64,000 nt of DNA from Streptomyces sp. NBC_01255 (GTDB lineage: Bacteria > Actinomycetota > Actinomycetes > Streptomycetales > Streptomycetaceae), in the NCBI RefSeq assembly GCF_036226445.1, contig NZ_CP108474.1, positions 4,092,001 through 4,156,000 on the forward strand, written 5' to 3'. The notes beneath the pieces are model-generated. The model had not been told where the DNA came from. It worked only from the letters and a program-made list of their open reading frames with translations, and made no database searches. Position numbers and translations under genes: made by a program. Shown here one piece after another: positions 1 through 64,000 of this stretch (positions are counted from its first letter, which is position 1; each line of letters opens with the position of its first letter).

Positions 1-1602
1 GCCGCCGCCCGGTGTGCGGCGGCTCCCCCAGGACGAGGCGATCGTCGCGATGATCGAGATACCGCGACCCGCCTCGTCCTCCGATTCCGCCCTGCGGCGG
101 CGGGGCAGGTGGTCGTCCCCGTCCGTGACCTCGATGATCAGCCGGCGGTCCGTGCGGCGCAGGCGCAGCCGCATGGGCGGGGTGCCGTGCTGGAGGGAGT
201 TCGCCACGAGCTCGCTGGTGGCGAGGACGCCCAGGTCGCGCAGCTCGACCGGGAAGCGCCAGGACGACAGGACGCCGGAGGCGAAGGCACGCGCGCGGGG
301 TGCGGCCTCCACTCCGCCGAGGAGCTCCAGGGCGGCGTTGTGGAAGAGCTCGGCGTCCGAGCCCTGTCGGGACGGGTGCTGGACGACGAGGACGGCCACG
401 TCGTCGTCGTGCTCGGCGGTGACGCCCAGGGCGCGGAGCAGCCGGTCGCAGACCACCTGCGGGGTGCCGCTCGCGCCGGAGAGGGCGCGGGCCAGGGCGG
501 CGACGCCCTCGTCGATGTCCTCGCGGCGGCGCTCGACCAGGCCGTCGGTGTAGAGGACGGCGGTGGAGCCGGGCGGCAGGGCGATGGAGCCCGAGGCGTG
601 CAGCCAGCCGCCGGTGCCGAGGGGCGGGCCTGTGGGGTCTTCGGCGCGGCGCACGGTGCCGTCCTCGTCCCGTACGAGGATCGGGAGATGGCCGGCCGAG
701 GCGTACACCAGCTTGCCCTCGCTGGGGTCGTGGATCGCGTAGACGCAGGTGGCGATCTGGCTGGCGTCGATCTCGGCGGCGAGGCCGTCGAGGAGCTGGA
801 GCACCTCGTGCGGGGGCAGGTCCAGGCGGGCGTAGGCCCGGACGGCGGTGCGGAGCTGGCCCATGACGGCGGCGGCGCGCACGCCGCGGCCCATCACGTC
901 GCCGATGACGAGCGCGGTGCGGCCGGCTCCGAGGGTGATCACGTCGTACCAGTCGCCGCCGACGGCCGCGTCCGTGCCGCCGGGCTGGTAGGTGGCGGCG
1001 ATCCGCAGGTCGTCGGGCTGCTCCAGCTCCTGCGGGAGCAGGGAGCGCTGGAGGGTGACGGCGGTCTCGCGGTGGCGGCGCTCGCTGGCGCGGAGGCGCT
1101 CGGCGGCCTCGGCGTGGTCGGTGACGTCGGCGGCGTGGACGAGGACTCCGCCCTCGATGTGGGGGCTGTCGACGGGCAGGCATGTGACCGTGTACGAGCC
1201 GCCGTCCTGGGTGCGGCGGGACTTGACCGTGCGGGGCTTTCCGCTGCGCAGGACCTGGTCCATGAGGGGCAGCAGGCCGAGGTCCTCGGCCTCGGGGCAG
1301 GTGTCGGCGACGGTGGCGCCCGCGGGGCGGGGGCCGAAGGCGGCGGCGTAGGCGTCGTTGACGTACGCGATGCGGTGCTCCGGGCCGTACACGAGGGCGA
1401 CCAGGCCGGGGAGCCGGCCGAGGAGCTCCCGTACGGAGAAGTCCTCCAGGGCGGGGATGTCGGTCGCCTGGTCGGTTTCGTCGGCCACATGCTCCAGCTG
1501 CTGCCCGTACTCACCGCGGGCGGCGGGCACGGAGCCTTCGGTCCCCCGCGCCGCGCGGCGCTGCGTGCCGGGGAGCCGGGCGCTCCAACGGGTGAAGTTC
1601 AC
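1..1602 (-). CDS. PAS-PP2C (SpoIIE-type) phosphatase with C-terminal HATPase domain, 3' end outside window
   Basis: Serine/threonine phosphatase of the SpoIIE/RsbU type, likely acting on anti-anti-sigma proteins in partner-switching control. The visible part is about 534 residues. A PAS-like sensor domain lies around residues 60-160 (GPEHRIAYVNDAYAAAFGP). The PP2C core covers about 195-400, with GGDWYDV, GDVMGRGVRAAAVMGQL and LYTDGLVERR. An HATPase_c/RsbW-like domain follows from about 430 (ATSELVANSLQHG; DEAGRGISII). Kinase and phosphatase activities on one chain are common in Streptomyces. The GTG at 1602 is the first good start before the conserved region, but its ribosome binding site is weak. 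The stop codon lies beyond base 1. The target is not visible here. Confidence 0.85.
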   Translation of the reverse strand, partial: MNFTRWSARLPGTQRRAARGTEGSVPAARGEYGQQLEHVADETDQATDIPALEDFSVRELLGRLPGLVALVYGPEHRIAYVNDAYAAAFGPRPAGATVADTCPEAEDLGLLPLMDQVLRSGKPRTVKSRRTQDGGSYTVTCLPVDSPHIEGGVLVHAADVTDHAEAAERLRASERRHRETAVTLQRSLLPQELEQPDDLRIAATYQPGGTDAAVGGDWYDVITLGAGRTALVIGDVMGRGVRAAAVMGQLRTAVRAYARLDLPPHEVLQLLDGLAAEIDASQIATCVYAIHDPSEGKLVYASAGHLPILVRDEDGTVRRAEDPTGPPLGTGGWLHASGSIALPPGSTAVLYTDGLVERRREDIDEGVAALARALSGASGTPQVVCDRLLRALGVTAEHDDDVAVLVVQHPSRQGSDAELFHNAALELLGGVEAAPRARAFASGVLSSWRFPVELRDLGVLATSELVANSLQHGTPPMRLRLRRTDRRLIIEVTDGDDHLPRRRRAESEDEAGRGISIIATIASSWGSRRTPGGG

Positions 1603-1708
1603 GGATCTGTATGCCTCGTGGTGTCGGTGCCGTGCAGAGTCACGCTGTGCAGGTGTGAGCCCACCTATGGTCACACGTCCAGTGTGGACGAGTGCACTGA
1701 CAGTGATG

Positions 1709-3073
1709 TCAGGACGACGGCTTGTCGCCGTGGTCGGGTGGCGGTGCGGCGGCGAGTTCGAATTCGGCGCGCGGGTGTTCCAGCGAACCGAGAGAGACGA
1801 TTTCCCGCTTGAACAGGCCGGAAAGGGTCCATTCGGCGAGGACGCGGGCCTTGCGGTTGAAGGTCGGGACCCGGCTGAGGTGGTAGGCGCGGTGCATGAA
1901 CCAGGCCGGGTAGCCCTTGAGTTTACGTCCGTAGACGTGGGCCACTCCCTTGTGGAGGCCGAGGGAGGCGACGGACCCCGCGTACGCGTGCGCGTACTCC
2001 GTGAGCGGGCGGCCGCTCAGGGAGGCGGCGACGTTCTCGGCGAGGACCTTGGCCTGGCGGACGGCGTGCTGGGCGTTGGGGGCGCATTCCTTGCCGGGTT
2101 CTCCGGAGGTGACGTCGGGGACGGCGGCCGCGTCGCCCGCCGCCCAGGCGTGCTCGACGCCTTCGACGGCGAGGTGGGCGGTGCAGCGGAGCCGGCCGCG
2201 TCCGTTCAGGGGCAGGTCGCTGGCGGCGAGGACGGGGGCGGGCTTGACGCCGGCGGTCCAGACGACGGTACGGGTGGGCAGGCGGGTGCCGTCGCTGAGG
2301 ACGGCGACCCGGTCCTCGCAGGATTCGAGGCGGGTCTCCAGACGGACGTCGATGTTGCGGCCGCGGAGCTCGCGGATGGCGTACTTGCCCATGGCCTCGC
2401 CGACCTCGGGGAGGATCCGGTCCGAGGCCTCGACGAGGACCCATTTCAGGTCCTCGGGCTTGACGTTGTGGTAGTACCGCGAGGTGTAGCGGGCCATGTC
2501 CTCCAGCTCGCCGAGGGCCTCCACGCCCGCGTAGCCGCCGCCGACGAAGACGAAGGTGAGGGCGGCGTCGCGGAGCGCGGGGTCACGGGTGGAGGAGGCG
2601 ATGTCCATCTGCTCGATGACGTGATTGCGCAGGCCGATGGCCTCCTCGACGGTCTTGAAGCCGATGCCGTGGTCGGCGAGGCCGGGGACCGGGAGGGTGC
2701 GGGAGACGGAGCCGGGGGCGAGCACCAGCTCGTCGTAGACGAGCTCGATGCCGCCGGTGCCCTCCTCCTCGGTGGCGAGGGTGGAGAGGGCCGCGGTCCG
2801 CTTGGCGTGGTCGATCGAGCCGACCTCGCCGATGAGGATCCGGCAGCGGTCGAGGACCCGGCGGAGGGGGACGACGACGTGGCGCGGGGAGATGGAGCCG
2901 GCCGCGGCCTCGGGCAGGAACGGCTGGTACGTCATGTAGGGATCGGGGGTGACCACCACGATCTCGACGGTGCCGGCTCTGAGCTCGGCCCGGAGCTGCC
3001 GCTGGAGGCGCAGCGCGGTGTACATGCCGACGTAGCCACCGCCGACCACGAGAATGCGCGCAGGTTCCGTCAC
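1709..3073 (-). CDS. NAD(P)/FAD-dependent oxidoreductase, NDH-2 type
   Basis: Single-subunit type II NADH:quinone oxidoreductase family, which passes electrons from NADH to membrane quinone without pumping protons. It is 454 residues. The N-terminal FAD dinucleotide fold is ILVVGGGYVGMYTALRL and a second, NAD-binding fold is FVFVGGGYAGVEALGEL. The family motif TVVWTAGVKP and a C-terminal FAD site (HAWAAGDAAAVPD) are present. The start is GTG at 3073, directly before the FAD fold, with GGGA just upstream; longer in-frame starts lack family similarity. It is divergent from the TetR gene at 3427. Family membership is secure. Quinone specificity is inferred. Confidence 0.88.
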   Translation of the reverse strand: MTEPARILVVGGGYVGMYTALRLQRQLRAELRAGTVEIVVVTPDPYMTYQPFLPEAAAGSISPRHVVVPLRRVLDRCRILIGEVGSIDHAKRTAALSTLATEEEGTGGIELVYDELVLAPGSVSRTLPVPGLADHGIGFKTVEEAIGLRNHVIEQMDIASSTRDPALRDAALTFVFVGGGYAGVEALGELEDMARYTSRYYHNVKPEDLKWVLVEASDRILPEVGEAMGKYAIRELRGRNIDVRLETRLESCEDRVAVLSDGTRLPTRTVVWTAGVKPAPVLAASDLPLNGRGRLRCTAHLAVEGVEHAWAAGDAAAVPDVTSGEPGKECAPNAQHAVRQAKVLAENVAASLSGRPLTEYAHAYAGSVASLGLHKGVAHVYGRKLKGYPAWFMHRAYHLSRVPTFNRKARVLAEWTLSGLFKREIVSLGSLEHPRAEFELAAAPPPDHGDKPSS

Positions 3074-3426
3074 TGTCCCATGACGCAACGCCGTCCGTTG
3101 TTTGTCCACAGGCCTGACAAATTGTGTGACCGGAGGGGTACGGAGGCGCGGGGTGGCGCGCAAGCGGGGTGCGGGGCGAACGGTGCAGGTCACAGTGGGC
3201 GTGACGGGTGGGTGGTGGGGTCGGAATCGGGAGTCTTCCGGTCCTTGCTCCGATCGGGGGGCGCACCGTACGGAACTCCCCCTTCTGAATTGACCCGGAC
3301 TCAACTATGTTCGTACTTCATCGGGGTGTCGGACGGGTGCGCGTGGACCGAAGCGCTCACGGACCGGAAGCCCCGTGTCAGGGCGGGGAGTCTCCGGGGG
3401 GAGACATCATGAGCGGGGGAACGCTT
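3074..3426. other. 353-bp divergent intergenic region between the NDH-2 gene and atrA
   Basis: No gene is seen here. It must hold the promoters of both flanking genes. A TTGACC hexamer at 3291-3296 lies about 115-130 bp upstream of atrA and could be a -35 element, but the matching -10 (around GTACTT) is poor, so this is a weak call. Confidence 0.4.
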
Positions 3427-4194
3427 ATGCAGATTCAGGATTCACGGTGGCAGTCGGTCGTCGGGACGGCGACCGCCGACGACGGCCAGGGTGCCGGGGC
3501 GGTGTCCCCGTTGGCGGGCGGCAGGTCCGCGCCGCTGCGGGTGGATGCCCAGCGCAATCTGGAGCACGTGCTGCGGGCCGCGCGCGAGGTCTTCGGCGAG
3601 CTCGGTTACGGGGCGCCGATGGAGGACGTGGCGCGCCGCGCCCGGGTGGGTGTCGGCACCGTCTACCGGCGCTTCCCCAGCAAGGACGTGCTGGTGCGGC
3701 GGATAGCCGAGGAGGAGACCTCCCGGCTGACCGAGCAGGCACGGGCCGCGCTGGGCCAGGAGGACGAGCCGTGGTCGGCGCTCTCCCGGTTCCTGCGGAC
3801 CTCGGTGGCCTCGGGTGCGGGCCGGCTGCTGCCGCCGCAGGTGCTGCGGGTGGGTGTGGACGACCCCTCGGGGCCGGTCGGCGCCGACGCCGCGGAGGAC
3901 GCCGCCCGGGTGCCGTTCCAGCGGGGTGTCGCCGATCCCGACGCGCGGGTGATCGCGCCGCGCGCGGTGCCGGCCGAGGAGCGGGACGACGCGGGGGCGG
4001 CGGAGCTGCTCGACGTCGTCGGCCGGCTCGTCGACCGGGCGCGTGAGGCGGGCGAGCTGCGGGCCGACGTGACCGTGGCCGACGTGCTGCTCGTCATCGC
4101 CACCGCGGCCCCGGCCCTGCCGGACGCGGTGCAGCAGGCGGCCGCCTCGACGCGGCTCCTCGACATCCTGCTCGAGGGGCTGCGCTCCCGGTAG
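3427..4194 (+). CDS. atrA: TetR-family regulator, AtrA-like
   Basis: DNA-binding regulator of 255 residues. The TetR N-terminal helix-turn-helix lies at about residues 40-90 (ARRARVGVGTVYRRFPSKDVLVRRI), followed by a ligand-binding-type helical domain. AtrA in S. coelicolor (SCO4118 by memory) activates actII-ORF4 and is conserved next to an NDH-2 gene and a large sigma factor, as seen here. The N-terminus MQIQDSRWQS matches my memory of that family. The ATG at 3427 is preceded by GGGGGA. An ATG at 3409 with GGGGGAG upstream would add six residues and is an equally plausible start. The assignment rests on context and recalled similarity, not a search. Confidence 0.75.
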   Translation: MQIQDSRWQSVVGTATADDGQGAGAVSPLAGGRSAPLRVDAQRNLEHVLRAAREVFGELGYGAPMEDVARRARVGVGTVYRRFPSKDVLVRRIAEEETSRLTEQARAALGQEDEPWSALSRFLRTSVASGAGRLLPPQVLRVGVDDPSGPVGADAAEDAARVPFQRGVADPDARVIAPRAVPAEERDDAGAAELLDVVGRLVDRAREAGELRADVTVADVLLVIATAAPALPDAVQQAAASTRLLDILLEGLRSR

Positions 4195-4415
4195 CGCCCG
4201 GGCGCCCTTGTGGTGCGGGGTGTTTGCTGTGGTGCGGGGCGTTGCTGTGCTCCGGGCGGACCAACGAGCATCGCACGAACGTGTGAGCGGTTACGCCCGG
4301 ATACAGGAAGTCGCCCCGGACGAGTGGTAAGTGGACGCGCCGCTTCGGCGTGCCCGCGCTCTGTGGCAGTCTTGGCCGGTGTTCGGGTCTGGGCGTGCGT
4401 ACGGGGGCTTCCGCG

Positions 4416-6545
4416 ATGAGCGGTGACGGTCGGGACGATCCGCTGGGCAGCGGCGGCGGCGCGGAGACCGGGGGTCTGCCTCCCCGTCAGGTGCCGAGCC
4501 AGGGTGGCCCGGGAAGCCTCTCCGGTGCGCCTGTGAGCGGGCCGGGGACCGGGGCGGGGACCGTCGAGGCGAGCGTTCCGTCGCAGCGCGAGGGCAAGTC
4601 GGGTGCCGGGCCTGGTGCCGGTGCGGGTGCCGGGGTCGGGGTCGTCGCGGGGGCGGACGACGCCCGGGCGGACCAGGTCGGGGACGATCCCGCCGACGAG
4701 TCCGGCGGTGTCCTTCCGCCGCCCGTCGAGCTGCCGCCCTCCGACGCCGAACTCGTCCAGCTCATGCGGGACGGCGACGACTCCGCGTACGAGGAGCTGT
4801 TCCGGCGCCACTCCGAGGCCGTCCGGCGGTACGCGCGCACCTGCTGCCGCGACGCGCACACCGCCGACGACCTCACCGCCGAGGTCTTCGCCCGCACCCT
4901 CCAGGCGGTACGCGGCGGGGCCGGGCCCGAACAGGCCGTGCGCGCCTACCTCATGACCACCGTCCGGCGGGTCGCGGCGAACTGGGCCAGGACGCAGAAG
5001 CGCGAGCACCTCGTCGAGGACTTCGCCGTCTTCGCCGCGGAGGCCTCCCGCTCCTCCGAGGTCTCCGACCACGACACGATGGACCTCGGCGCCGACGTAC
5101 GGGCCATGCACGAGGCCGAGCAGTCGCTCGCCATGCAGGCCTTCCGCTCGCTCCCCGAGCGCTGGCAGGCCGTGCTGTGGCACACCACCGTCGAGGAGGA
5201 GTCGCCGAGCGACGTCGCCCCGCTCTTCGGACTGACCGCCAACGCCACGGCCGTGCTCGCCAGCCGGGCCCGCGAGGGCCTCAAGCAGGCCTACCTCCAG
5301 GCCCACGTCAGCCAGTCCCTCACCTCGGGCGGCGACTGCGCCCGGTACGCGGACCGGCTCGGCGCCTACGCGCGCGGCGGGCTGCGGATGCGGGCCGAGC
5401 GCGGGCTGCGCAAGCACCTGGAGGAGTGCGCCAAGTGCCGGCTCGCCGCCGGTGAGCTGGCCCATGTGAACGCCGGGATCCCCGCGCTGCTGCCGGTCGC
5501 CGTCATCGGCTGGTTCGCCGCCGGGTACTCCCTCAAGGCCGCCGGTGTCGTCGCGGGCGGTGCCGTCGGTGCCGCCGGCGCGGGCGCGGCCGCCGCGGCG
5601 TCGGGCGCGTCCGGAGGGGCCTCCGGAGGCGCGAGCTCGGGCGGTGCCGCCGCCGAGGGGCTCGGCATGCCCGCGAAGGCCGGGATCGCGGCCGGTCTGG
5701 CCGTCGCCGCGGCCGCCGGGCTCGTCTGGGCCATGGCCGGCGACCCGCAGCCCGTCGCCGCGCCCAAGCCCACGCAGCCGGTCGTCGCCCCCGTCGTACC
5801 GCCGGAGCCCGCTCCCCCGGCGAAGCCGACGCCCGCGCCCGTACCGCCGCCTCCGCCTGTCGCGTCCGATCCGCCGAAGCCCGCGCCGAAGCCGACTCCG
5901 ACGCCCGAGCCGACGCCGACGCCCAGCCCGGAGAAGCCTTCCCCGAAGCCGAGCCCGACGCCGACGCCCACAACGCCTCCGAAGCCGACAGCGACACCGA
6001 CGCCCAGTCCCGAGCCGACGCCGACGCCTACCCCGAAGCCGACGCCCAAGCCGACGCCCAGCCCCGAGAAGACGTCTCCGAAGCCGCCTCCGCCCGCGCC
6101 GCCCGTCGTCTACCAGGTCAACGAGCTGGAGTACGGGATCTTCGGCGACGGCACCAAGCCCGAGGTGTCCCTCTCCGACAGCAGCTGGATGTGGCCGCGG
6201 AACGGCCCCTCGATCGGCGGCACCCGGTACGCCCACGGGGTGAGCGTGCACGCGCCGTCCTCGCTGTTCGTCAACCTCAACCGGCAGTGCACGAGCTACG
6301 ACGCGGTCGTCGGCATCGACGACATCAGCGGCCTGCTGGGCCCGCAGGCCGGCGTCCGCTTCTCCGTCTACGGGGACGGCGAACGGCTCTGGCGCTCCGA
6401 CGTGGTCCGGGCGGGCGACCCGCCGCTCCCGGTGCACGTCGACATCACGGGCCGCTCCACGATCCGGCTCGTGGTGGAGGAGCACACGCCCCTCGGCCGG
6501 GCCGCGGTCGCCGACTGGGCGCAGTCCCGGATCAGCTGCTCCTGA
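4416..6545 (+). CDS. ECF sigma factor fused to zinc finger, membrane segments and NPCBM carbohydrate-binding domain
   Basis: 709 residues with a composite architecture. Residues 1-105 are a disordered Gly/Pro-rich lead. Sigma region 2 is at about 111-185 (ELFRRHSEAVRRYARTCC, DDLTAEVFARTL) and region 4 at about 246-292 (LPERWQAVLWHTTVEE). A zinc-finger-like segment resembling anti-sigma ZAS domains runs about 306-345 (HLEECAKC). Hydrophobic segments lie near 355-378 and 422-442. A Pro-Thr repeat stalk spans about 445-565 and an NPCBM domain about 565-709 (SWMWPRNGPS; RYAHGVSVHAPSSL). This implies a sigma factor tethered to the membrane with its C-terminus outside the cell, sensing glycan. It resembles actinobacterial ECF groups with fused C-terminal domains (ECF52-like, from memory). 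The start ATG was chosen downstream of GGGGG. The stop overlaps the convergent SARP gene by 14 bp. Confidence 0.85.
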   Translation: MSGDGRDDPLGSGGGAETGGLPPRQVPSQGGPGSLSGAPVSGPGTGAGTVEASVPSQREGKSGAGPGAGAGAGVGVVAGADDARADQVGDDPADESGGVLPPPVELPPSDAELVQLMRDGDDSAYEELFRRHSEAVRRYARTCCRDAHTADDLTAEVFARTLQAVRGGAGPEQAVRAYLMTTVRRVAANWARTQKREHLVEDFAVFAAEASRSSEVSDHDTMDLGADVRAMHEAEQSLAMQAFRSLPERWQAVLWHTTVEEESPSDVAPLFGLTANATAVLASRAREGLKQAYLQAHVSQSLTSGGDCARYADRLGAYARGGLRMRAERGLRKHLEECAKCRLAAGELAHVNAGIPALLPVAVIGWFAAGYSLKAAGVVAGGAVGAAGAGAAAAASGASGGASGGASSGGAAAEGLGMPAKAGIAAGLAVAAAAGLVWAMAGDPQPVAAPKPTQPVVAPVVPPEPAPPAKPTPAPVPPPPPVASDPPKPAPKPTPTPEPTPTPSPEKPSPKPSPTPTPTTPPKPTATPTPSPEPTPTPTPKPTPKPTPSPEKTSPKPPPPAPPVVYQVNELEYGIFGDGTKPEVSLSDSSWMWPRNGPSIGGTRYAHGVSVHAPSSLFVNLNRQCTSYDAVVGIDDISGLLGPQAGVRFSVYGDGERLWRSDVVRAGDPPLPVHVDITGRSTIRLVVEEHTPLGRAAVADWAQSRISCS

Positions 6546-9500
6546 CCCGCCCCGGTCCCTCAGGCGCCGCCGTGCCGGTGTAGGCGGCGGCGAGTGCCAG
6601 GACGTCGTCGGGGCCGAGGTCCGTGCCGGCGGCGCGGGCGGCGGCGACGCCGGCCGGGCCGAGGGCGGCGAGCGCCCGCGCCGTCACGTCCTCGGCCTCC
6701 CGCAGCTCCGGGACCGAGCGGGGCAGCTCGTGGCGCCAGGAGTCGACGGCGGCCAGGACCGTCACCGCGAGGGCCGGTTCGTCCGCCTCGGCCAGGGTGA
6801 CCGCGAGCCCCTCGCCGAGCGCCGCGACGATGAGGTCCGCGCACTGGACGTCCCGGGCGGCGCGCAGCGCGGCGGCGGCGGAGGCCGTGGCGGCGGCGCC
6901 CCTGCCCTCGTACGCCTCGACGCGAGCGCCGAGTCCGGCCAGCACCGCCGCGAAGTGCGGGGGCGCGGGGCCGGTGTCGACCAGGCTGCCCGCGGTCTCC
7001 AGCCGGGCACGGGCCGCCTCGACGTCACCGAGGTGGAAGGCGACGGCCGCACCCAGGAAGCACACGAACATCTCGGTGTCCCGTACGTGGTAGCGCTCGG
7101 CCTCCCGCGAGGCCTCTTCGAGCCCCTTCGCGGCGGCCTCCATGTCACCGGCGCGATAGGCGAGTTCGGCGAGCCGGGCGATGAGGAACGGGGTCTCGGC
7201 GTGGGCGCCGACCTCGCGGGCCAGGCCGAGGGCCTCCTCGTACGCCTCTCCCGCCTCCTCGTGGCGGCCGCGCATCATGTTGGCCTCGGCGGCGGCGCTC
7301 GCGATCTGGGCGCCCATCCAGCGGTCGCCGACGCGCCGGGAGAGGACGCGGAGTTCGGCCAGGTCCTCGTCGATCCCGGCGACGCCGCCGGACATGCCGC
7401 CCGGCATGTCGACGACCAGGTGCGTACGGAACATCAGGCTGACGCCGACCTCCCAGTCGCCGCCGTGGCGGCGGCAGTTGGCGACGGAGGAGTCCAGCAG
7501 GGCGCGGATCCGCGCCGGTTCCTCGGTGAGGTACGCGGTGAACGGCCAGAGCATGCCCGGGAAGCGGGCGCCCTCGGGGCCCGGCTCGGCGCCGAACGCG
7601 GCGCGCACCCGGCCGACCAGGGCGAGGGCGTCGGGGTCGTCGCGGTAGTGGGCGGCCGTATGGCTCTCGACGGCGAGGAAGAAGTGGAGCATGCGCAGGT
7701 GCATGCGCGGCCAGTACCGGGGGTCGGCCGGGTCGTCGGGGTCCTCGCCGAGGGCGGTCGCGCGGTCGACCCAGGCCAGGGCCTCGGGGCGGTAGTTGCG
7801 CAACCACCAGAACCAGCCCATGGCGAAGACCAGGCGGTGGGCGGCGGCCTCGTCGGGGGCGGCGACGAGGACGCGGTGGAGCGCTGCGCGGATGTTGTCG
7901 AGGTCCCGCTCGATCCGGTCGATCCAGGGGAGCTGCTCCCCGGACCGCAGCTTCGGCTCGGCCTCCTCGGCGAGGGCCGTGAAGTGGGCGGTGTGGGCGG
8001 CCCCGGTGGCGGCGAGGAGGGCGGGGGTCTCGGCGGCCCGCTCGGCGGCGTACTCGTGGATGGTCTCCAGGAGGCGGTAGCGCATCTCGCCCTCGTCGGT
8101 GGGCGCGGCCACGACCAGCGACTTGTCGACGAGCGCGCCCAGGGTGTCGGCCGCGCCGGGGGTGTCGGCCGCCCCGGGGGTGTCGGCCGCCGCGGGGGCC
8201 AGTGCCTCGGCGGCGGCGAGGTCCCAGCCGCCGGCGAAGACGGAGACCTGGCGGAGCAGGGTGCGCTCGGCGGGTTCGAGCAGGTCCCAGGACCAGTCGA
8301 CGACCGCGCGGAGGGTCTGCTGGCGGGGCAGGACCGTGCGGGAGCCGGAGGTGAGGAGCCGGAACCGGTCGTCGAGGCGGTCCGCGATCTGGCGGGGGGT
8401 GAGCAGCCGGAGGCGGGCGGCGGCCAGTTCGATGGCGAGCGGCAGACCGTCGAGGCGACGGCAGATCTCGTCGACGGTGTCGGCGTCGGCGGCCGGGTCG
8501 AAGGAGGGGCGTACGGCGCGGGCGCGCTCGGCGAAGAGGCGGTGGGCCGGGTCGGGCGGGAGGGGCTCGACGGGGCGGACCGATTCGCCGGGGACGCCGA
8601 GGGGTTCGCGGCTGGTGGCGAGGATGCGGAGCCGCGGGCAGTGGGTGAGGAGGGTCTCGGCGAGGGCGGCGGCCGCGCCGATCACGTGCTCGCAGTTGTC
8701 GAGGACGAGGAGCAGGGGGCGGCGGGCGAGGTGCTCCACGAGGTGGGCGGTCGGATCGTCCTGGAGGGGCAGGCCGTCGCGGCTGATCAGGCTGATCTCG
8801 CGGAGGCGGAGCGCGGAGAGCACGGCGCCGGGGAGCGCCTCGGGGTCGTCGAGCGGGGCGAGTTCGGCGATCCAGGCGGCGGGGCCGACGGCGCGCAGCG
8901 CGGCCACCTCGGCGAGCCGGGTCTTGCCGGAGCCGCCGGGCCCGGTGAGGGTCACGAGGCGGGAGCGGGTCAGGTCGCCCTGGAGCGCGGCGATCTCGGG
9001 CTCGCGGCCGACGAAGGAGGTGAGGCGGGGGCGGATGTTGCCGGGGGTGGGGTCGTCGGCGGGGTGGTGCTCCGTGTCGGGCTGGGGCTGGGGCTGGCGC
9101 TGGGGTCCGGGCTCGGGAGCGGGCTGGGGGGTGGCCGCGAGGAGTTCGCGGTGGAGGGCGGTGAGTTCGGGGCCCGGGTCGGTGCCGAGGGTGTCCGCGA
9201 GGGTGCGGCGGGCCGATTCGTACGCGGCGAGTGCGTCGGCGTGCCGGCCCTCGGCCCGCAGGGCGCGGATGAGGTGGGCGTGGAAGGCCTCGTCGTACGG
9301 GTACGTGGTGGTGAGCTCGGTCAGCTCCGGTACGAGTCCGTCGGTGGCGCCCCGGCGCAGATCGGCCTCGACGCGGCGGCGCAGGGCCGCGAGCCGCTGG
9401 GCCTCGGGCCGGACGCCCGCCGGGGCGGGGAGGTCGGCGAGGGCGGGGCCCCGGAAGAGGGCCAGGGCTTCCCGGAGGAGGGTGGCGGCGGTGTCGGGGT

Positions 9501-9846
9501 CGCCGGCGTCGAGGCGGGCGCCCGCGTCCCGGACACGGCGCTCGAACACGTACAGGTCGATGTCGTCGGGACCGGCGACGAGCCGGTAGCCGGGGCCGGG
9601 CGTCGAGACGACGGCCTCCGCGCCGAGGACCCGGCGCAGGCGGCCGACGAGGGCCTGGAGGGCGGCGGGCGCGTCCTGCGGCGGGTCGTCCCCGTACACG
9701 TCGTCGGCGAGCTCGGTGGTGGAGGCGGCTCGTCCGCCGCGCAGCGCGAGCGCGGCGAGGAGCGCGCGCAGGCGGGCGCCGCCGAGGGGGAGGGGGGCGC
9801 CGCGGGGGTCGAGGGCCTCGGTGGTGCCGAGGATGAGATACCGCAC
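6532..9846 (-). CDS. SARP/AfsR-type transcriptional regulator with BTAD, NB-ARC ATPase and TPR domains
   Basis: Large regulator of 1104 residues, a family that often controls secondary metabolism. The N-terminal OmpR-like winged helix covers about residues 1-90 (RLRALLAALALRGGR; GPGYRLV). The bacterial transcriptional activation domain is at about 93-238 (AALRRRVEADLRRGATDG; HAHLIRALRAEGRHADALAAYE). An NB-ARC ATPase follows a Pro/Gln-rich linker, with P-loop GPGGSGKTRLAE near 300, LLLVLDNCEH and GLPLAIELAAARL. TPR-like helices reach the C-terminus. The ATG at 9846 begins directly with the family sequence MRYLILGTTEAL. No biosynthetic cluster adjoins, so the targets cannot be named. It may be a stand-alone pleiotropic regulator like AfsR. 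Confidence 0.88.
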   Translation of the reverse strand: MRYLILGTTEALDPRGAPLPLGGARLRALLAALALRGGRAASTTELADDVYGDDPPQDAPAALQALVGRLRRVLGAEAVVSTPGPGYRLVAGPDDIDLYVFERRVRDAGARLDAGDPDTAATLLREALALFRGPALADLPAPAGVRPEAQRLAALRRRVEADLRRGATDGLVPELTELTTTYPYDEAFHAHLIRALRAEGRHADALAAYESARRTLADTLGTDPGPELTALHRELLAATPQPAPEPGPQRQPQPQPDTEHHPADDPTPGNIRPRLTSFVGREPEIAALQGDLTRSRLVTLTGPGGSGKTRLAEVAALRAVGPAAWIAELAPLDDPEALPGAVLSALRLREISLISRDGLPLQDDPTAHLVEHLARRPLLLVLDNCEHVIGAAAALAETLLTHCPRLRILATSREPLGVPGESVRPVEPLPPDPAHRLFAERARAVRPSFDPAADADTVDEICRRLDGLPLAIELAAARLRLLTPRQIADRLDDRFRLLTSGSRTVLPRQQTLRAVVDWSWDLLEPAERTLLRQVSVFAGGWDLAAAEALAPAAADTPGAADTPGAADTLGALVDKSLVVAAPTDEGEMRYRLLETIHEYAAERAAETPALLAATGAAHTAHFTALAEEAEPKLRSGEQLPWIDRIERDLDNIRAALHRVLVAAPDEAAAHRLVFAMGWFWWLRNYRPEALAWVDRATALGEDPDDPADPRYWPRMHLRMLHFFLAVESHTAAHYRDDPDALALVGRVRAAFGAEPGPEGARFPGMLWPFTAYLTEEPARIRALLDSSVANCRRHGGDWEVGVSLMFRTHLVVDMPGGMSGGVAGIDEDLAELRVLSRRVGDRWMGAQIASAAAEANMMRGRHEEAGEAYEEALGLAREVGAHAETPFLIARLAELAYRAGDMEAAAKGLEEASREAERYHVRDTEMFVCFLGAAVAFHLGDVEAARARLETAGSLVDTGPAPPHFAAVLAGLGARVEAYEGRGAAATASAAAALRAARDVQCADLIVAALGEGLAVTLAEADEPALAVTVLAAVDSWRHELPRSVPELREAEDVTARALAALGPAGVAAARAAGTDLGPDDVLALAAAYTGTAAPEGPGRVRSS

Positions 9847-10000
9847 CGGCTCATTGTGTCCGGTGGGCTCGGGGTGCGCCTCGGGGTTTACCCGGGTGCG
9901 CCCCCTAGCCGGAAGGGGGACGAGTGTCCCCAGCCTGTGGACGGCCGCGCGGCCGTAACCGTCACCGTCGTCATGGCGGCGCTCCTGCCTCTGCGGGGCC

Positions 10001-12223
10001 TCACGCCGGTAGTGACCTCGATGCCGGGATCAGTGGGCCCTGGACCGCTCGGTGGGCGCGGGGTTCCGTGGTGTTCGTCCAGCAGGAGCCTCGGCGGGCG
10101 AGGAGGCGGTGGAGCCAGAGTTCGGTGGAGACCAGGTCGGCGAGGCCGTCCAGGGGGACGGGGGCGCCGTCGGCCGCCGCGCACAGTGCCTCGCGGACGA
10201 CGCGGGCCTCGATCAGGCCCGCGTCCGCGAGGAGCGGGGCGTCGAAGAGGGCCAGGAGGTGGGGGAGCGCGGCGCGCAGGCCCGCGCGCGCGGCGGCGGC
10301 CGGGACCGCCGGGTGGGGTGCGCCCCAGCCCGGGGGGAGGTCGTGGACGCCGGCGCCCGTGAGGACGGTGCGCAGGATGCCTGCTCGGGCGTCCGGTTGG
10401 ACCCGGAGGGATTCGGGGAGCGCGCGGCAGGCCCGTACCACCTGGTTGTCGAGGAACGGGGCGTGGAGCCGCTGGCCGCGGATCTCCGCGGCCTGCTCCA
10501 GGACCCGGTGGTCGGCCGCGGCGCGGGCGAGGGCGGCACGCGCGCGTGCCTCGCCCGGGCGCTGGACGGAGGTCGGCAGGGTCGCCGCGCGGTTCAGGCG
10601 AACCGATACTTCAGCCAGCGCCTCCCCCGTCATCCAGCGTGCCGCGGGGCCCGGCCGCGACCAGGTGAGCGCGGAGAGCGAGGCCTCCAGGGGGCCGAAG
10701 CCGTCGGGGGGCGTGCGGTTCGCCTCCTGGACCCGGCGGGCCGCCGCCTCCAGGCCGGTGCGGTACGGGGTACGGGCCAGCTTCCGCGCCGCTCGGTACA
10801 CGGTCAGCGGCACCAGGAGCGCCCCCGCCGACGCGCCCGTCGCCTTGGCGAGCGCCGCCACCGGGCGCACCAGCGAGCGGCGCCTGCGGTCCATCAGGAG
10901 GTCGGCGAGGCGCGCCGGGTGCGCGTCCAGGACCTGCTTGGCGCCCATGCCCGTGAAGTGGTCGGCGCTGCCGCCCGCGAGCCGCCTGCGGTGCCGCTCG
11001 GCCGTGACGAGAGCAGGGCCCGGCTCGTCGGTGAGGGGCCCGTCCAGGGCCGCGTACGGGAGTGCCTCCTCGCCCGCCGCGACGACCACGTGGTGCAGGC
11101 GCGGGTCGGCCGCGAGCTCCCCGGCCCGCTTCAGTTCGTCCTCGCGGCCCGAACCGGCCCGGGTCGCCAGGTCGTTGAAGGTGACCGCGAGCAGCCGCTC
11201 CCCCGCGCCCGTGCCGTGGCCGAGGATCGTGCCCGGCCGGCCCGGCAGCCCCGCCGCGAGGAGCGCGATCGTGCCGGAGGCGCTGCCGCCGGACAGGTCG
11301 GCGCCGATGCCGGCCGCCGGGCCGCCGCCCCGGGCCGCGCGCCGGTCGGCGGGCCCCATCCCGGGGACCGGGCCCGGGTCGGGCAGCGGGGCCTCGGGCG
11401 CGTGCCGGGGCGCGGTGAGCCGGGCCCTGACGGCCTCGACCAGGGCGTCCCGTACCCCTTCGACGGCCTGCCGGGCGTCGGTCTCGGCCGCCGCGACCGC
11501 GAGCGAGGCCACCGTCTCGTACCCGGCGATCTCCCGCGAACCCTCCCGGAGGATCAGCGCGTGGCCGGGCGGCACCCGCCGCACCCCCTCGTACGGGGTG
11601 GAGTCGCGGAGCGCCTCCGGGGTCTCGGGGCAGGCGAGCAGGGCGCCGAGGTGGCCGATGTCGAGCTGGGCCTCGACGAGGTCGGCGAGCGGCAGGGCGG
11701 CGGTCGCGAAGGCGGTGCCGCCGGCCCACGGGGTGTGGAAAACCGGCCGGGCGCCCGCGAGATCACCGGTGACGGTGACGCGGCGGCCGGCCTTGACGAC
11801 GGCGGTATAGCTGCCCGGCCACGCCGTCAGATGCCGCAGTGCGCCCCCGCGCGCGGTGAGCAGGCCGACCCGCAGCTCCTCGTCGGTGGCGGCGCAGCAG
11901 CCGAGCACGGCGAGGCGGGTGTGGTCGTCGACGGCCACCACCCGCACCTCGTCGGGGCGCCAGTCGCCGACCGCCCACAGCGGATCGGGGTCGCCCCAGA
12001 GGAGTTGGGCGCCCACCGGTTGCACCGTGCGCGCCTCGGACGCCGCCGTGCCGGCGCTCGCGTAGCCGGTCGCGCCGGAGTCGTAGCCCGTCGTGGAGCC
12101 GTAGCCGCCCGTGGAGTCGTAGCCCCTTGTGGAGTCGTAGCCGCCGTTCACCGCTCCCGCCCGCGCCCCCGCGGTCGTTGCGAAGCTCGCGGCGACACTG
12201 CTCCAGCCCACCAGCCATCGCAT
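10001..12223 (-). CDS. Asparagine-synthetase homologue lacking the glutaminase cysteine
   Basis: 740-residue AsnB-superfamily protein. The N-terminal amidotransferase fold is present ([27 protein letters not shown]) but begins MRWLVGW, so the Cys2 nucleophile is absent. The ATP-pyrophosphatase motif is SGGSASG at about residue 313 rather than SGGxDS. The C-terminal [11 protein letters not shown] matches the AsnB RVPFLD region. Lasso-peptide cyclases also lack Cys2, but no precursor, leader peptidase or RRE gene is adjacent. Residues 20-50 carry an odd Gly-Tyr-Asp-Ser-Thr repeat. The ATG at 12223 has an excellent GGAGG five bases upstream, favouring it over an ATG 36 bases earlier. Whether it amidates anything is unknown; it is conserved in Streptomyces cores by memory. 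Confidence 0.75.
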
Positions 12224-12796
12224 CGGCGCCTCCACGTCCGTTTCGGTGGAGGCCATGCTGCCACGACAACGGCGCACGGGGCGGAGTCCGGGCGCACGCT
12301 TACGAAAGCTGAATGCGCCCCTGGCATGGGCCAGTTGGGAACCGGCGTCATTCGGCCAAATATCGACCCTCCCCGGAGGGTCCCGAAGGCGTCCACGCCT
12401 TCGCCCGGCGCACCGCCGGCCCTCATGCGTCACCGGCAGCCCGGGAGGCGCTCCCGCCTCCCGGCGCCGTCCGCCGCCCGCGGGGAGCAGAGCGGCGGTG
12501 TCCCCCAGCCCACTGGTCCGGGACACCGTTCCCGGCCGAGCGGGCCGACCCACGCACCACCCATGGAAGCGCTCCCCCCGCCGGCCGGACGAGAGCGCAC
12601 GGCCGGGCGCACGGCCACACGGCGGGAGCACGGGGCGGGCCGGCTGCCCTCGGCGCCGACCGTTCACACAACAATCTCGCCATCCGGAACACCGCCCCTT
12701 AACGGTAGGGATGCGGCGAACTACGCTGTGTTTACGAATGCCGCACGCCTATGCCCGGCGTCGTGGCGGCCGTCTGTGGTGTCGAGGGGTGGCGTC
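12224..12796. other. 573-bp divergent intergenic region
   Basis: No gene seen. The stretch holds the promoters of the AsnB-like gene (minus) and the NsdA-like regulator (plus). A short inverted repeat CCCTCC/GGAGGG sits at about 12369-12380. No recognised operator was found. Confidence 0.45.
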
Positions 12797-14254
12797 ATGT
12801 CCAGGGAGCAACGCGGGCCGAACGAAAAGCTCGGCACGGTTCTCGCCCTCGCGGGAATCAGCAACGCCGGGCTGGCCCGGCGCGTCAACGACCTCGGCTC
12901 GCAACGGGGTCTGACGCTTCGTTACGACAAGACCTCGGTCGCCCGGTGGGTGTCGAAGGGCATGGTGCCGCAGGGCGCCGCCCCGCACCTGATCGCCGCC
13001 GCGATCGGCCAGAAGCTCGGCCGGCCCGTGCCGCTGCACGAGATCGGGCTCGCGGACGCCGACCCGGCGCCGGAGGTGGGGCTCGCCTTCCCGCGCGACG
13101 TGGGCGAGGCGGTCCGCTCGGCCACCGACCTGTACCGGCTGGATCTCGCCGGGCGGCGGGCGGGCGGTGGTGGCATCTGGCAGTCACTGGCCGGCTCCTT
13201 CGCCGTGAGCGCGTACGCCACGCCCGCGTCCCGCTGGCTGATAACCCCCGCCGACCCGTCGGTGGAGCGCGAGGCGCCCCGCTCCGGCCCCGGCGGGGAG
13301 GGCGCGAGCTCCGCCGCCACGGCCGCCGCGGAGCACGCGCGCGTGGGCCACAGCGACGTCGCCAAGCTCCGCGAGGCCGCCGAGGACGCGCGGCGATGGG
13401 ACTCCAAGTACGGCGGCGGGGACTGGCGTTCGTCGATGGTGCCCGAGTGCTTACGCGTGGACGCGGCGCCGCTGCTGCTCGGCTCGTACTCGGACGAGGT
13501 CGGCCGCGCGCTCTTCGGGGCGACCGCCGAGCTCACGCGCCTGGCCGGCTGGATGGCCTTCGACACCGGCCAGCAGGAGGCCGCCCAGCGCTACTACATC
13601 CAGGCCCTGCGGCTCGCCCGCGCCGCCGCCGACGTGCCACTCGGCGGGTACGTCCTCGCCTCCATGTCCCTCCAGGCCACCTACCGGGGCTTCGCCGACG
13701 AGGGCGTCGACCTCGCCCAGGCCGCGCTCGAACGGAACCGGGGGCTCGCCACCGCCCGCACCATGTCCTTCTTCCGGCTCGTCGAGGCCCGCGCGCACGC
13801 CAAGGCCGGCGACGGGCCGGCCGCCGCGGCCGCGCTGAAGGCCGCCGAGGGGTGGCTGGAGCGGGCCCGGGCGGGCGACGCCGACCCGACGTGGCTGGGC
13901 TTCTACTCGTACGACCGGTTCTGCGCCGACGCCGCCGAGTGCTACCGGGACCTGAAGGCGCCCCGCGAGGTGCGCCGCTTCACCGAGCAGGCGCTGTCCC
14001 GGCCGACCGAGGAGTTCGTCCGCTCGCACGGGCTGCGGCTCGTCGTCTCCGCCGTCGCCGAGCTGGAGTCGGGCAATCTGGACGCGGCCTGCGCGGCGGG
14101 CACGCGCGCGGTGGAGGTGGCGGGGCGGATCTCCTCGGCGCGGACCACCGAGTACGTACGGGATCTGCTGCACCGGCTCGAACCGTACGGGGACGAGCCC
14201 CGCGTCATGGAGCTGCGGGAGCGGGCGCGGCCGCTGCTGGTCGCGCCGGTGTGA
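12797..14254 (+). CDS. NsdA-like developmental regulator (HTH plus TPR) with a TTA codon
   Basis: 485 residues. An XRE-like N-terminal region ([35 protein letters not shown], about 16-55) is followed by a C-terminal TPR-like array ([58 protein letters not shown]). This is the architecture of NsdA and related Streptomyces proteins that affect sporulation and antibiotic production; the S. coelicolor counterpart here is annotated as sporulation-associated, by memory. The ATG follows GGGGTGGCGTC. Leucine codon 219 (13451-13453) is TTA, the rare codon read by bldA tRNA, so translation is expected to depend on bldA. Function beyond regulation is inferred. Confidence 0.8.
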
Positions 14255-14429
14255 CGTCCGGCCCCACGGCGTCCGGCCCACGACGCCGGGCCATGACGTC
14301 CGGGCCATGACGTCCGGCCCACGACGTCCGGCCTCACCTCGATCCACGTGACCTGCGTCTCGTGCGCTCTCGCGAGGTTTCGCGGGATTGTCAGTGGGCC
14401 AGTGCACTATCGGGGGTGGGAGGTGACAG

Positions 14430-15623
14430 GTGGCGCCGGTGTTTGACTGTGACGTGCTGGTGATCGGCGGCGGGATCGTCGGTCTGTCGACGGCGTACGC
14501 CCTGACGCGCGCCGCCCCCGGCACGCGGGTCACGGTCCTGGAGAAGGAGCACGCCCCCGCGCGGCACCAGACCGGCCGCAACAGCGGGGTGATCCACAGC
14601 GGGATCTACTACCGGCCCGGCTCGCTCAAGGCGCGGTACGCGGTCGAGGGCGCGGCCGAAATGGTCAAGTTCTGCGCGGAGTGGGGCATTCCGTACGAGG
14701 TGACGGGGAAGCTCGTCGTCGCCACCTCGCGCGACGAGCTGCCGCGGCTGCACGCGCTCGTGCAGCGCGGCAGGGAGAACGGCATCCCGGTGCGGGAGCT
14801 CGGCCCGGCGCAGATCAGCGAGTACGAACCGCGGGTGCGGGGGCTGGCCGCGATCCATGTCGGCACGACCGGCATCTGCGACTACACGGCCGTCGCCGAG
14901 CGGCTCGCGGAGGCGTCGGGAGCGCGGATCCTGTACGGGGCCGAGGTCACCGTCATCGACCGCCGCCCGTGGGGTGTCGCCGTGCGGACGGCGGACGGGC
15001 GGATCGTGCGGGCGCGGGTCCTGGTGAACTGCGCCGGGCTGCACTGCGACCGGATCGCGCGGCTCGCGGGCGACGATCCGGGGATGCGGATCGTCCCCTT
15101 CCGTGGGGAGTACTACGAGCTGGCCGACCCCTCGCTGGTGCGGGGGCTGGTCTATCCGGTGCCGGATCCGGCGTTCCCGTTCCTCGGGGTGCATCTGACC
15201 CGGGGCATCGACGGCGGCGTCCACATCGGGCCGAACGCGGTGCCGGCGCTCGCCCGGGAGGGATACGGCTGGTCCGTCGTCCGCCCGCGCGAGCTGGCCG
15301 CCACGCTGGCCTGGCCCGGGTCGTGGGCGATAGCCCGCGACCACTGGCGGTACGGGGCGGGTGAGCTGCGGCGCTCGGTGTCGAAGCGGGCCTTCACGGA
15401 GGCGGTGCGGAGACTGCTGCCGGTGGTGGAGGAGTCCGACCTGCGGCGCGCGGCGCCGGGGGTGCGGGCGCAGGCGGTGCTGCGGGACGGGACGCTGGTC
15501 GACGACTTCCTGATCCGGGAGGCGGCGCGGACGGTGCACGTGCTGAACGCGCCTTCGCCGGCGGCGACGGCGTCGCTGCCGATCGGGCGAGAGGTGGCTC
15601 GGCGGGCGCTGGCGCGGTTGTAG
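14430..15623 (+). CDS. lhgO: L-2-hydroxyglutarate oxidase
   Basis: FAD-dependent enzyme of 397 residues that oxidises L-2-hydroxyglutarate to 2-oxoglutarate, feeding electrons to the respiratory chain. The N-terminal FAD fold VLVIGGGIVGLSTAYAL is at about residues 9-26. The family signatures TGRNSGVIHSGIYY (about 50-63) and KARYAVEG follow, then NCAGLHCDRIARLAG, FRGEYYEL and a C-terminal FNAPSPAATAS-like segment (here LNAPSPAATAS). The GTG start at 14430 follows GGGAGGTGACAG, an excellent ribosome binding site. It lies 175 bp after the NsdA-like gene and ahead of trmB. Length and motifs fit the family well. Confidence 0.9.
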   Translation: MAPVFDCDVLVIGGGIVGLSTAYALTRAAPGTRVTVLEKEHAPARHQTGRNSGVIHSGIYYRPGSLKARYAVEGAAEMVKFCAEWGIPYEVTGKLVVATSRDELPRLHALVQRGRENGIPVRELGPAQISEYEPRVRGLAAIHVGTTGICDYTAVAERLAEASGARILYGAEVTVIDRRPWGVAVRTADGRIVRARVLVNCAGLHCDRIARLAGDDPGMRIVPFRGEYYELADPSLVRGLVYPVPDPAFPFLGVHLTRGIDGGVHIGPNAVPALAREGYGWSVVRPRELAATLAWPGSWAIARDHWRYGAGELRRSVSKRAFTEAVRRLLPVVEESDLRRAAPGVRAQAVLRDGTLVDDFLIREAARTVHVLNAPSPAATASLPIGREVARRALARL

Positions 15624-15797
15624 CTCCGCGAGTGGTGGGTGGGTGTCGCGCCGCGGGTGGCGGGCCCGGTCGACGGGTTGCGGCCCGACGGGTTGCGGCC
15701 CGACCGGCAGGCTCAGCGGTCCCGTCGGCGGGGCCCGGGTCCGTGCGCTCCCTCGTGGGCCCCGGGCATCGGCGGGGCGATCGTAGAATCGGACATT

Positions 15798-16592
15798 GTG
15801 TCCGAGCAGCCAGAGAACAGCCCGCAGTCCGCCGCCGATCCCGTCCAGCCCGTCGCGCGGCGGGGCAGTCGGATGTTCGCCCCCGGTGAGGGGCCCCTGC
15901 CCGATCCCGCCGGGGCTCATCACGAGCGGCGGATCCGGAGCTTCCAGCCCCGCCGCAGCCGCGTCACGTACGGGCAGGCCGAGGCCATGCTCAAGCGGTG
16001 GCCCGACTGGGGCCTCGACATCGACGGCAAGCGGGTCCTCGATCTCGGCGAGATGTTCGACGGGCTTCCGGTCGTCCTGGAGATCGGCTTCGGCATGGGC
16101 GAGGCGACCGCGCAGATGGCCGCCGCCGACCCCGGCACCGGCATCCTCGCCGTGGACGTCCACACCCCCGGCCAGGGCAACCTCCTCGGCCTCGCCGACC
16201 GGAACGGCCTGACCAACGTCCGGGTGGCCAACGGCGACGCGATCATCCTGCTCCGCGAGATGATCGAGAAGGACGCCCTCGACGGCTGCCGCGTCTACTT
16301 CCCGGACCCGTGGCCCAAGGCCCGCCACCACAAGCGGCGTCTGATCCAGCCCGAGTTCCTCAGCCTGCTCGCGACCCGCCTCAAGCCCGGCGGCGTGCTG
16401 CACTGCGCCACCGACTGGGAGTCGTACGCCGAGCAGATGCTGGAGGTCCTCTCCGCGCATCCCGACTTCGAGAACACCCGCGCCGACGGCGGCTTCTCGC
16501 CCCGCCCGGACTTCCGGCCCGTCACCCGCTTCGAGGGGCAGGGCCTGGACAAGGGGCACGTCGTGCACGATCTCCTCTTCCGGAGGAAGTGA
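15798..16592 (+). CDS. trmB: tRNA (guanine-N7)-methyltransferase
   Basis: SAM-dependent enzyme of 264 residues that makes m7G46 in the variable loop of tRNAs. The SAM-binding motif is LEIGFGMGEATAQMA (about residues 92-106). The family hallmark YFPDPWPKARHHKRRL is present, as is a C-terminal TRFEGQGLDKGHVVHDL matching the TrmB TxFE motif. The N-terminal 70 residues are a lineage-typical extension (RIRSFQPRRSRVT). The GTG at 15798 begins MSEQPENS; an upstream in-frame region to 15639 has no family similarity. It precedes the PrsW-like gene by 66 bp and may be cotranscribed with it. Confidence 0.93.
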   Translation: MSEQPENSPQSAADPVQPVARRGSRMFAPGEGPLPDPAGAHHERRIRSFQPRRSRVTYGQAEAMLKRWPDWGLDIDGKRVLDLGEMFDGLPVVLEIGFGMGEATAQMAAADPGTGILAVDVHTPGQGNLLGLADRNGLTNVRVANGDAIILLREMIEKDALDGCRVYFPDPWPKARHHKRRLIQPEFLSLLATRLKPGGVLHCATDWESYAEQMLEVLSAHPDFENTRADGGFSPRPDFRPVTRFEGQGLDKGHVVHDLLFRRK

Positions 16593-16658
16593 CAGGAAGT
16601 GACAGGGAGTACGTAACTCCTTCGCCCGGTGTCGGTGGGGGTCGTTAGGGTCGCTCAC

Positions 16659-18020
16659 GTGTCGAACCCCGTCCCCGCCGAAGCCGCGGCCGAAGAAGCA
16701 GCGGCCGAGGCGCATCGCGCGACCGCTCCCGTCCCGCACCGGGACACCGACGAGCCGGACTTCCCGGCCGCCGCCGACCGGTCCCAGTGGCGCTACCGGC
16801 CCCGCCGCGCCTTCTGGCGCAGCCGGCTGGTCCGGGCCGTCGCCGTGATCACCGTGCTCGCGACCTGCGCCCTGTTCATCCTGGCGCTGGTCCGCGAGCA
16901 GACCGGCACCCAGGGCTTCCTCGTCGGCCTGGGCCTCGCCGTGTTCCCCGTACCGCTGCTCATGGCCGCGTTCCGCTGGCTCGACCGGGTCGAGCCAGGC
17001 CCCTGGAAGAACCTGCTCTTCGCCTTCGCGTGGGGCGCCTTCGCCGCCGCGCTCGTCGCGATCCTGGCGAACACCTTCGCGGTCCGCTGGATCGCGACGG
17101 CCACCGCCGACCCGGACTCGGCGGACACCCTCGGCGCCACGGTGGTCGCGCCGGTCGTGGAGGAGTGCGCGAAGGCCGCCGCGATCCTGCTGCTCTTCCT
17201 CTTCCGCCGGCGGCACTTCGGCGGACTCGTCGACGGGGTCGTCGCCGCCGGTTTCACCGCGACCGGCTTCGCCTTCACCGAGAACATCCTCTATCTCGGC
17301 AACGCCTTCGGGGAGGACCAGGAGTTCGGCAACTCCGGCATCGGCTCGGTGACCGCCGGGACCTTCTTCGTACGGGTCGTGATGTCGCCGTTCGCGCATC
17401 CGCTCTTCACCGTGCTCACCGGCCTCGGCTTCGGCTTCGCCGCGCTCGCGCCGCGCGGGAAGCGGATCCGGCGGGTGCTGCTGCCGATCACCGGCCTGCT
17501 GCTCGCCATGGGCATGCACGCCGCCTGGAACGGCGCCGCCACCTTCGGCGGTCCCCTGGCCTTCTTCGTGGTGTACGGCTGCTTCATGGTCCCCGCCTTC
17601 GGCCTGCTGACCTGGCTCGCCGTGTGGAGCCGGCAGCGCGAGCTGCGCACGATATCCGGGGAGCTCCCGGCGTACGCGGCGGCCGGCTGGCTCTCCCCCG
17701 CCGAGCCGCTCGCCCTCTCCTCGATGCGCGCCCGCCAGGTGGCCCGGGCGTTCGCCGCCCGGACGTACGGCGCTCCGGCGGCGCGGGCCGTCAGCGAGTA
17801 CGAGTCCTTCGCGACGACCCTCGCGTCCCTCCGGGACCGGGCCCGGCGCGGCGCGGCCGGACCCGATTTCCCGGCGCGGGAGCAGGAGCTCCTGCACCAC
17901 CTCTGGCAGCGCCGGGCGGTCGCCTCGCCCGCGCTCACGTACGCGGCGCGGGCGACCGGCCGGGCGTGGACGCCGCCGCAGTACCTGGACTACGGCGACT
18001 ACAACCCGTACCGCAGTTAG
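16659..18020 (+). CDS. PrsW-family intramembrane metalloprotease
   Basis: 453-residue polytopic membrane protein. The PrsW motifs are visible: EECAK at about residues 167-171 (EExxK), FTEN at about 206-209 (FxxxE-type motif), the segment HPLFT near 248 and GMHAAWNG near 286. PrsW proteins cleave membrane-anchored anti-sigma factors, but the substrate here is unknown. About eight hydrophobic segments cover residues 50-325. A cytoplasmic, Ala/Arg-rich tail of about 120 residues follows (SSMRARQVARAFAARTYG) and is typical of the Streptomyces homologues. The GTG at 16659 starts MSNPVPAEAAAEE; an upstream in-frame start at 16629 is possible. Confidence 0.85.
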   Translation: MSNPVPAEAAAEEAAAEAHRATAPVPHRDTDEPDFPAAADRSQWRYRPRRAFWRSRLVRAVAVITVLATCALFILALVREQTGTQGFLVGLGLAVFPVPLLMAAFRWLDRVEPGPWKNLLFAFAWGAFAAALVAILANTFAVRWIATATADPDSADTLGATVVAPVVEECAKAAAILLLFLFRRRHFGGLVDGVVAAGFTATGFAFTENILYLGNAFGEDQEFGNSGIGSVTAGTFFVRVVMSPFAHPLFTVLTGLGFGFAALAPRGKRIRRVLLPITGLLLAMGMHAAWNGAATFGGPLAFFVVYGCFMVPAFGLLTWLAVWSRQRELRTISGELPAYAAAGWLSPAEPLALSSMRARQVARAFAARTYGAPAARAVSEYESFATTLASLRDRARRGAAGPDFPAREQELLHHLWQRRAVASPALTYAARATGRAWTPPQYLDYGDYNPYRS

Positions 18021-18038
18021 CCGGAGTGAGCCGGTGCC

Positions 18039-18986
18039 TCAGACCGCCGAGGCCTCCGTCAGAAGCGTCAGGTCCGCCGCGGTGAGGGTGAGGTCCGCGG
18101 ACGCGACCAGGGCGGGGAGCTGCTCGACCGTACGGGCCGAGGCGATCGGCGCGGCGACGGTCGGCCGGGAGGCCAGCCAGGCGAGGGCGACGGTGGCGAG
18201 CTCGGCCTCGTGGGCCTCGGCGACCGCGTCGAGTGCGGAGAGCACGGCCCGGCCCCGGTCGGTGTCCAGGTGTTCGCCGGCTCCGGAGGCGCGGACGCTG
18301 TCGACGGTGGCACCGGGGCGGTACTTGCCGGTGAGGAAGCCGGAGGCGAGCCCGAAGTACGGGACGGCGGCGAGCCCGGCGCTCTCGACGGTCTCCAGGA
18401 GCGGGCCCTCGTAGGTGTCGCGCGAGACCAGGTTGTAGTGCGGCTGGAGCGCGACGTACCGGGCGAGGCCCTCGGCCTCCGCGAAGTCGAGGGAGGCGCG
18501 CAGCCGCTCGGGGGAGATGTTGGAGGCGGCGACGGCCCGCACCTTGCCGTCCTTCACGAGCTGGTCGAGGGCGGTGACGATCTCCTCGACCGGGACCGAC
18601 TCGTCGTCGAAGTGCGTGTAGTAGAGGTCGATGCGGTCGGTGCCGAGGCGGCGCAGCGATTCCTCCACGCCCGCCTTGATGGTGGTGGCGGAGAGCCCCT
18701 TGAAGCGGGGGTGGGCGCCGACCTTGGTGGCGACGACGATGTCGTCGCGGTTGCCGCGGGAGGCGAGCCAGCGGCCGATGACGGTCTCGGACTCGCCGCC
18801 CTCGTTGCCCTCGGCCCAGGCGGAGTACATGTCCGCGGTGTCGACGAAGTTTCCGCCGGCGGCGGCGTAGGCGTCGAGGACGGCGAAGGACTGTGCCTCG
18901 TCGGCGGTCCAGCCGAAGACGTTGCCGCCCAGGGCGAGCGGGAAGACGTGCAGATCGGAAGAGCCCAGCGTGCGGAGAGAAGTCAT
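18039..18986 (-). CDS. Aldo/keto reductase
   Basis: 315-residue NADPH-dependent oxidoreductase with a TIM-barrel fold. The catalytic tetrad region is visible: D and Y in NFVDTADMYSAWAEG, K in VVATKVGAHPRF and H in YYTHFDDESVPVEE. NADP-binding C-terminal residues lie in GKYRPGA and PIASARTVEQLP. It is closest to the YajO/Tas-like general aldo/keto reductases. The ATG at 18986 (MTSLRTLGSSD) fits the family; a GTG 21 bases upstream is possible but lacks a ribosome binding site. Substrate unknown. Confidence 0.88.
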   Translation of the reverse strand: MTSLRTLGSSDLHVFPLALGGNVFGWTADEAQSFAVLDAYAAAGGNFVDTADMYSAWAEGNEGGESETVIGRWLASRGNRDDIVVATKVGAHPRFKGLSATTIKAGVEESLRRLGTDRIDLYYTHFDDESVPVEEIVTALDQLVKDGKVRAVAASNISPERLRASLDFAEAEGLARYVALQPHYNLVSRDTYEGPLLETVESAGLAAVPYFGLASGFLTGKYRPGATVDSVRASGAGEHLDTDRGRAVLSALDAVAEAHEAELATVALAWLASRPTVAAPIASARTVEQLPALVASADLTLTAADLTLLTEASAV

Positions 18987-19035
18987 GGGTTGATCAACCC
19001 TCTCCACCGCCGGGCCTATTCCGCGCTGGGCGGGA

Positions 19036-20256
19036 TCAGATCGGCAGGCCCTTGGAGCGGAGCCAGGCCGCCGGGTCGATGCCGTCGCCGCCGGAGGTGT
19101 GGACCTCCATGTGGAGGTGGGCGCCGGTGACGTTGCCGGTGGCGCCGACGCGGCCGATCGTCTCGCCGGTGGTCACGGTCTGACCCGCGCCGACCGTCAT
19201 GGAGGAGAGGTGGGCGTACCAGACCTCGGTGCCGTCCTCCAGCTCCAGGACGACCCGGTAGCCGTAGGAGCCGGACCAGCCCGCCGACTTGACCGTGCCG
19301 CTGTGGACGGCCTTGAGCGGGGTGCCCGTGGGGGCGGCGAAGTCGAGGCCGGTGTGGTAGCCGGAGGACCACATCGAGCCGGACTGCATGTAGGTGGCGC
19401 TGACGGAGTACGAGGAGAGGGGCATCGAGTAGCTGGCGGCGAGCTGGGCGAGGCGCTCGGCCTCGGCCTCCGCGGCCTTCCGCTCGGCCTCCGCCTTGGC
19501 TTCCGCCTCCGCCTTGGCCTTGGCTTCCGCTTCGGCCTTGGCCTTCGCCTCGGCTGCCGCCTTCTCCGCCGCCTCGGCCTTGGCCGCGGCCTCGGCCGCC
19601 GCCTTCTCCGCCGCGGCCTTCTCGGCGGCGAGCTTCTCGGCGGCGTCGGCGGAGGCCTGCTGCTGCTCGGCCTGCTGGAGGATGCGGGCGCGCAGGATCT
19701 CGCCCGCGTCGGCCACGCCGGCGGTGGTGGCCGTCGTGGCGGTCTCGGCGGTCCCGGTCTGCGTGGTGTAACCGGCCTGGGCGGTCCGGGCGGTCGCGGC
19801 GGTGCCGTTCGCCTTCTCGCCGGCCGGGGTGACGTACGTCGCGGCGGTGAGCGGGTTCGGGTTGCCGCCGGTCCGCTCGATGGTGTCCTGGATGCGCTGG
19901 TCGGCGTCGTCCGCGTCGTCGGCGAACAGCTCGCCGACGCCGGGGAGGTCCTCGGCGGCCGGGAGGTTCAGGTCGGCGAGGTCCGGGAGGTCCGGGAGCG
20001 ATATCGCGACCGGCGGCTTCTCCTGCGCGGTGGCGAGGCCGCCCGCACCGACGGCCGCGATGACGCCGACGCCGAGGACGGTGGAGGAACGGGCGAAGTT
20101 GGAGCGCTGCTTGACGACCCGGTGCCGGCCGCCGGAGCGGCTCTCGGCGCGGAGGGTTCCCTCGGTGGGGTTCCACTCGGTGTCCGGAGCGGCAGGACCC
20201 GCACCACCACCGAAGGCATCAAAGGGGGCTTCGGGTGCGGGAGTGTTGGACGCCAC
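19036..20256 (-). CDS. M23-family cell-wall peptidase under c-di-AMP riboswitch control
   Basis: 406 residues. A disordered N-terminus, a hydrophobic segment (VLGVGVIAAVGAGGLATA, about 61-78), a long Ala/Glu/Lys coiled-coil stretch (about 195-265) and a C-terminal LytM/M23 endopeptidase domain follow in order. The zinc residues sit in HTGLDFAAPTGTPL, HLSSM and GAHLHMEVHTSG. It should cut peptidoglycan cross-links outside the membrane. The GTG start at 20256 follows AAGGAAGGAAAGGAG. The 5' leader carries a ydaO-type riboswitch, tying expression to c-di-AMP as known for other Streptomyces muralytic enzymes such as RpfA. The poly-Ala/Lys region could be a wall-spanning spacer. Confidence 0.88.
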   Translation of the reverse strand: MASNTPAPEAPFDAFGGGAGPAAPDTEWNPTEGTLRAESRSGGRHRVVKQRSNFARSSTVLGVGVIAAVGAGGLATAQEKPPVAISLPDLPDLADLNLPAAEDLPGVGELFADDADDADQRIQDTIERTGGNPNPLTAATYVTPAGEKANGTAATARTAQAGYTTQTGTAETATTATTAGVADAGEILRARILQQAEQQQASADAAEKLAAEKAAAEKAAAEAAAKAEAAEKAAAEAKAKAEAEAKAKAEAEAKAEAERKAAEAEAERLAQLAASYSMPLSSYSVSATYMQSGSMWSSGYHTGLDFAAPTGTPLKAVHSGTVKSAGWSGSYGYRVVLELEDGTEVWYAHLSSMTVGAGQTVTTGETIGRVGATGNVTGAHLHMEVHTSGGDGIDPAAWLRSKGLPI

Positions 20257-20281
20257 GGAGGCGCGCTCCTTTCCTTCCTTC

Positions 20282-20395
20282 TCGCCTACCGGGTTAGCTG
20301 ACGGGTTCGGAGCAGGAAGGTCTCCTACGGGCACGGTCGCACGGGTGCGAAGGGCCCGATTCACCCCAAGTAGTGGTTCCCCGGTTCCTTTTCAG
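20282..20395 (-). promoter_or_regulatory. ydaO-yuaA type c-di-AMP riboswitch
   Basis: On the minus strand, upstream of the M23 peptidase GTG, the leader shows the conserved ydaO aptamer blocks in order: AACCGGGGAACCAC, GGGGTGAATC, GACCTTCCTGC, CCGAACCCGTCAGCTAAC and GGTAGGCG. The aptamer ends about 25 bases before the start codon. By established knowledge of the class, c-di-AMP binding switches expression off. The end coordinates are approximate. The separator between the GGGGTGAATC and GACC blocks forms a variable stem, as expected. Confidence 0.92.
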
Positions 20396-20615
20396 GATTC
20401 GGCGCGTGCGCACGGTGCCGTCTCTTGCGACGGTTGTGACGACCGCGCTGCGTTATCGAACGTTAATAGACAGGGGGGTCCGATTCCAAGCCGTTCCCGG
20501 TGATCGTTCATTGAATTGGTGGGGAATCGCCCGAGTTGACCCCCCTTCAGCAAGGGGCGGCCAAACACTCGCGATCTGACGTTATGTCAATTGTTATCGC
20601 AGCGACACCCTGCGA
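20396..20615. other. 220-bp non-coding stretch upstream of the riboswitch
   Basis: Lies between the end of the PP2C gene and the riboswitch, and should carry the promoter of the M23 peptidase transcript. AT-richer patches occur at about 20450-20475 (TTATCGAACGTTAATAG) and 20580-20600. No specific promoter is assigned. Confidence 0.35.
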
Positions 20616-21887
20616 CTACGCCTGGTGACCGGGCCGGACCGGGGGCCCTTCCGGCGGCGCCGACGGCACCGGCGGCACCACCGGCATCGTCCGGCGCCTC
20701 TCCTGCTGCCCCGCCGCGGGCCGGCTCAGCGCGAGCAGCGCCATGTCGTCCGTCGACCCGCCGCCCGTATGGAGCCGTACGTCGTCCACGAGCGCGTCGA
20801 GCAACTCCTCGGGTCCCGGGAAGATCCGCCCGGCGAGGCGGGACGCCGGGTCGTAGAAGACGCCCTCCGCGTCCCGCGCCTCCGAGAGGCCGTCCGTGTA
20901 GAACAGCAGCGTCGCGCCCGGCGGGTACGGCCGCTCCTCGGCCCTGTCCGGCCACGCCGCCAGCTCGCCCATGCCGAGCGGCAGCGCCGGCTCCGCCGGA
21001 TCCAGCACGTCCAGCTTCCCGTCCGCGTACAGCAACAGCGGTGGCGGATGGCCTCGGTTGACGACCCGTACGCTCCCGGCGTCACCTTCGCCCCTGGCAT
21101 CACCCTCGCCGCCGCCCGTCCCGTCGGCGCGCGGGATCTCCGCCAGGACGGCCGTCGTGAACCCCTCGAAGGCGTCGAGCCCGTCCCTGCGGGTCCCCTC
21201 CCGGGCCAGCGCCCGTTCCAGCCGCTGCGCCACCCCCTCCAGACTGACCTCCTGCTCGGCCGCCTCCCGGAACGCCCCGATCACGACGGCGACGGCCTCG
21301 ACCGCCTCCATCCCCTTGCCCCGCACGTCCCCGACGACGAGCCGCACCCCGTGCGGGGTGTCCTGCACCGCGAACAGGTCACCGCCGATGAAGGCGTCCG
21401 CCTGCGCCGCCTCGTAACGGGCCGCGCACTGCAGCCCGCCGATCCGCTCGGCCGGCGTCGGCAGCACCGCCTTCTGCGCGGTCTCCGCGATGACCCGGGC
21501 GGAGGCCAGCCGCTCGCCACTGCGCCGCACGACCCGGTTGACCAGCAGCGCGAGCGCGGAGACGGTGACGACGGTGAAGACCTCGGTGAGGGCCGGGATC
21601 TCGGTCGCTGTGCCGTTGTAGACGTGCAGCCCGACGGAGGCGAGAACGGCGGCGATCCCGGTGAGCAGGGTCGTGAGCGTCGAGAAGAACGGCGCGGCGA
21701 TCAGCGGGGCGGCGGAGAAGAGCGGCGCGGCCGTGTACGTGGCCGGCGTCGACAGGTCGAAGACGACGCCGCCCACGATGATCAGCGGGGGCAGCGCCCG
21801 GAGGAAGCGCCGGGCCCCTCCGTACGGGCCGGGGCGGCCCTCGCCGCCCCGCCGCCCGCGACCCGCTGCTCCTAGGGGGTGCCCCAC
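20616..21887 (-). CDS. Membrane-anchored SpoIIE-type PP2C phosphatase
   Basis: 423 residues. Three to four N-terminal transmembrane segments occupy about residues 30-130 (ALPPLIIVGGVVFDL; LTTLLTGIAAVLASVGL; VFTVVTVSALALLVNRVV). The PP2C/SpoIIE catalytic domain follows at about 165-390 (AFIGGDLFAVQDTPHGVRLVVGDVRGKGMEA; TDGLSEARD; STDDMALLAL). The Pro-rich tail is lineage typical. The GTG at 21887 follows GGAGAG at good spacing; a further upstream in-frame start at 21962 is less likely. It could dephosphorylate an anti-sigma antagonist in response to an envelope signal, which is inferred from architecture only. Located upstream of the riboswitch-controlled peptidase. Confidence 0.85.
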   Translation of the reverse strand: MGHPLGAAGRGRRGGEGRPGPYGGARRFLRALPPLIIVGGVVFDLSTPATYTAAPLFSAAPLIAAPFFSTLTTLLTGIAAVLASVGLHVYNGTATEIPALTEVFTVVTVSALALLVNRVVRRSGERLASARVIAETAQKAVLPTPAERIGGLQCAARYEAAQADAFIGGDLFAVQDTPHGVRLVVGDVRGKGMEAVEAVAVVIGAFREAAEQEVSLEGVAQRLERALAREGTRRDGLDAFEGFTTAVLAEIPRADGTGGGEGDARGEGDAGSVRVVNRGHPPPLLLYADGKLDVLDPAEPALPLGMGELAAWPDRAEERPYPPGATLLFYTDGLSEARDAEGVFYDPASRLAGRIFPGPEELLDALVDDVRLHTGGGSTDDMALLALSRPAAGQQERRRTMPVVPPVPSAPPEGPPVRPGHQA

Positions 21888-22052
21888 CTGTGCTCTCCTG
21901 CCCGGTCCGTACCGGCCACGGCGTTCCCGTACCGCGCCCTCCCAGGGTGGCCGCCACCGCACCCGGAGGCGACCCCCATGGGGCCGACTGGCGTACGCCC
22001 TCCCAGGGGAATCCCTCCAGGGCCTACCCGACCCTGATCCGCCGGACAGGCC

Positions 22053-23282
22053 CTAGGGGGCTTCCGGCGCCGGCGTCTCCGCGAGACGTCCGCCGCGGGC
22101 GAGGAGGGCGACCGCCCCCGCGCACACCAGACCCACCGCGCACAGCGCCAGCCACGGCACCGCCGACCACCCGGTGACGTCGAGCAGCGCGCCCGTCGCC
22201 AGGTTCCCGAGGGTGATCCCGATCCCGCAGACCGTGTTGTAGAGCCCGTAGTGGGTGGCCACCCAGCGCCCCCGGGAGAGGGCGACGACGGTGTCCATCT
22301 CGTACGGGTAGAGCACGGCGTTCGCCACGGCCAGGACCGCCGCGCACAGCAGCAGCCCCACCACGCCCCTGCCCAGGGCCGCCGGGACCAGGAAGGCCCC
22401 GCCCATCAGCGCGAGCCCGAGGACCAGGCACCGCTCGCGGTCGAGGCGGCGCCGGCACCAGGCCGTGATCCGCAGCTGCCCGGCGAGCGCGACCAGCGCC
22501 GAGACGACGAACAGCGCCGTCGTGAGCCCCGTGCCCTCCGCCGCGAGCGGCAGCGCCAGATAGACCTGGAACGACAGCACGTACGAGCCGGTCATGGCGA
22601 GCGAGAACAGCCAGAACGTGCGGTGGGACAGGACGGTGCGGAACTGCCCCCGCCCGCCCTCCCCCGCCGAGGGGGCGTCCCCGCCCCTGACGGGCAGATG
22701 CCGGAGCTGTACGAGGGTCAGGCCGGCGAACAGGACCGCCGCCACCGTGCACGTCAGCCGGAACGACACCCCGGTCAGCGCCACCCCCACGAGCGGCCCG
22801 AGCAGGATGCCCGCCTGGTAGTACGCGTGGAACAGCGCGAAGGCCTGCACCCGCCGCTCCTCCCCCGCCTCCGCCGCGAGGCAGGCCCGGACCGCCGGGT
22901 TGAACAGCGCCCCCGCGAGCCCGGTCGCGAGCGAGGCGGCGATCAGCATCGGCAGCGACTGCGCGAAGGCGAGCGCCCCGAAGCCGACCGTCCGCAGCGC
23001 GCAGCCGGCGACGATGAGCGGCTTGAAGCCGAGCCGGTCGGCGAGCGCCCCGCCGACCAGGAACATGCCCTGCTGGGAGAGGTTCCGGGCGCCGAGGACG
23101 AGGCCGACCGACCAGGCCGCCATGCCGATCCCGTCCGCGAGGTGCGCGGCCAGGAACGGCATCAGCATGTAGAAGCCGAGGTTGATGGTGAGCTGGTTGA
23201 GGAAGAGCAGCCGCACGGCCGGGTCGAAGGTACGGCTCTGCTTCCAGATGCCTCCCTGGGGAGGCGCGGTCGTGGTGCTCAA
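22053..23282 (-). CDS. Major facilitator superfamily transporter
   Basis: 409 residues with about 12 hydrophobic helices ([24 protein letters not shown]; the A-motif-like [17 protein letters not shown]). The family is a drug or metabolite exporter, substrate unknown. It starts with TTG at 23282, whose bases overlap the TGA stop of the upstream PLP-enzyme gene (TTGA), implying translational coupling. The two genes therefore form an operon. The coupling suggests the transporter moves a product or precursor of that enzyme; this is inference from context. Confidence 0.85.
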
Positions 23283-24337
23283 CGTCCCACCGACCCCTGC
23301 CGGTCCGCGGCCTTGCGGTCCAGGACCCTGCGGGTCCAGCCGTCGACCCGCGCACCCTCCTCGTACGCGACGGGGTCCTCCCGCACCGGCCCGTCGAGGA
23401 GCCCGTGCGCCGCGCAGAACTCGTCGTTGAAGACCGTGTCGAAGTACCGCTGCGGCCCGTCGGGGAAGACGGCCGCGATCCGCGTCCCGCGCGGCCGGGA
23501 GCGGGCCAGCCACCCGGCGACGAGCGCGACCGCGCCCACGCTCCAGCCGCCGGTGGCGAACTGACGCGAGGCCAGCCGGCGGGCCGCCCGTACCGCCTCC
23601 GCGGGAGCCACCCAGTGGACCTCGTCGAACGCCCCGTGGTCGACGTTGGCCGGATGGATGGAGGAGCCGAGGCCGCGCATCAGCCGCTCCCCGGCGGGGA
23701 GACCGAAGACGGTGGAGTTCACCGAGTCCACCCCGACCAGCTCCAGGGCGGGGCTGCCGCCGGCGCGCAGCGCGCGGGAGATCCCGGCCGAGTGGCCTCC
23801 GGTGCCGACGGCGCAGACGAGGACGTCGATCCGGTCGAGCTGCCCGGACAGCTCGGCGGCGAGCCCGGCGTAGGCGTCGCAGTTGTCGGGGTTCCCGTAC
23901 TGGTTGGGCCACCAGGCCCCGTCGAGGCGCCCGAGCAGCTCGGCGACCAGGTCCATCCGGGCCTGCTGCCAGCCGCCCCGCGGGCTGGGCTCGGCGGCGA
24001 CGTGGACCTGGGCGCCGTGGGCGACGAGCATCCGCTCGACGATCGGTTCGAGTCCGGGGTCGGTGACGACGTGCACGGGGTGGCCGTGGAGCACGCCCGC
24101 GAGGGCGAGTCCGAGGCCGAGCGTCCCGGAGGTCGACTCGACGATCGGGGCGCCGGGCCGCAGCTCGCCGCGGCGGCGGGCCTGCTCGACCATGTAGAGG
24201 GCGGCGCGGTCCTTGATGCCGCCGAAGTTGAAGCCTTCGAGCTTGGCCCAGTAGCCGTCGTCCGTCCGGAGGACGGGGGTGTTGCCGACGGTCTGGACGG
24301 CGATGGGCGGGGTGTTGCCGAACAGGAGACTGTTCAC
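23279..24337 (-). CDS. PLP-dependent cysteine-synthase-family enzyme
   Basis: 352-residue fold-type II PLP enzyme. The Schiff-base lysine is K42 in [10 protein letters not shown]. The phosphate-binding loop is [11 protein letters not shown] (about 68-78), and a second Gly-rich loop is GTGGHSAG. It could be an O-acetylserine sulfhydrylase or a relative such as SbnA, which makes 2,3-diaminopropionate precursors. The MFS gene overlaps its stop, giving a two-gene unit. The GTG at 24337 follows AAGGA at about 11 bases. No SbnB-like partner is adjacent, so a siderophore role is only one possibility. Confidence 0.85.
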
Positions 24338-24411
24338 GGGAGTTGTGTCCTTGGGGTGGTACGCCGAAGGGAACCTGGTCACGCGCGTGCGGGGCACGCT
24401 CCGGACCCGGC

Positions 24412-24801
24412 TCAGTTCCGGTCCACTCCGAGGGCGATCAGCAGACGGCCCGGCTCGGGGCCGGGTCCCGCCCTGCCCCGGACGCAGCGCGCGCGGGGGT
24501 CGGTGCGGTGGTCCGCCGCGTACGAGGACGGGGTCACGGCCCCGGCTGAGCCGTACGGCGCGGCGAGCTGCGAGGCGGCGGTCTGCGCGGGCAGGTGGGC
24601 GTCGAACGACCAGGCCTCGCCGGACCGCTCGCAGCCGTGCGGCAGGGCGGGGGCGGAGACGGTCGCGGTCGCGGTGCCGGAGGCGGGCAGGACGTGCCCG
24701 TGCGCTCCGTGGCAGATGCTCATCACGAGGGCGAGGAGCGCGAACAGGACGAGGACGGCGGGCGCCCGCCGTCGTACGTCACTCACGCACTCGTCACTCA
24801 T
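24412..24801 (-). CDS. Small membrane or exported protein, unknown function
   Basis: 129 residues. A signal-anchor or signal peptide ([28 protein letters not shown]) lies at about residues 14-42. His and Cys residues just after it (CHGAHGH) and a further Cys in GCERSG and in RCVRG are notable. It resembles short Streptomyces proteins grouped as DUF6153, by memory and with low certainty. The start is uncertain: a GTG 15 bases downstream (MSDVRRRAP) is possible. The gene is compact and on the same strand as the PLP/MFS pair but 74 bp upstream of it, so cotranscription is possible. Confidence 0.5.
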
Positions 24802-24946
24802 GGTGCGCGTGAGACTACGGTGGGGTGTCGCGCTCCGGCAAAGCGACGGGCGCGGTTTTGGCCACCGTTTACTTCCGAGTACTTCCGATACTTCCGAGTA
24901 CGTCCGACCGCTTCAGACACCGCTTCAGACGGTCGCGACCGCAGAG

Positions 24947-25687
24947 CTACAGGTTCCGCTCCGCGTAGACCGCCATCGCGTCCCGGACGAGGAGCGCGGT
25001 GCCCTCGCCGTGCTTGTCGTAGTTCACGGTGAAGCGCGGATCGTCGACGTACATGCGGCCGAGTCCGATCACGTACTCCTTGGTCGGGGTCGTGGTGGCC
25101 GACAGCCACGCGATCTGGCGCCGCGTGATCGCCTGCACCTCGTCGCTGTCGGCGGCCAGGCCGTCCCGTACCGCCTGCCCGAAGTCGCGGGCGATGCCGG
25201 CCTGCTCGTCCAGGAACGCCTTCTTCCCTTCGGCGTCGAGCGAGCGCCACCAGCGGTCGCCCTTCTCGTACGCCGCGCGGCCCCAGCGCTCGGTGACCTC
25301 CTCCTCGTACCGCGTGTGGTCGAAGCCGTCGAAGACTTCCTCTGCCATGAGCTCTTCTCCCTTCTCGGTCTTGTGGAGAGTGGTGCGGACGGCCTCGATC
25401 TGGCGGCCGATGCGCTCCCGCTCCTGCTCCAGGAGGAGCAGATGGGTGCGCAGCGCGGCGGACGGGTCGCTCTGCCCCTTGAGGACCTCGGCGATCGCGG
25501 GCAGGGAGAGCCCCAGCTCGCGCAGCAGCAGGATGCGCTGCAGGCGTACGAGCGCCGCCTGGTCGTAGTACCGGTAACCGTTCGCGCCGATCCGGCTCGG
25601 CTCCAGCAGTCCCCGCTCGCCGTAGTGGCGGAGGGTGCGGCTGGTGGTGCCGGCCTTCTTGGCGATCTCTTGGATCGACCACTCCAT
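24947..25687 (-). CDS. MerR-family regulator with TipAS-type ligand-binding domain
   Basis: 246 residues. The MerR winged helix spans about 1-75 (SIQEIAKKAGTTSRTLRHYGERGLLEPSR). A dimerisation helix covers 78-110, then a TipAS antibiotic-recognition domain (about 120-246; EEVTERWGRAAYEKGDRWW; YVDDPRFTVNYDKHGEGTALLVRDAM). The protein contains no cysteine, so it cannot covalently capture thiopeptides the way S. lividans TipAL does. An internal ATG at 25348, preceded by GGGAG, could give a TipAS-like short form of 133 residues. The ATG at 25687 has a MerR-style promoter/operator directly upstream. Confidence 0.88.
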   Translation of the reverse strand: MEWSIQEIAKKAGTTSRTLRHYGERGLLEPSRIGANGYRYYDQAALVRLQRILLLRELGLSLPAIAEVLKGQSDPSAALRTHLLLLEQERERIGRQIEAVRTTLHKTEKGEELMAEEVFDGFDHTRYEEEVTERWGRAAYEKGDRWWRSLDAEGKKAFLDEQAGIARDFGQAVRDGLAADSDEVQAITRRQIAWLSATTTPTKEYVIGLGRMYVDDPRFTVNYDKHGEGTALLVRDAMAVYAERNL

Positions 25688-25696
25688 GTCGACAAC

Positions 25697-25728
25697 GCTA
25701 AATCTTGACGTCGCGTCAAGGTCAAGCG
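25697..25728 (-). promoter_or_regulatory. MerR-type promoter and operator of the TipA-like gene
   Basis: On the minus strand: -35 TTGACC, a 19-bp spacer, then -10 TAGCGT. Within the spacer is a perfect inverted repeat CTTGACG-TCG-CGTCAAG (25704-25720). A 19-bp spacer with a centred palindrome is the hallmark of MerR-regulated promoters, where the regulator untwists DNA to activate. This supports autoregulation. Confidence 0.8.
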
Positions 25729-25767
25729 GACAGGTGCACGGGAACGACAAAGGCCCGAGAACACGAC

Positions 25768-25805
25768 GAAGGCCCGGATCCGATCGAAATCGGATCCGGG
25801 CCTTC
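25768..25805 (-). terminator. Intrinsic-type hairpin terminator downstream of tRNA-fMet
   Basis: Perfect inverted repeat: arm GAAGGCCCGGATCCGAT and its complement around a CGAA loop. It lies 13 bp beyond the 3' end of the initiator tRNA on the minus strand. There is no strong T-tract, as usual for Streptomyces. Confidence 0.75.
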
Positions 25806-25818
25806 GTTTGCTACTGAG

Positions 25819-25892
25819 TAGCGGGGACAGGATTTGAACCTGCGACCTCTGGGTTATGAGCCCAGCGAGCTACCGAGCTGCTCCACCCCGCG
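25819..25892 (-). tRNA. tRNA-fMet(CAT), initiator
   Basis: 74 nt, anticodon CAT in GGGCTCATAACCC. The three G:C pairs at the anticodon stem base (GGG/CCC) and the absence of a Watson-Crick pair at 1-72 (C1/U72) identify the initiator rather than elongator tRNA. CCA is not encoded. Confidence 0.92.
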
Positions 25893-25943
25893 TCGGTAAA
25901 CACGACTCTACGTCATGACCGGCGCAAACGTGAAATCGGTTTC

Positions 25944-26435
25944 TCAGCAGCCGCAGTCGTCGGAGTCCACGGGCGCCGTGAGCGGGTCCGCGGCCTTCTC
26001 CGCGGGCCCTTCCCAGGTCTCGTAGGCGAAGCCCTCGCGCACCCAGTACTCGAAGCCGCCGAGCATCTCCTTCACCTGGAAGCCGAGCTCGGCGAGGGCC
26101 AGCGCGGCGCGCGTGGCGCCGTTGCAGCCGGGGCCCCAGCAGTACGTGACGACCGGCACGGCCTTGTCGAGGAGCTGCTCGGCCTGCTCGGGGATGAGCG
26201 CGGTCGGCAGGTGGAGCGCGCCGGGGACGTGCCCCTGGTCCCAGGAGGCGGTGGAGCGCGAGTCGATCACGACGAAGCCCGGGTCCGTGCCCTCGGCGGT
26301 CGCGGAGGCCAGCACGGAGGCCACGTCGGAGACGTCGGCGTGGAAGGCGAGGCTGGCGGAGAAGTAGGCGGCAGCGGCGGCGGGAGAGGCCGGCGGGGTG
26401 CGGAGTACGGGGTTGACCTGCGTCGTCGTCGTCGT
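25944..26435 (-). CDS. Rhodanese-domain protein
   Basis: 163-residue single rhodanese domain, a sulphur-carrier or sulphurtransferase fold. The catalytic loop is CNGATRA in YCWGPGCNGATRAALALAEL; the upstream VVIDSRSTASWDQGHVPGAL matches the domain's CH2A motif. The N-terminus begins with five consecutive Thr codons (ATG then ACG repeats) and the C-terminus ends DDCGC, an extra CxC that may be redox active. The ATG at 26435 was chosen because it opens this compact domain; longer in-frame extensions carry no similarity. It is divergent from the sigma gene. Confidence 0.88.
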   Translation of the reverse strand, partial: TTTTTQVNPVLRTPPASPAAAAAYFSASLAFHADVSDVASVLASATAEGTDPGFVVIDSRSTASWDQGHVPGALHLPTALIPEQAEQLLDKAVPVVTYCWGPGCNGATRAALALAELGFQVKEMLGGFEYWVREGFAYETWEGPAEKAADPLTAPVDSDDCGC

Positions 26436-26652
26436 CATGGTGATCAATCTACGGACGAAGATCATCATGCTGAAGTGTGGATCCACGGCGGTCAGGGGCC
26501 TCGGCCGGGGAATCCCGGGCGTTCGCCACGGGGCGGCGGGGATCTCACGCAACGAGACCGTTCGGCCCGCTCGAACGCCGCGGCTCGTGTCACATCGGCA
26601 GGGTTCCATCCGTCATGAAGGCATGACGGGACGCGAAGGGGGAGATCGACGA

Positions 26653-27585
26653 GTGAACGGCGAGCTGAACAACGTCAAGGATGCCGAGGAAGGCAAGGAA
26701 GCGCTGGCCCGGCGGTTCGAGGACGATCGGGGCCACCTGCGGGCCGTCGCCTACCGGATGCTCGGTTCGCTGAGCGAGGCGGAGGACGCGGTCCAGGAGG
26801 CCTGGTTCAAGCTCAGCCGCGCCGACGTCAGCGCGGTGCAGAACCTCAGCGGCTGGCTGACCACGGTCGTCGGCCGCGTCTGCCTCGACATGCTGCGCTC
26901 CCGCGGCTCGCGCCGCGAGGACCCGCTGGAGTACTACGTCCCCGACCCGGTCGTCAGCCTCCCCGACACCATGAACCCCGAGCACACGGCGGAGCTCACC
27001 GAGTCCGTCGGGCTCGCGCTCCTCGTCGTCCTGGAGACGCTGTCGCCGGCCGAGCGGCTCGCGTTCGTGCTGCACGACATGTTCGCCGTCTCCTTCGACG
27101 AGATCGCGCGGATCGTGGACCGCACCCCGGCCGCGACCCGCCAGCTCGCCAGCCGGGCCCGCCGCCGGGTGCAGGACGCCTCGCCCGCCGCGGGGCCGGA
27201 CGCGCGCCGCCAGCGGGAGATCGCCGACGCCTTCCTCGCCGCCGCGAACGGCGGCGACTTCGAGGGCCTGCTCGCGGTCCTCGACCCCGACGTGGTGCTG
27301 CGCGCGGACGGCGGCCTGGCCCTCGCGGCCGCGTCCAAGGTGGTGCGGGGCGCCGAGGCCGTCATCTCGCAGGCCCTCATGTACGCGAAGTTCCGTCAGG
27401 CGTCGCTGCCGGTCGTGGTCAACGGCGCGCCCGCGTTCGTGGCGGTCGCCGACGGCCGTCCGACCGTCCTCATGTCGTTCACGATCGCCGGGGACCGGAT
27501 CGTCGGGCTCCAGATCCTGGCGGACCCGGAGCGGCTCGCCGCGCTCGGCCTCTCGGAGGAGGACCTGGCCCGCGCGACGTTCTGA
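26653..27585 (+). CDS. ECF41-type sigma factor with SnoaL-like C-terminal domain
   Basis: 310 residues. Sigma region 2 is at about 20-95 (ARRFEDDRGHLRAVAYRMLGSLSEAEDAVQEAWFKL) and region 4 at about 125-180 (LSPAERLAFVLHDMFAVSFDEIARIVDRTPAATRQLASRARRRV). A SnoaL-type C-terminal extension follows (EIADAFLAAANGGDFEGLLAVLDPDVVLRADGG). The DPERLAAL end and DGG motif are the ECF41 hallmarks; in that group the fused domain regulates activity in place of a separate anti-sigma. The GTG at 26653 follows GGGGGAG; an ATG at 26623 is an alternative. The usual carboxymuconolactone decarboxylase or oxidoreductase partner is not adjacent, so its target genes are unknown. Confidence 0.88.
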   Translation: MNGELNNVKDAEEGKEALARRFEDDRGHLRAVAYRMLGSLSEAEDAVQEAWFKLSRADVSAVQNLSGWLTTVVGRVCLDMLRSRGSRREDPLEYYVPDPVVSLPDTMNPEHTAELTESVGLALLVVLETLSPAERLAFVLHDMFAVSFDEIARIVDRTPAATRQLASRARRRVQDASPAAGPDARRQREIADAFLAAANGGDFEGLLAVLDPDVVLRADGGLALAAASKVVRGAEAVISQALMYAKFRQASLPVVVNGAPAFVAVADGRPTVLMSFTIAGDRIVGLQILADPERLAALGLSEEDLARATF

Positions 27586-27696
27586 CGCTCCGCCCGGCTC
27601 CACGTCACCCCGCGCACCGCATGCGGGAGGGAATCATTCGTGCGATTTTGTACGGGTTGGTTCCCTCCCGTCCGCGTACCCGCAAAGGTGGCCGCC

Positions 27697-29007
27697 GTGC
27701 AGCTGACTCCCGAGGAGGCCCGCCGGACGGCGGCCGACGCCTGGATCCGGGGCGTCCCGATCCTCGACAACTACCGCACGATGTACGCGCAGGCGATCGA
27801 CGCCGACGACCCCCGGTACGTGGGGGGCTTCGGGCGCTTCCGGCACTACTCGGAGCCGTTCACCGCCGCCAATACCGACATCGTGACCCCGAACAACGAC
27901 ACCCCGTACTCCTGGGCATGGCTCGATCTGCGCGCCGAGCCCGTCGTGGTCTCCGTCCCGGCCGTCGACCGCTACTACGTGCTGCCGTTCCACGACCTCG
28001 ACACCGCGTACGTCGGCTTCGTCGGCGCCCGGACGACCGGCCAGGAACCGGGCGACCACCTGCTCGTGGGCCCCGGCTGGACCGGCACCGTTCCCGACGG
28101 CATCGAGAGCGTGCTGCGCGCCGACACCTTCCTCGTCGGCGTCGTCGGCCGCACCTACCTGTCCGGCCCCGACGACGTGCCCGCCCTGCGCGCGATCCAG
28201 GAGCAGTACCTGCTGCGTCCCCTCTCCGCGTACACGGACACGGCCGCGCCGCACCCCGTCGACGAGCCGGTCTGGCCGGTCTGGCGCGAGGAGGACCTCG
28301 GGAGCATCGAGTTCTTCACGCTCCTCGACTTCCTGCTCGGGTTCTTCCCCGTCCTGGAGCGGGACCGCGAGCTGCGCACCCGCCTCGCGGCGCTCGGCGT
28401 CTCCGGCACGGGCGAGTTCGAACCGTCCGCGCTGGCCCCCGACATCCGTACGGCGGTCGAGCAGGGCATCGCCGACGCCCGGGCCCGGCTGGAGGAGGCC
28501 AAGGCCGCCACCCTGGTCTCCACCGACCTCTTCGGCACCCGCGCGGAGCTCGGCACCGACTACACGGGCCGGGCGGTCGGCGCCGACAAGGGGCTGTACG
28601 GTCTCCCCGCGGCCGAGGCCTGGTACGGCGGCTGGGTGGCGGACGACCGGGGCAACCGGCCGCCGAACGCCTCGGACCACGACCACGTCGTCCACTTCCC
28701 GGCAGGACACCTCCCGCCGGCCCGGTTCTTCTGGTCGGCCACCCTCTACCGGCTGCCCGAACGGCTGCTCGTCGACAACGAGATCGACCGGTACTCGATC
28801 GGCGACCGCACCCCCGGGCTCGTGTACGACGACGACGGCGGTCTCACCCTGTACGTACAAAGGGACCGTCCTGCCGACGCCAAACAGGCCGCGAACTGGC
28901 TGCCGGCCCCCGACGGGCCCTTCACCGTCGTGATCCGGATGTACGGCCCCGAACCCTCCGTCCTGGACGGCGACTGGAGGCTCCCGCCCCTCGCCGTCGC
29001 CGACTGA
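27697..29007 (+). CDS. DUF1254/DUF1214-domain protein, unknown function
   Basis: 436 residues. The N-terminal DUF1254 part (RGVPILDNYRTMYAQAI; NTDIVTPNNDTPYSWAWLDLRAEPVVVSVP) and C-terminal DUF1214 part (FWSATLYRLPERLLVDNEIDRYSI; GLTLYVQRDRP) are typical of this widespread but poorly understood family. The start is GTG at 27697 after AAAGGTGG; a longer in-frame GTG at 27640 has no conserved content. No signal peptide is seen. Located 111 bp after the ECF41 gene on the same strand, so it may be its target or cotranscribed, which is inference. Confidence 0.8.
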   Translation: MQLTPEEARRTAADAWIRGVPILDNYRTMYAQAIDADDPRYVGGFGRFRHYSEPFTAANTDIVTPNNDTPYSWAWLDLRAEPVVVSVPAVDRYYVLPFHDLDTAYVGFVGARTTGQEPGDHLLVGPGWTGTVPDGIESVLRADTFLVGVVGRTYLSGPDDVPALRAIQEQYLLRPLSAYTDTAAPHPVDEPVWPVWREEDLGSIEFFTLLDFLLGFFPVLERDRELRTRLAALGVSGTGEFEPSALAPDIRTAVEQGIADARARLEEAKAATLVSTDLFGTRAELGTDYTGRAVGADKGLYGLPAAEAWYGGWVADDRGNRPPNASDHDHVVHFPAGHLPPARFFWSATLYRLPERLLVDNEIDRYSIGDRTPGLVYDDDGGLTLYVQRDRPADAKQAANWLPAPDGPFTVVIRMYGPEPSVLDGDWRLPPLAVAD

Positions 29008-29028
29008 CGGCGAGTCACCGACGGCGCG

Positions 29029-29622
29029 TCACCTCTCCCCGGTGGCCACCCAGGTCACGGCCGCCAGGGAGACGGCGGCGCTCGCGACGCCGAGGACCGC
29101 ACCCGCGGCGACGTCGCCCGGGTAGTGCACCCCGGTGTGCACCCGGGAGTAGCCGACGGCCCCCGCGAGAAGCGCGAGGGGCACGGCAGCGATGGGCAGC
29201 ACGACCCCCACGGCGGTGGCGAAGGCGACCGCCGACGCGGTGTGCCCGGAGGGGAACGAGGCCGAGTCGGGCATGGGGACGTGCCGGCCCACCACCACCC
29301 GGGCCGCCTCCCGGTCCGGCCGCGGCCTGCGCACGAGCCGCTTGCCCAGCAGATTGGACGTGGCCGAGGCCACGGCGATCGCCCCGGCGCCCGCGAGCGC
29401 CGCCCGGCGGGGCCGGCCGGGGACGAGGGCGAGCGCGGCGGCGACGGAGAGCGAGATCTTGGAGTGGTTCGCCGCGGTGGACAGCCGGCGCAGCGCCGTG
29501 TCGAGCGTGGGCGTGGGCGTGGCGGCCACGGCGGCGTACACGGCGCCGTCGACGGCGCGGAGGTCGTGCAGGACGGCCTGGAAGGTCTCGGGCTCCGCCG
29601 TCTCCGCTGTCATGTCCGTCAT
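29029..29622 (-). CDS. PAP2-family phosphatase
   Basis: 197-residue membrane phosphatase. The three catalytic motifs are present: KRLVRRPRPD, PSGHT and SRVHTGVHYPGDV. It likely dephosphorylates phosphatidate, undecaprenyl pyrophosphate or a related lipid phosphate. It starts 20 bp after the stop of the lipid-kinase gene and is cotranscribed with it. ATG at 29622 is preceded by CAAGGAGTGGCGC, a strong ribosome binding site. Confidence 0.9.
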   Translation of the reverse strand: MTDMTAETAEPETFQAVLHDLRAVDGAVYAAVAATPTPTLDTALRRLSTAANHSKISLSVAAALALVPGRPRRAALAGAGAIAVASATSNLLGKRLVRRPRPDREAARVVVGRHVPMPDSASFPSGHTASAVAFATAVGVVLPIAAVPLALLAGAVGYSRVHTGVHYPGDVAAGAVLGVASAAVSLAAVTWVATGER

Positions 29623-29642
29623 GCGCCACTCCTTGGGATGGT

Positions 29643-31043
<1,401 letters not shown>

Positions 31044-31193
31044 CGACCCACCTCCATGCTCGGGATCCACATTCCCCCACGGTCCCTCACTCCGCGCTCC
31101 GGAAAGGCCCGTTCGAAGGAAAAGATCTTCGCGTCGCCCGGGTTCTCCCTCTCGGGGGGCTCTTACGGAGCCTCACGGATCCTTACGAAGGCC

Positions 31194-34001
31194 TCACGGA
31201 GCCAGGCCCAGTCCGGCGAGGGCGGCCGTACCGGCGGCGGCGTGCTCGCCCCCGGCGAGGAGCAGCGTGCGCGCCGCCTGGTAGCGGCTGCCGGCCGCGT
31301 CGAATGCCCGCGCCGCGGCGAGGAGCCGCTGCGGGTCGCCGTCGAGCAGCGCCTCCGCCCGGTCCAGCTGGGCGGTGGCGACGGGGTTGCCGGCGACCAC
31401 CGGACGGGCGGCGGCCGTCCGGGCCCGGGCGTCCGGGTGCCCGGCGAGTACGGACGCCTCGGCCCGGAGGGCCACGTACCAGTGCAGCCAGATCCAGGTG
31501 ACCCACTTCCACACCTGCTCCGGCTCCGGCGCGACCCGGTCGAGGGCCGCGGCGGCGTCGCCTTCGTGGAGCAGGACCGTGGCGTCGAGGATGGCGCCGT
31601 AGCCGTGGCGGTACTCGTCCGCGGTGCCCGCCAGGTCGACGATCCCGAGCCACTCCGCCCGGGCGGCGCTGTCGCCGCGCAGGCCGTGGACCATGGCGAC
31701 GGAGGCGGCCGCGGGGCCGAGGGAGAAGGACTGCTGACGGCCGCTCCGCTCCCACGCGTCGAGGAACCGCCCGCCGCCGGTGAGCACGTCGTCGCCGCGG
31801 CCGGCGAAGGCATCCGCGACCAGAAGCCAGGCCGTGGCGTGGTGACCCACCTCGGCAAGGATCGGATGACCGGCGAGCTGCCTGCCCCAGCGGCGGGCTT
31901 CGGCGAGCCGGCCCGCGCCGAGGGCGGTTCCGGAGGCCATGGCGAGGGCGTCGAGGAGTTCGTGGGTACGCGCGGGGTCCGGCGGCAGGGGGCTCAGGAG
32001 GTCGATCCGGCGGCGCGCTGCGGCCGCGGCGGCGAAGGTGTCACCGGCCCAGCTCCGGGCGCCGGACAGCGCGTCGAGGGCGGCGGACTCCGCCACCGGG
32101 TCGCCGACGCTCCGGGCGAGCGCGACGGCCCGCTCGGCGAGGGCGATCGTCTCCTCCACGGTGTTGTCCGTGGCGCCCTGAACGGCGCCGAAGGCGTCCG
32201 CGAGCACGGCGGCCTCGGCGAGCGCGACGGCGGCGCCGGCGGGGCCCTCGCCTCCCTCGCCCGCCTCGCCCGCTGCCTCGCCCCCGGACAGCTCCCGCGC
32301 CTGCGCGAGGAGGGTCGTCGCCTCCTCCACCGACGGGAGGCGCGTGAACTCGCTGGAGAAGCGGTACGCGACGGTGGCGGCGGCCGCCAGGTCGCGACCC
32401 GCCCCGGCGAGGTCCCCGGCCCCGCGGGCGGCGTCCCCGGCCGCCCGGTGCAGGCGGAACATGTCGTCACCGAGCCGCCGGCACCCGGCCACCGCGGCGG
32501 CGAGCCGCAGGGACTCCCCGGCCTCGGCACCCGGATCGGCGAGCGCGGCGGCCTGCTCGTACCGCTCCTGGGCTTCGCCGAGCAGGTTGCGGGTGAAGGC
32601 CGACTCCGCCAGGGACAGGGCGAGCCGATGGGCGTCGGCGCGCAGCTCCGGCCGCTCGGCGGCCCAGGCGAGGGCGGCCCTGAGGTCCTCGGCGACGGCG
32701 TCGAACCGGGCGCGCCAGTCCGCGCCGCCGGCGTCCAGGAGGCCGGCGGCCCGGTCCAGACACCACGCCACGTGACGCGAACGGACGACCTCCGACTCAC
32801 CGGCCTCGGCGAGGTGCTCGGCGCCGTACTGCCGGATGGTCTCCAGGGCCTGGTAGCGGGTGCCGGCGGCGGACGGTGTCACGGTGAGCAGGCTCTGCTC
32901 GGCCAGCCGGCCGAGTCCGTCGGCGACCGCGCCGGGATCGAGCGGGTCGAAGCCTGCGACCTCCGCGGCCGCCTCGGCGGTGAACGGCAGCACGAAGACC
33001 GACATCCGGCGCAGCAGCGCCCGGTCCGCCGGCTCCAGCAGGTCGTGGCTCCAGTCGAGGACCGCCCGCACCGACCGGTGCCGGTCGGCGGCGCGGGGCC
33101 CGCCGGCGAGAATCCGCAACTGGTCGGAGAGCCCGGCGACGAGCCCGTCGAGCCCGAGCGTGGGCCAGCGCGCCGCGGCGAGCTCGATGGCCAGCGCCAT
33201 GCCGTCGAGGCGTTCGCAGAGGGCCACGACCGTGTCGCGTACGGCTGGATCCGGCCGCATGCCGACCGCCGCCGCCCGCTCCAGGAAGAGCTCCACGGCC
33301 TCCGATTCCCCGCCTCCGTCCCGCGACAGCGGCGGGACGGGGAAGACCCGCTCGAACGGCACCATCAGCCGGGCCCGGCTGGTCACGAGCACGCGCACGC
33401 GCGGGCAGGCCGCGAGGAGCCGCTCCAGGAAGGGCGCCACGCCGTCGCGTATCTGCTCGCAGTTGTCCCACACCAGCAGCGCATGACGGTCCGCCAGCGC
33501 GGCGAACAGCGACTCGTCGACGCCCCGCCCGGGCTGTTCGCCCACACCGACGGCGGCCGCGACGGCCGCGCCCACCCGGCCCGCATCGGTGACCGGGGCC
33601 AGGTCGACGAACCAGACGCCGTCGGCGAAGTCGTCGGCCAGCTCCGCGGCGACGGCCAGCGCGAGCCGCGTCTTGCCCACGCCCCCGGGCCCCACCGCGG
33701 TGACCTGCCGATACGCCTTCAGCGCCTCCGCGAGCTCACCGCGCTCCCGCACGCGGCCGACGAACGCCGTCAGCGGCGCGGGAAGAACAGGCGCCCGCAT
33801 CGCGGCGGGAGCGGACTCGGCCGCCCGCCGGGAGAGCGCCCGCCGGTCCGGCACCGCCAGCTTGCGGAGCAGCGAGGAGACGTGCGACTCGACGGTCCGT
33901 ACGGAGATGAACAGCCGTGCGGCGATCTCGGCATTGCTGAGGTGCTCCCCGAGGAGAGCGAGCACGTCGGCTTCCCGAGACGAGATCTCTGAAGTGGACA
34001 C
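31194..34001 (-). CDS. LuxR-type regulator with NB-ARC ATPase and helical repeats
   Basis: 935 residues. The LuxR helix-turn-helix is N-terminal (residues about 5-60: SSREADVLALLGEHLSNAEIAARLFISVRTVESHVSSLLRKL), the reverse of the usual LAL order. The ATPase follows (GPGGVGKTRLALAVAAEL near 116; ALLVWDNCEQIRDGV; GMALAIELAAARW), then Ala-rich TPR-like helices. The GTG at 34001 (MSTSEISSREADV) starts the HTH; an in-frame upstream start to 34133 adds basic residues only. Signal and targets are unknown. It is divergent from the VOC/PPOX pair. Confidence 0.85.
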   Translation of the reverse strand: MSTSEISSREADVLALLGEHLSNAEIAARLFISVRTVESHVSSLLRKLAVPDRRALSRRAAESAPAAMRAPVLPAPLTAFVGRVRERGELAEALKAYRQVTAVGPGGVGKTRLALAVAAELADDFADGVWFVDLAPVTDAGRVGAAVAAAVGVGEQPGRGVDESLFAALADRHALLVWDNCEQIRDGVAPFLERLLAACPRVRVLVTSRARLMVPFERVFPVPPLSRDGGGESEAVELFLERAAAVGMRPDPAVRDTVVALCERLDGMALAIELAAARWPTLGLDGLVAGLSDQLRILAGGPRAADRHRSVRAVLDWSHDLLEPADRALLRRMSVFVLPFTAEAAAEVAGFDPLDPGAVADGLGRLAEQSLLTVTPSAAGTRYQALETIRQYGAEHLAEAGESEVVRSRHVAWCLDRAAGLLDAGGADWRARFDAVAEDLRAALAWAAERPELRADAHRLALSLAESAFTRNLLGEAQERYEQAAALADPGAEAGESLRLAAAVAGCRRLGDDMFRLHRAAGDAARGAGDLAGAGRDLAAAATVAYRFSSEFTRLPSVEEATTLLAQARELSGGEAAGEAGEGGEGPAGAAVALAEAAVLADAFGAVQGATDNTVEETIALAERAVALARSVGDPVAESAALDALSGARSWAGDTFAAAAAARRRIDLLSPLPPDPARTHELLDALAMASGTALGAGRLAEARRWGRQLAGHPILAEVGHHATAWLLVADAFAGRGDDVLTGGGRFLDAWERSGRQQSFSLGPAAASVAMVHGLRGDSAARAEWLGIVDLAGTADEYRHGYGAILDATVLLHEGDAAAALDRVAPEPEQVWKWVTWIWLHWYVALRAEASVLAGHPDARARTAAARPVVAGNPVATAQLDRAEALLDGDPQRLLAAARAFDAAGSRYQAARTLLLAGGEHAAAGTAALAGLGLAP

Positions 34002-34150
34002 GACGTCATTATCGGCTCGTACGGAGTCCGTTCCGTAGTCCTTTCCGTGGTCACCACGGAGGCGCGGGCCGCCCGGCTGACGGAGAGTGGAACCACGGCG
34101 AACGAGAGACCGCCGGAAACCACAGCCCCGCACACACCACAGGAGTGACC

Positions 34151-34510
34151 ATGCCCGGTACGTCCACCACCCAGGGAATCAAGACGGTGCTGCACCCCGT
34201 GTCCGACCTGCCGAAGGCCAAGGCCGTGTACGCCGCCCTGCTCGGCGTCGCGCCGCAGATCGACGAGTCGTACTACGTCGCCTTCGAGGCCGAGGGCCAG
34301 CACATCGGGCTGCTCCCGGGCGGTGGCCCGCAGGGCCTGACCTCGTCGCTCGCCTACTGGCACGTGCCGGACATCGAGGCGAAGCTCGCCGAGGTGACCG
34401 CGGCGGGCGCCACCGTGAAGGACGCGGCGCAGGACGTCGGCGGCGGCCGCCTGGTCGCCACCGTCGTCGACCCCGACGGCAACCTCATCGGCCTCCTCCA
34501 GGACAGCTGA
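34151..34510 (+). CDS. VOC-superfamily (glyoxalase-like) protein
   Basis: 119-residue vicinal-oxygen-chelate fold (KTVLHPVSDLPKAKAVYAALLGVAP; VADVDPDGN-like VVDPDGNLIGLLQ). Members include glyoxalases, dioxygenases and bleomycin-type resistance proteins; this one is not assigned a substrate. The ATG at 34151 follows AGGAGTGACC, and the GTG six bases earlier is less likely. It is 9 bp before the PPOX gene, so they are cotranscribed. Confidence 0.88.
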   Translation: MPGTSTTQGIKTVLHPVSDLPKAKAVYAALLGVAPQIDESYYVAFEAEGQHIGLLPGGGPQGLTSSLAYWHVPDIEAKLAEVTAAGATVKDAAQDVGGGRLVATVVDPDGNLIGLLQDS

Positions 34511-34519
34511 GCCCCGCCG

Positions 34520-34972
34520 ATGACCGCCGCGCCCCGCTCCCGCGCCCAGCGCCGCCAGGACACCGAGCACCGGCTGGCGCACGACGTCGACGTCTGGGTG
34601 GCCACCGCCTCACCCGACGGCACGCCGTACCTGGTTCCGCTGTCCTTCGACTGGGACGGCGAGGCCCTGCTCGTGTCCACCCCGGCGAACAGCCCGACCG
34701 GCCGCAACCTGGCCGCCACCGGCCGCGTCCGCCTGGGCCTCGGCCTCACCCGCGACGTGTCGATGATCGACGGCACGGTCGAGGTCCTGGAGATCGACGC
34801 GCTGCCGCAGGACCGCGGCGACCGCTTCACCGAACGAACCGGCTTCGACCCGCGCACCCAAACGGCCCCGTACCGCTGGTTCCGCATCACCCCGCACCGC
34901 ATCCAGGCCTGGCGCGAGGCGAACGAACTCCACGCCCGCGAACTGATGCGCGCCGGCCAACCGGTGTCCTGA
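34520..34972 (+). CDS. PPOX-class (pyridoxamine-oxidase-like) flavin/F420 protein
   Basis: 150-residue split-barrel protein (VDVWVATASPDGTPYLVPLSFDWDGEALLVST; NLAATGRVRLGLG). The family uses FMN or F420; the F420 branch is abundant in actinobacteria. Downstream of the VOC gene and probably in one transcript with it. Substrate unknown. ATG at 34520. Confidence 0.87.
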   Translation: MTAAPRSRAQRRQDTEHRLAHDVDVWVATASPDGTPYLVPLSFDWDGEALLVSTPANSPTGRNLAATGRVRLGLGLTRDVSMIDGTVEVLEIDALPQDRGDRFTERTGFDPRTQTAPYRWFRITPHRIQAWREANELHARELMRAGQPVS

Positions 34973-34990
34973 CACCCCGGGAACGACGAA

Positions 34991-35021
34991 GCGCCCCGAC
35001 GGTCGAAACCGATCGGGGCGC
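34991..35021. terminator. Bidirectional hairpin between PPOX gene and tRNA-Lys
   Basis: Arms GCGCCCCGA and TCGGGGCGC with an inner GGT/ACC and CGAA loop. Sits between convergent units (PPOX plus, tRNA-Lys minus), so it can serve both. Confidence 0.75.
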
Positions 35022-35037
35022 TCCTCGGCGCAGTCAG

Positions 35038-35110
35038 TAGGCCGTGTGGGACTCGAACCCACAACCAATGGATTAAAAGTCCACTGCTCTGCCAATTGAG
35101 CTAACGGCCC
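35038..35110 (-). tRNA. tRNA-Lys(TTT)
   Basis: 73-nt tRNA; anticodon TTT in GGACTTTTAATCC; canonical T-loop GGTTCGAGTCC. CCA is not encoded. Confidence 0.93.
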
Positions 35111-35206
35111 GTGGACAAGCACACCCGAGCAGCATAGCCCGAGAGCTCCCCGGAACCGATCGGGTATCCGACACCGGCCGCGCCGTGCGTCATGTATCGC
35201 GCCGTA

Positions 35207-38200
35207 TCAGAAGAGGGCCTTGAAGGCGTTCCAGCCGCCGCCGATCAGGATGCGGGAGCCGTACGGGCCGCGGCAGGTGCCGTCGTAGTCGTACAACCGG
35301 CCCGCCGTGTCACGGGCGACCAGGTCCGCGCAGCCGTCGCCGGAGATGTCGCCGACGCCCACCAGGGAGGTGTAGACGCCCCAGCCGCTGCCGACCTTCA
35401 CCCGCGCCGTCACCCCACCGGTGGCCGTGCCGTAGTACCGCCACAGCACGCCCGAGGCGTCCACGCCGAGCAGGTCGCCACGCCCGTCGCCGTTGAGGTC
35501 GCCGGCGCCGACGACCTTCTTGTACAGCTTCCAGTTGGTGCCGATCCGGACCCGGGACTTCACCCGGTGGTCGGCCGTGCCGGCGTAGAAGTACACGTCA
35601 CCCGTCGACGTCTGGCGTGCGATCAGATCGGTGAACCCGTCACCGTTCGCGTCGCCCGGGGACGTCAGGACGTCGTACTGCCCCCAGCCCGCGCCGATCG
35701 TCGTGTACGGCGACGAGGCCGAGACCACCTTGCCGCAGCCCGGCCGGTAGGCCCGCAGCTGATCCCCGACGCGCACCAGCACGTCCGCGCACCCGTCGGC
35801 GTTCACGTCGCCGAACGGCACCAGGACGGACGCGGTCGGGAACTTCGCACCGGTGCCCGCGATCCGCGCCGACACACCGCTGTACCCGGTGCCCCGGTAC
35901 ATCGACACGAGCCCCGCCGTGTCCATCACCAGGAGATCGCCCTGCGTGTCGTTCCCGGCCATGTCACGCCAGGCCGGCTGGCCGCCGGAGACCGTGACCG
36001 TGCCGGTCAGGGACAGGTCGCTGCCCTGCCCGTCCGCCGTGTTCGCCTGGAGGTGCCAGGTGTACCGGCCGTTCGCGACGGGCTTCCCCGCCGACGTCCT
36101 GCCGTCCCAGGAGACGTCGATACGGCTCCGGGTCTCGCCGCCCCCGTAGGCACGGACCGGGTTCCCGGAGTGCACGTCGCGCAGCGTCAGCTGCCAGTAC
36201 GAAGAGGGCTTGGACAGCGTCCAGTACGCCTTCCAGCCGTCCTGGAGCCGCATGGTCGCAGGCACCTTCGCCGAGGCGGCGGTGAGGCCGGACGTGGGGA
36301 CGCCGGGCCACACGACGTGGACGACGTTCCGGGCGTCCTTGTAGGCGACGGCCCCGCCGAAGCGGTCGACGGTCCAGTACTCGCGGCGGTCGCCGCGCAC
36401 GGGCGCGGCGTCGACGAGCCGGCGCACCGCGGGCTTGCCGTTGGTGACCTTGGTGAGGTCGGTGAGGCGGAGGTACGCGTCGGGGTCCCGGTCGACGACG
36501 TAGCCGTCGCCCAGCAGGGCGTCCTCGGACGTCCCCCCGGACAACAGCAGCTTCGTGTTCGTCCTGATGTCGACCACGCCCCGCGGCTTGGCCGGCCCGC
36601 ACGACCAGTACAGCCAGCGTCCGGCGGACGCCTGGAGCTCCGTCGGGGCGCACGCCGTCCCGGTCGTGACCTTGGTGAGGTCCTTGCCGGTGGCCAGGTC
36701 GGTCCGCGCCACCTCGCCCGCCGTGGCCGTGCCCGTGTACAGGGTGTCGCCCCAGAGGGCCGCCGGCGCCGTGGACGCCTTGTTGCTGACGACCGTCTGC
36801 GCGTCGAGGTCCACGACGAGCGTCTTGCCGCCGCCCTGGAAGACCGCCCGACGGCCGAAGACGTCGACGATCCGTCCGGCCGTCTCGCCGGTGGACACCC
36901 GGCGCACCTGACCGTCGGAGGTACGGCCGGTGACCTCCAGCGGCTTGGAGTCGTCATGGGCCAGATAGACCGTACGGCCGTCACCGCTGTCGAACAGCGG
37001 TGTCCTGCTCTCCAGCCGCTTCGACTCGGCGCCCGCCCACAGCGACTGCGGATGACCGGTGTGCACCGGCCCGACCGGCAGCGGCGTCCGTCCGTAGAAG
37101 CCGCTGCCCATCCTGGTGTCGAGCTCCAGCGTGGAGAGCCGGCCCGCGCCGAGGGCGAGCGAGCGCACCTCGGCGGGCAGCGGCTCCACGCGGCTCAGCT
37201 TCTCCAGGAGCGGCGCGCCGCCGTCCTTCGCCGCGACGATCTTGAAGGCGGACCAGTCGGAGGAGGACGTACCGCCGACGACGGCCACGCCCCCGCCCGC
37301 GATCTGGGTGAGCTCCGCCTCGGCCTTCGCCAGGAGGGTCTGCGAGCGCCCGTCGGGGTGCAGCGCGACGAGCCTCGGCTTCAGGGAGGCGTCGGCGCCG
37401 GAGGCCTCACCCAGGGCGAGGACCCAGTCGCCGACGAGTCCGATACGGGCGGTGCCCAGGCCCTCGGGAAGGACGGTCGTCTGCTCGGAGCCGGTCAGGG
37501 CCGCACGCTGCCGCACGTGGACGGTGCGGTTGTCGTCGATCCAGGCGATGCGGTCGGGGCTCACGGCCACCGGCGCGCCGCGCCCGCTCCCTTGCGGGGT
37601 GGGGGCCGGGATCACGGTCATCCGACCGGTGCTCAGGTCGATGACGCCGAGGTCGGAGTAGCCGTACGCGGCCGGGTCGCCGGACCGGCCGAAGCGGATC
37701 ACGGCGACGGAGGCGTCGCCGGCCACGAGCGGCGCCGCGTGCAGGGAGGCGCCCGCGGGCCAGCCGGTGACGGGCGTGCGGGTTCCGTTCGGGGCCTCGG
37801 CGGGCACCAGGTAGTAGCCGGTGGTCGTGGAGTGGTCCTCGGCGGAGGCGTACTGCTGGAAGAGCAGGGTCGAGCCGAGCAGCCCCCGGTAGCTCGCGTC
37901 GGCCGGCATGTCGAGCGGCTGCTCGATGCCGGTCTCCAGGTCGCGGACGGCGTGGACGCCGATGCCGCGCTGGACGTACAGGTGATGCCCACCGGTGCCG
38001 GACTCGGCGAAGGGCAGGGCCGCCTTCGTCCCGTACCCCAGCGGAACGCTCTTCGCGGGGTCGGTGAAGTCCGTCCACTCCAGCTGCCCGCCGGAGGACC
38101 GGTCAGGGTCCTCCGTCTCGTGCACGTAGCCCGTGGGTCCGGCCGCGGTGACGGTCACCTTCCGGGGCACGGCCCGCCAGTTCGGCGCGATGTCGAGCTG

Positions 38201-38329
38201 GTCGACGCCGACGGTCGGCGACGCCTCGGCGGCCACGGCGGGCGAGAGGCCGACGGCCGAGGCGAGGAGCGCGGTGGCGAGGACGGCTGTACGCGTGCGG
38301 GGACGCCGCACGCGGGCGATACGAGACAA
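35207..38329 (-). CDS. Secreted FG-GAP/VCBS-repeat protein
   Basis: 1040 residues. Signal peptide at about 1-35 (RTAVLATALLASAVGLSPAVAAEA). The body has beta-propeller-like sheets (STGRMTVIPAP; RNVVHVVWPG), a FlgD-like Ig segment (IDVSWDGRTSAGKPVANGRYTW at about 755-775) and four or more C-terminal FG-GAP-like units with calcium-type DxNxDGxxD loops (FGDVNADGCADVL, PGDANGDGFTDLI, AGDLNGDGRGDLL, VGDISGDGCADLV). This is an exported protein likely binding surfaces or cell wall. The start is TTG at 38329 after GGGGAGGG; a GTG six codons later is the main alternative. Function not known. Confidence 0.83.
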   Translation of the reverse strand: MSRIARVRRPRTRTAVLATALLASAVGLSPAVAAEASPTVGVDQLDIAPNWRAVPRKVTVTAAGPTGYVHETEDPDRSSGGQLEWTDFTDPAKSVPLGYGTKAALPFAESGTGGHHLYVQRGIGVHAVRDLETGIEQPLDMPADASYRGLLGSTLLFQQYASAEDHSTTTGYYLVPAEAPNGTRTPVTGWPAGASLHAAPLVAGDASVAVIRFGRSGDPAAYGYSDLGVIDLSTGRMTVIPAPTPQGSGRGAPVAVSPDRIAWIDDNRTVHVRQRAALTGSEQTTVLPEGLGTARIGLVGDWVLALGEASGADASLKPRLVALHPDGRSQTLLAKAEAELTQIAGGGVAVVGGTSSSDWSAFKIVAAKDGGAPLLEKLSRVEPLPAEVRSLALGAGRLSTLELDTRMGSGFYGRTPLPVGPVHTGHPQSLWAGAESKRLESRTPLFDSGDGRTVYLAHDDSKPLEVTGRTSDGQVRRVSTGETAGRIVDVFGRRAVFQGGGKTLVVDLDAQTVVSNKASTAPAALWGDTLYTGTATAGEVARTDLATGKDLTKVTTGTACAPTELQASAGRWLYWSCGPAKPRGVVDIRTNTKLLLSGGTSEDALLGDGYVVDRDPDAYLRLTDLTKVTNGKPAVRRLVDAAPVRGDRREYWTVDRFGGAVAYKDARNVVHVVWPGVPTSGLTAASAKVPATMRLQDGWKAYWTLSKPSSYWQLTLRDVHSGNPVRAYGGGETRSRIDVSWDGRTSAGKPVANGRYTWHLQANTADGQGSDLSLTGTVTVSGGQPAWRDMAGNDTQGDLLVMDTAGLVSMYRGTGYSGVSARIAGTGAKFPTASVLVPFGDVNADGCADVLVRVGDQLRAYRPGCGKVVSASSPYTTIGAGWGQYDVLTSPGDANGDGFTDLIARQTSTGDVYFYAGTADHRVKSRVRIGTNWKLYKKVVGAGDLNGDGRGDLLGVDASGVLWRYYGTATGGVTARVKVGSGWGVYTSLVGVGDISGDGCADLVARDTAGRLYDYDGTCRGPYGSRILIGGGWNAFKALF

Positions 38330-38405
38330 AGAGAGGTCCCTCCCCAGGGCAACCTGATGACCGGCCGAGCGTATCCGCCCGCACAGCCACGCGAGTCCCG
38401 GATAC

Positions 38406-38453
38406 GAGTCAGGGCCCGTACCAGCACCGAAGTGCTCGTACGGGCCCTGACTC
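38406..38453 (-). terminator. Terminator hairpin of the RhlE-like helicase gene
   Basis: Perfect 15-bp arms (GAGTCAGGGCCCGTA and complement) 17 bp beyond the helicase stop, with an 18-base loop. Confidence 0.85.
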
Positions 38454-38469
38454 AGGGTGCTACGCGGAC

Positions 38470-40854
38470 TCAGCCGTTGCGCTTCCAGCGCGGCTTGTCG
38501 TCGCGGCGGCCGAAGGAGGAGCCACCGGTCGAACCGGTCGAACCGGCGGGGCGGTCGTCGCGACGGCCGTACGGACGGTCGCCGCCACCGGTGCGGAAGC
38601 CGCCGGCGGGGCGGTCGTCGCGACGGTCGCGGTTGAACGGACGGTCGCTGCCGCGGTGGCCGCCGGCCGGACGGTCGTTGTCACGGCGCTCGAAGGGGCG
38701 GCCGCCACGGTCGTCACGGTTGAAGCCGCCCGACGGACGGTCGTCGCGACGGAAGCCACCGGTGGACGGACGGTCGTTGTCGCGGCGGAAGCCACCACGG
38801 TCGCCGCCACGGTCATCGCGGTTGAAGCCACCGGACGGACGGTCGTCACGACGGAAACCACCCGAGGACGGACGGTCGTTGTCGCGGCGGAAGCCACCAC
38901 GGTCGCCGCCACGGTCATCGCGGTTGAAGCCACCGGACGGACGGTCGTCACGACGGAAACCACCCGAGGACGGACGGTCGTTGTCGCGGCGGAAGCCACC
39001 ACGGTCGCCGCCACGGTCATCGCGGTTGAAGCCACCCGAGGGACGGTCGTCACGACGGAAACCACCCGAGGACGGACGGTCGTTGTCGCGGCGGAAGCCA
39101 CCACGGTCGCCGCCACGGTCGCCACCGCGGAAGCCGCCACGGTCGCCACCGCGGTCGCCGCCACGGTCACGGCGCTCGAAGTTGCCGCGCTCGTCGCGGA
39201 ACGCCGGGCGCTCCTCACGGCGCTGCTCCTCGGCGCGAGCGGCACGCTCGGCCTCGACGGCAGCGGCCGCGACCTCGGCCTCGGCGGCCTCGGTCACCTC
39301 GGCGACAGCGGCCTCCGGGTCCTCGCCACGCTCACGGGCGGCGCGGGCCACCAGACGGTCGGCCTCCTCGCGGAGCTCGACCGCACGGCGCTGGAGGCGC
39401 TCCAGCTGCTTGGTCAGGTCGACGACCTCGCGCTCGGCCTGCTTGGCCGAGTTGTTCGCGGAGTCGGCCTGGACCTCGGTCAGCGAACGGGCGCCGGTGA
39501 TCTCGGCGACCTCGGGCTCGAAGACGCCGGAACCGCCGACCATGTGGCGCGAGGCGTCGACGCCCGCGTCCTCCATCAGGCGGAAGATCTGACGGCGCTG
39601 GTGCGGCAGGGCCAGGGAGACCACGACACCGGAGCGGCCGGCACGGGCGGTACGGCCCGAGCGGTGCAGGTAGTCCTTGTGGTCGCCGGCCGGGTCCACG
39701 TTGAGGACCAGGTCGATGCCGTCGACGTGGATGCCTCGGGCGGCGACGTCGGTCGCCACGAGGGCGTTGACGTAACCCTTCTTGAAGTCCTCCAGGACGC
39801 GGGTACGGGCGCCCTGCGTCATGCCACCGTGCAGCGCGTCGGCCTTCACGCCGGAGTCGCAGAGCTGCTCGGCGATGCGGTCGGCGCCCAGCTGGGTGCG
39901 GACGAAGATGATCGTGCGGCCCTTGCGGGCGGCGATCGCCGCGGTGACCGGGGCCTTGTCCTTCGGCTTCACGACGAGGACGTGGTGGGTCATGGTCGTG
40001 ACGTTGCCCTGCGCGCTGTCGACCTCGTGCGTGACGGGGTCGGTCAGGTAGCGCTTGACCAGGGTGCCGATCTCGTTCTCCATGGTGGCGGAGAAGAGCA
40101 TGCGCTGGCCGCCGCCGGGGATCTGGTCGAGCAGCTCGGTGACCTCGGGCAGGAAGCCCAGGTCGGCCATCTGGTCGGCCTCGTCGAGGACGGCGATCTT
40201 GACCTGCTCCAGGGAGCAGGCGCCGCGGTTGATGATGTCGCGCAGACGGCCCGGGGTGGCGACGAGGACGTCGACGCCGCGCTCCAGGGCGTAGATCTGG
40301 TTGCCCATCGACGTACCGCCGCAGACGACCTTCATCTTGAGGCCGAGCACGTCGCCGTACGGCTGGAGGGCGTCCGCGACCTGCATCGCGAGCTCACGCG
40401 TCGGCGTGAGGATGATGCCGCGGGGCTTCTTCTTCTCGGTGTGACCGTCGGCCAGGCCGGCGAGCAGCGGCAGACCGAACGAGAGGGTTTTGCCGGAGCC
40501 GGTACGGCCACGGCCGAGGATGTCCTTGCCGGCCAGGGCGTCCGGGATGGTCGCGGCCTGGATCGGGAAGGGGGTCGTGACGCCGTTCTGCGCGAGCTTG
40601 CGCACGACGCCCTCGGGCAGACCGAGGTCGCCGAAGGTGATGGTGGGCTCGGCGGGCTCCTCGTCGGCCTCGTCGGCGTCGGCGGAGTCCTCGATGTCCT
40701 CGACGTCGTCGAAGTCGGTGGTGTCGTCGTCGAAGTCGACGACGGCCTCGGCGGGGGCCGCGGCCTCGGTGGTGACGGTCTCGGTGGCCTCTACGGCCTC
40801 GACGATCTCGTCGTTCTCGGGCATGACGGCGTGGTCAGAACTGAAAATGGACAT
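38470..40854 (-). CDS. rhlE: DEAD-box RNA helicase, RhlE-like, with RGG/FRRD tail repeats
   Basis: 794 residues. The acidic N-terminus (about 15-70) precedes the helicase core: Q motif FPIQ, GRGRTGSGKT, PTRELA, DEAD in VLDEADQMADLGF, SAT, VATDVAARGIHV and HRSGRTARAGRSG. The C-terminus is a disordered arginine/glycine-rich tail with four repeats of a 34-residue unit. DEAD-box proteins with such tails unwind RNA and can drive condensation; cold-shock involvement is known for homologues. ATG at 40854 gives MSIFSSDHAV. The symbol reflects the S. coelicolor annotation recalled for this locus; the paralogue group is not certain. Confidence 0.87.
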   Translation of the reverse strand: MSIFSSDHAVMPENDEIVEAVEATETVTTEAAAPAEAVVDFDDDTTDFDDVEDIEDSADADEADEEPAEPTITFGDLGLPEGVVRKLAQNGVTTPFPIQAATIPDALAGKDILGRGRTGSGKTLSFGLPLLAGLADGHTEKKKPRGIILTPTRELAMQVADALQPYGDVLGLKMKVVCGGTSMGNQIYALERGVDVLVATPGRLRDIINRGACSLEQVKIAVLDEADQMADLGFLPEVTELLDQIPGGGQRMLFSATMENEIGTLVKRYLTDPVTHEVDSAQGNVTTMTHHVLVVKPKDKAPVTAAIAARKGRTIIFVRTQLGADRIAEQLCDSGVKADALHGGMTQGARTRVLEDFKKGYVNALVATDVAARGIHVDGIDLVLNVDPAGDHKDYLHRSGRTARAGRSGVVVSLALPHQRRQIFRLMEDAGVDASRHMVGGSGVFEPEVAEITGARSLTEVQADSANNSAKQAEREVVDLTKQLERLQRRAVELREEADRLVARAARERGEDPEAAVAEVTEAAEAEVAAAAVEAERAARAEEQRREERPAFRDERGNFERRDRGGDRGGDRGGFRGGDRGGDRGGFRRDNDRPSSGGFRRDDRPSGGFNRDDRGGDRGGFRRDNDRPSSGGFRRDDRPSGGFNRDDRGGDRGGFRRDNDRPSSGGFRRDDRPSGGFNRDDRGGDRGGFRRDNDRPSTGGFRRDDRPSGGFNRDDRGGRPFERRDNDRPAGGHRGSDRPFNRDRRDDRPAGGFRTGGGDRPYGRRDDRPAGSTGSTGGSSFGRRDDKPRWKRNG
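38700..39135 (-). repeat. Four tandem 102-bp repeats inside the helicase gene
   Basis: The anchor GTTGTCGCGGCGGAAGCC recurs at 38776, 38878, 38980 and 39082, exactly 102 bp apart, encoding a 34-residue RDNDRPSSGGF...RRDDRPSGGF unit. Identity between copies is near complete, so recombination could alter copy number without frameshift. Confidence 0.92.
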
Positions 40855-41052
40855 GCGAAATGCGAAACCTTCCGGAGTCTCGGCACGCGCCCGTCAACTC
40901 CGTGAATTCGCAAATCGACCGCCTCAATGCGGTCAGCCACGGCTAGGGAGAGTACGCGCCACACGGCGCTCTTCTGTGTCGGCGCCGGGCAATGGGATCA
41001 AACGATCTACCACCATACGCACCCTCCCCCACCTATGGCAAACCGGACTCCG

Positions 41053-41838
41053 TCACACCGGCCCGACCTGCGGAGATGCCACCGGCTCCGAGGGCGCTCC
41101 CGGCCCGTCCGCCGCCCGCATCGCACCCAGCTGGGTCTCGGGTCCGGGGGTCGGCGGATCGGTCGGATTCGAGGTCGGCTCCGGCGTCGGTTCCGGGGTG
41201 GGCTCCGGGGTCGGCTCCGGCGTCGGTTCCGGGGTGGGCTCCGGGGTCGGCTCCGGCGTCGGCGTCACCCCGCCGCCACCCGGACCGCCGGTCCCGCCGC
41301 CGTCGCCACCGCTGCCCGCGCCGCCGTCACCGCCGCCGCTTCCCCCGCTCGCGCCGTTCCCGCCGCTCCCCCCGGACGCGCCGCCACTCCCGTCGCCCCC
41401 ACCGCTTCCGCCGTCGACAGGACCCCCGCCCGAGCCCTGCTGACCGCCCGCGGCGCCGCCGGACCCGCCGGCCGGCTGCCCGGGCTTCGGGGAGCCGCCG
41501 ATACCGGCAGGGCCCTCCGAGGGCGGCGTCGCGCCCGTCGAGGGCTTCGCGGAGCCCGTCGGCGAACCGCTCGGCACCGGGGACTTCCCGCCGCCGTCCG
41601 CGTCGGGCCCGCCCTTCTCCGCGCTCCCGTTCCAGGAACCGCCGCCCCCGTCCTGGAGCCCGCCGCCGCCGTCGGCCTCGGCCGCCACACCGCGCTTCCC
41701 CCCGGACGCGCCGGGCGCCGGCTTCGCCCCCTCGTCACTCACACTCATACAGCCGCTCAGACCGGCGCAGGCCGCGACAGCCAGCGCGGCGGCGGCCCAT
41801 CTCACACGGGTGGGCAAGCGGGTGGGCAAATGGCGCAC
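41053..41838 (-). CDS. Putative lipoprotein with Gly-rich and Pro-Thr-Glu repeats
   Basis: 261 residues. Signal peptide with lipobox LSGC (WAAAALAVAACAGLSGC; Cys at about 30). The mature part is Gly/Ser-rich, then seven PTPE units encoded by near-identical DNA, and a short C-terminal segment. It has no recognised domain and may be a cell-surface stalk. The GTG at 41838 follows GGAGG at eight bases. Low-complexity composition makes homology inference unreliable. Confidence 0.65.
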   Translation of the reverse strand: MRHLPTRLPTRVRWAAAALAVAACAGLSGCMSVSDEGAKPAPGASGGKRGVAAEADGGGGLQDGGGGSWNGSAEKGGPDADGGGKSPVPSGSPTGSAKPSTGATPPSEGPAGIGGSPKPGQPAGGSGGAAGGQQGSGGGPVDGGSGGGDGSGGASGGSGGNGASGGSGGGDGGAGSGGDGGGTGGPGGGGVTPTPEPTPEPTPEPTPEPTPEPTPEPTPEPTSNPTDPPTPGPETQLGAMRAADGPGAPSEPVASPQVGPV

Positions 41839-41940
41839 GGGGGCACCTCCAGGGACACAACAGGCAGGAACGGAACGCGTTGCCCTGCCCAACTCCCTTT
41901 GCGCCGCAAGGGACACGCCCGAGAGGGGACACGCCTCCGC

Positions 41941-42291
41941 TCAGCCGTAGCCCAGCGCGTGCAGCCTCTCGTCGTCGATGCCGAAGTGGTGGGCGATCTC
42001 GTGCACCACCGTGATCTCGGTCTCCGCGACCACGTCCGCGCGTGACTCGCACATCCGCAGCGTCGGCCCCCGGTAGATCGTGATCCGGTCCGGCAGCACC
42101 CCCGCGTACCACTCGCCGCGCTCCGTCAGCGGCGTCCCCTCGTAGAGCCCGAGCAGCTCGGGATCGTCCGGGGCGGGTTCGTCCTCCACGAACACCGCGA
42201 CGTTGTCCATCAGCCGGGCGAGTTCCGGGGGGATCCGGTCCAGCGCCTCGGCGACAAGTTCCTCGAACTCCTCGCGCGTCATCTCCAGCAC
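41941..42291 (-). CDS. Small zincin-like metallopeptidase
   Basis: 116 residues. The HExxH motif is in VVHEIAHHFGIDD near residue 97 and a conserved R/D-rich N-terminus (EEFEELVAEALDRIPPEL) matches the small minigluzincin family often labelled DUF1025. No signal peptide. Probably a cytoplasmic peptidase of unknown substrate. GTG at 42291 was used, ATG nine bases later is possible. Confidence 0.85.
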   Translation of the reverse strand: MLEMTREEFEELVAEALDRIPPELARLMDNVAVFVEDEPAPDDPELLGLYEGTPLTERGEWYAGVLPDRITIYRGPTLRMCESRADVVAETEITVVHEIAHHFGIDDERLHALGYG

Positions 42292-42418
42292 GCGCCCATT
42301 GTCCCCCCGTCAGGGGGACTCGCCCGGGGTGCGCGGAAACCGTTTTGGCGATCGCGGCCGACATCCCATATGCTTCTCACGTCCCCGACGCGCTGAGAAG
42401 CGCCCCGGCGGGCCCTTA

Positions 42419-42491
42419 GCCCTCATCGTCTAGTGGCCCAGGACGCCGCCCTTTCAAGGCGGTAGCACGGGTTCGAATCCCGTTGGGGGTA
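42419..42491 (+). tRNA. tRNA-Glu(TTC)
   Basis: 73 nt; anticodon TTC in CCTTTCAAGG; acceptor GCCCTCA pairs with TGGGGGT (one G-U). First of a Glu-Asp-Phe cluster. Confidence 0.93.
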
Positions 42492-42529
42492 CGCATTAAC
42501 GTGTGCGAGACTTGTCTCGCACATTGCAA

Positions 42530-42603
42530 GGCTCTGTGGAGCAGTTGGTTAGCTCGCCACCCTGTCAAGGTGGAGGTCGCGGGTTCAAGTCCCGTCAGAG
42601 TCG
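42530..42603 (+). tRNA. tRNA-Asp(GTC), copy 1
   Basis: 74 nt; anticodon GTC in CCTGTCAAGG; acceptor GGCTCTG pairs with CAGAGTC. Body is identical to the copy at 48947, apart from two compensated acceptor pairs. Confidence 0.93.
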
Positions 42604-42625
42604 CTGAAGCTGGAAACAGCTTCGT

Positions 42626-42699
42626 GGCTGGGTAGCTCAGTTGGTACGAGCGATCGCCTGAAAAGCGATAGGTCGCCGGTTCGACCCCGGCCCCAGCCA
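42626..42699 (+). tRNA. tRNA-Phe(GAA)
   Basis: 74 nt; anticodon GAA in CCTGAAAAGC; acceptor GGCTGGG pairs with CCCAGCC. Third tRNA of the cluster. Confidence 0.93.
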
Positions 42700-42705
42700 C
42701 AAACA

Positions 42706-42735
42706 GAAGGCCCCGTTCGAAAGAACGGGGCCTTC
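42706..42735 (+). terminator. Hairpin after the tRNA cluster
   Basis: GAAGGCCCCGTTC and its complement around GAAA, six bases after tRNA-Phe and followed by GTCGTTT. Can also serve ccdA coming from the right. Confidence 0.8.
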
Positions 42736-42810
42736 GTCGTTTCCCCGGACACCCGGACACCCGGACACCCGTGTACGGGGAAGGGGCCCGCGCCCCTTCC
42801 CCGCGTACGG

Positions 42811-43653
42811 TCACACCTCCTCGCGCTCCCCCGTACGGCTCCCCCGCCTGCCCCGCACCACGAGCGCCACCGCCACCACGGCCACCACGGCGACCAGCAG
42901 CGCCCAGTCCGGCACCGCGCGCCCCAGCTCGGCCACCCGCTCCTCCACCGCGAACGACTCGTCCACCGAGAGCAGCCCCGGCAGCGCGGTCGTCCCGTCG
43001 AAGACCAGGAAGAGCGTGCCGAGGGCGATGAAGAACAGGCCCGAGAGGACCGAGGTCGAGTGGAGCGTGAGGGGGCCGACCCGCAGCGGCCGGCCGCGCA
43101 GCCAGCGCCGCCGGCCCAGGTCGTACCGCTCCCAGAGCAGCGCGAGGACGAACAGCGGGACCGCCATGCCCAGCGCGTACACCGCGAGGAGCAGGCCTCC
43201 GTACGCCGGGCTGCCGCTCAGCGCCGCCACCGTCAGGACGCTGCCCAGGATCGGCCCCGCGCAGAAGCCCGCGAGGCCGTAGACCAGGCCGAGGGCGTAG
43301 ACGGACAGCGCCGACGTGGGCCGGATGCGGCCGCTCGCCTCGGCGATGCGGCGGGAGGCGAAGCCCAGGCCGAGGAGCTGGAGGACGCCGAGCCCGACGA
43401 TCAGCCAGCCGCCGACGGTCACCAGGAGGTCGCGGTTGCCGTAGAAGAACCGGCCGGCGAAGGATCCGGCCGCGCCCAGCGGGACGAGGGTGGTCGCCAG
43501 GCCCGCGTAGAGGATCCCGGTCCTCGCCACCAGCTTCGCGCGCGTGTCGATCGAGTACGCGAAGAAGGCCGGCAGGAGCAGGGCGCTGCACGGGCTGAGG
43601 AGGGCGAGCAGGCCGCCGAGGAACGCGGCGAAGTACCCGATGCCGGAGGTCAC
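42811..43653 (-). CDS. ccdA: Cytochrome c biogenesis / thiol-redox protein CcdA
   Basis: 280-residue polytopic membrane protein with about six helices that moves reducing equivalents across the membrane. The two conserved cysteines are in SPCSALLLP (about 22) and GFCAGPILG. The GTG at 43653 overlaps the TGA of the DsbA-like gene (GTGA), so the two are translationally coupled. Here the partner is DsbA-like, so it probably reduces an extracytoplasmic thiol enzyme rather than only cytochrome c. The small C-terminal helix is non-conserved. Confidence 0.88.
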   Translation of the reverse strand: MTSGIGYFAAFLGGLLALLSPCSALLLPAFFAYSIDTRAKLVARTGILYAGLATTLVPLGAAGSFAGRFFYGNRDLLVTVGGWLIVGLGVLQLLGLGFASRRIAEASGRIRPTSALSVYALGLVYGLAGFCAGPILGSVLTVAALSGSPAYGGLLLAVYALGMAVPLFVLALLWERYDLGRRRWLRGRPLRVGPLTLHSTSVLSGLFFIALGTLFLVFDGTTALPGLLSVDESFAVEERVAELGRAVPDWALLVAVVAVVAVALVVRGRRGSRTGEREEV

Positions 43654-44384
43654 TGCCCGGCCTTCGCGGGCTTGGCCGCCGCCTTCGCCGCCGCCTCGAT
43701 GGCCTCGGTGAAGGTCTCCAGCGGCTGCGCGCCCGCGATCGGCCGGCCGTTGACGAGGAAGGACGGGGTGGAGGTCGCGCCGAGCGCGTACCCCTGCTCC
43801 TGGTCCTTGCGGACGGCCTCGCGGGCCGCCGCCCCGTCGGTGTCCTTCGCGAACCGGGCCGTGTCGGGGACGCCGGCCTCCTTCGCGAGGGCCGCGAGCC
43901 GGTCCTTCCCGAAGCCCTTCTCCTTGGCCCCCTCGGCGTACGCGGCCTTGTGGAACTCCCAGAACCGGCCCTGCTGCCCGGCCGCCCAGGAGGCGCGGGC
44001 GACGGCCTCCGACTCCTCGCCGAAGATCGGGAAGTTCCGCCACTCGATGCGCAGGGTGCCCTGGTCCACGTACTTCTTCACGAGGACGGGTTCGGTGTCC
44101 CGGGCGAACTTCCCGCAGTAGCCGCACTTGAAGTCGGCGTACTCGATGAGGACGACGGGCGCGTCCGCCCGGCCCAGGGCGAGCTTGTCGGAGGCGTCAC
44201 GGCGGGCGTACGCCTCCAGCTCGGGATAGACCCCGGCGGACGGATCGGCGGAGACCTCGGCGACGGCGGACGAGCCGCCCGCGCCGCCGGAGGACGGCGC
44301 GGTGGCGGTGTACGAGACGACGCCGAGCAGCACGGCGGCGGCCGCCACCGCGGAGACGATCACGATCGGCTTGGACTTGGACAT
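43650..44384 (-). CDS. DsbA-like extracytoplasmic thiol oxidoreductase
   Basis: 244 residues. N-terminal signal anchor (IVIVSAVAAAAVLLGVV), then a thioredoxin-like fold with active site CGYC at residues 87-90 (EYADFKCGYCGKF) and the cis-proline loop in TSTPSFLVNGRP. It may form or break disulphides in exported proteins. Coupled to the small Cys protein upstream and to ccdA downstream. ATG at 44384 follows CAGGAGCGCTTCCGC. Confidence 0.9.
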   Translation of the reverse strand: MSKSKPIVIVSAVAAAAVLLGVVSYTATAPSSGGAGGSSAVAEVSADPSAGVYPELEAYARRDASDKLALGRADAPVVLIEYADFKCGYCGKFARDTEPVLVKKYVDQGTLRIEWRNFPIFGEESEAVARASWAAGQQGRFWEFHKAAYAEGAKEKGFGKDRLAALAKEAGVPDTARFAKDTDGAAAREAVRKDQEQGYALGATSTPSFLVNGRPIAGAQPLETFTEAIEAAAKAAAKPAKAGQ

Positions 44385-44453
44385 GCGGAAGCGCTCCTGA
44401 GGAGGAAGAGGAGAAAGGGAGAACGAGAAGGACGGCGGAGTGCGGCCGTCCGT

Positions 44454-44816
44454 CTACACCCTCATCAGGGTCGACAGCTCCACCGGTGACGGCGCCACGC
44501 GCTCGGGCGGCTCCCGGCCCGGCGCCGTCCCCCGCCCCTCCGGCTCCCCGTGCCGGACCGCGCACGGCGTCCGGTCGGCGGCCAGCGCGGGCAGCAGCTC
44601 CGCGAAGCCGTTGGCCCGCGGCGGTACGACGGGACCGGAGGCGCCGGTGTCGGCGGCGTGGCCCGGGTCGCAGCCCGGCACGACGGCGACGGCGGCGGCC
44701 TGGGTCCCGGGCGGCGCGGCGGAAGCGGACACCGTCGCCGTCCCGCACACCAGCAGGCCCAGCACCAGACCCGTCAGCGCCGCGAAGGCCGCCAGCGCGC
44801 GGGTGGTGCGGAACAT
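44454..44816 (-). CDS. Small exported Cys-containing protein, unknown function
   Basis: 120 residues. Signal peptide (ALAAFAALTGLVLGLLVCGTATVSASA), then cysteines in VVPGCDPGHA and RTPCAVRH. ATG at 44816 follows GAGAGG at seven bases. It sits at the head of the DsbA-like/ccdA operon, 69 bp before it, so it may be a substrate or partner of that thiol pathway; this is inference. No domain recognised. Confidence 0.6.
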   Translation of the reverse strand: MFRTTRALAAFAALTGLVLGLLVCGTATVSASAAPPGTQAAAVAVVPGCDPGHAADTGASGPVVPPRANGFAELLPALAADRTPCAVRHGEPEGRGTAPGREPPERVAPSPVELSTLMRV

Positions 44817-44919
44817 GCGATACCTCTCGGGTCCGGTCGACGTGCCCGAAATAGTACGCACCCCCCACCCGGAAATCGGTTCGCCGCTTCTCGTCCGCAG
44901 GTGCGATCCTGGGATCCGT

Positions 44920-47900
44920 ATGTCTACTTCCTTCGCCGCCCTCCAGTCCGTCCTGGCCGAGGTCTCGCTGCGGGACTCCCACCGGCTCGGCCGCCGTCTC
45001 GAAGGCGCCCGCCGCATCCGTAAGCCCGAGGCCCGTGAGGCCGTCCTGGACGAGATCGCCGCCGAGGCGGCCAAGGCCAAGGAGCGCGTCGACGGGCGCG
45101 CCTCTCGCGTGCCCGCGATCACGTACCCCGAACAGCTGCCCGTCTCGCAGAAGAAGGACGAGATCCTGGAGGCGATACGCGACCACCAGGTCGTGATCGT
45201 CGCCGGTGAGACGGGTTCCGGTAAGACCACCCAGATCCCGAAGATCCTCCTGGAGCTCGGCCGGGGCGTCCGGGGCATGATCGGGCACACGCAGCCCCGC
45301 CGGATCGCCGCCCGCACGGTCGCCGAGCGGGTCGCCGAGGAGCTGCGGACCCCGCTCGGCGAGGCCGTCGGCTGGAAGGTCCGCTTCACCGACCAGGTCA
45401 GCCAGGACGCGACCTTCGTGAAGCTGATGACGGACGGCATCCTGCTCGCCGAGATCCAGACGGACCGCGAGCTGCGCGCCTACGACACGATCATCATCGA
45501 CGAGGCCCACGAGCGGTCGCTCAACATCGACTTCCTGCTCGGCTATCTGGCCCAGCTGCTGCCGAAGCGCCCCGACCTCAAGGTCGTCATCACCTCCGCG
45601 ACGATCGACCCGGAGCGCTTCTCCCGCCACTTCGGCGATGCCCCGATCGTCGAGGTCAGCGGGCGTACGTACCCGGTCGAGGTCCGCTACCGCCCGCTCC
45701 TCGAAGAGGACAGCGAGGAATCGGACCGGGACCAGATCACCGCGATCTGCGAGGCCGTGGACGAGCTCCAGTCCGAGGGACCGGGCGACGTCCTGGTCTT
45801 CCTCTCCGGCGAGCGCGAGATCCGGGACACCGCGGACGCGCTCCTGAAGCGGAACCTCCGGAACACCGAGATCCTCCCCCTCTACGCCCGCCTGAGCCAC
45901 GCCGAGCAGCACCGCGTGTTCCAGGCCCACTCCGGCCGCCGGATCGTCCTCGCCACGAACGTCGCCGAGACGTCCCTGACCGTGCCCGGCATCAAGTACG
46001 TGATCGATCCGGGCACCGCCCGCATCTCGCGCTACTCGCACCGCACCAAGGTCCAGCGCCTGCCGATCGAGGCGGTCAGCCAGGCCAGCGCCAACCAGCG
46101 CAAGGGCCGCTGCGGCCGTACGTCGGACGGCATCTGCATCCGGCTCTACTCGGAGGACGACTTCCTGTCGCGTCCGGAGTTCACGGACGCCGAGATCCTC
46201 CGTACGAACCTCGCCTCCGTCATCCTCCAGATGACCGCGGCGGGCCTCGGCGAGATCGAGAAGTTCCCCTTCATCGACCCGCCGGACCACCGCAACATCC
46301 GGGACGGCGTGCAGCTCCTCCAGGAGCTCGGCGCGATCGACCCGGCGGAGAAGGACCCGAAGAAGCGGCTCACCCCGCAGGGGCGGAAGCTCGCCCAGCT
46401 GCCCGTGGACCCGCGGCTCGCCCGCATGGTCCTGGAGGCGGACAAGAACGGCTGTGTCCGCGAGGTCATGGTGATCGCGGCCGCGCTCTCCATCCAGGAC
46501 CCGCGCGAGCGGCCGTCCGAGAAGCAGACGCAGGCCGATCAGCAGCACGCCCGCTTCAAGGACGAGGCGAGTGACTTCTCCGCCTACCTGAACCTGTGGC
46601 GGTACGTCCGCGAGCAGCAGAAGGAGCGGGGATCCAGCTCCTTCCGCCGGATGTGCAAGCAGGAGTACCTGAACTTCCTGCGCATCCGCGAGTGGCAGGA
46701 CATCTACACGCAGCTGCGGACCGTGGCCAAGCAGATGGGCATCCATCTGAACGAGGACGACGCTCCGGAGCAGTCCGTCCACGTCTCGCTGCTCGCCGGC
46801 CTGCTTTCCCACATCGGGCTGAAGGACGTGAAGGACGGCGCGAAGAACGACTACCTCGGCGCCCGCAGCGCCAAGTTCGCGATCTTCCCCGGCTCCGCGC
46901 TCTTCAAGAAGCCCCCGCGCTTCGTCATGTCGGCCGAGCTCGTGGAGACCTCGCGCCTCTGGGCCCGGGTGAACGCCCGGATCGAGCCCGAGTGGATCGA
47001 GCCGCTCGCCGAGCACCTGACGAAGAAGACGTACAGCGAGCCGCACTGGGAGAAGGACCAGGCGGCCGTGATGGCCTTCGAGAAGGTGACGCTGTACGGC
47101 GTGCCGATCGTCGCCGACCGCAAGGTGAACTACGGCCGGATCGACCCGGAGGTCTCCCGCGACCTGTTCATCCGGAACGCGCTGGTGGAGGGCGACTGGC
47201 GCACCCACCACAAGTTCTTCGCCGACAACCGCAAGCTCCTGACCGAGGTCGAGGAGCTGGAGCACCGCGCCCGGCGCCGGGACATCCTCGTCGACGACGA
47301 GACGCTCTTCGACTTCTACGACAAGCGCGTCCCCGAGCACGTCGTGTCCGGCGCCCACTTCGACTCCTGGTGGAAGCACAAGCGCCATGAGGAGCCGGAG
47401 TTCCTCGACTTCGAGCGCGAGATGCTCATCAACGAGAAGGCCGCCGGGGTCACCAAGGACGACTATCCGGACTCCTGGCGGCAGGGGCCGCTGAAGTTCC
47501 GGGTGACGTACCAGTTCGAGCCGGGCGCGGACGCGGACGGGGTGACCGTCCACATCCCGCTCCAGGTGCTCAACCAGGTGACGGACGAGGGCTTCGAGTG
47601 GCAGATCCCGGGTCTGCGCGGCGAGGTCGTCACCGAGCTGATCCGCTCCCTGCCCAAGCCGATCCGCCGCCACTACGTGCCCGCGCCGAACTTCGCGACC
47701 CGCTTCCTGGACGCGGTCGTCCCGGTGCAGGAGCCCCTGGCGGGCGCGCTCGCCCGCGAGCTCCAGCGGATGGTCGGCGTCCCGGTCACCGCCGAGGACT
47801 TCGACTGGGCGAAGGTGCCCGAGCACCTCAAGGTCACGTTCCGGATCGTCGACGAGCGGCGTCGCAAGCTCGCCGAGGACAAGGACCTGGAGACCCTGCG

Positions 47901-48858
47901 CCTCCAGCTGCGCCCCAAGGCCCGTAAGGCGCTGTCCCAGGCCGCCGCGGCGGCGACGGCCGGCCCGGACGGCTCCGGGCCCTCCCTGGAGCGCACAGGG
48001 CTCACGGAGTGGACGATCGGCACCCTCACGAAGGTCTTCGAGACCAAGCGGGGCGGGCAGCCGGTCAAGGCGTACCCGGCGCTCGTGGACGAGGGCGCGA
48101 CCGTCGCCGTACGGCTCTTCGACTCGGAGGCCGAGCAGGCGCAGGCGATGTGGCGGGGCACCCGGAAGCTGATCATGCTGAACATCCCGGTGAACCCGGC
48201 GAAGTTCGCCTCGGACAAGCTGACGAACCAGCAGAAGCTGGCCCTGTCCTCGAACCCGCACGGCTCGATCCAGGCCCTCTTCGACGACTGCGCCACCGCC
48301 GCGGCCGACAAGCTGATCGCCGACCACGGCGGCCCGGCCTGGGACGAGGAGTCCTTCCGGAAGCTGTACGACAAGGTCCGCGCGGACCTCGTGGACACGA
48401 CGGTACGGACAGTGGGGCAGGTCCAGCAGATCCTGGCGGCCTGGCAGGCCTGCCAGCGGCGGCTGAAGTCCACGAACAGCCTGGCCCTGATCAACAACCT
48501 CACGGACGTGCGCGAGCAGCTGGCCTGGCTGGTGCCGACGGGCTTCGTCACCCGTACGGGGCTCAAGCGGCTCCCGGACCTGATGCGCTATCTGGTGGCG
48601 GTGGACCGGCGGCTCCAGCAGATGGCGACCGGCGTCCAGCGGGACACCACCCGCATGGAGAAGGTCCACGAGATGCTCGACGAGTACGCGTGGCTGCTCG
48701 AACAGCTCCCGAAGGGCCGCCCGGTGCCGACGGAGGTCACCGACATCCGCTGGATGATCGAGGAGCTGCGGGTGAGCTACTTCGCGCACGCGCTGGGCAC
48801 GGCGTACCCGGTCTCGGACAAGCGGATCGTGAAGGCGATCGACGCCGCGGCGCCCTGA
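44920..48858 (+). CDS. hrpA: ATP-dependent RNA helicase HrpA
   Basis: 1312-residue DEAH helicase. GETGSGKTT is near residue 97, DEAH in IIIDEAHERS near 193, SATIDPERF, LPLYARLSHAEQ and QRKGRCGRT follow. A long C-terminal DUF3418 region (KTYSEPHWEKDQAAVMAFEKVTLYG; LEQLPKGRPVP) is characteristic of HrpA rather than HrpB. In E. coli it rescues stalled ribosomes; that role is assumed for this homologue. ATG at 44920 (MSTSFAALQSVL) was chosen by homology. Divergent from the thiol operon. Confidence 0.95.
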   Translation: MSTSFAALQSVLAEVSLRDSHRLGRRLEGARRIRKPEAREAVLDEIAAEAAKAKERVDGRASRVPAITYPEQLPVSQKKDEILEAIRDHQVVIVAGETGSGKTTQIPKILLELGRGVRGMIGHTQPRRIAARTVAERVAEELRTPLGEAVGWKVRFTDQVSQDATFVKLMTDGILLAEIQTDRELRAYDTIIIDEAHERSLNIDFLLGYLAQLLPKRPDLKVVITSATIDPERFSRHFGDAPIVEVSGRTYPVEVRYRPLLEEDSEESDRDQITAICEAVDELQSEGPGDVLVFLSGEREIRDTADALLKRNLRNTEILPLYARLSHAEQHRVFQAHSGRRIVLATNVAETSLTVPGIKYVIDPGTARISRYSHRTKVQRLPIEAVSQASANQRKGRCGRTSDGICIRLYSEDDFLSRPEFTDAEILRTNLASVILQMTAAGLGEIEKFPFIDPPDHRNIRDGVQLLQELGAIDPAEKDPKKRLTPQGRKLAQLPVDPRLARMVLEADKNGCVREVMVIAAALSIQDPRERPSEKQTQADQQHARFKDEASDFSAYLNLWRYVREQQKERGSSSFRRMCKQEYLNFLRIREWQDIYTQLRTVAKQMGIHLNEDDAPEQSVHVSLLAGLLSHIGLKDVKDGAKNDYLGARSAKFAIFPGSALFKKPPRFVMSAELVETSRLWARVNARIEPEWIEPLAEHLTKKTYSEPHWEKDQAAVMAFEKVTLYGVPIVADRKVNYGRIDPEVSRDLFIRNALVEGDWRTHHKFFADNRKLLTEVEELEHRARRRDILVDDETLFDFYDKRVPEHVVSGAHFDSWWKHKRHEEPEFLDFEREMLINEKAAGVTKDDYPDSWRQGPLKFRVTYQFEPGADADGVTVHIPLQVLNQVTDEGFEWQIPGLRGEVVTELIRSLPKPIRRHYVPAPNFATRFLDAVVPVQEPLAGALARELQRMVGVPVTAEDFDWAKVPEHLKVTFRIVDERRRKLAEDKDLETLRLQLRPKARKALSQAAAAATAGPDGSGPSLERTGLTEWTIGTLTKVFETKRGGQPVKAYPALVDEGATVAVRLFDSEAEQAQAMWRGTRKLIMLNIPVNPAKFASDKLTNQQKLALSSNPHGSIQALFDDCATAAADKLIADHGGPAWDEESFRKLYDKVRADLVDTTVRTVGQVQQILAAWQACQRRLKSTNSLALINNLTDVREQLAWLVPTGFVTRTGLKRLPDLMRYLVAVDRRLQQMATGVQRDTTRMEKVHEMLDEYAWLLEQLPKGRPVPTEVTDIRWMIEELRVSYFAHALGTAYPVSDKRIVKAIDAAAP

Positions 48859-48946
48859 CCGGCGGCGGGTCCGGCGGTGAGTTCGACCAGACCGCTGACC
48901 TGCTGTACAGTCTTCCTCGCAGCCACTTACGAGGGGCTGCGAGCAA

Positions 48947-49020
48947 GGACCTGTGGAGCAGTTGGTTAGCTCGCCACCCTGTCAAGGTGGAGGTCGCGGG
49001 TTCAAGTCCCGTCAGGTTCG
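48947..49020 (+). tRNA. tRNA-Asp(GTC), copy 2
   Basis: 74 nt; anticodon GTC. Acceptor GGACCTG pairs with CAGGTTC. It differs from copy 1 only at pairs 3-70 and 4-69, both compensated. Confidence 0.93.
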
Positions 49021-49027
49021 CTTTTCA

Positions 49028-49059
49028 CGAAGGCCCGCATCGCGAGATGCGGGCCTTCG
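49028..49059 (+). terminator. Hairpin after tRNA-Asp copy 2
   Basis: CGAAGGCCCGCATC and complement around GCGA, eight bases beyond the tRNA, followed by TTGTGTT. Confidence 0.8.
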
Positions 49060-49145
49060 TTGTGTTCCCGTGTATTGACGGCGCGGTGTGCCCGCCGGTA
49101 CTCCGGAGACAGGGAACCGGGGGACCGCAGCGGAGGTGGTCGCGC

Positions 49146-49337
49146 ATGGCCGCGGCGTCGGCGGCACGACATGACACGCGAGCGCTGCTGCGTGCCCATC
49201 TGGCGGCCGCTTCCCGGTACGGACACCTCACCCGCCACTGCGTGGTCTGCCATCGCCTCCAGCGGCTCGTCATGGAGTTCCCGGAGCCCGAGGGTCCGGA
49301 GCCGGCGACGGAGGACGAAAGTCCCACCGACCCGTGA
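49146..49337 (+). CDS. Small Cys-containing protein, DUF6274-like
   Basis: 63 residues. RHDTRALLRAHL then CVVCHRLQRLVM, a CxxC pair that may bind zinc. ATG follows GGAGGTGGTCGCGC, a strong ribosome binding site. The similarity to DUF6274 is from memory. Function unknown. Confidence 0.65.
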   Translation: MAAASAARHDTRALLRAHLAAASRYGHLTRHCVVCHRLQRLVMEFPEPEGPEPATEDESPTDP

Positions 49338-49667
49338 CCAACGGCGGGTTGGAAGCGATCCCGGGGGTGGCAGGCTGTTGATTGGCAAGGCTTCGCCAGT
49401 GTGACGGGTGTCACCGAACGAGTTTCACGAACCCCTTCACTTACACCCCTCCTACACCGGCCCGATTTAATATGTGCAATTGCACCACCTCCCGCAGAGT
49501 GGCGCCGGGCACAAAAAAGATCGCGCCAGACCCGGCGGAGTCCAGCGCGATCGTTGACGAAGGCCTGTTGGGGCAGGATTCCGTCGGCAGTACTAGGGGT
49601 GGGCGACCGGATTGGGGGATCCGGACAGGCCCGGTGTTACAGGGTGCTGCGGGGTGTTGAGCGAGCC
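49338..49667. other. 330-bp intergenic stretch downstream of bldC
   Basis: No gene seen. It holds the bldC terminator (49513-49552) and is AT-richer than its surroundings, with a GTGACGGGTGTCAC palindrome at about 49401-49414. Confidence 0.5.
49513..49552 (-). terminator. Canonical T-tract terminator of bldC
   Basis: On the minus strand, GATCGCGC arms around an 18-base loop, followed by TTTTTT. A true T-run is rare in Streptomyces. Located 115 bp after the bldC stop. Confidence 0.82.
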
Positions 49668-49874
49668 TCAGGCCTCGCTGCGCTGCTGCGGAATACCCGC
49701 GAGCAGTGCGCGAACTTCAGCCTCGCGGTAACGGCGGTGCCCACCCAGCGTGCGGATGGACGTGAGCTTGCCTGCCTTCGCCCAACGGGTCACCGTCTTC
49801 GGGTCCACACGGAACATCGTGGCAACCTCGGCAGGGGTCAGCAGCGGCTCGGCATCAGGGGTGCGAGCGGTCAT
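49668..49874 (-). CDS. bldC: Developmental regulator BldC
   Basis: 68-residue MerR-like single winged-helix protein (LLTPAEVATMFRVDPKTVTRWAKAGKLTSIRTLGGHRRYREAEV). Full length matches BldC, which holds back sporulation genes in early growth and binds direct repeats cooperatively. ATG at 49874 follows CGAGGAGGCCGCTC. The adjacent unknown and vdh genes match the S. coelicolor bldC neighbourhood by memory. Confidence 0.96.
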   Translation of the reverse strand: MTARTPDAEPLLTPAEVATMFRVDPKTVTRWAKAGKLTSIRTLGGHRRYREAEVRALLAGIPQQRSEA

Positions 49875-50461
49875 GAGCGGCCTCCTCGGGAGAACCGAAC
49901 CAATCTCGGTTCTTTCCTCTAAATTCTGCACCTTGACCCGCCTTGCCCGAAATGGCAGAAGCGGGCCGAGTCGGTTATAGGACGAACGGCTTGTCCTCGG
50001 CACTACAACTACACCATCCGTCCAGCCACGTCGGCCAAACCGATGGAATTGCCCTCGCAGGTGTTCATCAGCGGCGGAAGTCGATGGACCATGCCATAAC
50101 GGACAGTCACGCGCCCGTGACGATCAGTCACAGGACGATCAGGAGTCCTCAGACCCCCCATAGAGTGCAATGCTGAGCGTTCCGCCCAAACTTGGACGGA
50201 AGGAACCCTCCCCGGACTCCTTGTCCTATTTTGGCACGAGGGTGGGTGATGGGCGCAAGGGTGCGTTAAGTGCTGTCCGTCACGCTTGAGCCAAAGGCCC
50301 GGATCAGGACCAACGTCCTCGTCCTCGGCGTGCCGAAAGACCCCGGAGCGCGGAGCGCACCGAGAAGCGCCCGGAGCCGTCGGGTCCGGATGCCTGAAGA
50401 TCATTTACCCCAGCCGGACATGTCTTGTCGATGGCGACCTGACGAAGATGCCCGACTGATG
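49875..50461. other. 587-bp intergenic region upstream of bldC
   Basis: Holds the bldC promoter region. No additional gene is supported in either strand; the ORFs here have no conserved content or ribosome binding sites. The stretch at 50225-50245 (TATTTTGGCACGAGG) is AT-richer, but no promoter is assigned. Confidence 0.45.
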
Positions 50462-51307
50462 TCAGTTCGCGCCCCGCAGGTCCCTGACGACCCGCCAGCG
50501 CTCCGCGAGCCGCCCGTACACCTCACTGGCCCGCTCGCCGTCCCCCGCCCGCAGCGCCGCGATCCCCTCCGCCATCTCCGCCGCCGACCGCTCCGCCGCC
50601 AGCCACTCCTCCGCGAGCGCATGCACCAGGCCCCCGAAGTCCAGCTCCACGAGCGCCCGCGGATGGAACTCCTCCAGCCAGCGCCCCACGTCGACCAGAC
50701 CCTCCGTCATCGGGCCCTCCTCGATCGACTCCCGCAGGGCCCGCAGCGCCCGCGCGAGCCGCCGCCGCGCCTGCGCCATCGTCGTCCGGTAGCGCAGCAC
50801 CGGAGCGGCCTCGGGGCCGCCCGGCTCGTACCGCCGGTCCTCGTCCCCGAAGAGCGCGAACCAGCGCAGCGGCACCTGCCAGACCGCCGTACGGATCCAC
50901 GGCCGCGCGTCGGGGTTCCGCTCCAGCCACCGCTCGTAGTCGCCCGCCACCTGGGCCCGGACCACCGGCGGCAGCATCGCGTCGAGCACCGGCTCCGGGT
51001 ACCCGTCGGCCATCAGCTCCTCGACGGCCAGCCAGCTCCGCAGCCGGGTCCGCCACGGACAGATCACCACCACCCCGTCCAGATGTGCGACGAACGCCTC
51101 CGCGCTCTCCTGGACCGGCACCGGCACCGGGGGCGTCGGCAGCAGGTCGGCGAGCGAGCGCCGCAGCTCCTCCTGCGCGCCGGGTGTACGCGGCCGGCGG
51201 GCGTACCGGGCCCAGTGGCTCCGCTCCGGCTCGGGGAACGCGGCCAGCGGCTCGTACACCCGCAGATAGGACGCGTAGGGGACGAGGACCGAGGAGGCGA
51301 CCGTCAT
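50462..51307 (-). CDS. Conserved hypothetical protein next to vdh
   Basis: 281 residues, unrecognised. Predicted mostly helical and rich in charged and aromatic residues (ERSHWARYARRPRTPGAQEELRRSLADLL; RALVELDFGGLVHALAEEWLAAERSAAEMAEGIAAL). No signal peptide or membrane helix. ATG at 51307 follows GGAAGGATTCGCGGC. It is divergent from vdh, as I recall for S. coelicolor, but its job is unknown. Confidence 0.7.
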   Translation of the reverse strand: MTVASSVLVPYASYLRVYEPLAAFPEPERSHWARYARRPRTPGAQEELRRSLADLLPTPPVPVPVQESAEAFVAHLDGVVVICPWRTRLRSWLAVEELMADGYPEPVLDAMLPPVVRAQVAGDYERWLERNPDARPWIRTAVWQVPLRWFALFGDEDRRYEPGGPEAAPVLRYRTTMAQARRRLARALRALRESIEEGPMTEGLVDVGRWLEEFHPRALVELDFGGLVHALAEEWLAAERSAAEMAEGIAALRAGDGERASEVYGRLAERWRVVRDLRGAN

Positions 51308-51482
51308 GCCGCGAATCCTTCCACGGAGGTACTCCGGGAGGGGGTGATCCCGAAGGACAGGGGGTGATCCTGAGCACTGCGGCCGATCTACGCACAGGTA
51401 GGACTTACTCTCTTGCCGAACTGGTCCTCCCCCACCCACAGGGAGGGCCGCAACCGCCGCCTCGTACTTGGGAGTCACCACC

Positions 51483-52583
51483 GTGACCGATGTGACCGGC
51501 GTTCCTGTCGTTCCCGCAGACGTGCTGCACACCCTGTTCCACTCGGAGCAGGGTGGCCACGAGCAAGTCGTGCTCTGCCAGGACCGTGCCACCGGCCTCA
51601 AGGCCGTCATCGCCATCCACTCCACCGCCCTGGGCCCGGCCCTCGGCGGGACCCGCTTCTACCCGTACGCCACCGAGGCCGAGGCGATCGCCGACGCGCT
51701 CAACCTCTCGCGCGGCATGTCGTACAAGAACGCCATGGCCGGCCTCGACCACGGCGGCGGCAAGGCCGTCATCATCGGGGACCCGGAGAAGATCAAGACG
51801 GACGAGCTGCTGCTCGCCTACGGGCGCATGGTGGCCTCTCTCGGCGGCCGCTACGTGACGGCCTGCGACGTCGGCACCTACGTCGCCGACATGGACGTCG
51901 TCGCCCGCGAGAACCGGTGGACCACCGGCCGCTCCCCCGAGAACGGCGGCGCCGGCGACTCCTCGGTCCTCACCGCCTTCGGCGTCTTCCAGGGCATGCG
52001 CGCCTCCGCGCAGACCCTGTGGGGCGACCCGACGCTGCGCGGCCGCAAGGTCGGCGTCGCGGGCGTCGGCAAGGTCGGCCACTACCTCGTCGAGCACCTC
52101 CTGGAGGACGGCGCCGAGGTCGTCATCACCGACGTGCGCGAGGAGTCGGTCCGCCGGATCACCGACAAGCACCCGCAGGTCTCCGTCGTCGCCGACACCG
52201 ACGCGCTGATCCGCGTCGAGGGCCTGGACGTCTACGCGCCCTGCGCGCTCGGCGGCGCCCTGAACGACGAGACCGTGCCCGTGCTCACCGCGAAGATCGT
52301 CTGCGGCGCGGCCAACAACCAGCTCGCGCACCCCGGTGTCGAGAAGGACCTGTCGGACCGCGGGATCCTCTACGCGCCCGACTACGTGATCAACGCCGGT
52401 GGCGTGATCCAGGTCGCCGACGAGCTGCACGGCTTCGACTTCGACCGCTGCAAGGCGAAGGCCACGAAGATCTTCGACACCACGCTGGCCATATTCGCAC
52501 GTGCGAATGCGGACGGAATTCCGCCGGCCGCCGCGGCCGACCGGATCGCCGAGCAGCGGATGGCGGAGGCCCGACGGGGCTGA
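51483..52583 (+). CDS. vdh: Valine dehydrogenase (branched-chain amino acid dehydrogenase)
   Basis: 366-residue NAD-dependent enzyme that oxidatively deaminates valine, leucine and isoleucine, giving precursors for polyketides and fatty acids. Catalytic lysines are K82 (MSYKNA) and K94 (GGGKAV) after the GGTRFYPYA motif; the NAD fold is [13 protein letters not shown] near 195. Sequence closely matches recalled Streptomyces Vdh. The GTG at 51483 begins MTDVTGVP; a TTG at 51468 is less likely. Ribosome binding site GGGAG. Confidence 0.95.
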
Positions 52584-52883
52584 GCCCCGCCCGTTCGCAC
52601 GGAGGGTCGCCCCGCCGTCGGAGGCAGGTCGACGAGACTTCGCTCACGCCGCTCGGCGGGTCGACCCTCAAGAAGAGGTTAAAATCGCGATTGACCAGCG
52701 AGGAAAGGGCGCCTCGCGGGTTCTGTACCGAGGTATGTGATGCGCACGGCGTACCGTAGAGCCGAGGAAACAGGTACCGTTGAAGCCCTACGGGCCGGTC
52801 TCTCTGTCGAGAGCCCGTTCCGAATCATGAACGCGTGTCAAGACTCTGGGGTCATCGAGCCCCGTCACCGAGGGGGTCGAGCC
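52584..52883. other. 300-bp region between vdh and the DUF3073 gene
   Basis: No gene seen. Contains the leader and promoter of the small gene; repeats of ACCG/GCCG and a patch TTAAAATCGCGATTGACC at about 52679-52696. A possible -35 (TTGACC) is present there. No element named. Confidence 0.35.
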
Positions 52884-53135
52884 ATGGGGCGCGGCCGGGC
52901 AAAGGCCAAGCAGACCAAGGTCGCCCGCCAGCTGAAGTACAGCAGCGGCGGGACTGACCTGTCGCGTCTGGCCAATGAGCTGGGCGCTTCGACTTCGAAC
53001 CAGCCGCCGAATGGCGAGCCGTTCGAGGACGACGACGAGGAAGACGACCCGTACGCGCAGTACGCGTCTCTTTACGACGACGAGGACGAGGACGAGGACG
53101 ACGAGTCCGGTTCGTCGTCCCCACGTCGCGCTTGA
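52884..53135 (+). CDS. DUF3073 small acidic protein
   Basis: 83 residues, basic N-terminus (RGRAKAKQTKVARQLKYSS) followed by a highly acidic tail. DUF3073 is actinobacterial and located next to purM by memory; function unknown. The charge split could bind nucleic acid or ribosomes, as a guess. ATG after GAGGGGGTCGAGCC. Confidence 0.85.
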   Translation: MGRGRAKAKQTKVARQLKYSSGGTDLSRLANELGASTSNQPPNGEPFEDDDEEDDPYAQYASLYDDEDEDEDDESGSSSPRRA

Positions 53136-53153
53136 CCTTCTGAATCACCGAAA

Positions 53154-53184
53154 CCCGGTCCGGTACACCCGGCCGGGTTTCCGT
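53154..53184 (+). terminator. Hairpin after the DUF3073 gene
   Basis: AAACCCGGTCCGG and CCGGCCGGGTTT around TACAC, directly following the stop region. Confidence 0.7.
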
Positions 53185-53228
53185 GCTGTCCTGCTCCGTG
53201 CGGATGTACGGACGGACATACGGGCATA

Positions 53229-53279
53229 CGGGAGCGGCCCGGCAGCACCCCTGAGGGGTTGCCGCCGGGCCGCTCCCGT
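53229..53279 (-). terminator. Terminator hairpin of purM
   Basis: GGGAGCGGCCCGGC and its complement flanking an inner CCCCTGAGGGG stem, seven bases beyond purM stop. Confidence 0.82.
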
Positions 53280-53285
53280 TTGTCT

Positions 53286-54371
53286 TTACTTGGCGTAGTC
53301 CCCGACCAGCTCCGCGCCGGTCGTGTGCGCGCCGCGCTCGGTGATCTCGCCCGCGACCCAGGCCTCGACCCCGCGGTCCGCGAGGGTCGTCAGGGCCACG
53401 TCCACGGAGTCGGCCGGCACGACGGCCATCATGCCGACGCCCATGTTCAGGGTCTTCTCCAGCTCCAGGCGCTCCACCTGACCGGCCTTGCCGACCAGGT
53501 CGAAGATCGCGCCGGGGGTCCAGGTGGAGCGGTCGACCGTGGCGTGCAGGCCGTCCGGGATCACCCGGGCCAGGTTGGCGGCGAGACCGCCGCCCGTGAT
53601 GTGGCTGTACGCGTGGACGTCCGTGGTCCGGGTGAGGGCCAGGCAGTCCAGCGAGTAGATCTTGGTGGGCTCCAGGAGCTCCTCGCCGAGGGTCCGGCCG
53701 AGCTCCTCGACCCGCTGGTCCAGGGTCATGCCGGCGCGGTCGAAGACCACGTGCCGGACGAGCGAGTACCCGTTGGAGTGAAGACCCGAGGAGGCCATGG
53801 CGATGACCGCGTCCCCCGTACGGATGCGATCGGCGCCGAGGAGGCGGTCGTGCTCCACGACACCCGTGCCGGCGCCTGCGACGTCGAAGTCGTCCGGGCC
53901 GAGGAGGCCCGGGTGCTCCGCGGTCTCGCCGCCGACGAGGGCGCAGCCGGCGAGGACGCAGCCCTCGGCGATGCCCTTGACGATGGCGGCGACCCGCTCG
54001 GGGTGGACCTTGCCGACGCAGATGTAGTCGGTCATGAAGAGCGGCTCGGCGCCGCAGACGACGATGTCGTCCATGACCATCGCGACCAGGTCGTGGCCGA
54101 TCGTGTCGTACACGCCCATCTGGCGGGCGATGTCGACCTTCGTGCCGACGCCGTCGGTCGCCGAGGCGAGCAGCGGACGCTCGTAGCGCTTGAGGGCGGA
54201 GGCGTCGAAGAGACCGGCGAAACCGCCGAGGCCACCAAGGCCCGCGACTTCTGCGCGCTGGGTCTTCTTCACCCACTCCTTCATGAGCTCGACGGCGCGG
54301 TCGCCCGCCTCGATGTCGACGCCCGCGCTCGCGTAGCTGGCGCCGCTTCCGGCACTGGTGGACTCAGACAT
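53286..54371 (-). CDS. purM: Phosphoribosylformylglycinamidine cyclo-ligase (AIR synthetase)
   Basis: 361 residues. Converts FGAM to AIR with ATP, step 5 of purine synthesis. Motifs: GATDGVGTKVDIAR-like (ATDGVGTKVDIA), MVMDDIVVCGAEPLF, VGGETAEHPG, MASSGLHSNGYSLVR and HITGGGLAANLARV. ATG at 54371. It follows purF by 44 bp on the same strand. Confidence 0.97.
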   Translation of the reverse strand: MSESTSAGSGASYASAGVDIEAGDRAVELMKEWVKKTQRAEVAGLGGLGGFAGLFDASALKRYERPLLASATDGVGTKVDIARQMGVYDTIGHDLVAMVMDDIVVCGAEPLFMTDYICVGKVHPERVAAIVKGIAEGCVLAGCALVGGETAEHPGLLGPDDFDVAGAGTGVVEHDRLLGADRIRTGDAVIAMASSGLHSNGYSLVRHVVFDRAGMTLDQRVEELGRTLGEELLEPTKIYSLDCLALTRTTDVHAYSHITGGGLAANLARVIPDGLHATVDRSTWTPGAIFDLVGKAGQVERLELEKTLNMGVGMMAVVPADSVDVALTTLADRGVEAWVAGEITERGAHTTGAELVGDYAK

Positions 54372-54415
54372 GCTGAAGAACTTTCGTGTCGTACTGCGGG
54401 GTGTGCAGCGGGGTC

Positions 54416-55942
54416 TTACGGGCGGCGCAGGGCGTCGGATGCCGCGGTGGCGGCCGGTCCCGCGGCCAGCTCGGTCTCCAGGAGCTGCTTGCCGAGGAGC
54501 TCGGGGTCCGGGAGCTCCATCGGGTACTCGCCGTCGAAGCAGGCACGGCAGAGGTTCGGCTTCTGGATCGTGGTCGCCTCGATCATCCCCTCCAGGGAGA
54601 TGTACGAGAGCGAGTCCGCACCGAGCGACTTGCCGATCTCGTCGATCGACATGCCGTTGGCGATCAGCTCCGCGCGGGTGGCGAAGTCGATGCCGAAGAA
54701 GCAGGGCCACTTCACCGGCGGCGAGGAGATCCGGATGTGGATCTCGGCCGCGCCGGCCTCGCGGAGCATCCGGACGAGAGCGCGCTGGGTGTTGCCGCGG
54801 ACGATCGAGTCGTCGACGACCACCAGGCGCTTGCCCTTGATGACTTCCTTGAGCGGGTTCAGCTTCAGGCGGATGCCGAGCTGGCGGATGGTCTGGGACG
54901 GCTGGATGAAGGTGCGCCCGACGTAGGCGTTCTTCACCAGGCCCGCACCGAAGGGGATGCCCGAGGCCTCGGCGTAGCCGATGGCGGCCGGGGTACCGGA
55001 CTCCGGAGTCGCTATCACCAGGTCGGCGTCGACCGGCGCCTCCTTCGCGAGGCGACGGCCCATCTCCACGCGGGAGAGGTAGACGTTCCGCCCGGCGATG
55101 TCGGTGTCGGGGCGAGCCAGGTACACGTACTCGAAGACACAGCCCTTGGGCTTCGCTTCCGCGAATCGCGAGGTACGGATGCCGTTCTCGTCGATCGCGA
55201 TCATCTCGCCCGGCTCGACCTCGCGGACGTAGCTGGCGCCGCAGATGTCGAGGGCGGCGGACTCGGAGGCGACCACCCAGCCGCGCTCCAGGCGGCCGAG
55301 GACCAGCGGGCGGATGCCCTGCGGGTCACGGGCCGCGTAGAGCGTGTGCTCGTCCATGAAGACGAGGGAGAAGGCGCCCCGGACATCGGGAAGGACCTTG
55401 GCGGCGCCCTCCTCGATGGTGAGCGGCTCGCCCTCGTCGTCGACCTGGGCGGCGAGGAGCGCCGTCAGGAGGTCGGTGTCGTTGGTGGCCGCGACACGAG
55501 TGGAGCGGCCTTCCTTCTTGGGCAGGTCCGCGACCATCTCGGCGAGCTGCGCCGTGTTCACCAGGTTGCCGTTGTGGCCGAGCGCGATCGAGCCGTGGGC
55601 GGTTGCCCTGAACGTCGGCTGCGCGTTCTCCCACACGGAGGCCCCGGTGGTCGAGTAGCGGGCGTGACCGACCGCGATATGACCTTGGAGGGAACCGAGA
55701 GAGGTCTCGTCGAAGACCTGGGACACGAGGCCCATGTCCTTGAAGACGAGGATCTGGGAGCCGTTGCTGACCGCGATTCCCGCGGATTCCTGGCCCCGAT
55801 GCTGGAGGGCGTAGAGCCCGAAGTACGTGAGCTTTGCGACCTCTTCACCCGGAGCCCAGACACCGAAGACGCCACAAGCGTCCTGGGGGCCTTTCTCTCC
55901 GGGGAGCAAGTCGTGATTGAGTCGACCGTCACCACGTGGCAC
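54416..55942 (-). CDS. purF: Amidophosphoribosyltransferase
   Basis: 508 residues. Commits PRPP to purine synthesis with glutamine. The catalytic cysteine becomes N-terminal after removal of a propeptide of about 22 residues (QDACGVFGVWAP; Cys23). The glutaminase domain is followed by the PRTase loop VVVDDSIVRGNTQRALV; cysteines in WPCFFGIDF and NLCRACFDG may hold a 4Fe-4S cluster. Start GTG at 55942 (MPRGDGRLNHDLL) by length and homology; a longer in-frame start at 56005 is possible. Confidence 0.96.
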   Translation of the reverse strand: MPRGDGRLNHDLLPGEKGPQDACGVFGVWAPGEEVAKLTYFGLYALQHRGQESAGIAVSNGSQILVFKDMGLVSQVFDETSLGSLQGHIAVGHARYSTTGASVWENAQPTFRATAHGSIALGHNGNLVNTAQLAEMVADLPKKEGRSTRVAATNDTDLLTALLAAQVDDEGEPLTIEEGAAKVLPDVRGAFSLVFMDEHTLYAARDPQGIRPLVLGRLERGWVVASESAALDICGASYVREVEPGEMIAIDENGIRTSRFAEAKPKGCVFEYVYLARPDTDIAGRNVYLSRVEMGRRLAKEAPVDADLVIATPESGTPAAIGYAEASGIPFGAGLVKNAYVGRTFIQPSQTIRQLGIRLKLNPLKEVIKGKRLVVVDDSIVRGNTQRALVRMLREAGAAEIHIRISSPPVKWPCFFGIDFATRAELIANGMSIDEIGKSLGADSLSYISLEGMIEATTIQKPNLCRACFDGEYPMELPDPELLGKQLLETELAAGPAATAASDALRRP

Positions 55943-56170
55943 GTTTCCGAGTGTAGACGGGCTCGACCACTGGTCCGAATTGAAGAAAAGTGGGCCCTGC
56001 GCCACTCGTGCGATCGCACGAAATGATCATCTCCGACTTGGAGAGGCCTACGAGGCAGGCGCCGGAAGGGATTCCGCCCCCGGGGCCCCGATGAGCAGAC
56101 GCTCGTACCAGGCAGCGAAGGCCCCGGCGATGTGACGGAGTGCACCTTCTTTCGAGTTCATTCGGGGCCG

Positions 56171-56986
56171 CTACCCCACTGCCGTGGCCGTGAGGCCCTC
56201 GCCCGTGGGGTCGGTGAGGGTCAGGGTGCGGTGGTCGAGGCGGTAGGTGAGCGGGCCGTCGAGGAGCTCGTACAGCTTCGTCTCCAGCTCCATCTCCGCG
56301 CTCGCGCACATCATGCGGGTCGTCGCCGCCGGGCCCTCGACGGTGAGGGTGGTGCCGTCGACGCGGGCGGTGGCGGCGAAGTTGTTGCAGCCCAGGTTGC
56401 CGGTGACCCGGCCGTCCTCGCCGAGCGTGAAGCGGGCCTTGCTCCCGCTGCCGGCGGGCAGCGAGGCGGCCGTGTCACCGGAGACGAGCGAGTCGATCTT
56501 CCAGGTGGTGCCGCGCAGCGGGGCGCCCGGCTCCGATGCCAGTTCGAGGTCGTTCCGACCGTCGGCCGACACCAGGGTGAACCGTCCATCCTTGATCGTT
56601 CCCGTGAGGGGGCCCGAGAAGGCCCTGAGCAGCTCCTTCTCGAAGCGCCCCCGGTCCCCGGAACAGCCGATCGCGGTGATCTCCTGCGGGGTGATGGTGA
56701 CGATGTCGCCGTTCACCTCGGCGGTGGCGCCGAAGTGGTTGCAGCCGGTGTTGCCCCGGGCGCGGCCGTCCTCCGTGAACGCGATGCGTGCGTCGGCGGG
56801 GGCCGTGGACCTGCGCCCGTCGACCGTCACGGCCTTGATCGACCAGTGCGTCCCGCCGACGGGCAGGCCGGCGCCGACGGTCCCGGCCGGCGCGGCGCCG
56901 GGACCCTGCTCGGTGCCGCAGGCGGTGGCGGTGGCGGTGAGGAGGAGGAGCGGGACCAGGGCGGCGAGGGCGCGTGGCTTCGACAT
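56171..56986 (-). CDS. Lipoprotein with two META domains
   Basis: 271 residues. Lipobox in LLLLTATATACGT (Cys at about 23). Two META/DUF306 repeats, each with NTGCNHFGATAEV-like or NLGCNNFAATARV and a trailing CSGDRGRFEKELL or CASAEMELETKLY segment. Family members in other bacteria (HslJ) concern antibiotic or heat stress; function unknown here. ATG at 56986. Extracytoplasmic location is likely. Confidence 0.87.
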   Translation of the reverse strand: MSKPRALAALVPLLLLTATATACGTEQGPGAAPAGTVGAGLPVGGTHWSIKAVTVDGRRSTAPADARIAFTEDGRARGNTGCNHFGATAEVNGDIVTITPQEITAIGCSGDRGRFEKELLRAFSGPLTGTIKDGRFTLVSADGRNDLELASEPGAPLRGTTWKIDSLVSGDTAASLPAGSGSKARFTLGEDGRVTGNLGCNNFAATARVDGTTLTVEGPAATTRMMCASAEMELETKLYELLDGPLTYRLDHRTLTLTDPTGEGLTATAVG

Positions 56987-57020
56987 GGAAATGGGACGGG
57001 CCGGCCCGCGCGTCGGTTCC

Positions 57021-57809
57021 CTAGGAGAGGACGGGCAGGACGTCGCTCAGGTCCGCGCGTTCGCCGCTCGCGCTCACGCGGGCGGCCTCCTTCTCCGTCG
57101 CCCACTCCGCGCGCCCGGTCGCGAGCCTGATCCAGGTCAGCGGGTCCGTCTCGACGACGTTGGGCGGGGTGCCCCGGGTGTGCCGGGGGCCCTCCACGCA
57201 CTGCACGACCGCGTACGGCGGGATCCGCACCTCGACGGCGCCGCCGGGGGCCTTCGCCGCGAGGGCGTCGGCGAGCAGCCGGACGCAGGCGGCGAGGGCC
57301 TGCCGGTCGTACGGGATGCCGGCGCCGGTCGCCGCGTTCAGGTCGTCGGTGTGGACGACGAGTTCGACGGTCCGGGTCACGAGGAAGTCGGCGAGGGTCA
57401 TGGCGCCCAGGCGGGTCTGGACGAGCCGCTCGTCGGCGGCGCCCGCGGCCCGCTCCTCGTACCGCGCGGCCGTCCGCCCGTACAGGCCCGGCAGGTCGGC
57501 CGTGTCGATCGCCCGGGTGTCCTCGTCGATGCGGGCCGAGGCCGTGGCGGTGGCGAGGGGCCAGTCGAGGAGGGTGAGCTCCCGCTTCGCCGGCTCGGGC
57601 TCGTCGAGGTTCCGCGCGACCGCTCCCAGGGCCATCGTCACGTGGGCCGCCAGCTCCCGTACGGTCCACTCCCCCAGCCGGGTCGGCCTGGCGAGCTGCT
57701 CGGGCGTGAGCGCCGCGACCCCGTCCCGTACGTTCCCGAACTGGGCGAGCACGGCGGCCCGGATCTTGGCGGAGTCGTAGCTGCGGGTGCGCTTCTTGGC
57801 CGGTGGCAT
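57021..57809 (-). CDS. Maleylpyruvate isomerase-type / TIGR03083-like protein
   Basis: 262 residues. N-terminal DinB-like four-helix metal-binding fold (LGEWTVRELAAHVTMALGAVARN) and a C-terminal sterol-carrier-like half (AVEVRIPPYAVVQCVEG). The family includes mycothiol-dependent isomerases, which fits actinobacteria. The ATG at 57809 is followed by a basic stretch (KKRTRSYD). Substrate unknown. Divergent from the NTF2 gene. Confidence 0.8.
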   Translation of the reverse strand: MPPAKKRTRSYDSAKIRAAVLAQFGNVRDGVAALTPEQLARPTRLGEWTVRELAAHVTMALGAVARNLDEPEPAKRELTLLDWPLATATASARIDEDTRAIDTADLPGLYGRTAARYEERAAGAADERLVQTRLGAMTLADFLVTRTVELVVHTDDLNAATGAGIPYDRQALAACVRLLADALAAKAPGGAVEVRIPPYAVVQCVEGPRHTRGTPPNVVETDPLTWIRLATGRAEWATEKEAARVSASGERADLSDVLPVLS

Positions 57810-57891
57810 GGGGGCGAGGGTAGCCGGAGACTGAGAGGGAGGGAGGGCTTCCCGCACACACCTCAACGCGCACGAGAGGGGTCGAGCAGCC

Positions 57892-58299
57892 ATGGCTGAG
57901 CACCCTGACATCGCTCTGGTCCGCCGGGGCTTCGAGGCCTGGACCCGAGGGGACATGGAGACCGTCGGCACCCTGATGACGGCGGACTGTACGCACCACT
58001 CGCCCGGCAGCAGCCAGATATCCGGGCACTTCAAGGGCCGCGACAACATCCTCGCCATGTACGGAAAGATGTTCGAGCTCACCGGCGGCAAGATGCAGGT
58101 GGAGATGGACAGCATCAGCATGGACGGCCGCGGGCACGTGGTGGCGTCGAACAAGTTCTTCGCCGAGCGCGGTGACCGGGGCATCGAGATGAAGGGCGCG
58201 CTGATCTTCACGATCATGGGCGGCAAGATCACCGACATCGACGAGTGCGTCGAGGACATCGAGCAGTCCGACGCCTTCTGGGGTCAGGCGGAGGGCTGA
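57892..58299 (+). CDS. NTF2/SnoaL-like protein
   Basis: 135-residue cone-fold protein (DIALVRRGFEAWTRGDMETVGTLMTADCTHHSPG). Possible isomerase or cyclase; no catalytic residues can be assigned. It overlaps the convergent M23 gene by 16 bp. Confidence 0.83.
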   Translation: MAEHPDIALVRRGFEAWTRGDMETVGTLMTADCTHHSPGSSQISGHFKGRDNILAMYGKMFELTGGKMQVEMDSISMDGRGHVVASNKFFAERGDRGIEMKGALIFTIMGGKITDIDECVEDIEQSDAFWGQAEG

Positions 58300-59135
58300 G
58301 ACTCCGCGACGGGCGCTGCCGCTGCCGCTGCCGCCGCGAAAGTCGCGCCGTTCGCCGGTACGCCGATCCCGGTCCAGGTGAACGGGACGCCCAGGGCCGT
58401 GTCCAGGTCCGGGCCGTCCATCAGCTGGAAGTGCACGTGGGGCTCGGTGGAGTTGCCGGAGTTGCCGCACCGGGCGAGTTCCTGGCCGGCGACGACCCGG
58501 TCGCCCGCCCGCACGGCCAGTGAGCCGCGCCGCAGGTGCGCGTACATCGCGTACGTACCGTCGCCGAGGTCGAGGACGAGGTGGTTGCCGGTCACGCGGC
58601 GGGCGCCGGCGAGCGCGCGGACGGAGGACTCGATCAGGATCAGGTAGAGCAGCGCGGGCAGCGAGTTGCGGCTGAGGTGGTCGCGCTGGCCGTCCTCGGC
58701 GTGGACGACGGTCGCGTCGGCGACGGCGAGGAGGGGCGCGTCGAAGGCGGGGAAGTCCCGGTTCCCGCGGACCAGGGGCCAGAGCCAGGCGAAGGAGGGG
58801 CGCGGACGCTTCTCGTCCTCCTCCACGATGTCGATGGCGTACGTCTGGCCGAAGCGGTGCGTGCCGTGGCTCGGCGTCCGGTCGGCCGGGCTGTTGAGGG
58901 CCGACCAGAGGCCGGTGACCGGCGGGCCCACCTCGACGGCCTCCCGGGGCTCCGCCGCGACCCGGCGGCGGGCGGTCGCGGAGATCGCGAGACCGAGTGC
59001 GACGGCGGCGATCGCCGGCAGCCAGCCCGCCCAGTACGGATAGGGCGGCTCGACGGCCACCGAGGCGAGCGCCTGCACGATGAACAGCAGCCAGAGCGCG
59101 CGGTGCAGCACGGTCACGGACTTGTGCGAAAGCAT
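58284..59135 (-). CDS. Membrane-anchored M23-family peptidase
   Basis: 283 residues. Two hydrophobic N-terminal helices (LHRALWLLFIVQALASVAV; WLPAIAAVALGLAIS), then a LytM-like fold with zinc/catalytic residues in HRFGQTYAIDIV, YAMYAHLRRGSL and STEPHVHFQLMDG. It lies directly downstream of the ArsR gene and may be controlled by it. The first zinc-site sequence (HRFGQTYAID) is atypical for M23, so activity is not certain. Alternative: a non-peptidase relative. Confidence 0.8.
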   Translation of the reverse strand: MLSHKSVTVLHRALWLLFIVQALASVAVEPPYPYWAGWLPAIAAVALGLAISATARRRVAAEPREAVEVGPPVTGLWSALNSPADRTPSHGTHRFGQTYAIDIVEEDEKRPRPSFAWLWPLVRGNRDFPAFDAPLLAVADATVVHAEDGQRDHLSRNSLPALLYLILIESSVRALAGARRVTGNHLVLDLGDGTYAMYAHLRRGSLAVRAGDRVVAGQELARCGNSGNSTEPHVHFQLMDGPDLDTALGVPFTWTGIGVPANGATFAAAAAAAAPVAESQPSA

Positions 59136-59189
59136 GGATGTTCCCCCTGAGGTCCCTGGGTTCCCCTGTGTCGGTCTCGGTCTCGGTCT

Positions 59190-59705
59190 CTACGGGCGGG
59201 CGGCGGTGAGCATCACCAGGAGCGGGACGACCCGCGCCCCGGGCACCTCGTAGCGCCCCCGGCCCGTCGTGTGGAGCCAGCCGGCGCCGGTGAGCTGCTT
59301 CAGGTGGTGGTAGATCTGGCCGGTCGTGCCGATCTCCGCCAATTCCGCCAGCTCGGCGGCGGTACGGCGGCCGCCGAGGATCTCCCGCAGCAGCCGGAGC
59401 CGTACGGGATGGCCGAGCGCGGCGAAGGAGTCGGCGGTCTCGGCCCACTCCTCGTCGAGCAGCCGCTCGGTGAGCGCGCCGAACTGCCACTCGTACCGCT
59501 CCTCGGTCGGCAGCCGGACCGAACCCGTGAACAGCACACCGCCGTCGGCGCCCTGCTCGCCGGCCGCGGCGAGCTCCGCCTTGAACCCCTCCAGGGCCCA
59601 GAGCACGCTCTCCGTGGACTCGCCGCGGTCGGGTACGGGGCGCTCGGCGCCCTCCAGGGCGGCCATGCGCCGTTCGAGTGCGGCGACCCGCTCTTCCAGC
59701 TCCAT
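59190..59705 (-). CDS. ArsR-type winged-helix regulator
   Basis: 171 residues. N-terminal coiled helix (ELEERVAALERRMAALEG), then a winged helix at about 95-165 (FAALGHPVRLRLLREILGGRRTAAELAELAEIGTTGQIYHHLKQL). No obvious metal-binding cysteine. The 24-bp palindrome upstream is its probable operator. Start ATG at 59705. Confidence 0.85.
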   Translation of the reverse strand: MELEERVAALERRMAALEGAERPVPDRGESTESVLWALEGFKAELAAAGEQGADGGVLFTGSVRLPTEERYEWQFGALTERLLDEEWAETADSFAALGHPVRLRLLREILGGRRTAAELAELAEIGTTGQIYHHLKQLTGAGWLHTTGRGRYEVPGARVVPLLVMLTAARP

Positions 59706-59711
59706 GGCTCG

Positions 59712-59735
59712 GAGATTACGTAATTACGTAATCTC
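59712..59735 (-). promoter_or_regulatory. 24-bp perfect palindrome, probable ArsR operator
   Basis: GAGATTACGTAA and its exact complement. It also holds two overlapping copies of the palindrome ATTACGTAAT, offset by nine bases. It ends six bases before the ArsR start codon, so binding would block both promoter and ribosome access. Confidence 0.82.
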
Positions 59736-59753
59736 ATGCAAGCGGGAAACGAG

Positions 59754-59789
59754 AAAACCCCCGCCCGGACCCGAAGGTCCCGGCGGGGG
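59754..59789 (-). terminator. Intrinsic terminator of purL
   Basis: Stem CCCCCGCC/GGCGGGGG with inner GGACC/GGTCC and a TTCG tetraloop, followed on the minus strand by TTTT. 20 bp beyond the purL stop. Confidence 0.88.
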
Positions 59790-59809
59790 CTTGCTCGGAA
59801 AGCGTCGGA

Positions 59810-62076
<2,267 letters not shown>

Positions 62077-62077
<1 letters not shown>

Positions 62078-62757
62078 CAGGCGTTGACCAGCTTCTTGAG
62101 GATCGAGGTGAAGAAACCGAGGCCGTCCGTCTTGCCGGTGCCGATCAGCGGCTCGACGGCGTGCTCCGGGTGCGGCATGAGGCCGACCACGTTGCCCGCG
62201 GCGTTGGTGATGCCCGCGATGTCGCGCAGCGAGCCGTTGGGGTTCATGTCCAGGTAGCGGAAGGCCACCCGCCCCTCGGCCTCGAGCTCGTCGAGCACGC
62301 GCTCGTCGGCGACGTACCGGCCGTCCATGTTCTTGAGCGGGACCTCGATCTCCTGGCCCCGCTCGTAGTCGGACGTCCAGGCGGTCTCCGCGTTCTCCAC
62401 CCGCAGCTTCTGGTCGCGGCAGATGAAGTGGAGGTGGTTGTTGCGCAGCATCGCGCCCGGCAGCAGATGGGCCTCGGTGAGGATCTGGAAGCCGTTGCAG
62501 ATGCCGAGGACGGGCATGCCCGCCTTGGCCTGCTCGATGATGCTCTCCATCACCGGCGAGAAGCGGGAGATGGCTCCGGCCCGCAGGTAGTCGCCGTAGG
62601 AGAAACCGCCGGCCAGAACCACGGCGTCGACCTGCTTGAGGTCCTTGTCGCGGTGCCAGAGCGAAACGGGCTCGGCGCCCGCGAGGCGGGCCGCGCGCAG
62701 CGCGTCCTGGTCGTCGAGCGTTCCGGGGAACGTGACGACGCCGATGCGTGCGGTCAC
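62077..62757 (-). CDS. purQ: Phosphoribosylformylglycinamidine synthase subunit PurQ
   Basis: 226-residue class I glutamine amidotransferase subunit. Catalytic Cys is in [11 protein letters not shown], and His/Glu in [13 protein letters not shown] start overlaps the purS stop (GTGA). Confidence 0.96.
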
Positions 62758-62999
62758 GACTCGACCTTCACGACGAAGTCTTCGATCACGGTGTTGGCAA
62801 GGAAGGTTTCGGCCATCTCATGGATGCGGGCGAGGGCGGCGTCGTCGACCGGCCCCTCCACCTCCAGCTCGAAGCGCTTCCCCTGACGGACGTCGGCGAT
62901 TCCGGCGAATCCCAGGCGAGGCAGTGCACGCTGCACCGCCTGCCCCTGAGGGTCCAGAATCTCCGGCTTGAGCATGACGTCGACTACGACGCGTGCCAC
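62754..62999 (-). CDS. purS: Phosphoribosylformylglycinamidine synthase subunit PurS
   Basis: 81 residues ([28 protein letters not shown]). The GTG at 62999 follows GGGAG at good spacing and matches the family start; the GTG at 63005 is an alternative. Joins PurL and PurQ in the complex. First gene of the operon. Confidence 0.94.
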
Positions 63000-63378
63000 T
63001 GGCACTCCCGGTGGTGTGTTGCGTGGGCGGTTCCCTCAGCGTACCTGCCTCCAAATTCTACGCGGGTAGAGATCTGAAGGATCCTCCAAAGAGATCCACC
63101 AAAGACTCGTGAACGGACCACGAACGGACCGCGAACACCACCTACCGCCCACACGCACACTCACGCCCAAATTTCCAGCGAAATATTGCGTCCCCCAATC
63201 CGCCGGGACACGCTGAAACAATTGCCGGGGCTTCACAATGCGACGTCCACCGCTGTACAAAGGAATGCAGAGGAAAACAGCATTGTCCCGGCACAGCCGA
63301 ACGGTCGGCATCGTCGCACGTCAGAGACGTCACAAGCGTCGTTCAGACCCCGGCGGCCGCAGGAAAGGACCGATATCC
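63000..63378. other. 379-bp AT-richer divergent region between purS and lsrL
   Basis: No gene seen. Contains promoters for the purine operon and lsrL. A patch AAATTTCCAGCGAAATATT at about 63169-63187 is unusually AT-rich for this genome and could attract Lsr2-type proteins. Confidence 0.45.
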
Positions 63379-63726
63379 GTGGCTCAGCGTGTGGTGGTCA
63401 CTCTCTCCGATGACATCGACGGCGGAGAAGCTGCTGAGACGGTCGCGTTCGGCCTCGACGGGAAGACGTACGAGATCGACCTGAATGCTGCCAATGCAAA
63501 GAAACTCCGCAAGACCCTCGCCCCCTACCTCGCCGCCGGCCGCAAGCAGCCGGCCGGAGCGAAGGCCGGGACGAGGGAGCGGGCGGGCGTCGAGACCTAC
63601 ACCCGGACCGCGCTCGCGCCCGACCCGGCGGCGGTCCGCGCCTGGGCGCAGTCCAACAAGATGGACGTGCCCGCCAGGGGCCGCATCCCGAAGAAGGTCT
63701 ACGAGGCGTTCCACGCCGCGAGCTGA
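63379..63726 (+). CDS. lsrL: Lsr2-family nucleoid protein LsrL
   Basis: 115 residues. N-terminal dimerisation domain (MAQRVVVTLSDDIDGGEAAETVAFGLDGKTYEIDL) and C-terminal AT-hook-like DNA-binding domain with RGR in VPARGRIPKKVYEAF. Lsr2 silences AT-rich, often acquired, gene clusters; Streptomyces carries a second copy at this locus (SCO4076 by memory). GTG at 63379 follows AGGAAAGGACC. Confidence 0.93.
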   Translation: MAQRVVVTLSDDIDGGEAAETVAFGLDGKTYEIDLNAANAKKLRKTLAPYLAAGRKQPAGAKAGTRERAGVETYTRTALAPDPAAVRAWAQSNKMDVPARGRIPKKVYEAFHAAS

Positions 63727-63744
63727 CGCGAGCCGGGAGCGGAT

Positions 63745-63775
63745 TTGCATTCCACCCCCCATGATCCGCTAGAGT
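63745..63775 (+). promoter_or_regulatory. Putative promoter of tRNA-Gly(TCC)
   Basis: TTGCAT, a 19-bp spacer and TAGAGT, about 50 bases before the tRNA. Match is moderate. Confidence 0.5.
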
Positions 63776-63824
63776 CTGGAACACGCCGAGGGGCGAGGCC
63801 GCAGGGCCGAACCTCACGCAGCGT

Positions 63825-63896
63825 GCGGGTGTAGTTCAGTAGTAGAACATCCCCCTTCCAGGGGGAAGGCGCAGTGTGCAATTCCTGTCACCCGCT
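63825..63896 (+). tRNA. Aberrant tRNA-Gly(TCC), candidate non-ribosomal glycine donor
   Basis: 72 nt. Acceptor GCGGGTG pairs fully with CACCCGC; D-stem GTTC/GAAC and anticodon stem TCCCC/GGGGA are intact, with anticodon TCC and U33. But the D-loop is AGTAGTA where AGTGGTA is normal, so G18 is A. The T-loop reads G-TGCAATT-C, so Psi55 is G; thus both partners of the G18-Psi55 elbow contact are replaced. The T-stem pairs only if a U is bulged (GCAG/CTGT, then G-C). It could be a pseudogene, but the acceptor and anticodon arms are perfect. Confidence 0.85.
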
Positions 63897-63975
63897 CTGC
63901 ATCGCATTACCAAGCACTCCGGTGCATCAGGTAGAGTGGTGCTCGCGCCGCCCAGTGAAAGCTGGTCGGAGGCAT

Positions 63976-64000
63976 GCGGACGTGGCTCAGTTGGTAGAGC
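63976..64000 (+). tRNA. 5' part of a tRNA, probably tRNA-Gly, cut by window end
   Basis: GCGGACG acceptor, D-arm GCTC...GAGC with D-loop AGTTGGTA containing the normal GG. By similarity to Streptomyces tRNA-Gly(GCC); anticodon lies outside the window. Confidence 0.65.

Follow-up and report, generated by a model that had tools for sequence, protein, structure and literature searches.

How should a glycine tRNA gene be read in which G18 and U55, partners in the elbow contact between the D- and T-loops, are both replaced? The question is raised by a locus of Streptomyces sp. NBC_01255, in a stretch of 64,000 nucleotides (positions 4,092,001 to 4,156,000 of contig NZ_CP108474.1; hereafter the window). 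From the letters of this stretch, an earlier note had proposed that a tRNA-Gly(UCC) gene with a dismantled elbow might serve cell-wall synthesis rather than translation. We find that the variant tRNA is real, conserved and kept by strong selection, and sequence comparison makes a cell-wall role a plausible, and the leading, explanation of its existence.

The tRNA gene and its neighbors

The features of the locus are listed below; R1 denotes a covariance model built from 26 variant sequences.

63379..63726, plus strand: gene of an Lsr2-type nucleoid protein of 115 aa, upstream, used as locus marker (Pfam PF11774, PF23359)
63745..63750, plus strand: TTGCAT, conserved block resembling a −35 element, part of a putative promoter belonging to the tRNA gene itself (upstream alignment by eye)
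63770..63775, plus strand: TAGAGT, conserved −10-like hexamer, 49 nt 5' of the tRNA (upstream alignment by eye)
63825..63896, plus strand: variant tRNA-Gly(UCC) gene, 72 nt, no encoded CCA (Rfam RF00005, R1)
63841..63842, plus strand: A18 G19, with G18 replaced and G19 retained (sequence)
63857..63859, plus strand: anticodon UCC (sequence; the same in 49/49 distinct sequences)
63871..63888, plus strand: T-arm, with G49-U65, C50-G64, A51-U63, G52-C62, bulged U, G53-C61
63875..63875, plus strand: bulged U of the T-stem; every 72-nt sequence read has this extra base in the same position
63878..63878, plus strand: G55, replacing U55 (sequence)
63976..64000, plus strand: start of a canonical tRNA-Gly(GCC) gene that continues past the window (RF00005, G000:C1:4155976-4156048; ARAGORN)

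The RF00005 match covers exactly 63825-63896 on the plus strand at full length (53.5 bits, E 6.9e-10), and R1 gives the gene 102.7 bits, its own sequence being among the 26 used to build that model. ARAGORN made no call at 63825-63896 in the window; it calls the variant in certain relatives (e.g. L087, L089, L094, and L100) and makes no such call in others (L088, L091, L097, and L106). The normal-looking tRNA-Gly that the earlier note had placed next to the gene proved to be the canonical tRNA-Gly(GCC) beginning at 63976.

The acceptor stem (GCGGGUG/CACCCGC) and the anticodon stem (UCCCC/GGGGA) are perfectly paired, as had been noticed before, and the D-stem is fully paired. The D-loop AGUAGUA corresponds to A14 G15 U16 A18 G19 U20 A21 and the T-loop to U54 G55 C56 A57 A58 U59 U60, so the reported changes of G18 to A and of Psi55 to G are real. 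The T-arm reads GCAG-U-G UGCAAUU C-CUGU, five pairs and a single bulged U, and a five-pair T-stem does require that bulge, again in agreement with the first description. Among the features of a canonical elongator tRNA-Gly(UCC) (a G18-U55 and G19-C56 elbow and an unbroken T-stem), only G19-C56 is retained.

Conservation and compensatory substitutions

Conservation was assessed in 49 distinct 72-nt sequences, which are mostly best matches rather than a complete set from all genomes and leave out a 71-nt Actinacidiphila sequence (L102) and a decayed copy from Streptomyces philanthi. Positions 18 and 55 are A and G in 45 of the 49 sequences, and G and U in the remaining four (genus groups g7 and g10); mixed forms do not occur. 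Because this looks like a single coordinated switch on the tree, we count it as one event rather than 45. It is a natural coordinated switch of an elbow pair that is usually called universal. G19-C56, A51-U63, and the anticodon UCC are present in 49/49, and G49-U65 in 44/49, including the window gene, the other five having A49-U65; the 32-38 pair is C-G in 26/49 and U-A in 23/49. The contact between the loops had been described as lost on both sides. Positions 18 and 55 are indeed altered; however, G19-C56 is intact and 18 and 55 switch together: the elbow is re-specified rather than dismantled.

The search pattern that defined the 49 sequences itself demanded parts of the acceptor and D-stems, C2, A14, G15, and U73, and thus gives no evidence there; for these letters, 69 copies (34 distinct) were used instead. 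U73 and C2-G71 are found in 69/69 copies and G15-C48 in 68/69, and the 3' strand CCUGU (61-65) is invariant in 69/69. Besides U73, the glycine identity elements are C2-G71, C35, and C36; with UCC in 49/49, glycine identity is retained throughout. In L094, the bulged U lies one place earlier and five T-stem pairs remain possible.

Covariation was examined in 26 distinct sequences over all cloverleaf pairs and, in addition, 32-38 and 18-55. Both partners had changed in nine pairs: six of the anticodon stem, two of the acceptor stem, and one of the D-stem. Such double changes filled 47 cells; none of 500 shuffles scored as high (0/500), and every slid register gave far less. Further pair types, by contrast, fell below the shuffles (13 versus a mean of 14.6). 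The T-stem is nearly invariant and has no pair with a double change, and 24 of the 26 sequences have a non-standard combination at 18-55. The conservation search and stem test that the earlier note had called for thus return a counterpart in 181 of 181 Streptomyces genomes with compensated acceptor, D-, and anticodon stems. Neither of the outcomes it had named as fatal, occurrence in one strain only or random acceptor mutations, was seen, and its judgement that the gene is not decaying holds: the variant tRNA is almost surely functional.

Distribution in the Streptomycetaceae

BLAST detected the variant in all 25 Streptomyces genomes (g1) of a first sample, with the best copy at least 88% identical, in 28/28 g1 genomes of a family sample, and in 86 of the 121 genomes of that family sample as a whole (at least 81% identity). 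R1, which scored variants at 91 bits or more and canonical glycine tRNAs at 69 bits or less in 24 family genomes, added four genomes, two from g7 and two from g10, for a family total of 90/121; BLAST had missed four of the seven genomes in these two groups. In the order sample, all 181 Streptomyces genomes matched R1 with E values of 4e-22 or better, 174 of them with a single copy.

No variant was found in 31 of the 121 family genomes, namely, 27 of Kitasatospora (g19; e.g. Kitasatospora sp. DSM 101779, G084), three of a sister genus (g16), and one of Streptantibioticus (g21; Streptantibioticus parmotrematis is G067). Sixteen of these were checked with R1 (12 g19, three g16, and one g21); for the remaining 15, which belong without exception to g19, BLAST was the only search used. 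Further groups with named members are g12, Actinacidiphila (Actinacidiphila rubida, G090), and g8, Streptacidiphilus (Streptacidiphilus pinicola, G109).

Among 296 genomes of a class sample, R1 matched all 28 listed Streptomyces genomes; beyond Streptomyces, the matches listed were all 71 nt long and scored at most 76.2 bits, 176 of the 296 genomes had no match, and R1 would overlook deviant glycine tRNAs built differently. Similarly, 15 genomes of other families in the order sample reached only scores of the 71-nt type. A mobile origin was considered and rejected, the gene having no match at E 1e-5 in 50,697 phage and 72,556 plasmid records. In a neighboring family of the order (G025, L375 1492-1563), we observed a tRNA-Gly(UCC) with A50-U64 and A51-U63 in the T-stem, the anticodon loop CUUCCCG, an extra base between the T-stem and the acceptor strand, and a normal elbow (65.5 bits with R1).

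Of 34 named genomes chosen among the best 80 loci listed, 20 carry the variant at 98 bits or more, one is S. philanthi, and 13 lack a match at E 1e-15. The latter comprise six Kitasatospora, six genomes that bear the name Streptomyces but group within Kitasatospora on the FemX tree, and S. parmotrematis; the FemX of the window genome groups with named Streptomyces, on which ground g1 is equated with that genus. Two changes of variant presence suffice on this tree (39 rows, midpoint root as drawn), and since S. philanthi additionally carries a decayed copy, the pattern reads as three losses. The S. philanthi copy (L332, about 1501-1572; 80 bits) has a changed anticodon and a mismatched acceptor strand.

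In the Kitasatospora genome of locus L212, two tRNA-Gly(GCC) genes occupy the equivalent place beside lsr2 and a frame that by eye resembles PurS, and two adjacent GCC genes are likewise present in g16 (L212-L217 cover Kitasatospora and g16). The lost variant therefore seems to have been replaced by a GCC copy. In the single-contig Kitasatospora genome G112, the five best R1 matches are the canonical UCC, CCC, and three GCC genes, and no other deviant glycine tRNA was seen among about 25 of the 72 tRNA matches read. The type of diaminopimelate was rejected as the cause of loss: DL- and LL-A2pm are both reported for Kitasatospora and for Streptacidiphilus (PMC6113628), of which the latter carries the variant, whereas none was found in the former.

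Other tRNA genes of the genome

The 8.57-Mb genome contains 68 tRNA matches by RF00005, whose stretches were all read, and ARAGORN calls the 67 other than the variant. One of these is a canonical tRNA-Gly(UCC) at G000:C1:5751308-5751378 (RF00005, ARAGORN), which answers in the negative the question of whether the window holds the sole TCC gene; the window gene is, therefore, an extra, deviant UCC gene. It is additional to a full canonical glycine set of one UCC, one CCC, and three GCC genes, each of which has G49-U65 and G51-C63. The canonical UCC tRNA shares its acceptor stem, discriminator U73, and anticodon with the variant; it differs in G18-U55, G51-C63, five unbroken T-stem pairs, and C32/A38. 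A crude string test located UUCRA close to the 3' end in each of the 55 distinct ARAGORN sequences of the genome, and the variant is thus the only gene found in the genome without U55.

The same kind of crude test showed GG to be missing from the D-loop stretch in only one of the 55 sequences, the bldA tRNA-Leu(UUA) (L054 21-107, G000:C1:5232230-5232316), in which this stretch reads ATACGCAGAC. In 15 other sampled Streptomyces genomes (L343-L354, L356-L358), bldA likewise has no GG in the D-loop, with AATGCAGAC in 14 and AACGTAGAC in one; this D-loop type recurs in L355, from another family, and L359 and L360, from a third family, retain AGGCAGAC.

No glyS T-box that could read the variant was found in the genome. 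The one T-box match, on the minus strand at G000:C1:6481590-6481825 (L341), scores 66 bits against a cut-off of 93, and its flank, judged by eye in a shifted frame, resembles isoleucyl-tRNA synthetase. This candidate was rejected as sub-threshold with a flank that resembles ileS.

Comparison with staphylococcal cell-wall tRNA-Gly

Staphylococcus aureus has three glycine tRNAs with elements that weaken EF-Tu binding and that are thought to supply the pentaglycine bridge, as described in PMC4052509. The weak features that source names, after Giannouli et al. 2009, are A49-U65, A51-U63, and replacement of GG18-19; G49-U65 and G51-C63, by contrast, are strong for EF-Tu and are replaced in the S. 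aureus cell-wall tRNA-Gly (PMC4052509). The likeness to staphylococcal tRNA-Gly proposed by the earlier note is borne out to the extent that A51-U63, weak for EF-Tu in S. aureus (PMC4052509), takes the place of G51-C63 in the variant (49/49). Position 18 is changed in both systems, the variant is an extra glycine isoacceptor beside a proteinogenic set, a FemX-type glycyl transferase is encoded in the same cell, and U73 is retained, as it is in the S. aureus non-proteinogenic tRNA-Gly (PMC6097841).

In other respects the two systems differ. Staphylococci lose both G18 and G19 (UU or CU), whereas the variant has A18 with G19 in 49/49; they have A49-U65, whereas the window gene has G49-U65 and A49-U65 occurs in only 5/49. 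Unlike its staphylococcal counterparts, the variant T-arm has an extra, bulged base. A further likeness is that S. epidermidis counterparts carry the T-loop UGCA with G55. Because the variant belongs to a different phylum and is confined to one family in the samples searched, it probably evolved independently.

FemX and the proposed role

In Streptomyces peptidoglycan, FemX adds glycine to the LL-diaminopimelate of precursors. The genome encodes two FemAB proteins, L127 (FemX) and L128; the nearest PDB sequence to L127 is the 'Lipid II:glycine glycyltransferase' 6snr. S. coelicolor FemX is named among aminoacyl-tRNA-using enzymes, and how cells keep aminoacyl-tRNA out of translation and available for the wall is described as mostly unclear (PMC4052509).

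A FemX match was obtained in 120 of the 121 family genomes, the exception being a variant-bearing draft (G061), and in every one of the sampled family genomes that yielded no variant (31/31). In S. philanthi, FemX is free of stops over the 333 codons read, though the tRNA copy has decayed. FemX does not, therefore, strictly need the variant, which on present sequences would help FemX at most and is not required everywhere. The idea of a supplier dedicated to FemX is accordingly not borne out, given FemX in all 31 variant-less genomes and an acceptor stem that equals that of the canonical UCC tRNA. Linkage to femX was rejected, 171 kb separating the two genes.

What is conserved about the variant nevertheless suggests how it could act. 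We consider it to have close to an even chance of being a family-specific second tRNA-Gly(UCC) of the Streptomycetaceae, with elbow and T-arm re-made, that feeds a non-ribosomal glycyl transferase, likeliest FemX. GlyRS would charge it normally, its identity elements being intact; the altered T-stem and elbow would lower capture of the Gly-tRNA by EF-Tu; and the unsequestered Gly-tRNA would be available to the transferase, which, if it is FemX, would place the glycine on the LL-diaminopimelate of peptidoglycan precursors. In Weissella, the part of the tRNA that FemX reads is the acceptor arm (PMC4052509), and the acceptor stem and U73 of the variant equal those of the canonical UCC tRNA; we infer that specialization would arise through weaker EF-Tu capture rather than through a preference of FemX. 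If the variant serves FemX, EF-Tu avoidance is thus the likeliest route, and FemX is not expected to prefer it over the canonical UCC tRNA.

By analogy with the staphylococcal non-proteinogenic tRNA-Gly, A51-U63, the altered position 18, and the co-occurring FemX plausibly speak for a cell-wall role; retention of G19 and G49-U65, the normal acceptor stem, and FemX without the variant in relatives speak against it. More tentatively, the variant could represent a second, independently evolved lineage of cell-wall tRNAs, in Actinomycetota, in which the elbow was re-specified, the T-stem bulge fixed, and EF-Tu releases the tRNA, with Kitasatospora having lost the variant and running FemX on ordinary tRNA-Gly. 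That last condition, if true, offers a natural comparison. The variant is a duplicate tRNA shared by all sampled genomes of the best-studied genus of antibiotic producers, single-copy in 174/181, and without an ARAGORN call here; it permits a clean genetic test, deletion set against Kitasatospora, in which none was found. Within the literature searched, which subscription papers mostly fall outside, we found no report of the variant tRNA, and there it seems undescribed.

Alternative explanations

Among other readings, the one that survives best, although we think it unlikely, is an auxiliary translational tRNA that decodes GGA or GGG under some condition or growth stage, with A18-G55 as a neutral or tuned substitute. 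Speaking for it are the retained UCC anticodon (49/49), G19-C56 (49/49), and G15-C48 (68/69 copies), and joint change of positions 18 and 55 is expected if the elbow must still form. The bldA tRNA decodes UUA (PMC2000904) and, like the variant, is a special Streptomyces tRNA with a D-loop that has no GG; such a D-loop is therefore no proof of a non-translational role, although the bldA T-loop, unlike that of the variant, is canonical. Against this reading, the genome already has a canonical UCC gene, Kitasatospora manages without the variant, and A51-U63 plus an extra T-arm base occur in 49/49, whereas the genome's canonical glycine tRNAs all have G51-C63.

Less probable again is another consumer of Gly-tRNA, such as the second FemAB-like protein or an enzyme of aminoacyl lipid or natural product synthesis, or else a regulatory or stress tRNA or a source of tRNA-derived fragments. 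The genome does encode L128, and FemX alone fails to track the variant. Accessory biosynthetic enzymes, however, are patchy in distribution, whereas the variant is in every sampled Streptomyces genome, and for a regulatory role the genome's only T-box match is below cut-off with an isoleucyl-tRNA synthetase-like rather than a glyS flank.

We regard as improbable a tRNA with no canonical T-arm, in which G55 would allow pairing between the variable region and the T-loop (46-56, 48-55, 49-54, and 50-53 around AGU); the resulting mini-hairpin would take the place of the bulged T-stem or compete with it. Computed energies, which include no tertiary contacts, favor the hairpin over the bulged T-stem in 43 of the 45 A18/G55 sequences by 1.4 to 2.9 kcal/mol, and in L094, with the bulge in its own register, by 2.3 kcal/mol; they favor the T-stem in the two A18/G55 sequences that carry G48 and in each of the four G18/U55 sequences. 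However, the hairpin would leave unpaired the CCUGU (61-65) that is invariant in 69/69 copies, and L094 shifts its bulge yet can still form five T-stem pairs. The predictions are weak, neither form being probable in the ensemble for many sequences, and the same program does not predict the canonical UCC tRNA as a cloverleaf.

A decaying gene or pseudogene, which the odd elbow and bulge, the missing ARAGORN call, and the truly decayed S. philanthi copy might suggest, is very improbable given 181/181 Streptomyces genomes, substitutions that are conserved and compensated rather than the reverse, tandem copies in several species, and a conserved upstream block.

Upstream region and gene copies

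The −35-like block and the −10-like hexamer may together form a promoter of the variant gene's own. By eye, most genomes keep both elements upstream, the first as a TTGC- or TTGGACA-like block and the second as a TAGAGT-like hexamer; their conservation is weaker in g7, g8, and g10, and second tandem copies are not preceded by them. In S. coelicolor, the N-acetylglucosamine-linked regulator DasR binds at a tRNA-Gly upstream of SCO3679 and at glyS, and a cluster of the Glu/Asp/Phe type is placed at SCO4092 (PMC4398421). Because about 21 kb separate the variant gene from a Glu/Asp/Phe tRNA cluster of the SCO4092 type, the DasR-bound tRNA-Gly near SCO3679 is unlikely to be the variant gene.

In several Streptomyces the variant is repeated in tandem, with two to four copies; there are three in both S. 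hiroshimensis and S. klenkii, and four in Streptomyces sparsogenes (G587:C250:26162-26689).
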